Of a stretch of 51,883 bases of DNA, positions 1 to 51,883 are shown piece after piece; within the stretch, counting starts at the first letter, position 1, and the number at the start of each line of letters is the position of its first letter. The notes beneath the pieces are model-generated. The model was not told the DNA's origin and searched no databases. It saw nothing but the letters and a program-made list of their open reading frames with translations. This DNA is from Geodermatophilus chilensis. GTDB taxonomy: Bacteria; Actinomycetota; Actinomycetes; Mycobacteriales; Geodermatophilaceae. Both the position numbers and the translations under genes were made by a program. The DNA lies in NCBI RefSeq assembly GCF_002802985.1, contig NZ_NVPT01000014.1, positions 1 to 51,883 on the forward strand, written 5' to 3'.

Positions 1-183
1 CGTGCAGTGCAGATAGGCTAGTGAAAAGAGGATGACCAGAAAATGCGCCGACTAAAATGAAGATACGTCGAGCGACGCGGTAGTAGACACCAAAAATAGC
101 AGTATTTTTCTTTCCGGCAGGAAGAGGAATACGAAGTCGAAGACAGTCTCGTAGGCTCGGGGATGTGTATAAGCGTAAGGCAG
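1..183. other. Sequencing-adapter contamination (Nextera P7 / index / Read 2)
   Basis: The first 183 bases are AT-richer than everything else. Bases 146-173 read GTCTCGTAGGCTCGG followed by GGATGTGTATAAG, which is the Nextera Read-2 primer and transposon mosaic end with two mismatches. Just before it, from about 113 to 135, lies a degraded P7 flow-cell sequence (contains GGAATACGAAGT, against GGCATACGAGAT in P7). An 8-base block then occupies the index position. Bases 1-110 look like read-through noise. The short reading frames here are artefacts. The few real bases after 184, read on the minus strand, give a hydrophobic run (VVSLVIAVLL) that may be the cut-off start of the next gene. Confidence 0.9.
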
Positions 184-218
184 CAGCACCGCGATGACCA
201 GCGAGACCACACGGCCAG

Positions 219-255
219 GACGCCGGGCCCGGGAGTCCTCCCGGGGCCCGGCGTC
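219..255 (-). terminator. GC-rich hairpin after the CHRD gene
   Basis: Two arms of about 16 bases (GACGCCGGGCCC and its complement) separated by a very short loop and with one bulged base lie 9 bases beyond the stop codon of the CHRD gene. There is no T tract on either side, which is usual for actinobacterial terminators. Confidence 0.65.
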
Positions 256-263
256 CCCGCGCA

Positions 264-1061
264 TCAGTTGTCGGTGGTGGACCGACGGCGGGCCAGCAGG
301 ACGCCGCCGCCGGCGACGGCGATCGCGCCGACGCCGATCAGGCCGGCGTTCTCGATGCCGCTGGTGGAACCGGCGCCGGTCTCGACGCCGCCCTGCGGCA
401 TGGCACCCATCTGCGAGGCGTTCAGGACGCCGCACAGGGCCGGGTCGGTGGCCTCACCGGGCAGCGACGGGTCCAGGTCGGACACGCCGCGCTCACCCGG
501 GCTGTAGGTGCCGTCGCCGTCGTGGTCCACACCGTGGACGACGACGACCGCCTTGCCGTCGAGGATCGCCGAGGCGACGTCCTCGCTGACCTGCACGTCA
601 CCGCGCGAGTACTCGAACTCCGCGCCGACGGCGAAGCGGTCCACGGCCAGGGTCGAGTCGGGCGAGGTGTCCCCGGTCTTGGTCAGCGACACGACGACCG
701 GGCCGTAGGCGGGAGCGCCCTCCACGGTGGTGAAGTGCTGGTCGGGGTTGGTCTCGCCCTGCAGCGCCTCGGCGTTGTTGTCCGACTCGCTCGGGCACTC
801 GTTGCGGGCGTCCGCGCCGAAGTGGATGTGCGCCGCGTGCGGTGCGTCCTGGAGCAGGCCCTGGGCGGCGAGGGTGAACGACAGGGTCGTGCCCGAGATC
901 TCCACCATCGCGTGGCCGCTGCCGTCGACGTTGTTGACCGGGCTGGGCGCGAGGTCGGCCTGCGTCGAACCCTCCGCGGCGGCCGCCGGGCCGGCCATGG
1001 CCACGAGGGCCGCGAGGCCGAGTGCGGGAGCGGCGACGGCCGCACGTGTGAAGGTTCGCAT
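264..1061 (-). CDS. Secreted CHRD-domain protein with C-terminal membrane anchor
   Basis: 265 residues. The N-terminus is a typical Sec signal (MRTFTR, then a hydrophobic run ending PAAAAE). The middle resembles the CHRD domain, a beta-sheet domain first described in chordin and common in bacterial cell-surface proteins of unknown role; the segment HAAHIHFG and the spaced VVHGVDHDGDG are the recognisable parts. DHDGDGTYSPGE looks like a calcium-binding loop. The protein ends with a hydrophobic helix (GLIGVGAIAVAGG) and ARRRST, as in surface-anchored proteins, but no LPXTG motif is visible. ATG at 1061 is preceded by AAGGAG with 7 bases spacing. It stands alone, downstream of the cupredoxin pair on the same strand. 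Function unknown; it could bind metal or cell-wall polymer. Confidence 0.85.
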   Translation of the reverse strand: MRTFTRAAVAAPALGLAALVAMAGPAAAAEGSTQADLAPSPVNNVDGSGHAMVEISGTTLSFTLAAQGLLQDAPHAAHIHFGADARNECPSESDNNAEALQGETNPDQHFTTVEGAPAYGPVVVSLTKTGDTSPDSTLAVDRFAVGAEFEYSRGDVQVSEDVASAILDGKAVVVVHGVDHDGDGTYSPGERGVSDLDPSLPGEATDPALCGVLNASQMGAMPQGGVETGAGSTSGIENAGLIGVGAIAVAGGGVLLARRRSTTDN

Positions 1062-1364
1062 GGTGGTTCTCCTTTCGACGGACCTGCGGGCCCGGGTTGG
1101 GCCCCGTCAGGGTGGTGCGTGCCCACGGGAGGGGCGGGTTGTACTGGGTGTTCGGATCACGGCCGCCGATCGGATTGCCTCTCGGCTGGAGGGACGGTGG
1201 CCGTCCGCTCGGTGCAGCGGCGGATCGACCCTGACGGGGAATGACCTGATTGCGGGCAATAACACGTGGCAACGCCGGTCCTCACCCGGGCGGGTGACGT
1301 GGGCCACTCGGCAGGACGTCTGGCCGACGGCTGACGTCGGCCGGTCACCGTCCCGCGGGGGGAG
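1062..1364. other. Intergenic region, no gene seen
   Basis: 303 bases between two minus-strand genes. It should carry the promoter of the CHRD gene, since the preceding gene ends at 1365, but I cannot pick out a convincing -10/-35 pair. The open frames across it have shadow-type composition (Arg/Pro-rich) and no recognisable product. Confidence 0.5.
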
Positions 1365-1775
1365 TCACCGGCGGCCGGAGACGAGGGTCAGCGCGACCAG
1401 GACGACGGTCCCGGCCACGTCGACCCAGAACGACTCCCACCACAGGGACGCCGCGGTCGACTCGACGAAGCCGAACAGCCCGACGGTCGTCGACAGCAGC
1501 AGTCCCATCAGCGTGCCCGCGGACAGTGCCGCACCGGCCGCAGCCGCCCATGGCAGCCACGTGCCGGGCGCGACCAGGAGCAGCAGGGCACCGAGCAGGC
1601 CCAGGACCGTGTTGGCCAGGAAGGCCGGCCCGACGACGTCGATGCCGGCGTAGCCCTGCTGCCAGAGGTGGCCGTGGATGACCGCTGTCCCCAGCAGCAG
1701 CGCGGCGCCGCTCAGGCGCAGCGTCCGGACGAGCGCGCCGGAGCGCGCTCGTCCGGGCGCGGTCGGGCCGGCCAT
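1365..1775 (-). CDS. Small four-helix membrane protein, unknown function
   Basis: 136 residues with about four hydrophobic segments (near residues 22-34, 50-70, 75-100 and 118-133) and the motif HGHLWQQGY after the first. It resembles the many uncharacterised DoxX-sized integral membrane proteins, but I cannot name a family. Its ATG at 1775 overlaps the TGA of the upstream cupredoxin gene by one base, so the two are translationally coupled and probably work together at the membrane. A role in copper or redox handling is only an inference from the neighbour. Confidence 0.75.
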   Translation of the reverse strand: MAGPTAPGRARSGALVRTLRLSGAALLLGTAVIHGHLWQQGYAGIDVVGPAFLANTVLGLLGALLLLVAPGTWLPWAAAAGAALSAGTLMGLLLSTTVGLFGFVESTAASLWWESFWVDVAGTVVLVALTLVSGRR

Positions 1776-2263
1776 CAGACGACCGTGACGGCGAGCTCCA
1801 TGCCCATGCCGCGGTGGTTGGCGATGGAGCAGTAGACGACGTACTCGCCGGGCTGGAGGTCGACCTCGACGGTGCCCGACCCGCCGGGCGGGATCACCTC
1901 GCTCGCGGCCACGTCCTCCCCGTCGGCGTTCTCGACGACCAGGTCGTGGGTCGCACCGCCCTCGTTGACCACCTCGATGGTGTGGGTGCCGGCTGCCAGC
2001 TCGGTCTTCGACAGCTCGATGGCGAAGTCGGTCTCGGTGGCCTGCAGGACCGAGGAGGACGGCGCCTCCGGTGAGGCTTCCGTGGAGCCCGGTGCACCGG
2101 CGGAGGCGGACGGTGACGGTGCGTCGGTGGAGGCCGACGTGCCGGGAGCCGACGACGGATCGGCGCCTCCCGAGCAGGCGACGAGCACCGCCGCCGACAG
2201 GGACAGGGTCAGCGCGGCTCCGGGCCGGGCGATCCGGCGGTGGGAGAGACGGGTCGTGGGCAC
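1775..2263 (-). CDS. Cupredoxin-domain lipoprotein (type 1 copper site)
   Basis: 162 residues from a GTG at 2263, chosen because GAGGAG lies 5 bases upstream and because the lipobox LVAC then sits at residues 27-30; the longer frame to 2377 adds a non-signal, Arg-rich leader. After lipid-anchored Cys30 comes a Ser/Pro/Ala linker of about 40 residues, then a plastocyanin-like beta sandwich. The expected blue-copper ligands are present: His106 in ATHDLV, then Cys145, His150 and Met153 or Met155 in YCSIANHRGMGM. It is likely an extracytoplasmic electron carrier or copper binder. It is coupled to the small membrane protein that follows. Confidence 0.88.
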   Translation of the reverse strand: MPTTRLSHRRIARPGAALTLSLSAAVLVACSGGADPSSAPGTSASTDAPSPSASAGAPGSTEASPEAPSSSVLQATETDFAIELSKTELAAGTHTIEVVNEGGATHDLVVENADGEDVAASEVIPPGGSGTVEVDLQPGEYVVYCSIANHRGMGMELAVTVV

Positions 2264-2428
2264 GGGGACTCCTCGGGCGTCGGGCCTCGCTGCCGGGCGG
2301 CGAACGAGTGGACCGGGCGGTACTGCGCCGCAACGGCGCTCACCAGGTCTTCGTCCGAGGGAGGCGCAGTGGTTCACCGGCCGGCACAGGCGTGCGGGGG
2401 ATCGCGGACCGGGCGGGTGGGGCAGGCA

Positions 2429-2452
2429 GGGGATGTGCCCCTACACATCCCC
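2429..2452. other. Nine-base-pair hairpin before CDGSH copy 1
   Basis: GGGGATGTG and CACATCCCC are perfect complements around the loop CCCCTA. The hairpin overlaps the likely GTG start of the first CDGSH frame, so it could hide that start or be a leftover terminator. There is no T tract. Confidence 0.45.
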
Positions 2453-2929
2453 GCCGACCCGGGCCGACCTCCGGACGACGAACCGGGCTCTCTCGGGGAC
2501 GGCGGTGCCACCATCACGCCCTACCGCGACGGCCCGCTGATCGTGCGCGGGGACCTCCGGCTCGTCGACCAGGACGGCGGGCAGACAGACCCCGGCCGCC
2601 GCGAGATGATCGCGCTGTGCCGGTGCGGGAAATCCGGTATCAAGCCGTTCTGCGACGGCTCGCACAGGCGCGCCGGCGGGACGCCGGCACGGTCAACGGC
2701 GGGCGGTTCCGCGGCGCAGCACCGCCCCCGCCACCAGCCCCAGGACCAGCCCGAAGAGGACGTGCCCGACCAGGCTCATGAGCGCCATGTCGTCGATCAC
2801 GAACAGCGGCATCCGGGCTCGCCGCGGCGGCGGCACCGGAGCCGGGCCTCTTCGGCCAGCGTGCGCCGCAGGTCCGGCTCACCCACGAGCAGTTGGCGGA
2901 GCTGGTGGGCACCACCCGCGAGACCGTGA
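2435..2929 (+). CDS. CDGSH iron-sulfur domain protein, upstream copy with run-on tail
   Basis: The frame carries a complete CDGSH motif (CRCGKSGIKPFCDGSH, which gives the three Cys and one His that bind a 2Fe-2S cluster) preceded by ATITPYRDGPLIVRG. It is nearly identical at DNA level to the copy at 3233-3538. After the domain the frame does not stop but runs for about 80 Arg/Ser/Pro-rich residues across the remains of two other genes, so the original stop was probably lost in a rearrangement. The GTG at 2435 is a guess; GTG at 2417 is possible. It may be a decaying duplicate rather than a working gene. Confidence 0.5.
   Translation: MPLHIPADPGRPPDDEPGSLGDGGATITPYRDGPLIVRGDLRLVDQDGGQTDPGRREMIALCRCGKSGIKPFCDGSHRRAGGTPARSTAGGSAAQHRPRHQPQDQPEEDVPDQAHERHVVDHEQRHPGSPRRRHRSRASSASVRRRSGSPTSSWRSWWAPPARP
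2693..2812 (-). pseudogene. C-terminal remnant of a membrane protein
   Basis: A 39-residue minus-strand frame reads MPLFVIDDMALMSLVGHV and then a clear membrane helix (LFGLVLGLVAGAVL) ending in RRGTARR and a stop. It looks like the last helix and basic tail of an integral membrane protein whose upstream part is gone. Codon third positions are almost all G or C, as expected of real coding sequence here. It lies antisense to the run-on tail of CDGSH copy 1. Confidence 0.5.
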
Positions 2930-3075
2930 CCAAGCTGTTGGGGGAACTCCGTGCCGACGGGCTCGTCGGGCTGCGCCGAGGTGGCATCGCCGTCCTGGAC
3001 GAGGCGGGGCTGCGTGTCGTCGCCGAGCAGGGCGAATCGGGCCGTTCTCGGCATCCGGGCGCGGAGAGGAGGTGA
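2836..3075 (+). pseudogene. C-terminal remnant of a Crp/Fnr-family regulator
   Basis: This frame encodes the winged helix-turn-helix end of a Crp/Fnr regulator: RLTHEQLAELVGTTRETV then KLLGELRADGLV, matching the family pattern of helix, turn and recognition helix (TRETV). The cyclic-nucleotide or effector-binding half (about 150 residues) is missing; the sequence before LFGQRAPQV is a GC-rich Ala run with no start. It ends at TGA 3073-3075. The piece therefore cannot be a complete regulator. Confidence 0.65.
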
Positions 3076-3232
3076 ACGACGTCTCCGTGACGACGTGTCG
3101 GTGCCGGCACGCCGCCTGCAGGCGACGCCGGCGGCTGCGGCCGGCAGGCGCGCGGCGTGGTCGGCAGGTCCTCTACGGACAGGACCCGGCGGGTGGTGTG
3201 TGCCCGCCGGCCGCACGGGGCAGGGGGACGGG

Positions 3233-3538
3233 GTGACGCGCCCGCAGCCCGGTCCCGACGACGATGCCCTGCCGGCGGGGGAGGGGGCCACCATCACGCC
3301 GTACCGCGACGGCCCGCTGATCGTGCGCGGGGCCTTCCGGCTGGTCGACCAGGACGGCAACGAGATCGATCCCGGCCGCGAGACCATCGCGCTGTGCCGG
3401 TGCGGGAAGTCCGGCATCAAGCCGTTCTGCGACGGCTCGCACAAGCGCGCCGGGTTCTCCGCCCCGAGCGCGCCCAGCCGCCCCCGGCCGGCCGCCCGCA
3501 TCCTGAGCGACGCCCGGCGGGAGGACGACGACCGCTGA
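3233..3538 (+). CDS. CDGSH iron-sulfur domain-containing protein
   Basis: 101 residues from GTG 3233, preceded by AGGGGGA. CRCGKSGIKPFCDGSH (about residues 56-71) is the full 2Fe-2S binding signature: three Cys and one His. The N-terminal part (GATITPYRDGPLIVRG) is typical of single-domain bacterial CDGSH proteins, and the tail is a Pro/Ala/Arg-rich extension. Such proteins are small cytoplasmic redox or cluster-transfer proteins. It faces the heme-oxygenase-like gene across a hairpin repeat; CDGSH genes are often found beside this enzyme family in actinobacteria (from memory), suggesting a shared pathway. This is the intact member of the pair with 2435-2929. Confidence 0.85.
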   Translation: MTRPQPGPDDDALPAGEGATITPYRDGPLIVRGAFRLVDQDGNEIDPGRETIALCRCGKSGIKPFCDGSHKRAGFSAPSAPSRPRPAARILSDARREDDDR

Positions 3539-3581
3539 CCCGGGGCCGCCGCAGCGAGATGTGCACGCACCACTGACCGAC

Positions 3582-3646
3582 GACGGCCCCCCTGCAGGGC
3601 CCCGCCGCGAGCCTGCGAGCGGTGGGGGGCAGGGGGGTCCTTTCTC
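3582..3646. repeat. Stop-codon hairpin repeat, copy A
   Basis: Read on the minus strand it begins in the stop codon of the gene at 3645 (TGAGAAAGGACC), continues with CCCCCTGCCCCCCACCGCTCG, and closes with CTGCAGGGGGGCC. The outer arms CCCCCCTGC and GCAGGGGGG pair perfectly. It sits between convergent genes and so could end transcription from both sides. Five relatives occur in this window. Confidence 0.75.
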
Positions 3647-4655
3647 AGGCAGCCATGGCGGGCTCCCGGCGCAGGGCCGACCGGCCGGCCTCCCAGGCGC
3701 CGAGCAGGTGGCGGGCCGCCAGGCCGTCCATCGCCAGCGAGCACGCGGCACCGAACAGGACGTCGGCGGTGAGGGCGGGCTCCTCGGCGACCAGGGAGCC
3801 GCACATGTCCACCGAGGCGATCTGCTCGTGGACGGCGTCGGCCTCCACGTGCTCGTCGTAGAAGACCGTCGTCGACTCGTCGAAGCCCAGCCGGCGCAAC
3901 CCGGCCGAGTAGCGGCGGGACGGCTCGGAGGAGGTCATCTCCACGCAGGCCAGGTGCCCCAGGGCCGCGCCACGCCAGCGGCGGTGCAGGCCGAACAGCG
4001 ACATCGTGTTGACCGAGGCGAACGCGGCGGCCGGGGCGTCGTCCCACAGCGCGCCGTAGGTGTCGTCGAGGCCGAGGTCGCGCATCATCCCGGCGAACAG
4101 CTGGCTGTGCATGCGCGCCGCGGTGCCGCCGCCGTACTCGTCGGCCTGGATCTCCACCATCGCGGCCTTCGCCCGCCCCGACAGCCGGGGGACGGCGAAG
4201 GTGTGCGGGTCACCCTCCTTGAGGTGGTACACCGAGCGCAGCGTGAGGTACTCCCGCCACTGCTCCAGCGAGCCGCTGCGCGACATGTACGACGACAGCG
4301 AGGGGCCGTCGTCGGCCGCGATGAGGGCCGTGAGCTGCCGGTCGACCGGCTCGTCGGTGAGCTCGACCTCGCCGACCAGCGCGCGCAGCGCCGCGGTGTG
4401 CGCCCGCTCCAGGTGGCCGCGCAGCCGCAGCAGCTCGGGGTCCCACTCCCAGGACTCGGCGACGTCGTCGAAGCCGCGGTAGTGCAGCTCGTAGCAGATC
4501 GCGAGGGCCAGCTGGAGGTCGTCGTCGGTCAGCGGGTCGGTCGCGGTGGCCGCGGTCCGCTCGGCGAGCTCGACGGTCGCGGGGGCGAGCGTGCCGCTGG
4601 TCAGGTCGGTGCGGAGGGCGGAGGTCAGGGGGCCCCGTGGCTCGGGCAGGCGCAT
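3645..4655 (-). CDS. Iron-containing redox enzyme, heme-oxygenase-like fold
   Basis: 336 residues from ATG 4655 (ATG 4667 and GTG 4673 are alternatives; none has a strong ribosome site). It resembles the 'iron-containing redox enzyme' group of heme-oxygenase-like di-metal oxidases. Supporting features are helix-rich sequence and metal-ligand-type clusters: ELHYRGFDD, QADEYGGG with a later His, and FYDEHVEADAVHE near the C-terminus. Members oxidise small molecules with an assembled diiron site; the substrate here cannot be read from sequence. It converges on a CDGSH gene, which could supply electrons or iron-sulfur chemistry (inference). Confidence 0.78.
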   Translation of the reverse strand: MRLPEPRGPLTSALRTDLTSGTLAPATVELAERTAATATDPLTDDDLQLALAICYELHYRGFDDVAESWEWDPELLRLRGHLERAHTAALRALVGEVELTDEPVDRQLTALIAADDGPSLSSYMSRSGSLEQWREYLTLRSVYHLKEGDPHTFAVPRLSGRAKAAMVEIQADEYGGGTAARMHSQLFAGMMRDLGLDDTYGALWDDAPAAAFASVNTMSLFGLHRRWRGAALGHLACVEMTSSEPSRRYSAGLRRLGFDESTTVFYDEHVEADAVHEQIASVDMCGSLVAEEPALTADVLFGAACSLAMDGLAARHLLGAWEAGRSALRREPAMAA

Positions 4656-4732
4656 GACAGCGACCATGCCCACCCGCGGGGCCGTCGATGCACCTCAGGG
4701 GTGTGGTGTCCGTCCAGGGGTAGAGGGGGTCC

Positions 4733-5581
4733 ATGGGCACCAGCTCCGCGGACCGCGTCGTCCTCGTCACCGGCGGCAGCGCCGGCATCGGCCGCAGCAC
4801 CGTGACCCGGCTGGCCCGCGACGGCGCACGGGTGGTGACCTGCGCCCGCGGTGGCGACCGGCTCGAGCAGGCCGTCGGCGGGCTGCCCGGGGTGAGCACG
4901 GTCGTGGCCGACGTCGCCGACGCCACGGACCGCGAGCGCCTGCTCGACCGCGTCCTCGACGAGCACGGGCGGCTCGACGCCGTCGTCCTCAACGCCGGGC
5001 TGGGCTGGGCCGGGCTGGTGGAGGACATGCCCGGCGACGCCGTCGAGCGGCTGATCGCGCTCAACCTGACCGGCGTCGTGGAACTCACCCGGATCGCCCT
5101 GCCGCACCTGTTCAGCGCGGCGGCGCAGCGGGGGAGGGCCGACGTCGTCACGGTCGCCTCGGCGGCGGCGTGGTCGCAGGTGCCGCCGCTGACCGTCTAC
5201 TCGGCGACCAAGGCCGGGGTGCACGGCTTCGTGAAGGGGCTGCGGCGGGAGGTGACCGCCCGGGGCGTGCGGGTGCACACGGTCAACCCCGGGCCGGTGC
5301 GGACCGAGTGGCTGGCCCGCGGGCACGGCTCCCCGCCGGTGTCGGACGACGACGCCCGCGGCCGGCTCTCCCGCGGGATCCGCCCCGACCGGGTGGCCGG
5401 CCAGATCGCCGGCTGCCTGACCTCGCCGTGGTCGCGCACGGTCGCCGTCCCGCGGTGGATGGGGCTGGCCCGGCTGGGCGAGGTGCCGCCGGTGGACCGG
5501 GTGCTGGACCTGGTGCTCTCGCGGCAGGCCGACCGGATCCGCCGGGTCGCCGCGCGGATGGTCGAGGAGCGCACCGGCTGA
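4733..5581 (+). CDS. SDR-family NAD(P)-dependent oxidoreductase
   Basis: 282 residues, classical short-chain dehydrogenase. The nucleotide-binding motif TGGSAGIG lies at about residues 13-20, LNAGLGW follows the fourth strand, the catalytic Ser is in VASAAAW, and YSATK supplies Tyr and Lys. The C-terminal 60 residues are longer than in minimal SDRs and basic. Substrate unknown. It starts 77 bases from the divergent heme-oxygenase-like gene, so the two may share a control region. Confidence 0.85.
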   Translation: MGTSSADRVVLVTGGSAGIGRSTVTRLARDGARVVTCARGGDRLEQAVGGLPGVSTVVADVADATDRERLLDRVLDEHGRLDAVVLNAGLGWAGLVEDMPGDAVERLIALNLTGVVELTRIALPHLFSAAAQRGRADVVTVASAAAWSQVPPLTVYSATKAGVHGFVKGLRREVTARGVRVHTVNPGPVRTEWLARGHGSPPVSDDDARGRLSRGIRPDRVAGQIAGCLTSPWSRTVAVPRWMGLARLGEVPPVDRVLDLVLSRQADRIRRVAARMVEERTG

Positions 5582-5725
5582 CCCCGGGCGGACCTTGACG
5601 GGGCGGTTCCGTCCGGCGACGGTGAGTTGCTCGTCCGGCCTCGGGCTCGACACGCGGTGTTCACCTCTGACTACCTAGAGTCGGCTCGTGCCGGAACGGT
5701 CCGGCCCGCCTCCCTGGGAGAACCG

Positions 5726-7471
5726 ATGCGACCCACCGTCCGCCGCGCCACCGTCGCGGCCGCCGTGACGACCACGATCGCCGGCCTCGCCGTGGCCGCG
5801 GCCGTCCCCGCCGCCGCCGGGCCGGACCCCGCGCCGACGCCGTCCGGCCCGAAGCCGGTCGAGCTGCAGCTGCTCGCCATCAACGACTTCCACGGCGCGC
5901 TGAAGCCGCCGACCGGGTCCGGCGGGCGGGTGCAGACCGGCCCCGACCCCGACGGTGCCGGGGCCGCGCCCGCGCCCACGGTGGACGCCGGCGGCGTGGA
6001 GTACCTGAGCACCCAGCTCGCCGCCCTCGCCGAGGAGCAGCGCAAGAAGAACACCATCACCGTCGCCGCCGGCGACCTGATCGGCGCCTCGCCGCTGCTG
6101 TCGGCCGCCTTCCACGACGAGCCGACCATCGAGGCGCTCGGCCTGGCCGGGCTGGACTACGCCAGCGTCGGCAACCACGAGTTCGACGAGGGCGCCGACG
6201 AGCTGCTGCGCATCCAGAACGGCGGCTGCCACCCCGTCGACGGCTGCGCCGACGGCACGCCGTACGAGGGGGCCGACTTCCAGTACCTGTCGGCCAACGC
6301 CTTCGTCACCGAGACCGGCGAGCCGCTGCTCGCGCCCTACGCCGTCGAGAAGGTGCAGGGCATCGAGGTCGGCTTCATCGGCATGACCCTGGAGGGCACC
6401 GGCGACATCGTCAGCCAGGCCGGCGTGGCCGGCCTGGAGTTCGCCGACGAGGTCGAGACCGCCAACCGGTACGCCACCGAGCTGCAGGACCAGGGCGTGG
6501 AGGCCATCGTCGTCCTGCTGCACCAGGGCGGCACGCAGACCGGTGAGGACGCCTGGGACGTCGACGGGTGCAGCCAGCTGACCGGGCCGATCGTCGACAT
6601 CGCGACCGGCATGTCCGACGCCATCGACGTCGTCGTCAGCGGGCACACCCACCAGGCCTACAACTGCCTGCTCGACGACAAGGTCGTCACCAGCGCCGGC
6701 AACAACGGGCGCCTGGTCACCGACATCGACCTGCAGCTCGACCGCCGCACCGGCGACGTGATCCACGAGACGGCGACGGCCGACAACGTGATCGTCGAGC
6801 GCACCGTGGCGCCCGACCCCCGGCAGACCGAGCTGATCGCACGGTACGACGAGGTCGTCGCACCGATCGCCTCCCGGGTGGTCGGGTCCGCGTCGGCCGA
6901 CATCACCCGCCGGGCCGACGACACCGGCGAGACGCCGCTCGGCAACCTCATCGCCGACGCCCAGCTCGCGGACACGCGGGACGAGGGTGCGGTCGCCGCG
7001 TTCATGAACCCCGGCGGTGTCCGGGCCGACCTCCTGGCCGGTGACGTCACCTACGGCGAGGCATTCGAGGTCCAGCCCTTCGCCAACAACCTGGTGACCC
7101 TCACCCTGACCGGTGCCCAGCTGGACTGCGTGCTCGAGCAGCAGTACGCGCTGGCCCGCCCCGTGGTGCTGCAGCCGTCCGCGACGGTGGGGTACACGGT
7201 CGCGCCGAGCGCGGCGGCCGGCACCGCCGAGGACCCGTGCTCCGGGCAGCGGGTCAACGGCCTGACCATCGACGACGCGCCCGTCGACCCGGTCGCGAGC
7301 TACCGCATCACGGTGAACAGCTTCCTCGCCGACGGCGGGGACGGCCTCACCCAGCTGCGGCAGGGGACGAACCGGGTGACCACCTCCATCGACCTGGACG
7401 CCTTCGTGGCCTACCTCCAGGCGAACCCGGGGATCGCGCCGCCGGCCACCGACCGGATCACGGCCGGCTGA
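5726..7471 (+). CDS. Secreted 5'-nucleotidase / metallophosphoesterase
   Basis: 581 residues. ATG 5726 is chosen because GGGAG lies just upstream and a signal peptide (MRPTVRR, hydrophobic core, AAAG) follows at once. The metallophosphoesterase domain shows NDFHG at 53-57, GDLIGASP from 116, GNHEFDEG from 149 and SGHTHQAY, the standard dimetal ligands. The C-terminal 5'-nucleotidase domain contains NPGGVRADL and a late NSFLADGGDG segment that binds the nucleotide base in this family. It probably releases phosphate and nucleosides outside the cell. There is no sortase signal or membrane anchor at the end. Monocistronic, with a strong hairpin after the stop. Confidence 0.92.
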   Translation: MRPTVRRATVAAAVTTTIAGLAVAAAVPAAAGPDPAPTPSGPKPVELQLLAINDFHGALKPPTGSGGRVQTGPDPDGAGAAPAPTVDAGGVEYLSTQLAALAEEQRKKNTITVAAGDLIGASPLLSAAFHDEPTIEALGLAGLDYASVGNHEFDEGADELLRIQNGGCHPVDGCADGTPYEGADFQYLSANAFVTETGEPLLAPYAVEKVQGIEVGFIGMTLEGTGDIVSQAGVAGLEFADEVETANRYATELQDQGVEAIVVLLHQGGTQTGEDAWDVDGCSQLTGPIVDIATGMSDAIDVVVSGHTHQAYNCLLDDKVVTSAGNNGRLVTDIDLQLDRRTGDVIHETATADNVIVERTVAPDPRQTELIARYDEVVAPIASRVVGSASADITRRADDTGETPLGNLIADAQLADTRDEGAVAAFMNPGGVRADLLAGDVTYGEAFEVQPFANNLVTLTLTGAQLDCVLEQQYALARPVVLQPSATVGYTVAPSAAAGTAEDPCSGQRVNGLTIDDAPVDPVASYRITVNSFLADGGDGLTQLRQGTNRVTTSIDLDAFVAYLQANPGIAPPATDRITAG

Positions 7472-7492
7472 CCCCGGCTCCACCCCGCACAC

Positions 7493-7524
7493 CGGCGGCG
7501 GCTCCTCACGGGGAGCCGCCGCCG
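7493..7524. terminator. Bidirectional hairpin terminator
   Basis: CGGCGGCGGCTCC pairs with GGAGCCGCCGCCG over 13 bases around a 6-base loop. It begins 22 bases beyond the nucleotidase stop and also lies beyond the end of the minus-strand operon, so it can serve both. Confidence 0.8.
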
Positions 7525-7529
7525 TCGGC

Positions 7530-7718
7530 GCGCGCCCGGAGCGGTCACCGTCCTGATCGTGACGCGAGCCAGCAGCGGCTCGATGCACATGGACGTCCCG
7601 AGCACGCCGCCGAGGACGAGCACGATCACGAGCAGCGGGAGCAGGCCCTGGGAGTTGGTCGAGGCCCGGCCCTGCCGCGCAGCGAGCGTCCGCGGCCCGT
7701 GGAGTCCACGGTCCTCAT
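7530..7718 (-). pseudogene. Small membrane protein, apparently frameshifted
   Basis: An ATG at 7718 overlaps the SDR stop codon as ATGA, in the style of the rest of this operon. Its own frame (MRTVDSTGRGRS) ends after 30 residues. If one base is added in the G run near 7700, the frame continues as TGPRTLAARQGRASTNSQG and then a membrane helix (LLPLLVIVLVLGGVLG) followed by TSMCIEPLLARVTIRT. The helix codons have almost pure G/C third positions. The corrected frame then lacks a stop before the terminator hairpin, so a second defect may exist. Either a real broken gene or a base-calling error; function unknown. Confidence 0.4.
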
Positions 7719-8530
7719 CGCATGACGAGGCCGCCGTCGACGAACAAGCACGCGCCGGTGACGAAGCGGGACCAGCCGCTGGCGAAGTACAACACTGCCC
7801 CGGCGACGTCGTCCGGGGTGGCCAGGCGCCGCAGGGGAGCGGCCTGCTCGAGGGCATCGCGCTGCTCGTCGGTCGCCGTCCGGCTGGAGTCGGTGGGGTG
7901 CACCAGGCCCGGTGCGACGCAGTTCACGGTGATCCCCAAGGGCCCGAGCTCGGTGGCCATGGTGCGCGAGTAGCCCAGGAGTGCGGCCTTGGCGGTCGTG
8001 TAGTCGTGGTAGGGCACGCTGGGGCGCTCGACGAGGTCGGTGACCACGTTGATGATCCGGCCACCGCCGCGGGCCTGCAGGCCGGGCAGCGTCGCTCGGC
8101 AGACGTTGACCGCGCCGCCGAGGCTGCCTTCCAGCTGGCGCTGGTGGTCCTGCCACGACGTCTCCCACGCCGTCCGCCGGGCGAGGGGGTCGAAGGTGTA
8201 GCTGCGCAGGGCGTTGTTCACGACGACGTCCGCGGGGCCGAAACGGTCCTCGACCTCCTCGACCGCGGCCTGGACGGCGTCAGGATCGGTGACGTCGGCC
8301 TGGACGGCGTGCGCCCGCCCCCCAGCAGCCTGGACGTCGGCCACCACGGCTGCGGCCGACACCGCGTCGTGCAGGTAGTTGACCGCGACGGCGGCACCGT
8401 GCGCCCCGAGCGCTCGGGCGATCGCGGCGCCGATGCCGCGGCTGGCCCCGGTCACCAGCGCCACGCGGTCGCGGAGCAGGTCGCTGCGGCCCAGCCCGCC
8501 GTGGTCGCCGGGGGAGGGGAGCGGGCTCAT
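7715..8530 (-). CDS. SDR-family oxidoreductase of the TPP-riboswitch operon
   Basis: 271 residues; ATG 8530 overlaps the LuxC-like gene's TGA (ATGA). TGASRGIG at 27-34 binds the cofactor, and Ala/Asn in AVAVNY suggests NADP use as in FabG-like proteins. VVNNALRS replaces the usual NNAG. The catalytic Tyr177 and Lys181 (YTTAK) are present, but the residue 13 before Tyr is Thr164 (NVVTD) rather than Ser. The C-terminus is complete (FVTGACLFVDGG). Placed after an acyl activation and acyl reduction pair, it most simply reduces the aldehyde they make to an alcohol. This is inferred from order and coupling only. Confidence 0.85.
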   Translation of the reverse strand: MSPLPSPGDHGGLGRSDLLRDRVALVTGASRGIGAAIARALGAHGAAVAVNYLHDAVSAAAVVADVQAAGGRAHAVQADVTDPDAVQAAVEEVEDRFGPADVVVNNALRSYTFDPLARRTAWETSWQDHQRQLEGSLGGAVNVCRATLPGLQARGGGRIINVVTDLVERPSVPYHDYTTAKAALLGYSRTMATELGPLGITVNCVAPGLVHPTDSSRTATDEQRDALEQAAPLRRLATPDDVAGAVLYFASGWSRFVTGACLFVDGGLVMR

Positions 8531-10059
8531 CGCCGTCCGCCGGCGTCCGCGGGCCGCGACGGCCGGGTCCACTCGGGGTCGTACCGTTCCACGTCCACTT
8601 CGGCTGCGCCTTCGACGTCGGTCCACCGCACGAGGGCCGCGAGGCTGCCTCGGCCGTCGTGGTGCCAACCCGCGGCCGGTCGGGGCATCTGCCCGACGGC
8701 GCAGACGCGGTCCACTCCGCACCGGCCCAGCAGCGAGGCCCAGGTGTCCAGGCGATCCGGCGCGCACGCGACGCCGGCGGTCTGCAGGTAGCGGCGCAGC
8801 GGCAGCAGCAGCGGGACGACGTCCTGGAGGCCGTCGACCGGGTGCACACGCACGACCCGGTTCAGCGGTGAGGGCTCGAACCGCTCAGGGTGCTCCTCGA
8901 GCACGACCGTCCACGCGGTGCTCCTGCTGCTGGTGACGACCTGCACACCCGGGTCGTCATAGGAGCGGAGCTCGTACCGGGAGCGGACCGCGGCGACGGC
9001 CGCGCTCTCCTCCAGGCCCAGTCGGGCCCGCGGTCGAGCGCGCTCGTAGTGGTCCATCTCCGCGGCCAGCGCCGCCGTGAAGGTGCGTGGATCGACGGCT
9101 CCCCCGCGCTCGACGAAGACCGCGTGCGGGGACAGGCAGCCCTGCTGGTCGTACTGGGACACGTCCCGGGCGACGCGGCGGGCCGTCTCGGCGTACCGGG
9201 TCAGCGCCAGCGCCTCGTGCCCGATGACGGCGAAGCTGACCTTGTGCCCGTAGGGCACGAACGGCACGCCCACCGGCACCCGCCGGGCCAGGTCCTCGGT
9301 GGCGCGCAGGCCCGCGGTGGCCATCACCGCGTCCGCGTGGGCGAAGGCCACCTGCTCGACGTCCTCGGCCCCACCGGGCCAGTGGACGATGGCCAGGCAC
9401 CGTCCCAGCCCCGGGTCCTCCTCGGCGATCGTCTGGGCGAACAGCGCCGGGAACAGCGGCTCGGCACCGGCGGACTTGCCGAGCGTCGCGGACTTGACGA
9501 GGAAGGCGCACACGAGGTTCCAGGCGGGTAGGCCGGGGACGTTGCCGGCGAAGAACTGGGTCGTCAGCCGGGGGCCGTAGGCCCGGGAGCGCCCCCCGGC
9601 CCGGTCGGGCTGAAAGCCGTCGAGCACCAGCGGGTTGTCGAAGTCCTGGGCGAGGAAGCGCAGCAGCCGGTCGCGGCGGAAGGTCCTCAGGTGCTCCTTC
9701 AGCCCGCGGCGGACCATGTCGGAGGCGTACCCGGTGATCTGCGGCAGCAGCTGCTCGGCCGCGCGGCGCTGTGGCAGGTCCGGGTCGGACCAACGGGCCA
9801 CGGCCCGGCCCAGTGCCTCCAGCACGTCCATCACCGGGCGGTCGGCCAGCTCCTCGGCCTGGGCCCGCAGCAGCCGCTCGCACAGCACCTCGACGAGCGC
9901 CGGCGTCACCACCGGCCCGCGCAGCGGGACGTCGCCCACGCGGCGCGTCGTCCACTCCAGAGCGGCCAGCTCGGTGTCATCCAGCTGCGGCAGGAAGAAG
10001 GCGTCCAGCGCCTCGAGACCCCTCGCACCCTCCGCCTCCCGCGGGTGCAGCAGGGTCAC
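8527..10059 (-). CDS. LuxC-like acyl-CoA / acyl-protein reductase
   Basis: 510 residues from GTG 10059, which overlaps the LuxE-like gene's TGA (GTGA). Family PF05893 is recognised by QYDQQGCLSPHAVFVE: Cys308 matches the Cys that carries the acyl group in LuxC before NADPH reduction to aldehyde. FFAGNVPGLPAWNLV (about 169-183) is the family's cofactor-side motif, and LVKSATLGKSA follows, as in aldehyde-dehydrogenase-like folds. In luminous bacteria LuxC works with LuxE to turn fatty acid into aldehyde. There is no luxA or luxB here, so the aldehyde serves another purpose. Control by the TPP riboswitch upstream of the operon points to thiamine metabolism. Confidence 0.9.
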   Translation of the reverse strand: MTLLHPREAEGARGLEALDAFFLPQLDDTELAALEWTTRRVGDVPLRGPVVTPALVEVLCERLLRAQAEELADRPVMDVLEALGRAVARWSDPDLPQRRAAEQLLPQITGYASDMVRRGLKEHLRTFRRDRLLRFLAQDFDNPLVLDGFQPDRAGGRSRAYGPRLTTQFFAGNVPGLPAWNLVCAFLVKSATLGKSAGAEPLFPALFAQTIAEEDPGLGRCLAIVHWPGGAEDVEQVAFAHADAVMATAGLRATEDLARRVPVGVPFVPYGHKVSFAVIGHEALALTRYAETARRVARDVSQYDQQGCLSPHAVFVERGGAVDPRTFTAALAAEMDHYERARPRARLGLEESAAVAAVRSRYELRSYDDPGVQVVTSSRSTAWTVVLEEHPERFEPSPLNRVVRVHPVDGLQDVVPLLLPLRRYLQTAGVACAPDRLDTWASLLGRCGVDRVCAVGQMPRPAAGWHHDGRGSLAALVRWTDVEGAAEVDVERYDPEWTRPSRPADAGGRR

Positions 10060-11270
10060 CGTCGATGCCCCCTGTTCGCCGCGAGCAGCTCGTCCAGGGC
10101 GATGGAGCACCCGCGGGCCTCGCTGCCCTGCGCCCGGCCCAGAAGCACGAACTCACGCCCACCGGGCGCGGCGGTGTGATCCGTGGGACCGGCGTCCAGG
10201 CCGCCGCTCGCCGTGAGGTGACCGACGTCCTCGGCGAGGACGGCCAGGCACGAGCCGCGGTTGGCCAGGTCGTAGTGCACCAGCAGCCCGCGCTCGCCCG
10301 GCGCCACCGGCCGGCCGGTGCCGGCGTCGACCACCTGCAGGCGGGCCCACGGCGGCACGGCCTTGATCCGCGGCGACGGGTCGTCCCCGAGCCACGCCCG
10401 CCGCAGCGTCGTGTCGTAGTACTGGGTGCTGATCTCCGTCATCCCGTAGTAGTTGACGCACCACGCGTCCGGGAGGCCCAGCCGCTGGTCGAACGCCGCA
10501 CGCAGTGCCTCACCCGAGACCTCCCGGGACCGGCCCTTGAAGCCGCCGGTGTCCAGCAGCCGGCTGCCGGGCGGCAGCCGGAACGCGGTGCCCGTGGCCT
10601 CCAGCGCATCGAGGAGGTGCACGTACGCGAACGAGGTCCCCAGCAGCCCCACCGGCACCCCGTCGCGCTCGGCCTCCGTCAGGGCGGCGACGAGCCCGTC
10701 GAGGTCCAGGCCGTCGGCGCTGACGAAGGTGCCGCTCCCCGAAGCGCCGAAGGAGTCGACCAGGCGCCCGAGGAAGTAGGCGAGGGAGGAGTGTGGCTGC
10801 TGTGCCGGCGGCGGGTTGAGCACCAGCAGCCGCAGCTCGTCCCTGTCCGGCAGGAACCAGTGCCGGAAGCTGGCGCGCAGCGAGGCGTCGTACAGGTGCA
10901 GGTGCGGGTGGTGGTTGCGCCCGCGCCGGCTCGGGTCAGTGCTGCCGCTGGTCGTGAAGACCGCCGCTGCCTCCCCCGGCGGGTCGCATGACAGCGTCAG
11001 CTCCTTGAAGGCGCTCAGCGGCACGGGCGGGACCTGCCGCCAGCTCTGCACGCGCCCGGGTTCGGCCCCCCGCGCCCGGCAGTAGCGCCGGTAGGGGCGG
11101 TTGCGCTCGTACTGGTCGGCGAACAGGTCCAGCGCCAGCCGGTCGAACTCCGCCTCCTGCGCCTGTGTCGGGCCGGCGTCGTCCCAGTCCTGGACAGAAC
11201 GCTCGATCCAGGTGACCAGCCGCCGGTCCAGCTCACCGAGCTGGGAGACCGCCGGACCCGAGCCGCTCAC
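10056..11270 (-). CDS. LuxE-like acyl-protein synthetase (AMP-forming)
   Basis: 404 residues from GTG 11270, overlapping the symporter's TGA (GTGA). PF04443-type adenylate-forming enzyme: TTSGST at 106-111 is the phosphate-binding loop and YGMTE at 275-279 the adenylation motif. ARGCSIALDE near the end places Cys388 where LuxE carries its acyl-thioester. LuxE activates a carboxylic acid with ATP, then passes the acyl group through this Cys to LuxC. The residues between 150 and 245 are not diagnostic of chain length, so the acid could be small or aromatic. The longer frame upstream is a shadow of the symporter gene. Confidence 0.9.
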   Translation of the reverse strand: MSGSGPAVSQLGELDRRLVTWIERSVQDWDDAGPTQAQEAEFDRLALDLFADQYERNRPYRRYCRARGAEPGRVQSWRQVPPVPLSAFKELTLSCDPPGEAAAVFTTSGSTDPSRRGRNHHPHLHLYDASLRASFRHWFLPDRDELRLLVLNPPPAQQPHSSLAYFLGRLVDSFGASGSGTFVSADGLDLDGLVAALTEAERDGVPVGLLGTSFAYVHLLDALEATGTAFRLPPGSRLLDTGGFKGRSREVSGEALRAAFDQRLGLPDAWCVNYYGMTEISTQYYDTTLRRAWLGDDPSPRIKAVPPWARLQVVDAGTGRPVAPGERGLLVHYDLANRGSCLAVLAEDVGHLTASGGLDAGPTDHTAAPGGREFVLLGRAQGSEARGCSIALDELLAANRGHRR

Positions 11271-12706
11271 CGCGCCACCTGCTCGTCTACGGGCCGGTCC
11301 AGCGGCCGGACCCGGCGCGAGAGCTCCTGCAGGTCCGTGCTGCGCCGGCCGAGGAGGGAGACGAGCACCGTCACCGCGGTGGACGCCGTCAGGGCCGCCG
11401 CGAAGGGCGGCAACGACAGGCCGCCGGCGAACGTGGCGATGTCCACGGCCGCGGCGAGGGACCCTCCGGCGACCAGACCGTGGACCAGGGCGCCGACGAG
11501 ACCGGCCACGGCTCCGGCGACCGCGGCAGCCGGCGTGGCCCGGCGCCACAGCCCGAGGAAGGCGGGCGCGATGGTCGCCGCGCAGAGCAGGTCGGCGACC
11601 AGGAACAGCCGCAGCACCGACAGCCCCTGGAAGGCCACCACCGCCGGCACCACGGTGAGCAGCACCACGAGCACCCGGGCGCCACGCAGCCCCAGCCGCG
11701 GCGCCTCGGTCACCACGGCCGCGGCGAGACCGCCCTGCAGCGTGTCGACGGTGGAGGTCACCAGGGCCACGGTGAAGACCAGGACGATGAGCAGCACCCA
11801 CTGCTCGGCCCCTGCCAGCAGCGCGAAGAACGGCACCGGCGGGCTGCCGAGGTCCACCGCCGAGGCCGCGGCCAGGAGACCCACCAGGCCCGCGGGCAGC
11901 ACCACGAGGACGCGCGCCGCAGCCCCGAGCAGCGCCCCGCGGGTCAGGGCCCGCTCGTCGCGCGCCGACCACACCCGCTGCCAGTAGCCGTTGTGGAACA
12001 GGCTGGTGGCCAGGACGGCCACGACCAGGGTGGCCGCCCCCTCCAGCCCCGCGCCGTCGACGTCGAGCAGCCGCCCGGCACCCTGGGGCTCCGAGCCCGG
12101 CAGTGCACGGACGGCGACGAGGCCGACCACGCCGAGCAGCAGCAGGAGCAACCAGCCCTGCCACACGTCGGTGCGGATGGAGGCCCGGAGCCCCCCATGG
12201 GCGGTGTACAGCGTGGTGACCGCGGCGACGGCGACCACGCCCGCCCGCGGGTCCAGGCCGGACAGGCGCCCCAGCACCGCCCCGGTCGCGGTCAGCTCCG
12301 CGGCCAGCGCCACGAGCATGTACACCAGCGAGATCCCCAGCACGTACGCGTGCATCCCGCGTCCGAAGCGCAGCCGCACGAACTCCACCAGGTTGTGCCC
12401 CCGGGGGACCAGCGCCCGCAGGCGGCGGCCGAGCACCACCAGTGCGAGCAGGGGCAGGGTGATGGCCACGGCGTAGCCCACCACCCCCGCCAGGCCCACC
12501 GAGGCGCCCACCTCCGGTGGCGCGAACAGCACCCAGGCGCCGACCCCGGAGGCGAAAAAGGACAGGCCCAGCGCGCTGGCGCCCTGAGTGCCCCGCGCGA
12601 CAGCGAACTCCTCCAGGTCCCGATCGCGGCCGACCGCGAGGCCCACGCCGGCGAACAACAGCAGCACGGCAGCCACGGCCACCACGGTCACGGGGATGCC
12701 CACCAC
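11267..12706 (-). CDS. Sodium:solute symporter (SSS family) under TPP riboswitch
   Basis: 479 residues, about 13 membrane helices, with the SSS-type segments SFFASGVGAWVLFAPPEVG, PRGHNLVEF and STVDTLQGG. The start is GTG 12706: GGAGGG, which is the 3' edge of the riboswitch, lies 7 bases upstream. The ATG at 12727 is inside the aptamer and is not the start. SSS proteins import organic acids, sugars, amino acids or vitamins with sodium. Symporters of this kind under TPP riboswitches (ThiV in other bacteria, from memory) have been predicted to carry thiamine precursors. First gene of a tightly overlapping operon with LuxE-, LuxC- and SDR-type genes. Confidence 0.9.
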   Translation of the reverse strand: MVGIPVTVVAVAAVLLLFAGVGLAVGRDRDLEEFAVARGTQGASALGLSFFASGVGAWVLFAPPEVGASVGLAGVVGYAVAITLPLLALVVLGRRLRALVPRGHNLVEFVRLRFGRGMHAYVLGISLVYMLVALAAELTATGAVLGRLSGLDPRAGVVAVAAVTTLYTAHGGLRASIRTDVWQGWLLLLLLGVVGLVAVRALPGSEPQGAGRLLDVDGAGLEGAATLVVAVLATSLFHNGYWQRVWSARDERALTRGALLGAAARVLVVLPAGLVGLLAAASAVDLGSPPVPFFALLAGAEQWVLLIVLVFTVALVTSTVDTLQGGLAAAVVTEAPRLGLRGARVLVVLLTVVPAVVAFQGLSVLRLFLVADLLCAATIAPAFLGLWRRATPAAAVAGAVAGLVGALVHGLVAGGSLAAAVDIATFAGGLSLPPFAAALTASTAVTVLVSLLGRRSTDLQELSRRVRPLDRPVDEQVAR

Positions 12707-12711
12707 GTCGA

Positions 12712-12804
12712 GTCCCTCCGCCGGCATTACCCGGACAGGTTCCTGCGGTCGGCGACGCGTCCAGCCGCCCTCTCAGCCCGGTCTGCCCGAGCTCCCGCTC
12801 TCCA
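12712..12804 (-). promoter_or_regulatory. TPP riboswitch (THI element)
   Basis: On the minus strand, 5' to 3': stem GCUCGG / CCGGGC around GCAGA (P3), then the invariant CUGAGAG; a GC-rich variable arm (GGCGGCUGGACGCGUCGCC); GGAACCUGU; stem CCGG GUAAUG CCGG (P5); then CGGAGGGA. All conserved parts of the thiamine-pyrophosphate aptamer are present in order and spacing. The terminal GGAGGG is also the ribosome site for the GTG at 12706, so TPP binding should block translation of the symporter and, by coupling, the operon behind it. Confidence 0.95.
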
Positions 12805-12810
12805 GCACGG

Positions 12811-12816
12811 ACAGTA
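12811..12816 (-). promoter_or_regulatory. -10 box for the riboswitch operon
   Basis: TACTGT on the minus strand lies about 7 bases before the predicted 5' end of the riboswitch, which suits a TANNNT -10 element. No clear -35 is visible. Confidence 0.5.
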
Positions 12817-12894
12817 CCCAAGCACCGCGCGCCTGCGCCGGGCGGAGGGCGTCTGGCGACCCCGCGGCCATGGAGCCTCCTGAAGGCGGGACGC

Positions 12895-12911
12895 CAGCCA
12901 CGAGGTGGCTG
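12895..12911 (-). terminator. Weak hairpin after the biotin operon
   Basis: CAGCCAC and GTGGCTG pair over 7 bases around GAG, about 110 bases beyond the bioD stop. It may end the biotin transcript before the riboswitch promoter. There is no T tract, and the rest of 12817-13017 shows nothing else. Confidence 0.35.
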
Positions 12912-13017
12912 CCCTGCGCTGTCCTCAAGGGCGCGGTCGTTCCACGTCATGAGCTCCTGCCCCACCGTGCACGGCCGATCGGTGCGCTGTTCGCCGCCGC
13001 TCGCCGCGGCAGGTGGG

Positions 13018-13719
13018 TCACCGCCGCTGGGGGGAGGCCAACCACCTGGGGGCGGCCGCGCGGAACACCTCCGTTGCCAGGTGGCCCGCTCCGGCCGGTA
13101 TGCGGCCGAGCAGTGGAACGCGGATCCGGGACAGGTCCTCGAGGTTGCAGTGCTCGGCCAGGCCGGGCTCGGCCGGCCAGGAACCGATGACGAGACCGGC
13201 GGGTTCCAGGTCGCGGGCACGCAGTGCCTCGACGGTCAGCTCGGTGTGGTTCAGCGTGCCGAGCCCGGCGGCCACCACGACCAGGACGGCTGGCTCCACC
13301 CCGGCGGCGCGGACGGCCAGGGTGAGGTCGGCGACCGTACCGCCGTCGGCGTCCAGACGGACGAGGAGTCCACCGGCTCCCTCGACCAGGACGACGTCGT
13401 GCGTGTCTGCGAGCTCGACGACCCTCGCGGCGGTGTCCTGCACGGCCGGCAGCGCCAGTCCTGCGCGCCTCGCCGCAGTGTCGGGGGCCAGTGGCTCGGG
13501 CAGTCGGACCGGCTCCACGACCGTGTGCGCTCCGCCGAGCCGCTGCACCACCGCGAGGTCACCGGGCTCGTCGGCCTGGACGCCGGTCTGCGCCGGCTTG
13601 ACCGCGGCGACCCGCAGCCCGTCGGCGGTGGCACGGGCGGCGAGCGCCGCGGTGACGATCGTCTTGCCGACATCGGTGCCGGTCCCGGTGACGACGACGA
13701 TGCGTCCGTCCACGGTCAT
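13018..13719 (-). CDS. bioD: Dethiobiotin synthetase
   Basis: 233 residues; ATG 13719 overlaps the bioF stop as ATGA. GTGTDVGKT at 12-20 is the ATP-binding P-loop of BioD, KPAQTG holds the substrate-side Lys, and VEGAGGLLVRL is the second signature. It forms the ureido ring of dethiobiotin from DAPA, carbon dioxide and ATP. Last gene of the biotin operon. Confidence 0.96.
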   Translation of the reverse strand: MTVDGRIVVVTGTGTDVGKTIVTAALAARATADGLRVAAVKPAQTGVQADEPGDLAVVQRLGGAHTVVEPVRLPEPLAPDTAARRAGLALPAVQDTAARVVELADTHDVVLVEGAGGLLVRLDADGGTVADLTLAVRAAGVEPAVLVVVAAGLGTLNHTELTVEALRARDLEPAGLVIGSWPAEPGLAEHCNLEDLSRIRVPLLGRIPAGAGHLATEVFRAAAPRWLASPQRR

Positions 13720-14861
13720 CGTCGGTCGGCGAGGACGGACCGAACCGTGTCGGTGGCGCGGTCCAGCGCCGTGCCGGCCAGGGTGGCACGGGCGGTGAAG
13801 CGCATGCGGCTGATGCCGTCGGGCACCGACGGCGGACGGAAGCAGCCCACCCGCACACCCCGCTCCGCGAAGGCCTCCGCGGCGGCGACCGCGGCGTCGG
13901 GTGAGGGCATCGGCACCGACAGGACGGCGCCGTCGGCCGGCGGCATGCCAGCGGCGTCGGCCAGTGCCCGAGCGGCGGTGCGCACGGCGGCGATCCGTTC
14001 CGGCTCCTGCTGCAGCACGTCCAGCGCGGCGACCGCGGCCGCAGCCGCAGCGGGGTTGAGGCCGGTGTCGAAGATGAACGGCCGGGCCGTGTTGACCAGG
14101 TGTTCGACGATCTCGGGGGCGCCCAGGACGGCGCCACCCTGGCTGCCCAGGGCCTTGGACAGGGTGACCGTGACGACGACGTCGGGACGGCCGGCCAGCC
14201 CGAGTGCGGCCAGCAGGCCCTGGCCTCGGTCACCGCAGACGCCGATGCCGTGGGCTTCGTCGACGACCAGCACGCCGCCGTGGCGGTGGGTGACCTCGGC
14301 CAGCTCGGCCAGCGGCGCGGCGTCGCCCAGCACCGAGAACACCGATTCGGTGAGCACCAGGGCGTGGGGCTCCGACCGGGCGGCCAGCGCGGCCTCGACC
14401 GCGGCGACATCGCCGTGCGGGACCACCTGCACGCGGGCGCGGGCGAGGCGGCAGGCGTCGACCAGCGAGGCGTGGACGTGTGCGTCGGAGACGACCACCG
14501 CATCCTGGCCGGCCAGGGCCGTGACGACGCCGAGGTTGGCCAGGTATCCGGAGGAGAAGACCAGCGCCGCCGGCTGCGCGCAGTGCCGCGCCAGCGCGGC
14601 CTCGAGTTCCACGTGCAGGTCGAGGGTGCCCGTCACCAGCCGAGAGGCCCCCGAACCAGCTCCCCAGCGGTGGGTCGCGGCGGCGGCGGCCCCGGTGACG
14701 CGCGGATCAGTGGCCAGGCCCAGGTAGTCGTTGCCGGCCAGGTCGAGCGTGGGGGTACCGGCGGCGCGAGGGCGGAGTACCCGGGTCAGGCCGGCCTCGT
14801 CGCGCTTGGCGGCCTCGGCGCGCAGCCGCTCGAGGAAGGCCGACTCGGACGTCTCGGTCAC
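13716..14861 (-). CDS. bioF: 8-amino-7-oxononanoate synthase
   Basis: 381 residues from GTG 14861, overlapping bioA's stop (GTGA). A PLP enzyme of the alpha-oxoamine synthase family: [10 protein letters not shown] near the active site, [10 protein letters not shown] for the PLP-binding Asp and His, and [11 protein letters not shown] with the Schiff-base Lys. It joins pimeloyl-thioester and alanine to give 8-amino-7-oxononanoate, the first committed ring-forming step of biotin synthesis. The long frame to 15329 is a shadow within bioA. No pimeloyl-making gene (bioC, bioH or bioW) lies nearby. Confidence 0.96.
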
Positions 14862-16195
14862 GAGGCCACCGCCCTCACCGCCGCCACGACCCCCCGGCTG
14901 ATCGTCGCCACGTCGTCCTCGCTGCTGATGTAGGGCGGCATCGTGTACACGAGGTCGCGGAAGGGACGCAGCCACACGCCCGCAGCAAGCGCGGCCTCGG
15001 TGGCCCGGGCCACGTCGACCGGGGTGCGGGTCTGCACCACGCCGACGGCGCCGAGCACGCGGACGTCGGCCACGCCGGGAAGGTCCGCCGCGGACGCGAG
15101 CCCCTCCGTCAGTCCCCGCTCGATGCGGTCGATGCCGGCGGCCCAGTCCTGGCCGGTGAGCAGGTCCAGGCTGGCCGAGGCCACCGCGCAGGCCAGCGGG
15201 TTGGCCATGAAGGTCGGACCGTGCATCAGCGCACCGGCCGGTTGCGCACACACCTCCTCGGCCACGGCGGTGGTGCACAGGACTGCGGCCAGCGAGAGAT
15301 AGCCGCCGGTCAGCGCTTTGCCGACGCACAGGATGTCGGGGACCACCCCGGCGTGTTCGGCGGCGAACATCGTGCCCGTGCGGCCGAAGCCGGTGGCGAT
15401 CTCGTCGAGGATGAGGGGCACTTCGTGATCGTCACAGAGCCGGCGCAGGACCCGCAGGCACTCGGGGCTGTAGACGTGCATGCCGCCGGCGCCCTGCAGG
15501 ACCGGCTCCACGATCACCGCCGCCAGATCAGCGGCATGCTGCTCGAACAGCCGCGTCGTCTCCGCGGTCCACGCGTCGAGTTCTGCATCCCCCGGCGCAC
15601 GGTCGAACCCACCGGGCGGCCGCGGCGCGAACACCTGCTCCGGCAGGACCCCGGCGAACAGTGAGTGCATCCCCCCGACCGGGTCGCACACGCTCATCGC
15701 GTCGAACGTGTCGCCGTGGTAGCCACCGCGCACGGTGAACTGCCGCCGGCGCCGCGGCTGCCCGCGGCCCACCGCCCGCTGCAGGGCCATCTTGAGGGCG
15801 ACCTCCACGGCCACCGAGCCGGAGTCGCAGAGGAAGACGTGCCGGAGCGGGTCCGGCGCGAGGGCGAGCAGGCGCTCCACCAGGCCGACGGCTGGAGCGT
15901 GCGTGAGGCCGCCGAACATCACATGCGACATCGACGCGAGCTGGTCGCGGGCGGCGGCGTCGAGGACGGGGTGGCGGTAGCCGTGGATCGCACACCACCA
16001 CGAGGACATGCCGTCGATGACGTCGCCGTACCCGGCCAGACGCAGCCGCGCTCCTTCGGCGGACTCCACCACCCGCACCGGTGAGGGGGCGGTCATCGAG
16101 GCGTAGGGATGCCAGAGGTGTGCGCGGTCGACGGCCAGCAGCCGGCCGAGGTCGGCGTCCGGGCCGGCGGCCAGCTCGCCGCGGGCCGTGGTCAC
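14858..16195 (-). CDS. bioA: Adenosylmethionine-8-amino-7-oxononanoate aminotransferase
   Basis: 445 residues from GTG 16195, overlapping the bsaP stop (GTGA). [22 protein letters not shown] and HVMFGGLTH are BioA hallmarks; the Trp-Trp pair helps bind SAM as amino donor. [13 protein letters not shown] carries the PLP-binding Asp and [11 protein letters not shown] the Schiff-base Lys. It converts 8-amino-7-oxononanoate to 7,8-diaminononanoate. It is complete, with PYISSEDD near the C-terminus as usual. Confidence 0.96.
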
Positions 16196-16389
16196 GTACC
16201 GCGCCCGTCGATGCTGCCGTGCTGTACGCAGACCGCCGTCCACGTCAGGGGGGTGATCTGGACCTTCATGCGCCGTCCGCAGCCGGCACAGAAACGCGGC
16301 GGCTCCAGGCCTCGCGCGGTGGAACAGGCAGCGTGGTCGCCATCGGCACGTGACCGACCGCAGCGGTCACAGAAGACCGGAGCGGACAC
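16192..16389 (-). CDS. bsaP: Biotin synthase auxiliary protein BsaP
   Basis: 65 residues from GTG 16389, two bases after bioB ends. Two CXXC pairs (FCDRCG at 7-10 and FCAGCG at about 33-36) plus further Cys at 22 and 54 make a small metal or cluster-binding protein. Size, motif and place directly behind bioB match BsaP, the actinobacterial protein (Rv1590 in Mycobacterium tuberculosis, from memory) needed for biotin synthase activity, thought to help build or protect its auxiliary iron-sulfur cluster. Its GTGA overlap with bioA ties it into the operon. Confidence 0.88.
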
Positions 16390-16391
16390 GG

Positions 16392-17390
16392 TCAGATCGC
16401 CGAGGACAGTGCCTTGACCGGCATCTGCAGGTCCTGGAGGAGGGCGAGATCCTCCTCGGGCGGGCGGCCCAGGGTGGTGAGGTAGTTGCCGACGATGATC
16501 GCGTTCACCCCGCCGAGCAGACCGTCACGGCTGCCGAGGTCGCCCAGGGTGATCTCCCGCCCGCCGGCGAAGCGCAGGATCGTGCGGGGCAGCGCCAGCC
16601 GGAAGGCGGCCACCGTCCGCAGCGCCTCCTTGCCGTCGAGCACCGGCAGGTCGGCGAACGGGGTCCCCGGGCGGGGGTTGAGGAAGTTCATCGGCACCTC
16701 GTCCGGGGAGAGCTCGGCCAGCTGGGCGGCGAACTCGGCGCGCTGGGCACGACTCTCGCCCATGCCGATGATGCCTCCGCAGCAGACCTCCATCCCGGAG
16801 GCCGCCACCATGCGCAGGGTCTGGAAGCGCTCTTCCCAGGTGTGCGTGGTGACCACCGATGGGAAGTGGGAGCGGGCCGTCTCCAGGTTGTGGTTGTACC
16901 GGTGCACGCCCATGTCGACCAGATCGTCGACCTGCTCTTGGGTGAGGATGCCCAGCGACGCCGCGACCTGGATGTCCACCGCCTCGTGGATCGCAGTGAC
17001 CGCCTCGCGCAGCTGTGTCATCAGCCGTTGGTCAGGGCCGCGGACGGCGGCGACGATGCAGAACTCCGTGGCCCCCGTGGCCGCCGTCTGCCGTGCCGCC
17101 TCCACCAGGGACGGAACGTCGAGCCACACCGCGCGGACCGGGGACTGGAACTGGCCGGACTGCGAGCAGAAGTGGCAGTCCTCGGGGCAGCCGCCGGTCT
17201 TCAGCGACACGATCCCCTCGACCTCGACCTCCGGGCCGCACCAGCGCATCCGGACCTCGTGGGCCAACTCCAGCAGCGCTGGGATCCGCTCGTCCGGCAG
17301 CTCGAGGACCTCCAGGACCTGCTCCTCGGACAGCCCGTGGCCGTCCTCGAGAACCACCTGCCTGGCCGCCGCCAACACCGCTGCTGCCAT
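16392..17390 (-). CDS. bioB: Biotin synthase
   Basis: 332 residues. Radical-SAM motif CPEDCHFC gives Cys68, Cys72 and Cys75 for the 4Fe-4S cluster; YNHNLET and GGIIGMGES are BioB signatures. It inserts sulfur into dethiobiotin. Of the auxiliary-cluster ligands known from the E. coli enzyme, Cys111 and Cys203 have counterparts, but the position of E. coli Cys128 is Ala143 (AASLG), and an extra Cys204 follows Cys203. That pattern and the adjoining bsaP suggest an auxiliary cluster unlike the E. coli one. First gene of the operon; GAGG lies 7 bases before the ATG. Confidence 0.96.
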
Positions 17391-17909
17391 CGCCGTCCTC
17401 TCGCCTCGGCCAACGCCGCGCTCCGCGGGTCCGTGTGTCCCGGGCCGGCCATGGCACCGTCCAGCAAACTACACAGCCGCCCCGGCCCCGACCCGTCGGC
17501 GACCTCGTGCGCAGCAGGAGCCGGTGGTCGGGGAGGACCGGAGCCGGACGGTCCCCCGTGGCTCAGCGCCCGACCGGGCGTCAGGGCCCCTCGTCCAGCA
17601 CCACCGGCCCCGAGGTGCTGGTCTCCTCCCTCAGCGTGTTGCCGCAGTTCCACGGAGCGGGCGCGGGCGTACCGGCACTGGTGCTGCGTGCCCTCGTCCA
17701 CGTGGTGCTGTCGTCGGCCCACACCTGCTCGTGACCGGAGTGCACCGCGCCCGCGGGGTCCGCACCCGCTGCTGGGTCCGGCGCGCGCTCGATGCAGATG
17801 GGCGGGCGCGTCGCGATCCGGCATCGATGCCGTTCGGCGTGTTCGGACTCTCGGTCCGCTGGGCAGGAGGAGGGAGCCCGCCGACCCCGACAGGGAGGAC
17901 GCCGAGACA
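17391..17909. other. Intergenic region, no certain gene
   Basis: 519 bases between divergent bioB and a lipoprotein gene. It should hold both promoters. A minus-strand frame here ends with PWNCGNTLREETSTSGPVV, which looks protein-like, but I could not find a start or a family, so I do not call it. Nothing else stands out. Confidence 0.5.
17466..17471 (-). promoter_or_regulatory. Possible -10 box for the biotin operon
   Basis: TAGTTT on the minus strand, 76 bases before the bioB ATG, is the only AT-rich TANNNT in the stretch. No -35 and no clear palindrome for a biotin repressor is visible beside it. Confidence 0.35.
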
Positions 17910-18488
17910 GTGCGCCACCTCCGCGCCGCCGCTGCCGCCGCCCCATTGATCGCCCTCGCCGCCTGCGCGTCCCCGGCCACCGGCCCGGCGCCCCAGGCGG
18001 TCGGCGTCTCGCCTGCCGCGCAGGCCGTCGCCGCGTCCCAGCCGCAGGGCGGCGGGGACTCCTGCACCAGCCCCGCCGGCTACCGGGTCGCCTTCCCGGC
18101 CGACTGGTCGACCAACGCCGACGGCGTGCTGCCGGCCTGCAGCTGGTTCGGGCCCGGCGGCGAGATCGTCGTCCCCGAGGCCTCCGACGTCCGAACCGCG
18201 CCGGTCACCCTGCAGGTCGTCGACGCCCCCTTGGCCGAGGTCGCCGTACCGATGCCGGACGAGGTGGCGCGGACCGAGCTCGAGGCAGGCGGCCGGCCGG
18301 CGGTGCGCACCGAGCAGGTGACGACCCTCGGCCTCTACCTGGAGGGCACCCGCATCACCACCTGGGCGCTCGACCTGGGCGGTCGCACCCTGGTCGCCGA
18401 CGCCGTCGAGCTGCCCGGCGGGGACCACGAGCGCGCGGTCGCCGTCCTCGACGAGATGGTGGAGACCGTGGAGGTCGGCGCCGCCTGA
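17910..18488 (+). CDS. Predicted lipoprotein, unknown function
   Basis: 192 residues from GTG 17910, with GGGAGG upstream. VRHLRAAAAAAPLIALAAC is a lipoprotein signal with lipobox LAAC (Cys19). A low-complexity Ala/Pro/Gln linker of about 25 residues leads to a compact domain starting CTSPAGYRVAFPADWSTN, a pattern of many actinobacterial lipoproteins with a PsbP/Mog1-like fold, and holding two further Cys that may form a disulfide. It probably sits on the outer face of the membrane. No functional link to its neighbours is evident. Confidence 0.78.
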   Translation: MRHLRAAAAAAPLIALAACASPATGPAPQAVGVSPAAQAVAASQPQGGGDSCTSPAGYRVAFPADWSTNADGVLPACSWFGPGGEIVVPEASDVRTAPVTLQVVDAPLAEVAVPMPDEVARTELEAGGRPAVRTEQVTTLGLYLEGTRITTWALDLGGRTLVADAVELPGGDHERAVAVLDEMVETVEVGAA

Positions 18489-18590
18489 CTCGCGCGGGCG
18501 CCTTGCCAGCGCCCGCGACGCGCTGTTCCCTCTTCGCAACAGACCTCGTGCACAGTGCTCGGCACACCGTGCGGGGGACGAGGAGGGGCG

Positions 18591-19451
18591 ATGGACTTCC
18601 TGCAGCCGTCGTCGTGGGACGAGGCGCTCGCATCGCGGGCCGAGCGGCCCGACGCGCTGCCGATCGCCGGCGGCACCGACGTGATGGTCGAGCTCAACTT
18701 CGACCGTCGCCGTCCCGGGGCCCTGCTGGACCTGAGCCGCGTCGACGAGCTGCGCGCGTGGTCGGTCGAGGACGGCGCGGTCCGGCTGGGCGCCGGCGTC
18801 CCGTACGCCCGGGTGATCACCGAGCTGGCGGACCGGCTGCCCGGCCTGGCGATGGCCGCGCGCACCGTGGGCTCCCCGCAGATCCGGGTGCGCGGCACGG
18901 TGGGCGGCAACCTCGGGTCGGCGTCCCCGGCCGGTGACGCGCACCCGCCGCTGCTCGCGGCCGGCGCCGAGGTCGAGGTGGCCTCCGCCGCCCGCGGCAC
19001 CCGGCGGATCCCCGTCGCGGAGTTCTTCACCGGCGTCAAGCGCAACGCCCTCGAGCCCGACGAGCTGATCGCCGCCGTCCACGTGCGCACCGCGCGAGGG
19101 CCGCAGCAGTTCTGCAAGGTCGGCACCCGCAACGCCATGGTCATCTCGGTGTCGGCGTTCGCCCTCGCGCTGCACCCCGACCGGCAGGCCGTGGGCACCG
19201 GCATCGGGTCGGCCGCACCCACCCCGCGGCGGGCGCCCGAGGCCGAGGAGTTCCTTGCCGGGGAGCTGGACTGGGCCGGGCGCGCGGCCCTGCCGGAGAG
19301 CCTGGCGCGGGCCTTCGGCGAGCGGGTGGCCGCGGCGGCCTCGCCGATCGACGACGTCCGGGGGACGGCGGCCTACCGGCGGCACTCGCTCGCGGTGCTG
19401 GCCCGCCGCGCCGCGACGTGGGCCTGGGACGACCTGAGGAGGGCCGCCTGA
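18591..19451 (+). CDS. Xanthine-dehydrogenase-family FAD-binding subunit
   Basis: 286 residues; ATG 18591 follows GAGGAGGGG. The FAD-binding pattern of CoxM/XdhB-type subunits is clear: PIAGGTDVMVELN near residue 24 and TVGGNLGSASPAGD near 104. It passes electrons from the 2Fe-2S subunit to NAD or another acceptor. Its stop overlaps the next gene's ATG (TGATG). Gene order FAD, iron-sulfur, molybdenum matches CO-dehydrogenase-like hydroxylases. Confidence 0.93.
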   Translation: MDFLQPSSWDEALASRAERPDALPIAGGTDVMVELNFDRRRPGALLDLSRVDELRAWSVEDGAVRLGAGVPYARVITELADRLPGLAMAARTVGSPQIRVRGTVGGNLGSASPAGDAHPPLLAAGAEVEVASAARGTRRIPVAEFFTGVKRNALEPDELIAAVHVRTARGPQQFCKVGTRNAMVISVSAFALALHPDRQAVGTGIGSAAPTPRRAPEAEEFLAGELDWAGRAALPESLARAFGERVAAAASPIDDVRGTAAYRRHSLAVLARRAATWAWDDLRRAA

Positions 19452-19921
19452 TGCGCGTCACCACCACCGTGAACGGCACCGAGCGCACCGCGGACGACGT
19501 CTGGCCGGGGGAGAGCCTGCTGTACCTGCTGCGCGAGCGGCTGGGCCTGCCCGGCGCGAAGAACGCCTGCGAGCAGGGCGAGTGCGGTTCCTGCACCGTC
19601 TACCTGGACGGCGAGCCGGTGTGCGCCTGCCTGGTCGCCGCCGGGCAGGCGATCGGCCGCGAGGTCACCACCGTGGAGGGGCTGGCCGAGGGGGAGGCGC
19701 TGCACCCGGTGCAGGAGGCCTTCGTCGAGGCCGGCGCCGTCCAGTGCGGCTTCTGCACCCCGGGGCTCGTCGTCGCAGCAGCCGACCTGCTGGCGCGGGT
19801 GCCCGAGCCGTCGGACCCGGAGATCCGCGAGGCGCTGGCCGGCAACCTGTGCCGCTGCACCGGCTACGAGAAGATCCTCGACGCGGTCCGGCTGGCCGCC
19901 CGGCGGCAGGCGACCCGATGA
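19451..19921 (+). CDS. (2Fe-2S)-binding subunit of a molybdenum hydroxylase
   Basis: 156 residues. The N-terminal plant-ferredoxin-type cluster is held by Cys40, Cys45, Cys48 and Cys60 (CEQGECGSC). The C-terminal helical cluster has CGFC and CRCTGY. It carries electrons from the molybdenum site to FAD. Overlaps both neighbours by a single stop/start. Confidence 0.95.
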
Positions 19922-22203
19922 CGACCACGCAGACCGGTGTCCGCACGACCGGCCGGATCGGCGACAGCGCGCAGCGCCCCGACGGCACGCTCAAGGTCAC
20001 CGGCGAGTTCGCCTACGCCAGCGACCTGTGGCACGACGACATGGTCTGGGGGGTGACGCTGCGCAGCCCGCACCCGCACGCCCGCATCCGGCGGATCGAC
20101 GTCACCGAGGCGCTCACGGTGCCCGGCGTCAGCGCCGTCCTCACCGCCGACGACGTCCCCGGCGAGAACGCCTACGGCCTCGAGCACGCCGACCAGCCGG
20201 TGCTGGCCGCGGAGTTCGTCCGCTACGAGGGCGAGCCGGTGGCGCTGGTCGCCGCCGACCACCCGGAGACCGCGCGCCGGGCGGCGGCGCGCATCCGTGT
20301 CCATTACGAGGTGCTGCCGGCCCTCACCGACCCCCGCCGCGCGCTGGACGACGACGCGCCGCAGGTGCACCCCGGCGGCAACCTGGTCCGCCACCTGCGG
20401 CTGCGCCGCGGCGACCCCGAGCCCACCGCGCCGGTCGTGGTGAGCATCGACTTCGAGGTCGGCATGCAGGACCAGGCGTTCCTCGGCCCGGAGTCCGGGC
20501 TCGCCGTCCCGGCCGAGGACGGCGGCGTCGACCTCTACGTCGCCACCCAGTGGCTGCACGTCGACCAGCGGCAGATCTGCCTGGCCCTCGGCATGCCGCC
20601 CGAGAAGGTGCGGCTGACGCTGGCCGGCGTCGGGGGCGCGTTCGGTGGCCGCGAGGACCTCTCGGTGCACGTGCACGCCTGCCTGCTGGCGCTGCGCACG
20701 GGCAGGCCGGTGAAGATGAGCTACGGCCGGGAGGAGTCCTTCTACGGGCACGTGCACCGGCACCCGGCGACGATGACCTACGAGTTCGGCGCCGAGCGCG
20801 ACGGCACCCTCGTCTACGCGAAGGCCCGCACCCTGCTGGACGGCGGCGCCTACGCCTCGTCGACGGCGGCGGTGGTGGGCAACGCCGGGCTGCTCGGCCT
20901 GGGCCCGTACCGCATCCCGTCGGTGGCGGTCGACGCCTACGGGGTGTTCACCCACAACCCGCCGTGCGGGGCGATGCGCGGCTTCGGCTGCGTTCAGGCC
21001 GCCTTCGCGCACGAGGCGCTGATGGACGAGCTCGCCGCCGCCGTCGGCGTCTCACCGGTGGAGATCCGGCAGCGCAACGGCTTCGTCGAGGGCGACCGCA
21101 CCGTCACCGGCCAGGTCATCGACTCCGCCGCGCCCGTCGCCGAGCTGCTGCAGCGGGTGGCCGACCTGCCGTTGCCGTCCGCGCTGCCCGAGCGGCCCGA
21201 CCTGCTCGACCTGCCCGGGGCGGTGGGCAACACCACCCACGGCGAGGGCGTGCACCGCGGCGTCGGCTACGCGGTCACCTACAAGAACATCGGGTTCTCC
21301 GAGGGCTTCGACGACTACTCGACCGCGCGGGTGCGCCTGCAGGTGGTCGCCGGTGAGGCGGTGGCCACCGTGCACACCGCGGCCGCCGAGGTCGGCCAGG
21401 GGCTGGTCACCGTGCAGCAGCAGATCGCCCGCACCGAGCTCGGCGTGGAGCGGGTGGTCGTCGTCCCGGCCGACACCGCGGTCGGCTCGGCCGGGTCGAC
21501 GTCGGCGTCCCGGCAGACCTACGTCACCGGCGGCGCGGTCAAGGCCGCCTGCGAGGCGGTGCGGACGGCGGTGCTGCAGCGGGCCGCCGTCGCGCTCGGC
21601 CGGCCGGTCGCCGGCCTGGCCCTGGACGGCGACAAGGTCGTGGGTCCCTCGGGCGAGGTGCTCGCCGGGCTGGGCGAGGTGCTCGGGGACGACGCGGTGG
21701 AGGAGACCGTCGAGTGGCGGCACCGGCCCACCCACGCCGTCGACCCGGAGACCGGCCAGGGCGACGCGCACGTGCAGTTCGCGTTCTCGGCGCACCGCGC
21801 GGTGGTCGACGTCGACACCGAGCTCGGCCTGGTCAAGGTGGTCGCCCTCGACACCGCCCAGGACGTCGGGAGGGCGATCAACCCCGATGCCGTCGTCGGC
21901 CAGATCCACGGCGGGTCGGCGCAGGGCATGGGACTGGCGCTCATGGAGGAGGTGGTGGTGACCGACGGCCACGTGCGCAACCCGTCGTTCACCGACTACC
22001 TGCTGCCGACGATCCTGGACATGCCGCCGATGCGGGTGGAGGTGCTCGAGTACGCCGACCCGCACGCGCCCTACGGCGTCCGCGGGGTAGGGGAGCCGCC
22101 GACCATCTCGTCGGGCCCGGCGGTCGCCGCCGCGGTGCGCGCCGCCTGCGCGAAGCCGCTGCGCCGGGTGCCGATCCGCCCGGAGCACATCACCGGCACC
22201 TGA
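19918..22203 (+). CDS. Xanthine-dehydrogenase-family molybdopterin-binding subunit
   Basis: 761 residues; ATG 19918 overlaps the preceding TGA (ATGA). Molybdopterin-binding segments are present: GVGGAFGGRED, AMRGFGCVQ, and near the end GVRGVGEPPTI, whose Glu is the catalytic base of the family. The residues that would discriminate CO dehydrogenase (VAYRCSFR loop) are absent. The substrate may be xanthine, hypoxanthine, an N-heterocycle or an aldehyde. The nearby NCS1 permease and hydrolases would fit nucleobase-like heterocycles, but they are on the other strand. No XdhC-type maturation gene is visible. Confidence 0.93.
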   Translation: MTTTQTGVRTTGRIGDSAQRPDGTLKVTGEFAYASDLWHDDMVWGVTLRSPHPHARIRRIDVTEALTVPGVSAVLTADDVPGENAYGLEHADQPVLAAEFVRYEGEPVALVAADHPETARRAAARIRVHYEVLPALTDPRRALDDDAPQVHPGGNLVRHLRLRRGDPEPTAPVVVSIDFEVGMQDQAFLGPESGLAVPAEDGGVDLYVATQWLHVDQRQICLALGMPPEKVRLTLAGVGGAFGGREDLSVHVHACLLALRTGRPVKMSYGREESFYGHVHRHPATMTYEFGAERDGTLVYAKARTLLDGGAYASSTAAVVGNAGLLGLGPYRIPSVAVDAYGVFTHNPPCGAMRGFGCVQAAFAHEALMDELAAAVGVSPVEIRQRNGFVEGDRTVTGQVIDSAAPVAELLQRVADLPLPSALPERPDLLDLPGAVGNTTHGEGVHRGVGYAVTYKNIGFSEGFDDYSTARVRLQVVAGEAVATVHTAAAEVGQGLVTVQQQIARTELGVERVVVVPADTAVGSAGSTSASRQTYVTGGAVKAACEAVRTAVLQRAAVALGRPVAGLALDGDKVVGPSGEVLAGLGEVLGDDAVEETVEWRHRPTHAVDPETGQGDAHVQFAFSAHRAVVDVDTELGLVKVVALDTAQDVGRAINPDAVVGQIHGGSAQGMGLALMEEVVVTDGHVRNPSFTDYLLPTILDMPPMRVEVLEYADPHAPYGVRGVGEPPTISSGPAVAAAVRAACAKPLRRVPIRPEHITGT

Positions 22204-22255
22204 CCGTCGCGCGTCGGTGGCCCGAGCGGGTCGACCGGCGCGCACGCGGGGCGGG

Positions 22256-22698
22256 TCAGCTGGTGATGGGATCCGCCGCGGCTTGGCCTGCGCGGACTTC
22301 GGCACGTGCACCGTCAGCACGCCGTCGTGCAGCTGGGCGCTGACGTTGCCGGCGTCGACGTCGCCCGGCAGGGTCACCGAGAAGTGGAAGCGGCCGACCC
22401 GGCGGGTGCGCCGGTGCAGGATGCCCTTGCGCTCCTTCTCCTCGACGTCGCCGGAGACCGTCAGCCGGCGGTCGTCGAGCTGGATGTCGACGTCCTCGCG
22501 CGCCACGCCGGGCAGGTCGAGCTCGACGGTGTAGGCGTCGTCGGTCTCCTCGACGTCGGCCAGGGGTGACCACTGCTCCAGGGCGCCGCTCAGTCCGGAC
22601 TGCCACAGCGTGTTCACCCGCTCGTAGAGCTCGTCCAGCTCGCGGAGGGGGTCCCACCGCACGGCGGAGCGCGACGCGGAACGGGCGGGAAGGCTCAT
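22256..22698 (-). CDS. Hsp20 / alpha-crystallin small heat-shock protein, C-terminal frameshift
   Basis: ATG 22698 with GAGGAGGA upstream. Residues 40-135 form the alpha-crystallin domain (SPLADVEETDDAYTVELDL, GVLTVHVPK). The natural end should read KPRRIPITS and stop at 22256, but as given the frame slips at GGGATCC near 22270 and runs on for some 400 shadow residues against the molybdenum-hydroxylase gene. One missing G in the run restores the normal end. I therefore give the intended extent of about 147 residues. The protein would act as an ATP-independent holding chaperone. Confidence 0.85.
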
Positions 22699-22795
22699 GC
22701 TGCGTCCTCCTCTCGAGGTGTCGTCGTCGTGTCCGACACCTCTGAGAACCTGTAGTGGTCGCTGCAGATTCCCTGGGAGGGCGGCCGATACCGAC

Positions 22796-23806
22796 TCAGC
22801 CGCGCGGCGTCGGGGGCGGGGTGACCCCGCCCGCGGGGGTGGCAGCGGGTCGCCGCCGAGCGAGGAAGTCCCGCAGCGCCGCCACGACCTGCGCGGGCGG
22901 CAGGTCGCGGGTGATCAGCACGAGGGACGACGTCCGCGGTCCGTCCCAGCGCGGCAGGTGCCGCGGCGGGTGGACGACGTGCTGGACGGCGTCGAGCACG
23001 ACCGGCCCGTCGCCGCCGGTGTCGAGGAGCGCCTTCATCCGCAGGATGCGGTCGCCGTGGGCGTGCAGCAGCGCCGAGACCCACACGGCGAAGCCGGCCC
23101 AGTCGACCGGACCGTCGAGGGTGACCGACGTGGAGGCGACGCCGGCGAGGTGACGCTCCGCCGGGAGCGGGGCGACGGCGGCGGCGGCCGCTGCGGCCGA
23201 GGCGACAGGGGTGGTGGCGAGGTCCACCTCAGCGGGGGACACGACCGGGGCCGCGGGGTTGAGCCGACGCAGGTGCGCGGCGACGTCCTCGGCGGCCGCA
23301 CTGGGCACCAGGTCCGTCTTCGTCAGCACCAGCAGGTCGGCGCACACGACCTGCTGCAGCCACTCCGGACCCTGGTCGGCGCCCCGCGCGACGGCCTGGG
23401 CGTCGACGGTGACGACCACCCGGTCGACGGCGAAGTGGTGCCGCAGCGTCGGGGAGGCCTGCAGGGTCGCGACCACCGGGGCGGGGTCGGCCAGGCCGGT
23501 CGTCTCCAGCACGACCCGGCGGACCGGATCGACGTGGTCGGCGTCCTCCGTCGCGAGGAGCTCGTGCAGTGCGGACTCGACGTCCGACCGGGTGGCGCAG
23601 CAGACGCAGCCACCGGGCAGCACCACGGTCCGCTCGTCGACCTGGCGCAGCTGGTGGTGGTCGAGCCCCATCTCGCCCAGCTCGTTGACCAGGACCGCGG
23701 TCGAGCGCAGGTCCGGGCGCGAGAGCAGGTCACGCAGCAGCGTGGTCTTGCCGCTGCCGAGGGCGCCGGAGACGATCGTCAGCGGACGCACGCCCGGCAC
23801 GCTCAC
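22796..23806 (-). CDS. COG0523 (CobW-type) GTPase, metal chaperone family
   Basis: 336 residues from GTG 23806, overlapping the small gene's TGA (GTGA). Walker A GALGSGKT, GGCVCC at 65-70 (the CXCC metal-binding motif), ETTGLADPAP, and TKTD for guanine recognition. The C-terminal CobW domain is complete. Members hand zinc, cobalt or iron to target enzymes. Coupled to a small Cys-containing protein; the nearby imidase-like deacetylase is a plausible metal client (inference). Confidence 0.9.
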   Translation of the reverse strand: MSVPGVRPLTIVSGALGSGKTTLLRDLLSRPDLRSTAVLVNELGEMGLDHHQLRQVDERTVVLPGGCVCCATRSDVESALHELLATEDADHVDPVRRVVLETTGLADPAPVVATLQASPTLRHHFAVDRVVVTVDAQAVARGADQGPEWLQQVVCADLLVLTKTDLVPSAAAEDVAAHLRRLNPAAPVVSPAEVDLATTPVASAAAAAAAVAPLPAERHLAGVASTSVTLDGPVDWAGFAVWVSALLHAHGDRILRMKALLDTGGDGPVVLDAVQHVVHPPRHLPRWDGPRTSSLVLITRDLPPAQVVAALRDFLARRRPAATPAGGVTPPPTPRG

Positions 23807-24081
23807 GGCGTGCTCCCGGCCTCGAGCGGGTCGACCGGCCGGCCGCGCATCCGCTCGGCCTCGGCCCAGAGCGTCCCCAGGTCGCGGACCAGCACCGTGC
23901 GCCCCCGGCCGTTGGCCAGCTGGTAGCCGCGGCCGCGCCACTCGCTCACGGTCAGGCCGGTGCCCTCGAGCAGCGTCCGCACCGCCTGCAGCCGCTCGTG
24001 GCGGTGGCGTGCCGTGCCCGCCCCCGGGTCCCGGTCGCTCCAGTGGTCCTGCGGGGACAGGTCCCCGCACAGTCCGCACAT
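23803..24081 (-). CDS. Small CGLCG protein coupled to the COG0523 GTPase
   Basis: 92 residues, starting MCGLCGDLSPQDHWSDRD. The N-terminal CXXC next to an Asp/His-rich stretch could bind a metal; the remainder looks like a winged or helical fold (LQAVRTLLEGTGLTVSEW, then LANGRGRTVLV). I do not recognise the family. GAGGACGAGG lies before the ATG. Its stop overlaps the GTPase start, so it may be the GTPase's partner or delivery protein. Confidence 0.7.
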   Translation of the reverse strand: MCGLCGDLSPQDHWSDRDPGAGTARHRHERLQAVRTLLEGTGLTVSEWRGRGYQLANGRGRTVLVRDLGTLWAEAERMRGRPVDPLEAGSTP

Positions 24082-24113
24082 CGGGTACCTCGTCCTCGGT
24101 CGCGTGGGGGGAG

Positions 24114-24154
24114 CCGCCGGCCCGGCCTGCTCTGCTCGCAGGCCGGGCCGGCGG
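24114..24154 (-). terminator. 17-bp perfect hairpin after the NCS1 permease gene
   Basis: CCGCCGGCCCGGCCTGC pairs with its exact complement around TCTGCTC, starting 11 bases beyond the permease stop. It probably separates the asparaginase-imidase-permease transcript from the GTPase pair. Confidence 0.8.
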
Positions 24155-24164
24155 GGTCGTGCGC

Positions 24165-25667
24165 TCAGAGATCCTCGCGGGTCACCGCGATCTCCGAGCC
24201 GGCCGGGACCCGGCGCAGCCCCGTGGCCTCGTCGTAGGCCCACTCCTGACCGGCGCTGGTGCCGAGGAACTCGTCGGAGAAGCCGGACGTGACCTCGGCC
24301 TGCGGGTGGCGCGGGACGATCCAGAACCTCATCAGCAGCAGGTAGACCAGGAAGCCGACCGGGAGGCCGACCAGGTAGGCGTACTGCAGCTGCCACAGCG
24401 CCAGGCCGCCGGCCACCACCCAGGCGATGAGCCCCGCCGGGTTGACGCCGCCGCTGAACCGGAACTGTCCGTTCGCGTCGTACAGCGCCGGGACGTTCAG
24501 CCGCCGACGCCGCACCACGTAGTAGTCGGCGATCATGATGCCGCCGACCGCCGAGAGCAGGGCCCCGTAGTAGCCGAGGAACGTGAACAGGTTGTCCAGG
24601 ATCAGCCAGGGGAAGGCCAGGGTGCCCACGACGGCGGCGAGCGCGACGCCCCACTTGTACGGCAGGCGGGGCGCCCCGGCGTTGACGAAGGTCAGCGCCG
24701 CCGGGATCAGGTTGGCCGCGTTGTTCGTCGACCACTGGGCCAGGATCACCAGCGCCAGCAGCACCACGAGGGTGACGCCGGAGCTCGTGCCCTGGATGAC
24801 CGTGACCGGGTTCCAGTCACCGGCCGCGATGAACGACACCGCGCCGATGAGCGCGACGAAGGTCTGGGTCACCGGCAGGGCGATGAACTGGGCGATGAAG
24901 ACGTTGCGGTTGCGGCGGGCGAAGCTGCGCGCCCCGCTCTCGGTCTTCACGAACCGGGTCAGGTTCGGGATGTCGACCGCCAGGGCGGACCAGAACGCCA
25001 TGTTGGCCACGAAGAGCGTGAACGCGGAGATGGGGGTGTCACCGGCGAAGGTCCAGATGTTCTGCCCGTTGGTGCGGGCGAGGTCCTCGAGGTTGAAGTA
25101 CATCCACACCGACACCGCGATGATCGCGGGGGCGGCCACGGCGGCGAGCCGCTCGACGGCCTTGATCCCCATGGCGGTGTTGATGACCTGCACCACGGCG
25201 AAGACGACGTACCAGAGGAACCAGGCGCTGAAGCCGGTGAAGTACTCGACGATCCCGTTGATGGCCAGCGCACCCAGGTAGGTCTGGATGCCGAACCAGA
25301 TCGCCGCGACGATGCCGCGGGACACGGCCGGCAGGTGCGTGCCCACGGTGCCGAACGGCGCGCGCAGGTAGACGGCGAACGACAGGCCGTGCTCGGTCCC
25401 GATGTCGGCGGTCAGGGTCATGACCACCGCCAGGGCCGCATTGGCGAGGAAGATGGTCAGCAGCACCACCGGGAGCGGCAGGCCCGCGACGCCGTTGGCG
25501 CCCAGCTGGAAGGTGGCGATGATGACCGCCATCCCGATCCAGATCCAGACGAAGCCCAGGGCGCCGATGGTGCGGTGGCGCAGCCGGACCGGGAGGATCG
25601 CCTCCTCCAGCAGGTGGTTCCTCGGGCGCCGGCCGGCACCCGCCCGGGGGTCGGACGCAGTGGTCAT
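24165..25667 (-). CDS. NCS1-family nucleobase / hydantoin-type permease
   Basis: 500 residues, about 12 helices. Typical NCS1 features: PVRLRHRTIGALGFVWIW at the start of the membrane part, PFGTVGTHLPAVSRGI in helix 3, GIQTYLGALAING after it, and NLTRFVKTESGARSF in the middle. NCS1 carriers import uracil, cytosine, allantoin, hydantoins or related rings with protons or sodium. AGGAG lies before ATG 25667. It follows an imidase-like hydrolase and an asparaginase on one strand, so the cargo is probably a ring amide opened by them. Confidence 0.9.
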   Translation of the reverse strand: MTTASDPRAGAGRRPRNHLLEEAILPVRLRHRTIGALGFVWIWIGMAVIIATFQLGANGVAGLPLPVVLLTIFLANAALAVVMTLTADIGTEHGLSFAVYLRAPFGTVGTHLPAVSRGIVAAIWFGIQTYLGALAINGIVEYFTGFSAWFLWYVVFAVVQVINTAMGIKAVERLAAVAAPAIIAVSVWMYFNLEDLARTNGQNIWTFAGDTPISAFTLFVANMAFWSALAVDIPNLTRFVKTESGARSFARRNRNVFIAQFIALPVTQTFVALIGAVSFIAAGDWNPVTVIQGTSSGVTLVVLLALVILAQWSTNNAANLIPAALTFVNAGAPRLPYKWGVALAAVVGTLAFPWLILDNLFTFLGYYGALLSAVGGIMIADYYVVRRRRLNVPALYDANGQFRFSGGVNPAGLIAWVVAGGLALWQLQYAYLVGLPVGFLVYLLLMRFWIVPRHPQAEVTSGFSDEFLGTSAGQEWAYDEATGLRRVPAGSEIAVTREDL

Positions 25668-25703
25668 GGAGTTCTCCTCGTCGAGAGCTGCGGGGGAGCC
25701 GGT

Positions 25704-26585
25704 TCAGCCGTTGCGCGGCGAACGGCGGATGAAGTCGTCGGCGATCTCGTCGAAGGTCGCCCAGCGGACGCCCTCGTGGCCGTTGATGTGCTCGATGAGC
25801 CGCTCGAGCATCAGGAGGACCTGCGGCCGCCCCGAGACGTCCGGGTGGATCGTCATCGTGAAGACGGCGTAGTCGTGCTCGCGGTAGACCCAGTCGAACT
25901 GGTCGCGCCACATCTCCTCGAGGTGGCGGGGGTTGACGAACCCGTGGCTGTTCGGGCTGGCCTTGACGAACATCATCGGCGGCAGGTCGTCGAGGTACCA
26001 GTTCGCCGGGATCTCCACCAGCTCGGTCTCCCGGCCCCGCACCAGCGGCTGCATCCAGGTGTCGGCCGGCTGCGAGTAGTCGATCTTGGTCCAGCTGTCG
26101 CCGACGCGGACGTAGTAGGGCTCGAAGTCCCGGTGCATCAGCGAGTGGTCGTACTTGATGCCGTTCTCGAGCAGCAGCTCGTTCGTCACGGGGGAGAACT
26201 CCCACCACGGCGCCACGTACCCGGTCGGGCGCCTGCCGCTGAACTTCTCGGCCAGGTCGATGGTGCGCAGCAGGACGGTCTCCTCCTGCTGGCGGGTCAT
26301 CGCGATCGGGTTCTCGTGCGAGTAGCCGTGGATCCCGAGCTCGTGACCGCCGTCGATGACCATGCGGGTCTGGTCGGGGAAGGTCTCCATCGAGTGGCCG
26401 GGGATGAACCACGTCGTCCGCAGGTCGTTGCGGCGGAAGAGCTCCAGCAGCCGGGGGGTGCCGACCTCGCCGGCGAAGATCCCGCGCGAGATGTCGTCGG
26501 GGGAGTCCTCCCCGCCGTACGAGCCGAGCCAGCCGGCCACGGCGTCGACGTCCACGCCGAACGCCACGAAGATCTCCTTGGGCAT
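25704..26585 (-). CDS. Polysaccharide-deacetylase-fold hydrolase, imidase-like
   Basis: 293 residues. The NodB-type fold is shown by Asp14 (FGVDVDAV), His86 and His90 (HGYSH), the motif [10 protein letters not shown], and IHPDVSGRP near the end. In place of the usual TFDDG of true chitin or peptidoglycan deacetylases it has VDVD. This is the form of the Helicobacter PgdA-like and cyclic-imide-hydrolase branch, which opens small cyclic amides with a zinc site (from memory). There is no signal peptide, so it works in the cytoplasm. Between NCS1 permease and asparaginase genes, cleavage of an imported cyclic imide or ureide is the best reading. Confidence 0.82.
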
Positions 26586-26625
26586 GTCCTGTCCTCTCGT
26601 GTGGGGGTGTGGGGGGTGCTGCCGA

Positions 26626-27606
26626 TCAGGGGCGCACGTGGGGGTGCAGCAGCTCCGTGGCGCGGCCGGCGTCGCCGCCGGCGGCCAGCGCGAGGGTGAG
26701 CAGGACCCGTGCCTTGGCGGCGCGCAGGTCGCCGGCGAGGACGGCGCCCGCCGCCGCGAGGTCGGCACCTCCGCCGGCGCCGTAGACGGGGCTGACCGGC
26801 CCGGCGTGGCACCGGGACGTCACGAGGACGAGCAGCCCTGCGGCCAGGACCTGCTCGGTCGCCCGCAGCACGTCCGGGGTGACGTTGCCGGCGCCGAAGG
26901 CGTCCAGGACGAGGCCGCGGGCACCGGCCTGGCGCGCGGCGCGGACGAACGTCCCGTCGGCCCCGAGGTGCAGCGGGACGACGTCGACGCGGGGCAGCGC
27001 TCCGTCGATTGTGTCCAGGTCGAAGGCGGGTCGGCGGCGCGGCGTGGCGAGGAGCCGCACGGTCTCCGGGTCGATGCGACCGAGTTGGCCGCCGTCCGGC
27101 GCGGCGAAGGCGTCGAGCGCCAGTGTGTTGACCTTGGTGACCTGTCGGGCGGACAGCACGCGCCCGGCCATGGCGACGACGACGCCAATGTCCCGGGCGG
27201 CCGGCTCGCTGGCGAGGCGGACGGCGTCGCGCAGGTTGTGGGGTCCGTCGGCGTCGGCCGACTCGGCGTTGCGCTGCGCTCCCGTGACGACGACCGGCAC
27301 CGACCCGTCGTGGACCAGATCCAGGAAGTAGGCCGTCTCCTCCATGGTGTCGGTCCCGTGGGTGACGACGACGCCGTCGGCCTCCTTGCTCGCCCACCGG
27401 ACCCGGTTGGCGAGTTCCCGCACGTCGGGGAGGGTCAACCGGTAGCTGCCGACCCGGAAGACCTCCTCCGCGGCGATCGACACACCCTCGACGGGGACGA
27501 CCGCCCGCAGCACCTCGTCAGCGCTGTCGGCGGCGACCACTCGCCCGTCGGCGGCGCGGCGGGACGCGATGGTCCCGCCCGTGGTCAGGACGCGCACCAG
27601 CGGCAT
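26626..27606 (-). CDS. Type II-like L-asparaginase / amidohydrolase
   Basis: 326 residues; ATG 27606 follows GGAGG. The two catalytic threonine motifs are present: TTGGTIAS (Thr12) and [10 protein letters not shown]. Length matches cytosolic bacterial asparaginases. It has no signal peptide. It may hydrolyse asparagine, or the half-amide made by the imidase-like neighbour. First gene of the operon, transcribed away from the LacI-type regulator and over the operator at 27648. Confidence 0.88.
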
Positions 27607-27647
27607 GAGGTCGTTCCTCCGGGTGGGGTAGGTGACTGCGCTCACCG

Positions 27648-27661
27648 TGCAATCGATTGCA
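27648..27661. promoter_or_regulatory. LacI-type operator, perfect palindrome
   Basis: TGCAATCGATTGCA is a 14-base perfect palindrome with central CG, the classical LacI/GalR operator shape. It lies between the divergent asparaginase and lacI-type genes. Confidence 0.82.
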
Positions 27662-27670
27662 GGAAAGGTA

Positions 27671-27684
27671 GGAGAACGATTGCA
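27671..27684. promoter_or_regulatory. Second, imperfect operator half-site
   Basis: The right half CGATTGCA is repeated exactly 23 bases downstream of the first operator, while the left half matches in only three of seven positions. Spacing of about two helical turns allows side-by-side binding, and it overlaps the likely lacI-type promoter, consistent with self-control. Confidence 0.6.
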
Positions 27685-27710
27685 GCGAGTCAAGGGGGTC
27701 GTGTAGGAAA

Positions 27711-28766
27711 GTGGTCGTGGACCTCACGCACCCCGAAGGCGGCGAGCGGGTGACCCTGCGCGACGTGGCGGTGCGGGCTGGCGTCCACGTCTCCACCGCG
27801 TCACGCGTGCTGCGCCGCCGGGACCGGGGTACCGAGTCGCGGGGACGGCTGTCGGACACCGCTGAGCGGGTCCGGCGCATCGCCGACGAGCTGGGCTACC
27901 GGCCCGACCCGTACGCCGCGAGCCTGAGGACACAGCGCACCGACACCTTCGGGGTGCTGGTCCCGGCGCTGACCGACCTCGTGCTCGCCACCATCTACGA
28001 CGCCATCGAGGAGACGGCCAAGGAACGCGGCTACGACACGTTCGTGGCCAACACCCGGGACGACCTGGAGGAGCAGCGCAGGCGGGTCGACCTGCTGCTG
28101 GACCGCAGGGTCGACGGGTTGATCCTGGGCGACGCGCGCCTGGACAGCACTTTCGTCGACGAGCTGGCCGCCCGCGACGTCCCGTTCGTCCTGACCAGCC
28201 GTCGACACGGAGCCCACCCCTCGGTGACCTGCGATGACGAGCTGGGGGGACGCCTCGCCGCACAGCACCTGCTCGCCCTCGGGCACCGGCGGGTGGCGGT
28301 CGTGGCGGGCGAGCCCTACGCCAGCACCGGCCAGGACCGGACCCGCGGGTTCCTCGATGTGTGCCGCGAGAGCGGGGTGCGGGTGCCGGCCTCGCGGGTC
28401 CTGCACAGCCGCTTCGACGTCGCGGGCGGTCGCGCCGCCGCCGAGCGCCTGCTCGCCGTGCGCACGCCACCGACGGCCGTCTTCGCGGTCAACGACTTCG
28501 CCGCCATCGGCGTCATGGGCGCGCTGCGCGACTACGGCATGCGCGTGGGGGAGGACGTGGCGGTGGTCGGCTACAACGACGTGCCGATCGCGCGCGAACT
28601 CCCCGTGCCACTGAGCACCGTGCGCAGCCCGCTGCGGGAGATGGGGGAGCAGGCCGTCGCTGCGCTCTGCGCCCGCCTGGACGGGCAGGACATCGGTGTG
28701 GTCCGGCTGGCACCCGAGATGATCCGGCGGGCCTCCAGCGTCCCGGTTCGACGGGACCAGGGGTAG
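27711..28766 (+). CDS. LacI-family transcriptional regulator
   Basis: 351 residues from GTG 27711 (GTG 27717 also possible). TLRDVAVRAGVHVSTASRVL at about 15-34 is the LacI helix-turn-helix, followed by a hinge (RRIADELGYRPDPYAASL) and a periplasmic-binding-protein-like sensor domain with the usual VVGYNDVPIA and STVRSPL segments. It probably represses the divergent asparaginase / imidase / permease operon by binding the TGCAATCGATTGCA site. The inducer is unknown. Confidence 0.92.
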   Translation: MVVDLTHPEGGERVTLRDVAVRAGVHVSTASRVLRRRDRGTESRGRLSDTAERVRRIADELGYRPDPYAASLRTQRTDTFGVLVPALTDLVLATIYDAIEETAKERGYDTFVANTRDDLEEQRRRVDLLLDRRVDGLILGDARLDSTFVDELAARDVPFVLTSRRHGAHPSVTCDDELGGRLAAQHLLALGHRRVAVVAGEPYASTGQDRTRGFLDVCRESGVRVPASRVLHSRFDVAGGRAAAERLLAVRTPPTAVFAVNDFAAIGVMGALRDYGMRVGEDVAVVGYNDVPIARELPVPLSTVRSPLREMGEQAVAALCARLDGQDIGVVRLAPEMIRRASSVPVRRDQG

Positions 28767-28838
28767 GTCGACCAACGGGACGGTGACCGACCGCCCGTGG
28801 ACCTGCGTGAGAGCCGGGCCTCGACCAAGCTCGGGAGC

Positions 28839-29969
28839 ATGACCGACACCTCCGGACCGCCGTTCCGCGCCGACCACGTCGGCAGCCTCCTGCGACCGCA
28901 GGACCTGCTCGAGGCCCGGGCCCGCTTCGCCGCCGGGGAGATCGACGACGCCGAGCTGCGCGGCGTCGAGGACGCGGCGATCGCCGACGTCGTCCGGCTG
29001 CAGGGGGACGTCGGCCTGCGCACCGCCACCGACGGCGAGTTCCGCCGCGCCTCGTGGCACATGGACTTCATCTACGCCATCGACGGCATCAGCAAGGTCA
29101 CCGGCGAGGACATCGTCGTCCACTTCAGGAACGCCAACGGCACCATCGACTTCACGCCGGCCGGGCTGCACGTCGACGGGCCGCTGTCGATCGACGAGCC
29201 GATCTTCGGCGCCGACTTCGCGTACTTGCAGGGGCAGGTCTCCGAGCGGCAGACGGCCAAGCTCACGATCCCCTCGCCGTCGATGGTCCACTACCGCGGC
29301 GGCGCCGCGGCGATCGACCCGGCCGTCTACCCCGACGAGGACGCCTTCTGGGACGCGCTGTCGGCGGCCTACGCCCGGCAGGTGCGGGGCATCGCCGCGC
29401 AGGGCTGCACCTACCTGCAGCTGGACGACACCAGCCTGGCCTACCTCAACGACCCCGCGCAGCGCGCCGAGCTGGCCGCGCAGGGCCGCGACGCCGAGCA
29501 CCAGCACGAGCGCTACATCCGGCAGATCAACGCCGCGCTGGCCGGCCGGCCGGAGGGGCTGACGGTCACCACGCACATGTGCCGCGGCAACTTCCGCTCC
29601 TCGTGGGTGGCCGAGGGCGGCTACGACTTCGTCGCCGAGGCGCTGTTCGGCGGGCTGGAGGTCGACGGCTTCTTCCTCGAGTACGACGACGCCCGCTCCG
29701 GCGGGTTCGAGCCGCTGCGCTTCGTGCCGCCGGGCAAGCGCGTCGTCCTGGGGCTGGTCACCACCAAGCGCCCGGAGCTGGAGCGCAAGGACGATCTCAA
29801 GCGGCGCATCGACGAGGCCGCGCGGTACGTGCCGCTCGAGCAGCTGGCGCTCTCCCCGCAGTGCGGGTTCTCCTCGACCGTGGAGGGCAACGCCCTGACC
29901 CGGGACGAGCAGATCGCCAAGCTCGCGCTCGTCGTCGAGACCGCCCAGGAGGTCTGGGGGGACGCCTGA
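28839..29969 (+). CDS. MetE C-terminal-like methyltransferase (cobalamin-independent family)
   Basis: 376 residues from ATG 28839. It matches the stand-alone C-terminal half of MetE: FRADHVGSLLRP at the start, YLQLDDTSLAYL, and zinc-ligand candidates His246 and Cys248 (THMCRGN) and Cys342 (SPQCGFSS). Enzymes of this type transfer a methyl group to a thiol or related acceptor. The tetrahydrofolate-binding N-terminal half of full MetE is absent, so the methyl donor is uncertain. It follows the lacI-type gene after 72 bases on the same strand. Confidence 0.87.
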   Translation: MTDTSGPPFRADHVGSLLRPQDLLEARARFAAGEIDDAELRGVEDAAIADVVRLQGDVGLRTATDGEFRRASWHMDFIYAIDGISKVTGEDIVVHFRNANGTIDFTPAGLHVDGPLSIDEPIFGADFAYLQGQVSERQTAKLTIPSPSMVHYRGGAAAIDPAVYPDEDAFWDALSAAYARQVRGIAAQGCTYLQLDDTSLAYLNDPAQRAELAAQGRDAEHQHERYIRQINAALAGRPEGLTVTTHMCRGNFRSSWVAEGGYDFVAEALFGGLEVDGFFLEYDDARSGGFEPLRFVPPGKRVVLGLVTTKRPELERKDDLKRRIDEAARYVPLEQLALSPQCGFSSTVEGNALTRDEQIAKLALVVETAQEVWGDA

Positions 29970-29989
29970 GCCGGTCACGACCCGGCCGC

Positions 29990-30016
29990 GGGGCTCCTCT
30001 TGGTGGGCCGAGCCCC
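29990..30016 (+). terminator. Possible weak terminator
   Basis: GGGGCTC and GAGCCCC form a 7-bp stem with a 13-base loop, 20 bases after the methyltransferase stop and before the cstA leader. Confidence 0.4.
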
Positions 30017-30089
30017 GACCTTGGGATGCTCCCTGCGTCCAGACGGCAGCGTCGTCCGGGCGCTGTCTGCGCACGCAGGGAGGGATGAC

Positions 30090-32327
30090 GTGTCCACCAC
30101 CGTCAGCAGGCCCGACACCGACGGCGGAGCCCCGGGAGGGGGCGGCCGCCGTCGTCCGTCACCGAAGAGCGTCCTCGTCTGGACGGCGGTGGCAGCCGTC
30201 GGCGCCGTCGCCTGGACGGTGCTCGCCCTGTCCCGCGGTGAGTCGGTCTCGGCGCTGTGGATCCTCTTCGCCGCGCTGGCCTCCTACGCCATCGCCTACC
30301 GCTTCTACGCCCGGTTCATCGCCTACCGGGCCCTGGGCGTCGACGACCGGCGGGCCACCCCGGCGGAGCGGCTGCAGAACGGCCGCGACTTCGACGTCAC
30401 CGACCGGCGCGTGCTCTTCGGGCACCACTTCGCCGCGATCGCCGGCGCCGGTCCGCTGGTCGGGCCGGTGCTCGCCGCGCAGATGGGCTACCTGCCCGGC
30501 ACCATCTGGATCATCGTCGGCGTGATCTTCGCCGGTGCGGTGCAGGACATGACCGTCATGTTCTTCTCGATGCGGCGCAACGGGAAGAGCCTCGGCCAGA
30601 TGGTCCGCGAGGAGATCGGGATCGTCGGCGGCATCGCGGCGCTCATCGCCGTCTTCGCCATCATGATCATCATCCTGGCCGTGCTCGCGCTGATCGTGGT
30701 GAACGCGCTCGCCGAGTCCCCGTGGGGCGTGTTCTCCATCGCCCTCACCATCCCGATCGCCCTGTTCATGGGCGTCTACCTGCGGACGCTCCGCCCCGGC
30801 CGCGTGCTGGAGGCCACCGCGATCGGCGTCGTCCTGCTGCTGGCGGCGGTCATCGGCGGCGGCCTGATCGACGACACCGGGCTCGGCGACGCGCTGACGC
30901 TGTCGAAGGAGTGGCTGGTCCTCGCCCTGGTCGTCTACGGGTTCGTCGCCTCGGTGCTGCCGGTGTGGCTGCTGCTCACGCCGCGCGACTACCTGTCGAC
31001 GTTCATGAAGATCGGCGTCATCGTCCTGCTCGCCATCGGCCTGCTCCTCGCCCGGCCGGTGCTGCAGGCCGACGCGGTCACCGATTTCGCCCGGGAGGGC
31101 ACCGGCCCGGTCTTCGCCGGCTCGCTGTTCCCGTTCGTCTTCATCACCATCGCCTGCGGCGCGCTGTCGGGCTTCCACGCCCTGATCTCCTCCGGGACGA
31201 CACCGAAGATGGTGGCCAAGGAGAGCCAGGTCCGCCTCATCGGCTACGGCGGCATGCTGATGGAGTCCTTCGTCGCCATCAGCGCGCTCATCGCCGCCGT
31301 GGTCATCGACCAGGGGCTCTACTACGCGATGAACAGCCCGGCCGGGGCCACCGGCGGCACCGTGGAGAGCGCGGCCGCCTACGTGAACGGACTGGGATTC
31401 GACACCACGGCGCAGGACCTGGCGGCAGCCTCCGCGCCGGTCCAGGAACCCAGCCTGGTCTCGCGCACCGGCGGCGCGCCGACCCTGGCCGTCGGCATCG
31501 CCAACATCCTGTCCCAGGCGTTCGGCGCCGGGATGGCGGCCTTCTGGTACCACTTCGCGATCATGTTCGAGGCGCTGTTCATCCTCACCGCCGTCGACGC
31601 CGGCACCCGCGTGGGCCGGTTCATGCTGCAGGACACGATCGGCAACGTCTGGAAGCGCTTCGGTGACCTGTTGTGGCGGCCGGGCAACATCATGGCCAGC
31701 GCCGCGGTGGTCGGGCTGTGGGGCTACATCCTCTACGTCGGGGTCACCGACCCCCTGGGCGGCGTGAACCAGCTCTTCCCGCTGTTCGGCATCGCCAACC
31801 AGCTGCTGGCCGCCATCGCCCTGACCCTGGTCACGGTGCTGCTGATCAAGCACGGCAAGGCCAAGTACGCCTGGGTGACGGGGATCCCGCTGGCCTGGGA
31901 CCTGATCGTCACGATGACGGCGAGCTGGCAGAAGGTGTTCTCGGCCGACCCGAGAGTCGGCTACTTCGCGCAGCGGCAGCGGTACGCCGACGCCGAGGCG
32001 GCAGGGGAACTCCTGGCGCCGGCGCAGAACGCCGACCAGATGGACCGGATCATCGACAACTCGACGCTGAACGGCGTGCTCCAGGCCGTCTTCGCGGTGC
32101 TCGTGCTCGTCGTGCTCGTCAACGCGGTGGTCGTGATCGCCCGCGCGCTGCGGGCCGGCGGGCCGGTGCCGACCACCGAGGAGCCGGCGGTGCCGTCGTC
32201 GATCGTCGAGCCGTCCGGGCTGTTCGCCACCGCCGAGGAGAAGCGGGCCATGGCCGAGCAGGAGCGGCTGGTCGGCGCGGGCGCGCGGGGCCACGGCACC
32301 TTCACGGAGGAGGGTCCGTCACGGTGA
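30090..32327 (+). CDS. cstA: Carbon starvation protein CstA family, pyruvate/peptide transporter
   Basis: 745 residues from GTG 30090; GGGAGGG lies 6 bases upstream, and the longer frame adds an uncharged leader without support. After a cytoplasmic Pro/Gly/Arg-rich N-terminus it has about 16 membrane helices. The family's conserved segments are all present: GRDFDVTDRRVLFGHHFAAI, AGAGPLVGPVLAAQMGYLPG, ALSGFHALISSGTTPKM and PLGGVNQLFPLFGIANQLLA. CstA-type carriers take up pyruvate or peptides. The C-terminal 90 residues are a cytoplasmic tail. The stop overlaps the small ybdD-like gene, its normal companion. Confidence 0.94.
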   Translation: MSTTVSRPDTDGGAPGGGGRRRPSPKSVLVWTAVAAVGAVAWTVLALSRGESVSALWILFAALASYAIAYRFYARFIAYRALGVDDRRATPAERLQNGRDFDVTDRRVLFGHHFAAIAGAGPLVGPVLAAQMGYLPGTIWIIVGVIFAGAVQDMTVMFFSMRRNGKSLGQMVREEIGIVGGIAALIAVFAIMIIILAVLALIVVNALAESPWGVFSIALTIPIALFMGVYLRTLRPGRVLEATAIGVVLLLAAVIGGGLIDDTGLGDALTLSKEWLVLALVVYGFVASVLPVWLLLTPRDYLSTFMKIGVIVLLAIGLLLARPVLQADAVTDFAREGTGPVFAGSLFPFVFITIACGALSGFHALISSGTTPKMVAKESQVRLIGYGGMLMESFVAISALIAAVVIDQGLYYAMNSPAGATGGTVESAAAYVNGLGFDTTAQDLAAASAPVQEPSLVSRTGGAPTLAVGIANILSQAFGAGMAAFWYHFAIMFEALFILTAVDAGTRVGRFMLQDTIGNVWKRFGDLLWRPGNIMASAAVVGLWGYILYVGVTDPLGGVNQLFPLFGIANQLLAAIALTLVTVLLIKHGKAKYAWVTGIPLAWDLIVTMTASWQKVFSADPRVGYFAQRQRYADAEAAGELLAPAQNADQMDRIIDNSTLNGVLQAVFAVLVLVVLVNAVVVIARALRAGGPVPTTEEPAVPSSIVEPSGLFATAEEKRAMAEQERLVGAGARGHGTFTEEGPSR

Positions 32328-32536
32328 GCGGGGGGATGGCTCCCGCCGTCAGGTCGGCCGCCGGCCGCGCCTGGCGCGGGGTGCGCTGGTACCTGCGCGA
32401 GTGCAGCGGCGAGGCCCGCTGGGACGACTACCTGCGGCACTGTGCCGAGCACGGGCACGAGCCGATGAGCCGGCGGGAGTTCGAGCGGCGCCGCGCCGAC
32501 GAGGCGGAGCGCAACCCGGTCAGCCGCTGCTGCTAG
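32324..32536 (+). CDS. YbdD/YjiX-family small protein (CstA companion)
   Basis: 70 residues from GTG 32324, overlapping cstA's stop (GTGA). WRGVRWYLRECSGEARWDDY and MSRREFERRR followed by NPVSRCC are the DUF466 signature. Its E. coli homologues are needed with CstA or BtsT for pyruvate uptake. Cytoplasmic; no membrane helix. Confidence 0.93.
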   Translation: MSGGMAPAVRSAAGRAWRGVRWYLRECSGEARWDDYLRHCAEHGHEPMSRREFERRRADEAERNPVSRCC

Positions 32537-32548
32537 GCCGACCGACGA

Positions 32549-32586
32549 CCGCGGCCCCGGTCCCCGCACGGGGACCGGGGCCGCGG
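32549..32586 (+). terminator. 17-bp perfect hairpin after cstA-ybdD
   Basis: CCGCGGCCCCGGTCCCC and its exact complement surround the loop GCAC, 13 bases after the stop. There is no T tract. Confidence 0.85.
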
Positions 32587-32729
32587 CGTGTGCGGGTCGC
32601 CCGGCTCGCCCGTCACGGGAGACCCGCGGCGTCACACCCGTGTGCGGGGACGTCCACCCGGCGCCCACGGCTGCCGAGATCGAGGGCACGTTGCCATGGC
32701 CCCGCAGGCCCGTCCGAGAGGTGGCACCC

Positions 32730-33071
32730 GTGTCCGTGCCGTCGTCGTCCCCCTGGCGCAGCCGCCGCACCGAGCTGTGCACCGGCATGTCCCTGCTCGC
32801 CAGCGCGGCGGCCGACCTGGGGGTCGGCGCCCGACCCGAGGTCCGCGTGCTGTGGGACGGCCGGCTCTGGCTCGACGAGCTCGGGACGGCGGTGACCGCG
32901 GTCGAGGTCTACCAGGCCGCCCGCGGTCTGGTCGCCGCCCAGCTCGACGCCATCGCCGACGTCTCGCGCCGGCCGGTGGAGGACCACGCGCTCGCCTGGC
33001 TGGTGACCCTGCAGACCAACGAGGTCATGGTCGGCCTCGAGGACCTCGACCTGGAGGGCGACGCGGCCTGA
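32730..33071 (+). CDS. Conserved-looking hypothetical protein
   Basis: 113 residues if read from GTG 32730, for which GAGAGG upstream gives good spacing; GTG 32721 or 32640 would lengthen it. It shows no signal peptide or membrane helix. The sequence is regular and helical (TAVEVYQAARGLVAAQLDAI) with Glu/Asp-rich ends and G/C third positions, so it is probably real. I do not recognise a family. It ends directly at hairpin repeat B, facing the glycosyltransferase-like gene. Confidence 0.6.
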   Translation: MSVPSSSPWRSRRTELCTGMSLLASAAADLGVGARPEVRVLWDGRLWLDELGTAVTAVEVYQAARGLVAAQLDAIADVSRRPVEDHALAWLVTLQTNEVMVGLEDLDLEGDAA

Positions 33072-33156
33072 GAAAGGACCCCGTCCTCCCCACCCTTCGC
33101 AGGCTCAGGGCGGGCCCCGGGACGGGGCCGGCGGCGGGATCCTGCAGGGGGCCGGG
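33072..33156. repeat. Stop-codon hairpin repeat, copy B (diverged)
   Basis: Begins right after the TGA at 33069-33071 with GAAAGGACC and shares CCCACCCTTCGCAGGCTC and the closing CCTGCAGGGGG with the other copies, but carries an extra GC-rich insert in the middle. Lies between convergent genes. Confidence 0.6.
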
Positions 33157-33173
33157 GACGCGGCCGACGTGGC

Positions 33174-34697
33174 TCAGCGGGCCGCCGGCGCGGCCTCGGG
33201 CCGGGGCTCCTCCGCGGGGTCCTGCCCGCCCCGCCGGCGTCGCAGCGAGACCCCGCGCAGCGCCAGCGCGGCGGCCGGGGGCAGCACGGCCAGCGTCGGC
33301 AGCACGTAGCGGAAGTCGAACGAGGCGGTCGCCGCGGGACCGGCCATCAGGGTGAGCCCGACCAGCGCCAGGAGCGCCGGGTCCAGCCGGTCCCGCCAGT
33401 CCCGCCGGCGCAGGAACAGCGCGCCCAGGCCCACGACCATGCACACGCCCAGCAGCGGGCCAGGGGTGTAGAAGTAGCGCTGGTACGAGCGCAGGTTCCC
33501 GACCATCTCCTCGTCGTAACCGTACGGCCCGGGAGCGAGCACCGGCGTGCACTCGTACTGCTCCACCCGATCCGGGTAGGGGAACGCCCACCACGTCGGG
33601 CAGGTGTCCTGGGGGCCGGAGACCCGGCCGGGCTCGACGTAGTGCACGGTCTCCGAGAGCAGCTGGCGCAGGTAGTCCCACGGCTGCCCCTTGATGGCGA
33701 TGGTGGCGAACTCGGCGAGGTCCTCCTCCGACCACACCGGTTCGCCGTCCACCACGGCGTTGGCCGGGCTGTCGGCGAACCAGACGAACTGGTCGCCGGG
33801 GCGGCGCTCCTCCGGCGGCAGCGTCGGGCACAGGGGCTGGAGCCGTTCGGGCATGTCCACCTCCTCGCACTGCACGAAGGTGGCGACCCGGCCGTAGAGG
33901 AAGTGCCCGGTGTAGTCGGTGATCGCGACCGAGCCGTGCACGCTGCCGAACCAGGCGGCGTAGGGCACCAGCACCGCGGCGACGCCACCGAGGAACGCGA
34001 GGACCGCCGGCCAGCGCAGCGTGCGGACCAGCAGTCGGACGACGAGGTAGACGAAGACGACGCCGATGAGGAAGAGCCCCACGGTGCGGGTGAGGGTCAG
34101 CAGGCCCAGGACGACGCCGGCCCCCGCCACCAGCAGCGGTCCCGGGCGCTCGCGGACGAGCAGGAGCACCAGCGCGAGCGCCATGAGGAACACGAAGAGC
34201 GTCTCGGCCAGGATGAAGTGCTCGATGTTCAGCAGGTAGGCGTCGAACCCCAGCGGCAGGACGGCGAGCACGCTCAGCCAGCGGGCCACGCCGCGGCGCT
34301 GCAGCAGCACGTACAGCAGCACCATGACGGTCAGGCCGAGCACGTGCTGGACGATCGCCACCTCGCGGAAGGTGGTGACCGGGTTGAGCAGGGCCAGGAA
34401 CGCCGAATAGCCCCAGGGCCGGTCGACGGCGGGCTCGACCCACGCGGCCCGGTCGACGTAGGTGCCCGAGTCGGGGAACCACAGCGCCGTCGAGTACGCC
34501 GCGGTCACGTAGCCGCGCGCGACCGCGGCGAGGACCAGCGCGACGAGGAAGACGGCGTGCCGGCGGGCCAGCCGCAGCGTGCCGGCGGCCAGGCCCGGGC
34601 GGGCCGCGTCGGAGGCCCCGGACGCGGACGCGCCCGCCGCCGGCGCGGGGTCCTCGGGGAACTCCGGCCGGCGACGGGCGCCTGGTACCTGCGTCAC
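33174..34697 (-). CDS. Multi-helix membrane protein, glycosyltransferase (GT-C) type
   Basis: 507 residues from GTG 34697, overlapping the flavoprotein's TGA (GTGA). About ten helices follow a 45-residue Pro/Ala-rich cytoplasmic start. An extracytoplasmic loop after helix 1 has WFPDSGTYVDRA, the Asp-bearing first loop usual in GT-C enzymes that use lipid-linked sugars. A large loop near residues 255-400 is rich in Trp, Cys and Pro. The tail is basic and cytoplasmic. Coupled to a UDP-galactopyranose-mutase-like enzyme, it could move that sugar onto a cell-wall acceptor. The precise family is unknown to me. Confidence 0.75.
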   Translation of the reverse strand: MTQVPGARRRPEFPEDPAPAAGASASGASDAARPGLAAGTLRLARRHAVFLVALVLAAVARGYVTAAYSTALWFPDSGTYVDRAAWVEPAVDRPWGYSAFLALLNPVTTFREVAIVQHVLGLTVMVLLYVLLQRRGVARWLSVLAVLPLGFDAYLLNIEHFILAETLFVFLMALALVLLLVRERPGPLLVAGAGVVLGLLTLTRTVGLFLIGVVFVYLVVRLLVRTLRWPAVLAFLGGVAAVLVPYAAWFGSVHGSVAITDYTGHFLYGRVATFVQCEEVDMPERLQPLCPTLPPEERRPGDQFVWFADSPANAVVDGEPVWSEEDLAEFATIAIKGQPWDYLRQLLSETVHYVEPGRVSGPQDTCPTWWAFPYPDRVEQYECTPVLAPGPYGYDEEMVGNLRSYQRYFYTPGPLLGVCMVVGLGALFLRRRDWRDRLDPALLALVGLTLMAGPAATASFDFRYVLPTLAVLPPAAALALRGVSLRRRRGGQDPAEEPRPEAAPAAR

Positions 34698-36232
34698 GCC
34701 GCGGTGGGGCGGGGACTCCCGTGGTCGTCCGCCGTGGCGTCCGGACGCTGCGAGGAGACCTCCTCGTGGTAGTCCTCCTCCACGTTGACGTCCCAGATGT
34801 CGTGCGAGGTGCCGTCGGCGATGTTCTGCACGGTCAGCATGGCCGTGAGCATCGAGTGGTCCTGGTTGTTGTAGCGGAACATGCCGTTGCGCCCGACCGG
34901 GTGCAGGTTCGGCGTGTGCTCCTCCATCCAGCGCCGGATGACCTCGACGTTGTCCTTGTACCCGGCGTCGTAGAACGGGTAGGCCTTGGGCATCCGGACG
35001 ACGAAGCCGCGCTCGACGTCGGCGGCCTTGGCCAGCCCCAGGTGCTCGAGCTCCCGGGCGCCCTGGGCGATGAGGTCCTCGTCGGACCGGTTCCAGGTGT
35101 CGTCGCCGACGTTGACGAAGAACTCCAGGCCCAGGCAGGTGCGCCCGTCCTTGACCAGGTACGGCGACCAGGAGCCGAAGTTCTGGATCCGGCCGACCTG
35201 GACGTCGGGGGAGTGGATGTAGATCCAGTTGTCGGGGAAGCCGGCCTCGACCGGGAGCACGAGCGCCACGGTGAGGAAGTCGCGGTACTTCAGGCCGTCG
35301 GCCGCCGCCAGGACCTCCGCCGGCGGCTTCGGGTCGAGGGCGTGCACCAGCGAGGAGAACGGCATCGAGCTGATGACGTGGTCGGCCTCGTAGCGCTTCT
35401 CGGCGCCGACGTCGGTCCGGGTGGCCGCGGGCGCGCCCGCCTCGGCGCCGTAGCCGCCGGTGACCACCGTGGTCAGGCTGGTGACCCCGCGACCGGGCTC
35501 CCAGTGCACGGTGCGGACCTTCTCCTCCATGACCACCGTGCCGCCGCGCTCCTGCACCTTGCGCGCCGCGGTCTCCCACATCATCCCGGGCCCGTACTTC
35601 GGGTACTGGAACTCCTCGATGAGGGAGGTGATCTCCTTCTGGTTGCGCTTGGGGGTCAGCGCGTTGATCACCGCACCGGTCAGCGACAGGTTCTTGATCC
35701 GCTGCGCGGCGAAGTCGGCCGGCAGCTGGTCGACCGGGACGCCCCAGAGCTTCTCGTTGTAGGTCTTGAAGAAGTGCTGGTAGAGGCGCTTGCCGAAGCG
35801 GGCGACGATCCAGCCCTCGAGGGTGTCCTGGTTCTTCGGCGGGCGGATCCGCGCCCACAGGTAGGACGCCACGCAGCGCGCGGCCTCGACCGGGCCGAGG
35901 TTGCCCAGGGCGTTGCTCGCCTTGAGCGGGTAGTCGTAGAGCTTGCCGTCGTAGAAGATCCGGCTCATCCGCGGCCGGAGCAGGAAGTCCTCGTCGGGGA
36001 GGATCTCGTGCCAGAGCGCCTCGACCTCGGGGACCTTGGTGAAGAAGCGGTGGCCGCCGATGTCGAAGCGCCAGCCTTCCCGCTCGGCGGTGCGGCTGAT
36101 GCCGCCCACCATCGAGTCACCCTCGAGCACGGTGACCGGTACCTGGCGACGGACCAACTCGTAGGCGGCGGTCAGCCCGGCGGGGCCGGCGCCGATCACG
36201 GCCACGCTGGTGCGGTTGCCGTCGGTGGTCAT
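34694..36232 (-). CDS. FAD-dependent oxidoreductase, UDP-galactopyranose-mutase-like
   Basis: 512 residues from ATG 36232; the upstream extension to 36334 has no support. VIGAGPAGLTAAYEL is the FAD dinucleotide fold; GGHRFFTK, YDYPLK, and YNEKLWGVP with FFKTYNEKLW are the recognisable mutase-like segments. This 'NAD(P)/FAD-dependent' group is larger than true Glf (about 380 residues) and is often encoded near membrane glycosyltransferases. It would either isomerise a nucleotide sugar or oxidise an unknown substrate. The next gene, a GT-C-like membrane protein, starts within its stop codon. Confidence 0.82.
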   Translation of the reverse strand: MTTDGNRTSVAVIGAGPAGLTAAYELVRRQVPVTVLEGDSMVGGISRTAEREGWRFDIGGHRFFTKVPEVEALWHEILPDEDFLLRPRMSRIFYDGKLYDYPLKASNALGNLGPVEAARCVASYLWARIRPPKNQDTLEGWIVARFGKRLYQHFFKTYNEKLWGVPVDQLPADFAAQRIKNLSLTGAVINALTPKRNQKEITSLIEEFQYPKYGPGMMWETAARKVQERGGTVVMEEKVRTVHWEPGRGVTSLTTVVTGGYGAEAGAPAATRTDVGAEKRYEADHVISSMPFSSLVHALDPKPPAEVLAAADGLKYRDFLTVALVLPVEAGFPDNWIYIHSPDVQVGRIQNFGSWSPYLVKDGRTCLGLEFFVNVGDDTWNRSDEDLIAQGARELEHLGLAKAADVERGFVVRMPKAYPFYDAGYKDNVEVIRRWMEEHTPNLHPVGRNGMFRYNNQDHSMLTAMLTVQNIADGTSHDIWDVNVEEDYHEEVSSQRPDATADDHGSPRPTAA

Positions 36233-36388
36233 GGACTCTCGCCTTCTCGCTGTTGGACCCACGACGACGCGGTCGGGACGGCCCCGGCCGTTCCGGACGA
36301 CCCCGTCCCATGGGATTGACACATCGGATTGCACGGTACCGGGGGCCGCTCTCGGGCGGCCAAGTCGACTCCGTGCCGTGGACGCAGC

Positions 36389-36423
36389 GCGGCCCCCGTC
36401 CTCGGGTCGAGGATGGGGGCCGC
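36389..36423 (-). terminator. Hairpin terminator after glnA
   Basis: GCGGCCCCCGTCCTC pairs with GAGGATGGGGGCCGC (one G-T pair) around GGGTC, starting 17 bases beyond the glnA stop. Confidence 0.85.
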
Positions 36424-36439
36424 GGAGCGTCCGACGGGG

Positions 36440-37873
<1,434 letters not shown>

Positions 37874-37906
37874 GGATCCTCCGGGTTGGGGCGGACAGCC
37901 GTGGCG

Positions 37907-37912
37907 AACGTA
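37907..37912 (-). promoter_or_regulatory. -10 box of glnA
   Basis: TACGTT on the minus strand, 33 bases before the ATG, with the GlnR box covering the -35 position. Confidence 0.6.
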
Positions 37913-37922
37913 CGAGCGGGCG

Positions 37923-37960
37923 GTTGCCCCGCGGTGTCTCGGGTGTTTCGTGCCGGTAAC
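37923..37960 (-). promoter_or_regulatory. GlnR box at glnA
   Basis: Minus strand: GTTAC, six bases, GAAAC, six bases, GACAC, six bases, GCAAC. This is the actinobacterial GlnR pattern gTnAC-n6-GaAAC twice with exact spacing. GlnR activates glnA under nitrogen limitation in related organisms. Read from sequence; binding not shown. Confidence 0.88.
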
Positions 37961-38024
37961 AACGGCGTCCGGCGTGTCGCCGGACCGTTGCCGCCGGTCA
38001 GCCGGTCGGTCTGCGGTCGCGTCC

Positions 38025-38030
38025 TACGCT
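38025..38030 (+). promoter_or_regulatory. -10 box for leaderless RDD gene
   Basis: TACGCT ends 7 bases before the ATG at 38038, so transcription should begin at or next to the start codon. Confidence 0.6.
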
Positions 38031-38037
38031 GAGGGCC

Positions 38038-38460
38038 ATGGTCCGGGACGCGCAGCCACCCTCTCAAGAGCGCCCGCGGGGTGCCGCACTGGGGCTGCCC
38101 GCCGAGGGGCCCGGTGCACTGGCCACCTTCGGCAGCCGGGTCGGCGCCTTCCTGGTCGACGCGGTCGCCGCCGCGCTCGTCGCGGGCCTGTTCACCGCGC
38201 CGTCGCTGCCCGGCAACTGGAGCCTGCTGCCGTTCGGCCTCATCACCGTGGTCACCCTGGTCGCCTTCGGCCAGACGCCGGGCATGCGGCTGTTCGGGCT
38301 GCGGCTGGCCCACCCGCGGCCGGAGGAGCGGCTGGCCCTGTGGCGGGCCGTCGTCCGGACGGCGCTGCTGATGCTGCTGGTGCCCGCCCTCGTGGTGGAC
38401 GCCGACGGTCGCGGGCTGCACGACCGGCTGACCGACACCGCCGTGGTCCGCGACTGTTGA
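38038..38460 (+). CDS. RDD-family membrane protein
   Basis: 140 residues. The family signature is present: GSRVGAFLVDAV in the first helix (Arg and Asp of the RDD name), GQTPGMRLFGLRL between helices, and GRGLHDRLTDTAVV at the end. Three membrane helices. Function unknown in general; RDD proteins sit between glnA and DUF4191 in many actinobacteria. Apparently a leaderless mRNA. Ends in hairpin repeat C. Confidence 0.9.
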   Translation: MVRDAQPPSQERPRGAALGLPAEGPGALATFGSRVGAFLVDAVAAALVAGLFTAPSLPGNWSLLPFGLITVVTLVAFGQTPGMRLFGLRLAHPRPEERLALWRAVVRTALLMLLVPALVVDADGRGLHDRLTDTAVVRDC

Positions 38461-38557
38461 AGGACCTCCCTGCCCCCACCGCTCGGCCCCCTCCCGGGTA
38501 CCGCCGCGAGCATGCGAGCGGTGGGGAGGAGGGGGTCCTTCCGCCTGCAGGGAGGCC
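38459..38557. repeat. Stop-codon hairpin repeat, copy C (double)
   Basis: Starts in the RDD stop codon (TGAAGGACCTCCCTGC), contains a second, inverted partial copy in the middle (GCGAGCGGTGGGGAGGAGG, then GGTCCTTCC), and ends CTGCAGGGAGGCC. Outer arms CCTCCCTGC and GCAGGGAGG pair. Between convergent genes. Confidence 0.75.
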
Positions 38558-38565
38558 ATCCGGGG

Positions 38566-39375
38566 TCAGCGCCGGCGGACCTGCCGCTGACTGACGCTCA
38601 TCTGCCGGCCGCCGGGGAGCGGGCCGCCGGGCACCGGCATCCGGCTGCCGCCCAGGGCGGCGAGCCGCTTGCGCAGGGCGTTGAGCTCACCGCCGGAGAG
38701 GTTGCGCGGCAGCTTCATCACGTGGGCGCTGAGCTTGCGCAGCGGCACCTGGCCCTCCTCGTCACCGACGAGGACGTCGTAGATCGGGGCCTCCCCGGCG
38801 ATCCGGGCGATGCGCTTCTTCTCCTGGGCCAGCAGCGGACGGACCCGCGACGGTGCGCCCTCGCCGACCAGGATCACGCCGGGGCGGCCGAGCACCCGGT
38901 GGACGGCATCGAGCTGCGTGGTGCCGGCGACGCCCGCGGAGACCTGCCAGTCGCCGCGCATGCCCTCGAGGACCCACGCCGCGGCGCCGGGCTGCCCCTC
39001 CACCTGGCGGTAGGCCGAGCCCTGCGCGCGGCGGCCGAAGACGATCAGCGCGGCGAGCGCGCCGAACAGGATCGCGATCGGCAAGAAGAGGAACGGCGAG
39101 CTGAGCAGGACGCCGATGAGCTCGACCACCGCGGCGGCCGCCACGAAGGCGATCAGCATGACCCAGGGCAACTTGGGGTCGTTCTTGCGGGTCAGCGAGT
39201 AGGCCTGCTTGATCATGCGGAACTGGTTGCCGACCTTCTTCAGCCGGCCGACCTTGGGCTGGCCGTCCTTGCCGACCTTCGTGGCGCCCCGGCCGCGGGC
39301 CTTGGAGCCGGGCCCGGTGGCGGCCTTGCCGGTGCCGGGCGGCGCGGGGGAGTCGGTGGGCCTGCTGCGTGCCAT
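38566..39375 (-). CDS. DUF4191 membrane protein
   Basis: 269 residues. A basic, Gly/Lys-rich cytoplasmic N-terminus, then two adjacent helices (VMLIAFVAAAAVVELIGVLL and LFLPIAILFGALAALIVFG), then a soluble domain with WQVSAGVAGTTQLDAVHRVL and KKRIARIAGEAPIYDVLVGD. This is DUF4191, an actinobacterial family usually found downstream of lipA, as here. Function unknown. A -10 box (TATCCT) 6 bases before the ATG suggests its own leaderless transcript. Confidence 0.88.
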   Translation of the reverse strand: MARSRPTDSPAPPGTGKAATGPGSKARGRGATKVGKDGQPKVGRLKKVGNQFRMIKQAYSLTRKNDPKLPWVMLIAFVAAAAVVELIGVLLSSPFLFLPIAILFGALAALIVFGRRAQGSAYRQVEGQPGAAAWVLEGMRGDWQVSAGVAGTTQLDAVHRVLGRPGVILVGEGAPSRVRPLLAQEKKRIARIAGEAPIYDVLVGDEEGQVPLRKLSAHVMKLPRNLSGGELNALRKRLAALGGSRMPVPGGPLPGGRQMSVSQRQVRRR

Positions 39376-39381
39376 GTCCCC

Positions 39382-39387
39382 AGGATA
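39382..39387 (-). promoter_or_regulatory. -10 box for DUF4191 gene
   Basis: TATCCT on the minus strand, 6 bases before the ATG: a leaderless arrangement. Confidence 0.55.
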
Positions 39388-39429
39388 GGGGCGGGCGCGG
39401 CCGGTCCTGCCGGACTGGCCGCGACGTCC

Positions 39430-40404
39430 TCAGATCGAGCGGGTCAGCCCGCGCGCCTCGACGGCCTGCTGGTACAGCCGCCCGGCCCGGTAGGAGCTGC
39501 GCACCAGCGGCCCGGCCAGCACGCCGGGGAAGCCGATCTCCTCGGCCTGTCGCTGGAACTCCACGAACTCGTCGGGCTTGACCCAGCGGACGACGGGGTG
39601 GTGCCGGGGCGAGGGACGCAGGTACTGGGTGATGGTCAGCAGGTCGCAGCCGGCCTCGTGCAGGGCCCGCATCGTCTCGACGACCTCGTGCGGCTCCTCG
39701 CCCATGCCGAGGATGAGGTTGGACTTGGTGACCAGCCCGGCCTCGCGGGCGGCGGTGATGACCGCCAGTGAGCGCTCGAACCGGAAGCCGGGGCGGATCC
39801 GCTTGAAGATGCGCGGCACGGTCTCGACGTTGTGGGCGAGCACCTCGGGCTGCGAGGAGAAGACCTCGGCGAGCTGCGCCGGGTCGGCGTTGAAGTCCGG
39901 GATGAGCAGCTCGACGCCGCACCCGGGGACGGCGGCGTGGATCTGGCGCACCGTCTCGGCGTACAGCCAGGCGCCGCCGTCGGGGAGGTCGTCCCGGGCG
40001 ACGCCGGTGACCGTGGCGTAGCGCAGCTGCATCGTGGCGACGCTCTCGGCCACGCGGCGCGGCTCGTCGGCGTCGAACTCGGCGGGCTTGCCGGTGTCGA
40101 TCTGGCAGAAGTCGCAGCGCCGGGTGCACTGGTCGCCACCGATGAGGAAGGTCGCCTCCCGGTCCTCCCAGCACTCGTAGATGTTGGGACAGCCGGCCTC
40201 TTCGCAGACGGTGTGCAACCCCTCGCGGCGGACCAGCGACTTCAGCTCGGTGTACTCCGGGCCGGTCTTGAGCCGGGTCTTGATCCACTCCGGCTTGCGC
40301 TCGATCGGGACCTGGCTGTTGCGGACCTCGAGGCGCAGCAGCTTGCGGCCGGCGGGCGCCAGGGGGGCGTCGGTGGAGGGGGTCGGGGCCACCGTCTCGC
40401 TCAT
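39430..40404 (-). CDS. lipA: Lipoyl synthase
   Basis: 324 residues from ATG 40404. The auxiliary cluster motif [12 protein letters not shown] and the radical-SAM motif CTRRCDFC are both intact, and RSSYRAG near the end holds the Arg-Ser-Ser-Tyr element whose Ser binds the auxiliary cluster. It adds two sulfurs to octanoyl groups on E2 and GcvH proteins. A TACCGT lies 8 bases before the ATG, so its mRNA may have little or no leader. lipB and an E2 gene are in the same window. Confidence 0.97.
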
Positions 40405-40430
40405 GATCGACCACGGTACCCCCGGAGACG

Positions 40431-40462
40431 GCAACGCCCGCCTCGGCAGAGGCGGGCGTTGC
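40431..40462 (-). terminator. 14-bp hairpin terminator
   Basis: GCAACGCCCGCCTC pairs exactly with GAGGCGGGCGTTGC around GGCA, 20 bases beyond the stop of the repeat protein gene and before lipA. Confidence 0.88.
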
Positions 40463-40482
40463 TGCTCAGGGACGGGGTCGGG

Positions 40483-41661
40483 TCAGGTCGCCGGGTTGCG
40501 CGGGTCCTCGGAGTCCGAACCGATGCCGCCGGAGGCCGTCTGCGGCTGGTCGTTCGGCGAGGCCGTGGCGGTGTCCAGCGCCGGGTCGTTCGAGCTGGTC
40601 GTCGCGGTGCCCGGAGTGGCGGAGCCAGGGGTCTCCGTGGGCTTGGACTGCTGGGCCCACGAGCCCGCATCGGTGTCGGGCGGGGTGGCGTCCCCTGCGG
40701 TGGTCTGGGCGGTCGAGACGGTCTTGTCGGAGTTGCTCGGGGAGCTGGGCACGGGGTCCTCTCGGTAGCTCGGCACGGGCCCGTCGCCGGTGGAGGCGGG
40801 GGTCCACAGGTCGTCGGAGCCGCTGCGGCGGCGCAGCACCACCGCCACGGCGGCGGCGATGCCGAGGACGGCGAGCAGCCACGGCCAGCGCCGCGGCGTG
40901 GGCTCGATCCCGACCTTCCGCTTGGCTCCCTTACCCGCCTTCGCGACCTTCTTCTCCAATTCACGGCGCTTCTTCGCCGCGGCCTTCTCGAGCTCCGCGC
41001 GCTTCTTCGCGGCCTTGGCGGTCGCGGCGGCGAGCTCCAGGCGGCGCAGCTCGAGCTCGTCACGAGCGCTGCCCAGCCCGGAGCTGAGCGACTCGCGGGT
41101 GGTCTCCAGCACCGGGGTGACCGCCTCGCGGGCGGCCAGCACCCGGGGGGCGGCGTAGGCCAGCGTGGCGGCCTGGGCGGCGGTCAGTCGGGGGACGACG
41201 TCCTCCGCCATGGTCCGCTGTGCCGCGTCGCGGGCGGCCTCGACGCGGGGGGTGAGGTCGGCGGCGGCCTTGGTGGCGGCGGCCTGGGCGGCGGTCACCG
41301 CCGCGGTCAGGTGGGGGACGGCGGCGTCGCGGGCGGCCTCCATCCGGGGACCGAGCGCCTCACGGGTCGCGAGGACGCGGGGGCCGAGGGCGTCGCGGGC
41401 GGCCTCGACGTGCGGGCCGAGGGCGTCGCGGGCGGCCTCGACGGCGGGCGCGGCGACGGCGACCGCGGCGGCGACCTTGGGCGCGACCGCCGCCTTGGCG
41501 GCGTCCAGCGCCGGACCGCTCGCCTCGCGGGCGGCCTCCACGCGCGGTGTCAGCTGCTCCGTCGCTGCCCGCCGGGCCTCCGCCACCGCCGTGCCGATGT
41601 GGGCGAGGCCCTCCTGCAGCTCCTCGCCGATGATCTGGCCGTGCGTCTTCTTGCGGAACAC
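40483..41661 (-). CDS. Ala-rich coiled repeat protein with one membrane helix
   Basis: 392 residues from GTG 41661 (GGAGGTG 6 bases upstream). Residues about 35-200 consist of 11-residue units such as VEAARDALGPH and VEAARDALGPR, like the amphipathic repeats of apolipoproteins. A Lys/Glu/Ala coiled coil (AAKKRAELEKAAAKKRRELE) follows, then one helix (WPWLLAVLGIAAAVAVVL) and a 100-residue Ser/Thr/Asp-rich tail. The repeats probably lie on the membrane or form a long helix on the cytoplasmic side. Role unknown; scaffold or membrane-shape functions are guesses. No signal peptide. Confidence 0.8.
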   Translation of the reverse strand: MFRKKTHGQIIGEELQEGLAHIGTAVAEARRAATEQLTPRVEAAREASGPALDAAKAAVAPKVAAAVAVAAPAVEAARDALGPHVEAARDALGPRVLATREALGPRMEAARDAAVPHLTAAVTAAQAAATKAAADLTPRVEAARDAAQRTMAEDVVPRLTAAQAATLAYAAPRVLAAREAVTPVLETTRESLSSGLGSARDELELRRLELAAATAKAAKKRAELEKAAAKKRRELEKKVAKAGKGAKRKVGIEPTPRRWPWLLAVLGIAAAVAVVLRRRSGSDDLWTPASTGDGPVPSYREDPVPSSPSNSDKTVSTAQTTAGDATPPDTDAGSWAQQSKPTETPGSATPGTATTSSNDPALDTATASPNDQPQTASGGIGSDSEDPRNPAT

Positions 41662-41955
41662 GGGATGCACCTCCGGTTGATCGTGTCGGCGGCCATCCTG
41701 CCCGGTCCCCGCGGACGGCACACCCCGATGCAATCTCCGGGGCGGCGGGTGCGACGAGGGCTCGACGGCGTCGCGGGGTGCGGCTGCATTCCTCCGCGGG
41801 ATCGCGGCAGGGCGCTCCCCGACGGCCTGCCGGGGCCGGCTGACCCTGCGCCGCCTGCAGGTGCACGTCGCCGGCCCCGCCCGAGGTGTCCGATCCCGAC
41901 CGCCTGGGCGTGGGGGCTGCCGAGGTGGCGCCCCACCTGCATCGACGCGCTATCG

Positions 41956-42256
41956 TTACAGCGGCTGTAGCGGGCTCGCGGGACGGGTCAACCGCGTCAG
42001 CAGGTCCTCGACCGGCATCGGCCGGGCGATCGCGTACCCCCGCGTGGTGTCGCACCCCAGCGCGGCGAGCGCCGTGGCGGTCCCCGGGTCCTCCACGCAC
42101 GCGGCGACCAGCGTGCGGCCGAGGTCGCGGGCGAGCGCGACGGGGCGCCGGACGATCGCCGTCGCACGGGGGTCCCGCCCGACGTGGAGTGTGAGGCTCC
42201 GGTCGAGCTCCAGCTCGTGGGCCGGGAGGTGGCGCAGGTAGGCCGGTGAGCGGTCC
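41956..42256 (-). pseudogene. Remnant of an EAL (cyclic-di-GMP phosphodiesterase) domain
   Basis: A minus-strand frame reads AYLRHLPAHELELDRSLTLH, then AIVRRPVALARDLG, VAACVEDPGTA, ALGCDTTRGYAIARPMP and stops at 41956. This is the last third of an EAL domain (LDRSF, IVR, AEGVED, LGCD.QGY, RPLP). The catalytic EAL motif and all upstream parts are missing, and the AEGVED Glu is changed (AACVED). It is a fragment, not a working enzyme. The stretch 41662-41955 beside it shows no gene and should hold the promoter of the repeat protein gene. Confidence 0.75.
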
Positions 42257-42310
42257 TGGCCACGGTTCCTCCCCTGCGCGGGTGAGAGCGGGGAGGGGCG
42301 CCGACCGGGG

Positions 42311-42316
42311 TAGGCT
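42311..42316 (+). promoter_or_regulatory. -10 box of the leuS transcript
   Basis: TAGGCT ends 7 bases before the leader-peptide GTG, so the leader peptide would start at the mRNA 5' end. Confidence 0.65.
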
Positions 42317-42323
42317 CGGGGGC

Positions 42324-42359
42324 GTGACCAGGCGGCTCCTCCTTGTGCGGCCGTGCTGA
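42324..42359 (+). CDS. Leucine leader peptide of leuS
   Basis: Eleven codons read VTRRLLLVRPC and stop at TGA 42357-42359. Three consecutive Leu codons (CTC CTC CTT, 42336-42344) in so short a peptide, followed by paired hairpins and a T-rich terminator, mark it as an attenuator peptide: slow translation when charged leucyl-tRNA is scarce would let leuS be read. The stop codon lies inside the first hairpin's left arm, as needed for ribosome control. Confidence 0.85.
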   Translation: MTRRLLLVRPC

Positions 42360-42409
42360 CCTGAGATCCCCCGTCAGCACGGCGACCCCTCCTGCGTGAG
42401 GGGTCTTTT
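42351..42409 (+). promoter_or_regulatory. leuS transcription attenuator
   Basis: Hairpin 1: CCGTGCTGAC pairs with GTCAGCACGG across a 12-base loop (42351-42382). Hairpin 2: GACCCCTC and GAGGGGTC around CTGCGT, followed by TTTT (42384-42409), is a true intrinsic terminator. The loop of hairpin 1 (GATCCCC) can pair with GGGGTC of the terminator, giving an alternative fold. Attenuators at leuS have been predicted in Streptomyces by comparative work, so the mechanism class is known. Confidence 0.85.
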
Positions 42410-42455
42410 GCTGTCCGCCGCCGGTACGAGCACCCCGAGGACCAGGAGCACGACG

Positions 42456-45344
42456 ATGAGCCAGACGGCCGACCAGCCGAGTGTCGAGCAGGTGGGGGAC
42501 GTCCCGCCGCACCGCTACACGCCCGCCCTGGCGCAGCGGATCGAGCTCGCCTGGCAGGACCGCTGGGAGGCCGAGGGGACGTTCCACACCCCGAACCCGA
42601 CAGGCCGGCTGTCCGAGGGCTTCGAGCGGGTCGCCGACCGGCCCAAGTACTTCGTGATGGACATGTTCCCGTACCCCTCGGGGGCCGGCCTGCACGTCGG
42701 CCACCCGCTGGGCTACCTGGGCACCGACGCCACGAGCCGGTTCCGCCGCATGGACGGCGCCAACGTGCTGCACCCGATGGGCTACGACGCGTTCGGCCTG
42801 CCCGCCGAGCAGTACGCCGTCCAGACCGGCCAGCACCCGCGGGTCACCACCGAGGCCAACATCGCCGCCATCAAGGTGCAGCTGCGCCGGCTGGGCATCG
42901 ACCACGACGAGCGCCGCACCTTCGCGACGATCGACCCGGGCTACTACAAGTGGACCCAGTGGATCTTCCTGCAGGTCTTCGGGTCCTGGTTCGACGAGGA
43001 CGCCGGCAAGGCGCGGCGGATCGCCGAGCTGGTAGCCGAGCTGGACGCCGGCACGCGCGAGCCGGCGCCCGGCACCAACGACACCGGCCGGCCGTGGGCC
43101 GAGCTGGACGACGTCGAGCGGCGCCGGGTCGTCGACGCGCACCGGCTGGCCTACCTGCACCAGGCCCCGGTCAACTGGTGCCCGGGCCTGGGCACGGTGC
43201 TGTCGAACGAGGAGGTCACGCCCGACGGGCGCTCCGAGCGCGGCAACTTCCCGGTGTTCCGGCGCCCGCTGACCCAGTGGATGATGCGGATCACCGCCTA
43301 CGCCGACCGGCTGCTGGAGGACCTGGACCGGCTGGACTGGTCGGACTCCCTGAAGCTGATGCAGCGCAACTGGATCGGCCGCTCCACCGGCGCGCGGATC
43401 GGGTTCTCCTGCGCGGATCAGACGATCGAGGTCTTCACCACCCGGCCCGACACGCTGTTCGGCGCCACGTACATGGTGCTGGCGCCCGAGCACCCGCTGG
43501 TCGGGACGCTGACCGCCGCGGAGTGGCCGGACGGCACCGACCCCCGCTGGACCGGCGGCGCGGCGACCCCCAGCGAGGCGGTGCGCGAGTACCAGCGGCA
43601 GGCCTCCCGCCGGTCGGAGCTGGACCGGCAGGACGCCGGCCGCGAGAAGACCGGCGTGTGGCTGGGGGTCAGCGCCGTCAACCCGGTGAACGACCGGGAG
43701 CTGCCGGTGTTCATCGCCGACTACGTGCTGACCGGCTACGGCACCGGCGCGATCATGGCCGTGCCCGGTGAGGACACCCGGGACTGGGAGTTCGCCGAGG
43801 CCTTCGGTCTGCCGGTGATCCGCACCGTCCAGCCTCCGGCCGACTGGGACGGCGGCGCCTGGACCGGCGGCGGCCCGATGATCAACTCGGCCAACGACGA
43901 GATCTCGCTGGACGGCCTCGACAAGGCGGAGGCCATCGCCCGGATCACCGAGTGGCTGGTCGCCAGGGGCTACGGCGAGGCGACGACCACCTACAAGCTG
44001 CGCGACTGGCTGTTCAGCCGGCAGCGCTACTGGGGCGAGCCCTTCCCGGTCGTCTACGACGAGAACGACCTGCCGGTCGCCGTCCCGGACTCGATGCTGC
44101 CGGTGCTGCTGCCCGAGGTCGACGACTACTCGCCGAAGACCTTCGCCGACGACGACGCCGACTCCGCCCCGGAGCCGCCGCTGTCGCGGGCGACGGAGTG
44201 GACGACGGTCGAGCTGGACCTGGGCGACGGCCCGAAGAAGTACCGCCGCGAGACCAACACCATGCCCAACTGGGCCGGGTCCTGCTGGTACTACCTGCGC
44301 TACCTGGACCCGGGTGACGACACCCAGATGGTCGACCCGGAGCTGGAGCGCTACTGGCTGGGCCCGCGCGAGCGCGGGGACGTCGGCGGCGTCGACCTGT
44401 ACGTCGGCGGCGTCGAGCACGCCGTCCTGCACCTGCTGTACGCCCGGTTCTGGCACAAGGTGCTGTTCGACCTGGGGTACGTCTCCAGCGAGGAGCCGTT
44501 CCGCCGGCTGGTCAACCAGGGCTACATCTCGGCCTACGCCTACACCGACGAGCGGGGCTTCTACGTGCCCGCCGCCGAGGTGGTCGAGGAGGACGGCCGC
44601 TTCACGTTCGAGGGCAAGCCGGTCAACCGTGAGTACGGGAAGATGGGCAAGAGCCTGAAGAACATGGTGACGCCGGACGAGATGATCGCCGCGTACGGCG
44701 CCGACACGCTGCGGGTCTACGAGATGTCGACCGGCCCGCTGGAGCAGTCGCGGCCGTGGGAGACCAAGGCCGTCGTCGGCTCGCAGCGGCTGCTGCAGCG
44801 GATCTGGCGGGTGATCGTCGACGAGGAGACCGGCGCGGTCCGGACGGCGGACGACGCGCAGCCGGCCGAGGAGACGCTGCGGGCGCTGCACCGGGCGATC
44901 GCCGGCGTGCGGGACGGCATGGCGACGCTGCGGTTCAACATCGCGATCGCCCGGATCACCGAGCTGACCAACCACCTGACCCAGGTCCACGGCGCCGACT
45001 CCGCGGTGCCGCGGTCGGTGGCCGAGCCGCTGGTGCTGCTGGTGGCGCCGCTGGCCCCGCACATCGCCGAGGAGCTGTGGGCGCGGCTGGGCCACGAGCA
45101 GTCGCTGGCGTGGCACCCGTTCCCGGAGGCCGACGAGCGCTGGCTGGTCGAGGACACGGTGCAGGTCGCCGTCCAGGTCAACGGCAAGGTGCGCGCCCAG
45201 GTGACCGTCCCGGCGGACGCCGACGCCGCCGCCCTGGAGGCCGCCGCCCGCGCCGACGAGAGGGTGGCCGCGCACCTGGACGGGAAGACGGTGCGCCGCG
45301 TCGTCGCCGTCCCCGGCCGGCTGGTCAACTTCGTCGTCGGCTGA
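42456..45344 (+). CDS. leuS: Leucyl-tRNA synthetase
   Basis: 962 residues from ATG 42456 with AGGAGC upstream. Class I motif HVGH at 80-83 and the KMSKS counterpart KMGKS near 729, as usual in actinobacteria. The editing domain ([20 protein letters not shown]) is complete, so mischarged tRNA can be cleared. The C-terminal tRNA-binding domain ends in [12 protein letters not shown]. Controlled by the leader attenuator upstream. Ends in hairpin repeat D. Confidence 0.97.
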
Positions 45345-45407
45345 AAGAGGACCTCCCTGCCCCCCACCACTCGCACGCTCGCGGCGGGACCCTGCAGGGA
45401 GGCCGTC
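45345..45407. repeat. Stop-codon hairpin repeat, copy D (best consensus)
   Basis: Directly follows the leuS TGA: AAGAGGACCTCCCTGC, a middle with CCACCACTCGCACGCTCG, then CCCTGCAGGGAGGCC. Outer arms CCTCCCTGC / GCAGGGAGG. It ends 2 bases before the lipB stop, so it fills the whole space between two convergent genes. Confidence 0.8.
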
Positions 45408-45408
45408 G

Positions 45409-46050
45409 TCAGACGGGGACGGCGGCGGTGAGCACCTCGCGCATCGCCGCCTCCACCGGGTCGATGACCTCGGCGACGGTCACGTCGCGGCCCAGCTCGG
45501 TCGTGAGCGAGGTGGCGCCGGCGTCCACGATCCCGCAGGGGATCATGTTGCTGAAGGCCGACATGTCGGGGTCGCAGTTGAGCGCGAACCCGTGCATGGT
45601 CACGCCCCTGGCCACCCGGACCCCGATGGCGGCGACCTTGCGGTCCGGGCCGCGATCGTCGGCGCGCACCCACACGCCGCTGCGGCCCTCGACCCGCTCG
45701 GCGGCCAGGCCGAGACCGTCGCAGACCTCGATGAGCGCCGCCTCGAGGCGCCGCACGTGGGCGACGACGTCGACCGGGTCGGCCAACCGGACGATCGGGT
45801 AGCCGACGAGCTGGCCGGGGCCGTGCCAGGTGATCTTGCCGCCGCGGTCCACGTCGATGACCGGAGTGCCGTCGAAGGGGCGCTCGTGCGGCTCGGTGCG
45901 CTTGCCCGCGGTGTAGACCGGCGGGTGCTCGAGCAGCAGCAGCGTGTCGGGGCCCTCGCCGGCCACCCGGGCCGCGTGCAGCTCGCGCTGCATCGCCCAT
46001 GCCTCCTCGTAGGGAACCGTGCCCGCCCGGACGACCTGCAGCTCGCTCAC
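45409..46050 (-). CDS. lipB: Octanoyl-ACP:protein octanoyltransferase
   Basis: 213 residues from GTG 46050. [14 protein letters not shown] and [16 protein letters not shown] are the LipB signatures; KVAAIG holds the catalytic Lys and MIPCGI the acyl-accepting Cys. It moves octanoate from ACP to the lipoyl domains, before LipA adds sulfur. The start is supported by a TAGGCT -10 exactly 7 bases upstream, giving a leaderless mRNA. Confidence 0.97.
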
Positions 46051-46057
46051 GGGACCC

Positions 46058-46063
46058 AGCCTA
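46058..46063 (-). promoter_or_regulatory. -10 box for leaderless lipB
   Basis: TAGGCT on the minus strand, 7 bases before the GTG. Same hexamer and spacing as at the leuS leader. Confidence 0.65.
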
Positions 46064-46065
46064 GA

Positions 46066-46124
46066 GAAAGGACCCCCTGCCCCCACCACTCGCCAGCTCG
46101 CGGCGGGACCCTGCAGGGAGCCGG
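46066..46124. repeat. Hairpin repeat, copy E
   Basis: AAAGGACCCCCTGCCCCCACC, then ACTCGCCAGCTCG, then CGGGACCCTGCAGGGAG. It lies in tandem-gene space 20 bases beyond the peptidase stop and next to the lipB promoter, so here only minus-strand termination would be useful. Confidence 0.7.
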
Positions 46125-46144
46125 AGGGCCTGGAACGGGGTCGA

Positions 46145-46879
46145 TCAGCGCAGCCGGCGCGGCTCGATGCGGGTCTCGACGGCCGTGCCGTCGGGCCCCC
46201 GCTCCACCCGGTAGGCGGCCTTGTCCGGCCGGTCGGCGACCGCCTCCACCAGCTCGGTGCCGCGGTAGACCAGCCCCACGCCGTCGTCGGTGGCGTGCCC
46301 ACCGGGCAGCGTGCCGTCGGCCACGAGCCGGTGGTACAGCGGACGGCGCTGCTCCTCGGAGTCGTAGTGCACACCGTTGGACGTCGGGATCAGCCCCAGC
46401 CCGTTGGTCACCGGGCGCAGGTCGGGGCCGTAGGAGTCGGTGGTGCCGCCGACGTGCCAGCACAGCGACCCGGCCGACACCCCGCCCAGCACGACCCCGG
46501 CCTCCCACACCTCGCGGAACACCTCGTCGACCCCGTGCACGCGCCACACCGCGAGCAGGTTGGCCACGCTGCCGCCACCGACCCAGACGACGTCCTGGGC
46601 CAGCAGGTGCGCGCGGACGTCGGGCACGGTCGGCATCGGGAACAGGCTCAGGTGGCTGACCTGCACCCCGCTGCTGGCGAAGGCGCCGTACACGCCGGCC
46701 ACCCGCACCGGGTCGTCGCCGGCGGCGGTGCCGAGATAGCACAGGCGCGGCCGCTCGGGCGCACCCGCCAGCTCGAAGGCGAGGTCGAAGACCGGGCCCG
46801 GCGCCCAGTCGTAGGGGCCGCGGCGCCGGGAGTCGAAGCCGATGCTGGTCGCCAGGATGATCGGGGCGGTGGCGGGCAC
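46145..46879 (-). CDS. Peptidase E family (S51) hydrolase
   Basis: 244 residues from GTG 46879, with GAGGAG about 9 bases upstream; GTG 46897, overlapping the previous gene's stop, is an alternative. GVSAGSLCW carries the nucleophilic Ser of the family, and [11 protein letters not shown] is the glycine-rich strand before it. S51 enzymes cut Asp-X dipeptides or cyanophycin dipeptides inside the cell. Substrate here unknown. It follows the FAD oxidoreductase gene closely. Confidence 0.83.
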
Positions 46880-46893
46880 GGTCAGGCGGCTCC

Positions 46894-48126
46894 TCACTGG
46901 TCGGCGCCCAGGGCCCGCAGGACGGCGCGGGCGGCCCGCGCCCCGCTGGCCATCGCGCCCTGGATGGACGGGGTGTCGCGGTGGTCGCCGGCCACGAACA
47001 ACCCGTCGCCCAGCTCGACCGGCTGCCGCAGGCACAGCGGCGGGACGGCGGCCGGCTGGGCCCGCGGCACGGTGACCGAGGTGAGGTGCTCCAGGTCGCC
47101 CGGGCCCACGCCGTGCAGCGCGGCGACCTCGGCGCGCACGTCGACCTCGCGGGTGGCGGCGAGGCTGGAGCTGGCGACCAGGGCCCGGCCGTCGGGGCTG
47201 TAGGCGGGCTGGGCGTCAGTGAGCACGACGCCGTTGACCAGCCGCCCGCCCGGCGTCCCGAGGACCAGCAGCGGCTCCCCGGTCGGGGAGGCGGGCAGCA
47301 CGTGGAAGTGGGTGGTGACCTGCCGCGGCGCGGACGCCGTCAGCCCGGGGACCAGCGCGGCGGCGGTGCCGGGGTCGGTGGCGACGACGACCGCGTCGGC
47401 ACGGGTGTGCCTGTCGTCGGTGGTGACCGCGTCGCCGCGCACGGCCGTGACCGGGACACCGAGGTGCAGGCGGTCGGGACCGACCCGGTCGGCCAGCTGC
47501 TCGCCGATCGACTGCATGCCGCGGGCCGGCGGGCCGATGGCGCCGCGCGCGAAGCTCCGCCACAGCAGGTCGAGGTAGTGGCTCGAGGTCTCCAGCCGGT
47601 CCTCCAGGAGCACCCCGGCGAGGAAGGGCCGGAACAAGCGCTCCAGCGCCGTGTCGCCCACACCGGCCCGCCGCAGCCGGTCCTCGGCGCTGGTCTCCCG
47701 CTCCCGCAGCAGGCGCTCGACCGGGGTGTAGCCGGCCCGGGCGGAGTAGGCGGCGATGGCGGCCCTGCGCAGCGGTGACCCGAGCGGCGCGCGCAGCGTG
47801 TCCAGCGCGGCCGTGGGCCGCCGCCGCGGGTCGACGACGCGGGACCGGCGGCCGTCGACCCGGACGACCGCACCCGGCCAGAACCAGCCGAGGTCGAGCG
47901 CCGCCAGGTCGAGGTCGGCAGCCCGCGGGTAGCCGGTGTTGAGCACCTGGAAGCCGCGGTCGACGACGAAGCCGTCGACCCGCTCGGTGGACAGCCGCCC
48001 GCCGGCGTGTGCGGCCGCCTCGGCGACGTGCACGTCGACGCCCGCGGCGTGCAGCCGGACGGCCGCCGACAACCCGGCCAGCCCGGCCCCCACGACGACG
48101 ACCTGGGCGCGGGCGGGCAACGGCAT
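46894..48126 (-). CDS. FAD-dependent oxidoreductase, amine-oxidase / desaturase-like
   Basis: 410 residues. VVVGAGLAGLSAAVRL is the FAD fold and HAGGRLSTE the GG motif that follows. RLFRPFLAGVLLEDRLETSS in the middle and GLFVAGDHRDTPSIQGAMAS at the end are typical of the phytoene-desaturase / NAD(P)-binding protein group. Substrate unknown. A TAGGTT box 7 bases before the ATG predicts a leaderless mRNA. Divergent from the kinase gene across 119 bases. Confidence 0.85.
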   Translation of the reverse strand: MPLPARAQVVVVGAGLAGLSAAVRLHAAGVDVHVAEAAAHAGGRLSTERVDGFVVDRGFQVLNTGYPRAADLDLAALDLGWFWPGAVVRVDGRRSRVVDPRRRPTAALDTLRAPLGSPLRRAAIAAYSARAGYTPVERLLRERETSAEDRLRRAGVGDTALERLFRPFLAGVLLEDRLETSSHYLDLLWRSFARGAIGPPARGMQSIGEQLADRVGPDRLHLGVPVTAVRGDAVTTDDRHTRADAVVVATDPGTAAALVPGLTASAPRQVTTHFHVLPASPTGEPLLVLGTPGGRLVNGVVLTDAQPAYSPDGRALVASSSLAATREVDVRAEVAALHGVGPGDLEHLTSVTVPRAQPAAVPPLCLRQPVELGDGLFVAGDHRDTPSIQGAMASGARAARAVLRALGADQ

Positions 48127-48133
48127 GGACCCG

Positions 48134-48139
48134 AACCTA
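48134..48139 (-). promoter_or_regulatory. -10 box for leaderless FAD-oxidoreductase gene
   Basis: TAGGTT on the minus strand, 7 bases before the ATG at 48126. Confidence 0.6.
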
Positions 48140-48232
48140 GGACCCCCGGCGCCGGCCCACCCGTCCGGGCCCGGCGTTGTGGAGGCGGCCGGCGCCTGTG
48201 GACAGCGTCGGCAGGGGAGCCGCCGGTCCGCC

Positions 48233-48238
48233 TACGGT
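48233..48238 (+). promoter_or_regulatory. -10 box for leaderless kinase gene
   Basis: TACGGT, 7 bases before the ATG at 48246; faces the mirror-image element at 48134. Confidence 0.6.
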
Positions 48239-48245
48239 GCCCGGC

Positions 48246-49904
48246 ATGCCGTCGTCCCCTCCCGCACCCGTCGTCCCCGGCTACCGGCTCGAGGAGCTGC
48301 TCGGCCGCGGCGGCTCCGGTGAGGTGTGGCGCGCGGTGCCCCGATCGGGCGGCCCGGCGGTCGCGGTCAAGCTGCTGGTGGCCGGGGACGCCGAACGGCA
48401 AGCGCGCGAGGCGGCGTTGCTCGGGGAGCTGGACCACCCGCACCTGGTCCGGCTGCACGAGGTGGTGCACGAGCCTCGCCGTGGTGGGCAGCCGCGGGTG
48501 GCCCTGGTGCTCGACCTGCTGGCCGGCGGCAGCCTGGCCGCACTGCTGGCCCGCCGCGGCCGGCTGCGGCCGGGGGAGGTGGTCACCGCCCTCGCTCCCG
48601 TGGCTGCCGCGCTGGCGCACGCGCACGAGCACGGGGTGGTGCACGGCGACCTTTCCCCGGGCAACGTCGTGTTCACCGCCGAGGGGCGCCCGGTGCTCAC
48701 CGACCTGGGCGTGGCACGGGTGCTGGGGGAGACGGCGGCCGGTGAGGTCACACCGGCCTACGTCGACCCCACCGTGGCCCGCGGTGGGGCGCCCGGCCCG
48801 GCCTCGGACGTCTTCGGTGTCGCCGCGGCTGCGTTCCACGCGCTGACCGGGGTGGCGCCGTGGAACGCCGCGACGCCGGCCGACACACTGGGGGTGGCCG
48901 CGGAGGGTGCGCTGCCGGACCTCGCCGAGCTCGCCCCCGACGCCCCGGCGGACCTGCTGGCTGTCGTCACCCGCGGGCTCTCGGCCGACCCGCACGACCG
49001 CGGGTCGGCCGCCGCATTCGCGTTGGACCTGCGGCACGCCTGCCGCCCCGAGCCCGTTCGGCTACCGAGGGCCGGAGTGCCCGACGAGGAGCTGGCCCGC
49101 ACCGGCCGCGGCCCGCGCACCGAGCTCACCCACCAGGTGCCCGGGCGGCACCGGCGGGTCGTCGAGGAGGCCGCGCCCGGACGCCCGGGCCTGCGCGCCC
49201 GGCTCGCGGCGTCCGGCCCGCTGCTGCGGCGAGCGGCCGTGCTGGCCGGCGTGGCCGCCGCCGTGGTCCTCGTGGTCCAGCTCGGTGGCTGGTGGGGCGG
49301 GGCACCGGCACCGGCGCCGGAGCCGGCCGCCCCGGCCGACCGAGCCGCCAGCACACCACGCACGCCGGAGCCGGCACCCAGCCCATCGGCGGCCGCGCCG
49401 ACGTCAGCTGCCGCGCAGACGCCGGCGTCCCCACCGCCGGTCCCCGCCCCGGGGGTCACCGCGGCTCCGACGACGGCCGCCTCGTCGGAGCCCGCTCCCC
49501 GGCCCGAGGAGGACTGGCGAGCCCGGCTCACCCGGCTGTACGAGCGCCGGTCGGAGGCGCTGACCTCCGGGTCCGTGCGGCTGCTCGACGACGTGTACGT
49601 CCCCGGCAGCACGCTCCTCGCGGCCGACCGGGACACCGTGGCCGCCCTGACCGCGGCCGGGGAGGCGCTGCGCGGCTTCGCGCCCGAGGTGGTCAGTGCG
49701 AGCCTGCTCGACGGGACGCCCGGCGCGGGCCCGGTGACCCTGCGGGTGGTGGACCGCTGGCCGGCGTACGAGGTGGTGCGAGCGGCCGACCCCGGCGGCC
49801 CGGCGCTGCGCCCGGTCCGCGAGCGCGGCGCGGCGGAGGTGCGGATGACGCTGGAGGCGACCGCCCAGGGCTGGCGGATCTCGTCGGCCGAGCGGGTCGG
49901 GTGA
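48246..49904 (+). CDS. Membrane Ser/Thr protein kinase, atypical motifs
   Basis: 552 residues. Kinase domain 12-265: GRGGSGEVW loop, Lys42, HGDLSPGN at 133-140, DLG at 153-155. The HRD Arg is Gly, DFG is DLG, and no APE is visible (activation end reads YVDPTVARG). After a juxtamembrane stretch there is one helix (331-350), a 70-residue Pro/Ala/Thr linker that would span the wall, and an extracytoplasmic domain of about 130 residues (from EEDWRARLTRLYERRSEAL), which may sense a signal. The loss of the HRD Arg suggests activity independent of activation-loop phosphorylation. Start supported by the -10 spacing. Confidence 0.88.
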   Translation: MPSSPPAPVVPGYRLEELLGRGGSGEVWRAVPRSGGPAVAVKLLVAGDAERQAREAALLGELDHPHLVRLHEVVHEPRRGGQPRVALVLDLLAGGSLAALLARRGRLRPGEVVTALAPVAAALAHAHEHGVVHGDLSPGNVVFTAEGRPVLTDLGVARVLGETAAGEVTPAYVDPTVARGGAPGPASDVFGVAAAAFHALTGVAPWNAATPADTLGVAAEGALPDLAELAPDAPADLLAVVTRGLSADPHDRGSAAAFALDLRHACRPEPVRLPRAGVPDEELARTGRGPRTELTHQVPGRHRRVVEEAAPGRPGLRARLAASGPLLRRAAVLAGVAAAVVLVVQLGGWWGGAPAPAPEPAAPADRAASTPRTPEPAPSPSAAAPTSAAAQTPASPPPVPAPGVTAAPTTAASSEPAPRPEEDWRARLTRLYERRSEALTSGSVRLLDDVYVPGSTLLAADRDTVAALTAAGEALRGFAPEVVSASLLDGTPGAGPVTLRVVDRWPAYEVVRAADPGGPALRPVRERGAAEVRMTLEATAQGWRISSAERVG

Positions 49905-49910
49905 GGCGGG

Positions 49911-50819
49911 TCAGCCGCGCTGCAGGGCCGCCCGGAAGGCGTCGTCGAGGTCGGGATGCGTCCACCGGTAGCCGGCCCGCTCCAGGGCGGCGGGGACGGC
50001 ACGCTGCCCGGCCAGCACGCTGGAGCGGCCGAACTCACCGAGGGCGAGCGAGAGCAGCAGGCCCGGGACCGGCAGGACAGCAGGCCGGTGCACCGCCGCG
50101 GCCAGGCGCCGGACGAACTCGGCGTTGGTGACCGGGCGGGGGCCGGTGAGGTTCACGGGCCCGGAGACGTCGGCGGTCAGCAGGAAGCGGATCGCGTCGA
50201 CCTCGTCGTCCAGGCTGATCCACGGCCAGTACTGCCGTCCGGACCCCATGCGCCCGCCGAGGCCGGCCCGGAAGACCAGGCCCAGGATGCGCATCAGCAT
50301 GGCGTCGCGCCCGACGACCAGGCCGGTGCGCAGGTGTACCACCCGCACGCCGGCGTCCTCGGCAGGTCGGGTCGCGGCCTCCCAGTCGGCGCACAGCCGG
50401 GCCAGGAAGTCACTACCGGGCGGCGCGTCCTCCTGCACCGCCCGGTCGCCGGTGTCGCCGTAGTAGCCCACGGCCGAGGCCGAGAGCAGCACCCGACGGC
50501 GGCCCGGGTCGGCACCGGCCGCCGCCGCCAGCGCCTCGCTGACCGTGGTGGTGCTGTCCAGCCGGCTGGAGCGCAGCTGCTCCTTGTAGCCGGCGGTGAA
50601 GGGGCGCGGCCGGATGGGGGTGCCGGCCAGGTTGACCACGGCGTCGACGTCGGACAGCAGGTCCGGGTCGATCCGCCGGTGATGGGGGTCCCAACGGTGC
50701 TCGTCGGCCGTCCGCGGCGTCCGGCGCACCAGCCGCAGCACCTCGTGCCCGTCGGTCCGCAGGGCGGCCACCAGGCGCGTCCCGATCAGCCCGGAGGAGC
50801 CGGTGACCGCGACCTTCAT
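49911..50819 (-). CDS. TIGR01777-family epimerase / SDR (YfcH-like)
   Basis: 302 residues. VTGSSGLIGTRL is the NAD(P)-binding motif; VVNLAGTPIRPRPFT, SASAVGYYGDTGD and RTGLVVGRDAMLM are the family marks, and the DUF1731 C-terminal end is complete. Extended SDR of unknown substrate. Commonly placed between lipB and the E2 gene in actinobacteria. Converges on the kinase gene with only six bases between stops. Confidence 0.92.
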   Translation of the reverse strand: MKVAVTGSSGLIGTRLVAALRTDGHEVLRLVRRTPRTADEHRWDPHHRRIDPDLLSDVDAVVNLAGTPIRPRPFTAGYKEQLRSSRLDSTTTVSEALAAAAGADPGRRRVLLSASAVGYYGDTGDRAVQEDAPPGSDFLARLCADWEAATRPAEDAGVRVVHLRTGLVVGRDAMLMRILGLVFRAGLGGRMGSGRQYWPWISLDDEVDAIRFLLTADVSGPVNLTGPRPVTNAEFVRRLAAAVHRPAVLPVPGLLLSLALGEFGRSSVLAGQRAVPAALERAGYRWTHPDLDDAFRAALQRG

Positions 50820-50844
50820 CTGTCTCCTCCAGGGGGCGGACGCG

Positions 50845-50876
50845 ATCGGGGCCCCGGCTGCTGCCGGGGCCCCGAT
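50845..50876 (-). terminator. 14-bp perfect hairpin terminator
   Basis: ATCGGGGCCCCGGC and its exact complement around TGCT, between the E2 gene's repeat F and the epimerase start. Confidence 0.85.
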
Positions 50877-50983
50877 GGCCCCCTGCAGGGTCCCGTCGCT
50901 GGCCCCGTCCAGAGGCTCATCCCGAGCTCGCGAGGGATGGGGAGGATGGGGTCCTTCGACGATGGGGGGCAGGGGGTCCTTGT
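50877..50983. repeat. Stop-codon hairpin repeat, copy F (compound)
   Basis: On the minus strand it begins at the E2 stop codon (TGAACAAGGACCCCCTGCC), runs into a second GGACCCCATCC unit, and ends CCCTGCAGGGGGCC. Longer and more rearranged than copies A, D and E. Confidence 0.65.
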
Positions 50984-51883
50984 TCAGGCGAGGCCGAGCT
51001 CGCCGTGGAACTGGCCGGCCTCCAGCCGCTCCTTCACCGAGCCGAGGAAGCGGGCCGCGTCGGCGCCGTCGACGATCCGGTGGTCGTAGGTCAGCGCCAG
51101 GTAGACCATCGACCGGACCGCGATGACCTCGCCGAGGTCGCGGTCCTGGACGACGACCGGGCGCTTGACCACGGTGCCGACGCCGAGGATCGCCACCTGC
51201 GGCTGGTTGATGATCGGCGTGTCGAACAGCGCCCCGCGGCTGCCGGTGTTGGTCAGCGTGAAGGTGCCGCCGCCGAGCTCGTCCGGGGTGACCTTGTTGG
51301 TGCGGGTCCGCTCGGCCAGGTCGGCGATCTTGCGGGCCAGTCCGCCGATGCTCAGGTCGCCGGCGTCCTTGATGACCGGCACCAGCAGGCCGCGCTCGGT
51401 GTCGACCGCGACGCCCAGGTTCTCGGCGTCGTGGTAGGTCACCGTGCCGGCCTCGAGGTCGATCGAGGAGTTCACGGCCGGGTGGGCCTTGAGCGCTTCG
51501 ACCGCAGCCTTGGCGAAGAACGGCAGGAAGGAGAGCTTGACGCCCTCGCGCGCCTCGAAGTCCTTCTTGGCGCGGTCCCGCAGCCGGGCGATGGCGGTGA
51601 CGTCGGCCTCCACGACCGTCGTCAGCTGCGCGCTGACCTGCAGCGACTCGACCATCCGCCGGGCGATGACGGTGCGCAGGCGGGAGAGCTTCTCGGTGCG
51701 CCCGCGCAGCGAGGTGTCGGGCTGGGCGGCCGGCGAGGGGCTCGGGGTCGGCCGGCCGGAGGTGGCGGCCGGGGCCTGCTCCGGGGCCGGTGCGGCCGCC
51801 GTGATCGCCACCGTCTGCCTGGTCGCCGAGCTGGGCCTGCCGGTCGAGGTCACCGCGACCGTGCCGATGGCCGAGAACCTGCC
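50984..51883 (-). CDS. sucB: 2-oxo acid dehydrogenase E2 (dihydrolipoyl acyltransferase), C-terminal part
   Basis: The frame is open to the window edge, about 299 residues seen. From [18 protein letters not shown] on it is the E2 catalytic domain, complete with [33 protein letters not shown] and the active-site motif [14 protein letters not shown]. It transfers succinyl or acetyl groups from lipoyl domains to CoA; naming it sucB rests on the actinobacterial gene order. The lipoyl and E3-binding domains should lie beyond the edge. The stretch just before the catalytic domain ([18 protein letters not shown]) does not look like the expected GTGVGGRIRKQDV, so the last 80 bases may be misassembled. 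Confidence 0.9.

Follow-up and report, generated by a model that had tools for sequence, protein, structure and literature searches.

A TPP riboswitch-controlled LuxE–LuxC cassette in three bacterial phyla and its proposed role in salvage of a carboxylated thiamine precursor

RESULTS

Arrangement of the operon in the window

The window (the whole stretch of DNA analysed, 51,883 nt from Geodermatophilus chilensis) carries on its minus strand a TPP riboswitch followed by genes for an SSS symporter, a LuxE-type ligase, a LuxC-type reductase and an SDR (Table 1), and the junctions of the four genes are stop/start overlaps reading GTGA, GTGA and ATGA. An earlier note, made from the letters of the DNA, had claimed this set with its overlapping codons and had placed the end of the aptamer at the ribosome site of the symporter; the former was confirmed by Rfam and Pfam matches and by reading of the junctions, and the GGAGG that precedes the symporter's GTG start indeed falls within the final conserved block of the aptamer. 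The start of the region given there, 7530, was loose, as the SDR gene ends at 7715 and is followed by a GC-rich hairpin (7493-7524), which sits between the 3′ end of the operon and a convergent 5′-nucleotidase gene. Between the window operon and G061, non-synonymous difference proportions (0.04-0.09) are lower than synonymous ones (0.17-0.22). A link to biotin, with bioF and bioD lying just upstream in the window, was considered and rejected: BioD and BioF queries match only L046 among the Geodermatophilaceae loci searched, and the annotated plasmid loci show no bio genes beside the cassette.

Table 1. Features of the TPP-controlled operon and its surroundings in the window
Feature	Position	Strand	Evidence
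TPP riboswitch aptamer	12695..12808	-	RF00059 47.9 bits, E 2.4e-8; motif scan
Conserved core motif of aptamer	12715-12776	-	motif scan
SSS-family sodium:solute symporter, 479 aa	11267..12706	-	PF00474 E 7e-13
LuxE-type carboxylate-activating ligase, 404 aa	10056..11270	-	PF04443 E 6e-14, 52 bits
LuxC-type acyl reductase, 510 aa	8527..10059	-	PF05893 E 1.5e-89, 301 bits
SDR oxidoreductase, 271 aa	7715..8530	-	PF13561 E 2e-56
GC-rich hairpin, terminator-like, without T run	7493..7524	.	fold of 7480-7535: -36.8 kcal/mol (+), -43.4 (-)

The aptamer contains both conserved cores, CUGAGA and GAACCUG, and its score lies below the gathering score of RF00059 (54.3), which is why a scan of the whole window at the gathering threshold listed nothing. 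At whole-genome scale its E value is 5.7e-8, and it is one of six TPP matches in that genome. Regulation, as predicted from the aptamer, and architecture are thus both visible at the level of sequence.

Motifs of the LuxE, LuxC and SDR proteins

The LuxE-like protein carries the adenylation motifs TSGST and YGMTE and, in GCS near its C-terminus, Cys388, which we take to be the acyl-accepting cysteine and which is invariant in 10 of 10 proteins aligned; the L. plantarum protein deviates from the TSG.T pattern. PF04443 scores over its cut-off, a weak match to PF00501 stays under its own, and the best PDB match is LuxE chain 7xc6_E (E 8e-12). In the LuxC-like protein, the only PF05893 match found in the window genome by profile search, the YDQQGC motif holds Cys308, the putative catalytic cysteine of the family, which is likewise invariant (10/10) and is aligned with a cysteine of LuxC chain 7xc6_A (E 3e-16). 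Both proteins fall far short of the NCBIfam equivalogs for long-chain fatty-acid reduction (LuxC 84.8 against a cut-off of 750, LuxE 50.5 against 550). The SDR has the motifs TGxxxGIG and YxxxK and reaches 289 bits with NF006393 (cut-off 292); by sequence it resembles 3-oxoacyl-ACP reductases, and it could have another role.

Conservation of the link between aptamer and LuxE–LuxC

LuxC orthologues were found in 6 of 112 Geodermatophilaceae genomes, each downstream of a TPP aptamer, and LuxC proteins of 41-47% identity occur on plasmids of Pantoea, Azospirillum, Lactobacillaceae, Niallia and Priestia. Genome contigs were scanned by exact peptide words, which returned three near relatives only, and the distant relatives all come from plasmids. 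The 21 cassette loci examined comprise the six of Geodermatophilaceae and 15 plasmid loci (five from Pantoea, five from Azospirillum, two from Lactobacillaceae whose proteins are the same, and one each from Niallia, Priestia and Pseudomonas silvicola). These 15 were taken from 27 nearer plasmid matches, the other 12 being 8 Pantoea and 4 Azospirillum records. An aptamer lies upstream of LuxE–LuxC at all 21, recognized by the Rfam model at 18 and by the motif only at three (L104-L106). Confinement of this linkage to the window genome had been named beforehand as an outcome that would overturn the salvage reading; instead, the linkage spans Actinomycetota, Pseudomonadota and Bacillota. Of the 12 plasmid leaders given an Rfam score, 11 lie above the gathering score (58.9-85 bits), the remaining one, from Priestia, reaching 49. 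In an RNA alignment of the leaders, 12 pairs were obtained, two with changes on both sides, and these counts understate the structure, the L. plantarum row being misplaced. A terminator-like hairpin lies 3′ of an aptamer in Niallia, Priestia and Lactiplantibacillus; for Niallia the count (1 found versus 0.6 in shuffles) is not significant by itself.

LuxC proteins of 16 TPP-linked loci form one group, separate from 33 LuxC proteins whose loci yielded no aptamer (93/88; 92% of bootstrap trees). The stronger control was made on whole genomes: in 28 genomes of the class with another LuxC, no TPP match lay within 15 kb of LuxC on the same contig, with 94 first-look candidates per genome scored out of up to 402 and LuxC distances judged by eye. 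The TPP motif was also found in 0 of 41 control LuxC loci, of which 33 have flanks of at most ∼1.5 kb and may miss a distant aptamer (that of the window lies ∼2.6 kb before LuxC); the motif was defined after the positives were known, and the 41 include L080-L082 twice, the second time with wider flanks (as L088-L090). Four genomes from a different family within the order have a LuxC of 34-37% identity; the three of these loci that were scanned with wide flanks show no aptamer. Taken together, the sequences support membership of the cassette in the TPP regulon. A known thiamine gene lies at one of the 21 loci, in Niallia, where ThiW (TIGR02359 175 bits, cut-off 84), a predicted thiazole transporter, stands at the head of the cassette operon.

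Exchange of the importer

The importer type varies between cassettes, being an SSS symporter, an NCS2 permease or an ABC system, with the importers at loci other than L087 and L106 covered by scans. SSS symporters occur in five cassettes; the window protein scores 62 bits with TIGR00813, below the cut-off of 184, and its weak PDB relatives are the DUR3, iodide and multivitamin transporters. NCS2 permeases are found in the cassettes of G104, both Lactobacillaceae and Niallia. That of G104 is the sole copy at E 1e-60 among 112 family genomes and is 43-47% identical to the NCS2 proteins of the Bacilli cassettes. We rejected the possibility that it is a mere neighbour, going with the adjoining IMP-dehydrogenase gene: it is joined to the SDR gene by a stop/start overlap, the other 111 family genomes have no relative at E 1e-60, and its kin are the permeases of the Bacilli cassettes. 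An ABC importer with an NMT1/THI5-type (ThiY/THI5-like) binding protein was found in the Azospirillum and Priestia cassettes only. Among the PDB relatives of these binding proteins are the FAMP-binding protein 3ix1 and THI5, two better PDB matches carry names that give no ligand, and the best NCBIfam matches are of SsuA type, below cut-off. No transporter gene was seen inside the operon in the five Pantoea cassettes inspected. Substrates are diverse in all three transporter families (SSS, NCS2 and NMT1-type).

Thiamine genes of the family

ThiC was matched in only 10 of 112 family genomes. Among the six with the cassette, three have no ThiC match, one (G104) has a ThiC without its middle (residues 147-437), and two have full-length ThiC, so that the cassette there would be a supplement. 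ThiC matches occur in 3/6 genomes with and 7/106 without the cassette (Fisher p 0.009, relatedness ignored; two of the seven, G034 and G035, are partial and from incomplete genomes), and full-length ThiC in 2/6 and 5/106 (p 0.045, relatedness ignored). Genomes with the cassette thus have ThiC more often, if anything, than those without, an outcome at odds with the cassette simply replacing ThiC. By contrast with ThiC, ThiO and ThiG stand behind a TPP aptamer in all 11 genomes inspected. ThiD was matched in 10 of 10 genomes searched, nine over cut-off, and ThiM in 10 of 11 genomes with TPP sites analysed (all but G002), often adjoining an aptamer; divergent to ThiM in four genomes is an alcohol dehydrogenase with an aptamer of its own.

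DISCUSSION

Known thiamine salvage deals with HMP, FAMP, thiazole and thiamine itself, and to our knowledge oxidised thiamine fragments with a side-chain carboxyl have so far been treated as end products. Judging from the genes and their control, the cassette probably serves thiamine-precursor salvage, in which a carboxylated fragment, most likely 4-amino-2-methylpyrimidine-5-carboxylate, would be imported and reduced to HMP (4-amino-5-hydroxymethyl-2-methylpyrimidine). We infer substrate, direction, product, cofactors and TPP response as follows. When TPP is scarce, the leader would expose the symporter's ribosome site, and the overlapping stop and start codons would pass this opening on to the genes behind. 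The transporter would take up the carboxylated fragment, LuxE would activate the acid with ATP and then hold it as thioester on its C-terminal cysteine, and LuxC would accept the acyl group on Cys308 and, with NADPH, reduce it to the aldehyde. Conversion of the aldehyde to the alcohol, HMP, would fall to the SDR, and ThiD could phosphorylate HMP for thiamine synthesis. We rate as slightly better than even the chance of the full proposal, i.e. an undescribed and horizontally spread branch of B1 metabolism from the pyrimidine acid to HMP by dedicated LuxE, LuxC and SDR proteins, using ATP and NADPH, switched by TPP and served by exchangeable importers.

The earlier note had proposed reductive salvage with three candidate acids: the pyrimidine acid, methylthiazole-acetate and thiamine acetic acid. 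The general reading gained from the real aptamer and from membership in the TPP regulon, and of the three acids the evidence favours the pyrimidine acid over the other two, because nucleobase-type permeases and ThiY/THI5-like binding proteins replace the symporter, and because the family is mostly without ThiC, not without ThiG. The acid itself is a reported thiamine metabolite (by the title of Neal and Pearson 1964, as cited in PMC7780320).

The thiazole half offers the nearest alternative: 4-methylthiazole-5-acetic acid would enter the cell and be reduced to hydroxyethylthiazole for phosphorylation by ThiM. The frequency of ThiM next to aptamers, ThiW at the head of the Niallia operon and the aptamer-controlled alcohol dehydrogenase divergent to ThiM all agree with it. 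We nevertheless hold it to be unlikely, since ThiG and ThiO in every family genome inspected mean that thiazole is not the missing part, and the NCS2 and ThiY/THI5-like partners point to pyrimidine. Import of whole thiamine acetic acid, a product of microbial thiamine oxidation, and its reduction to thiamine would explain the cassette in genomes with and without ThiC; however, small nucleobases, not bulky cations, give NCS2 permeases their name, and none of the SSS, NCS2 and NMT1-type ABC importers is named by its profile as a thiamine importer, which makes this route very improbable. We give equally little credence to a LuxC–LuxE fatty-acid reductase producing long-chain aldehydes or alcohols that came under a TPP switch for another reason. 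In its favour, among solved structures LuxC has a relative only in the luminescence complex 7xc6, from which the best LuxE match also comes, but the equivalog scores are far too low (85/750 and 51/550), TPP control is kept in three phyla and was not seen near other LuxC genes, the partners are small-solute importers, and no acyl-transferase is among the four genes. Chance proximity of aptamer and operon, to which the sub-gathering score of the window aptamer might lend itself, is rejected in view of an aptamer at 21/21 cassette loci and its absence near LuxC in the 28 class genomes and in the 41 control loci, dominated by short flanks.

Compared with LuxC–LuxE of luminescent bacteria (7xc6), the cassette has the same two families, aligned cysteines and adjacent genes, but adds TPP control and has an SDR and a transporter in place of LuxD and LuxAB. 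GriC and GriD presumably resemble LuxE and LuxC; we know of no TPP switch for them, and they belong to secondary metabolism, unlike the cassette. In Streptomyces griseus (grixazone) they are described as a two-protein system activating an aromatic acid and reducing it to the aldehyde (PMC10179220). They thereby set a precedent for the activation and reduction of a ring carboxylate as proposed for the cassette. FAMP salvage (ThiXYZ, the deformylase YlmB and TenA), much as proposed for the cassette, imports a damaged thiamine pyrimidine and yields HMP, and a binding protein of ThiY type also serves the Azospirillum and Priestia cassettes. It works by hydrolytic deformylation and deamination, whereas carboxylate reduction is proposed for the cassette, and the window cassette holds neither ThiXYZ nor an amidohydrolase. 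The CytX–ThiO–ThiG and TenA loci of the same genomes have aptamer class and regulon in common with the cassette, but consist of known thiamine genes without a reductive step of this kind. Our literature search found no paper tying a TPP riboswitch to LuxE–LuxC carboxylate reduction; the earlier note, too, knew of no described thiamine pathway with LuxC/LuxE.

With a TPP-controlled carboxylate reductase conserved in three phyla, the reuse of oxidised fragments becomes immediately testable. This reductase offers a function for a clade now annotated as acyl-CoA reductase and long-chain fatty acid–CoA ligase, adds candidate vitamer importers, and bears on the B1 supply of the mostly ThiC-less Geodermatophilaceae. 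If the proposal is true, the pyrimidine acid would be no dead end but a vitamer actually in circulation in soils, plants and fermented foods. In one genome with the cassette, G004, CytX is cut off at 83 residues, each of the two TenA genes is fragmentary, and the cassette is intact; the same genome has a TPP-controlled ECF-type transporter, presumably YkoEDC-like (no profile named its S component), which would give another route to thiamine there.

RESULTS

A riboswitch-led operon for probable carboxylate reduction

The four genes behind the TPP aptamer are joined head-to-tail by stop/start overlaps (GTGA, GTGA and ATGA), as the earlier note had read them. Since the aptamer scores below the Rfam gathering score (54.3 bits), a window-wide scan at that score finds no aptamer; when the complete genome is searched, it has an E-value of 5.7e-8 and is one of six TPP matches. 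Compared with the relative G061, the operon genes show less non-synonymous than synonymous difference. Directly upstream of the aptamer lie bioF and bioD (13018-15329, minus strand); a partial BioD match is also found upstream in G061, and is absent from the other four Geodermatophilaceae cassette loci.

Aptamer and genes of the window operon
Feature	Position	Strand	Remark
TPP aptamer	12695-12808	-	Rfam model, 47.9 bits
SSS symporter gene	11267-12706	-	first of four genes behind aptamer
LuxE-type ligase gene	10056-11270	-	second gene
LuxC-type reductase gene	8527-10059	-	third gene
SDR gene	7715-8530	-	fourth gene

Recurrence of the cassette

A LuxC orthologue was found in 6 of 112 Geodermatophilaceae genomes (72-88% identity, window genome aside), and all six cassettes have an aptamer upstream (43.8-51.7 bits, all below the gathering score) and the same LuxE-LuxC-SDR gene order. 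When 72,556 plasmids were searched with the window LuxC protein, 33 records matched: 27 nearer ones (39-47% identity; Pantoea 13, Azospirillum 9, and one each from Lactiplantibacillus, Levilactobacillus, Niallia, Priestia and Pseudomonas silvicola) and six far ones (<31%; Novosphingobium, Sphingobium and four Streptomyces/Streptantibioticus), of which 15 and five loci, respectively, were inspected. An aptamer precedes the operon in all 15 nearer loci, in 12 by Rfam and in three by core motif alone, and 11 of the 12 Rfam-scored aptamers exceed the gathering score (58.9-85 bits; Priestia, 49.0); the Lactiplantibacillus and Levilactobacillus loci encode the same proteins and are not independent. 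The riboswitch-LuxE-LuxC linkage on which the earlier proposal of reductive salvage was built is therefore not peculiar to one genome, being present with an aptamer in 6 Geodermatophilaceae and 15 plasmid loci. In the Pseudomonas silvicola cassette (L095:5598-9172) the aptamer looks intact and the LuxE, LuxC and SDR matches are each fragmented, as in a decaying copy or poor sequence.

The core motif was absent from all five far plasmid loci and from 41 control LuxC loci, most of which have short flanks, and no TPP match lay within 15 kb on the same contig of other LuxC genes (best identity 33%) in 28 genomes of the class. In a tree of 49 LuxC proteins, the 16 TPP-linked ones fall on one side of a single branch (92% of bootstrap trees), whose support of 93/88 is slightly below that starred by the tool, with long branches flagged. 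Next outside this group stand LuxC proteins of four genomes from another family of the order (L080-L083, 34-37% identity); three of the four loci were scanned with wide flanks and showed no aptamer.

Leaders

The GGAGG preceding the window symporter sits within the final block of the aptamer, so that ribosome access is open to direct control. Three other hosts (Priestia, Lactiplantibacillus and Niallia) have, downstream of an aptamer, a hairpin with a T run that resembles a terminator, as expected for attenuation; the leaders suit their hosts. The Niallia megaplasmid operon carries two tandem aptamers (L093:3633-3929, with a terminator-like hairpin between the two) followed by ThiW, NCS2, LuxE, LuxC and SDR. 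Through this ThiW (TIGR02359, 175 bits, cut-off 84) the cassette is tied directly to a known thiamine gene.

Enzymes and importers

Cassette LuxE and LuxC align with one chain each of the luminescence complex 7xc6. Both score far below the equivalog cut-offs of the fatty-acid enzymes. LuxC Cys308 and LuxE Cys388 are each invariant in 10 of 10 aligned sequences, and the SDR retains its TGxxxGIG and YxxxK motifs. A precedent for an aromatic-acid substrate is GriC and GriD of grixazone synthesis, a two-protein activating/reducing pair (PMC10179220).

Across cassettes the enzymes are constant and the importer is exchanged. An SSS gene is present in five of the six Geodermatophilaceae cassettes; the stretch examined in the sixth, G104, has no SSS gene but encodes a permease of the NCS2 (xanthine/uracil) type, with a start codon (ATG) that overlaps the stop codon of the SDR gene. 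At E 1e-60 none of the other 111 Geodermatophilaceae genomes has a relative of this permease. NCS2 importers also occur in both Lactobacillaceae cassettes and in Niallia, and those of G104, Lactiplantibacillus and Niallia share 43-59% identity. In Azospirillum the importer is an ABC system whose binding protein is of the NMT1/THI5 type (A. ramasamyi and A. brasilense by profile, A. lipoferum by annotation), as it is, by profile, in Priestia. The five Pantoea cassettes inspected contain no transporter gene. Solved-structure matches of the binding proteins include the FAMP-binding protein 3ix1, ranking behind two better matches whose names give no ligand, and the pyrimidine enzyme THI5; by NCBIfam they are nearest to SsuA, below cut-off. 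Taken together with the NCS2 permeases, these ThiY-like proteins suggest that the imported solute is small and resembles a pyrimidine.

Thiamine genes of the hosts

ThiC, the pyrimidine synthase, is matched in only 10 of 112 Geodermatophilaceae genomes (102 without match at E 1e-20). In all 11 genomes examined, the thiazole-branch genes ThiO and ThiG follow a TPP aptamer, and 10 of these genomes have a long CytX match; ThiD, the enzyme using HMP, is matched in 10 of 10 genomes searched (nine above cut-off; partial in G002). With ThiC mostly missing and the other genes present, pyrimidine is the scarce half, and the family would be mostly pyrimidine-requiring.

A ThiC match is more frequent in genomes with the cassette (3/6) than in those lacking it (7/106; Fisher p 0.009, kinship ignored), and so is a full-length copy (2/6 versus 5/106; p 0.045, likewise), which counts against the cassette as a plain ThiC replacement; it is better seen as additional salvage. 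Three cassette genomes have no ThiC match, two a full-length one, and in G104 residues 147-437 are missing from a TPP-led, apparently decaying copy (L066:7030-7866, minus strand). G004 is one of those lacking a ThiC match; its TPP-controlled CytX, which breaks off at 83 residues, and its two fragmentary TenA genes (L057:717-1338) are apparently decaying, while the cassette is whole and a TPP-controlled ECF-type transporter is retained. The breaks in both genomes may be assembly errors.

DISCUSSION

We consider it very likely that the cassette salvages a carboxylate of a thiamine fragment. Most likely, going by gene content, the substrate would be imported, activated in an ATP-dependent step, passed as thioester to LuxC and reduced with NADPH to the aldehyde, which the SDR would reduce to HMP, to be taken on by ThiD. 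As substrate we lean towards 4-amino-2-methylpyrimidine-5-carboxylate, reportedly a thiamine metabolite, to judge by the title of Neal and Pearson (1964). The main rival is 4-methylthiazole-5-acetic acid, which is favoured by ThiW in the Niallia operon; the ThiC, CytX and TenA observations mildly favour the pyrimidine.

Among 5.39 million open papers, none was found linking LuxC/LuxE-type carboxylate reduction with thiamin and a TPP riboswitch. Co-mentions concern lux genes as reporter and, apparently, Yarrowia engineering; for LuxC and LuxE with thiamin, riboswitch aside, titles and abstract openings gave nothing on a cassette link.

Four genomes, of which three carry the cassette and G024 does not, have a zinc alcohol dehydrogenase gene that is divergent from ThiM and led by a TPP aptamer of its own (L051:14851-15864, minus strand; L056, L058, L074); in two further genomes a 52% relative follows an aptamer at another site (L063, L067). 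It was not found at the TPP sites examined in G043, G044, G046, G047 and the cassette genome G002. Perhaps it serves another vitamer aldehyde/alcohol step. Immediately behind ThiC, L051:3660-5408 (minus strand) encodes a nitroreductase, which we take to be BluB-like, fused to a CobT-type phosphoribosyltransferase; relatives also follow ThiC in G024 and G104, whereas in G061, G085 and G047 they lie about 8 kb or less from ThiM.
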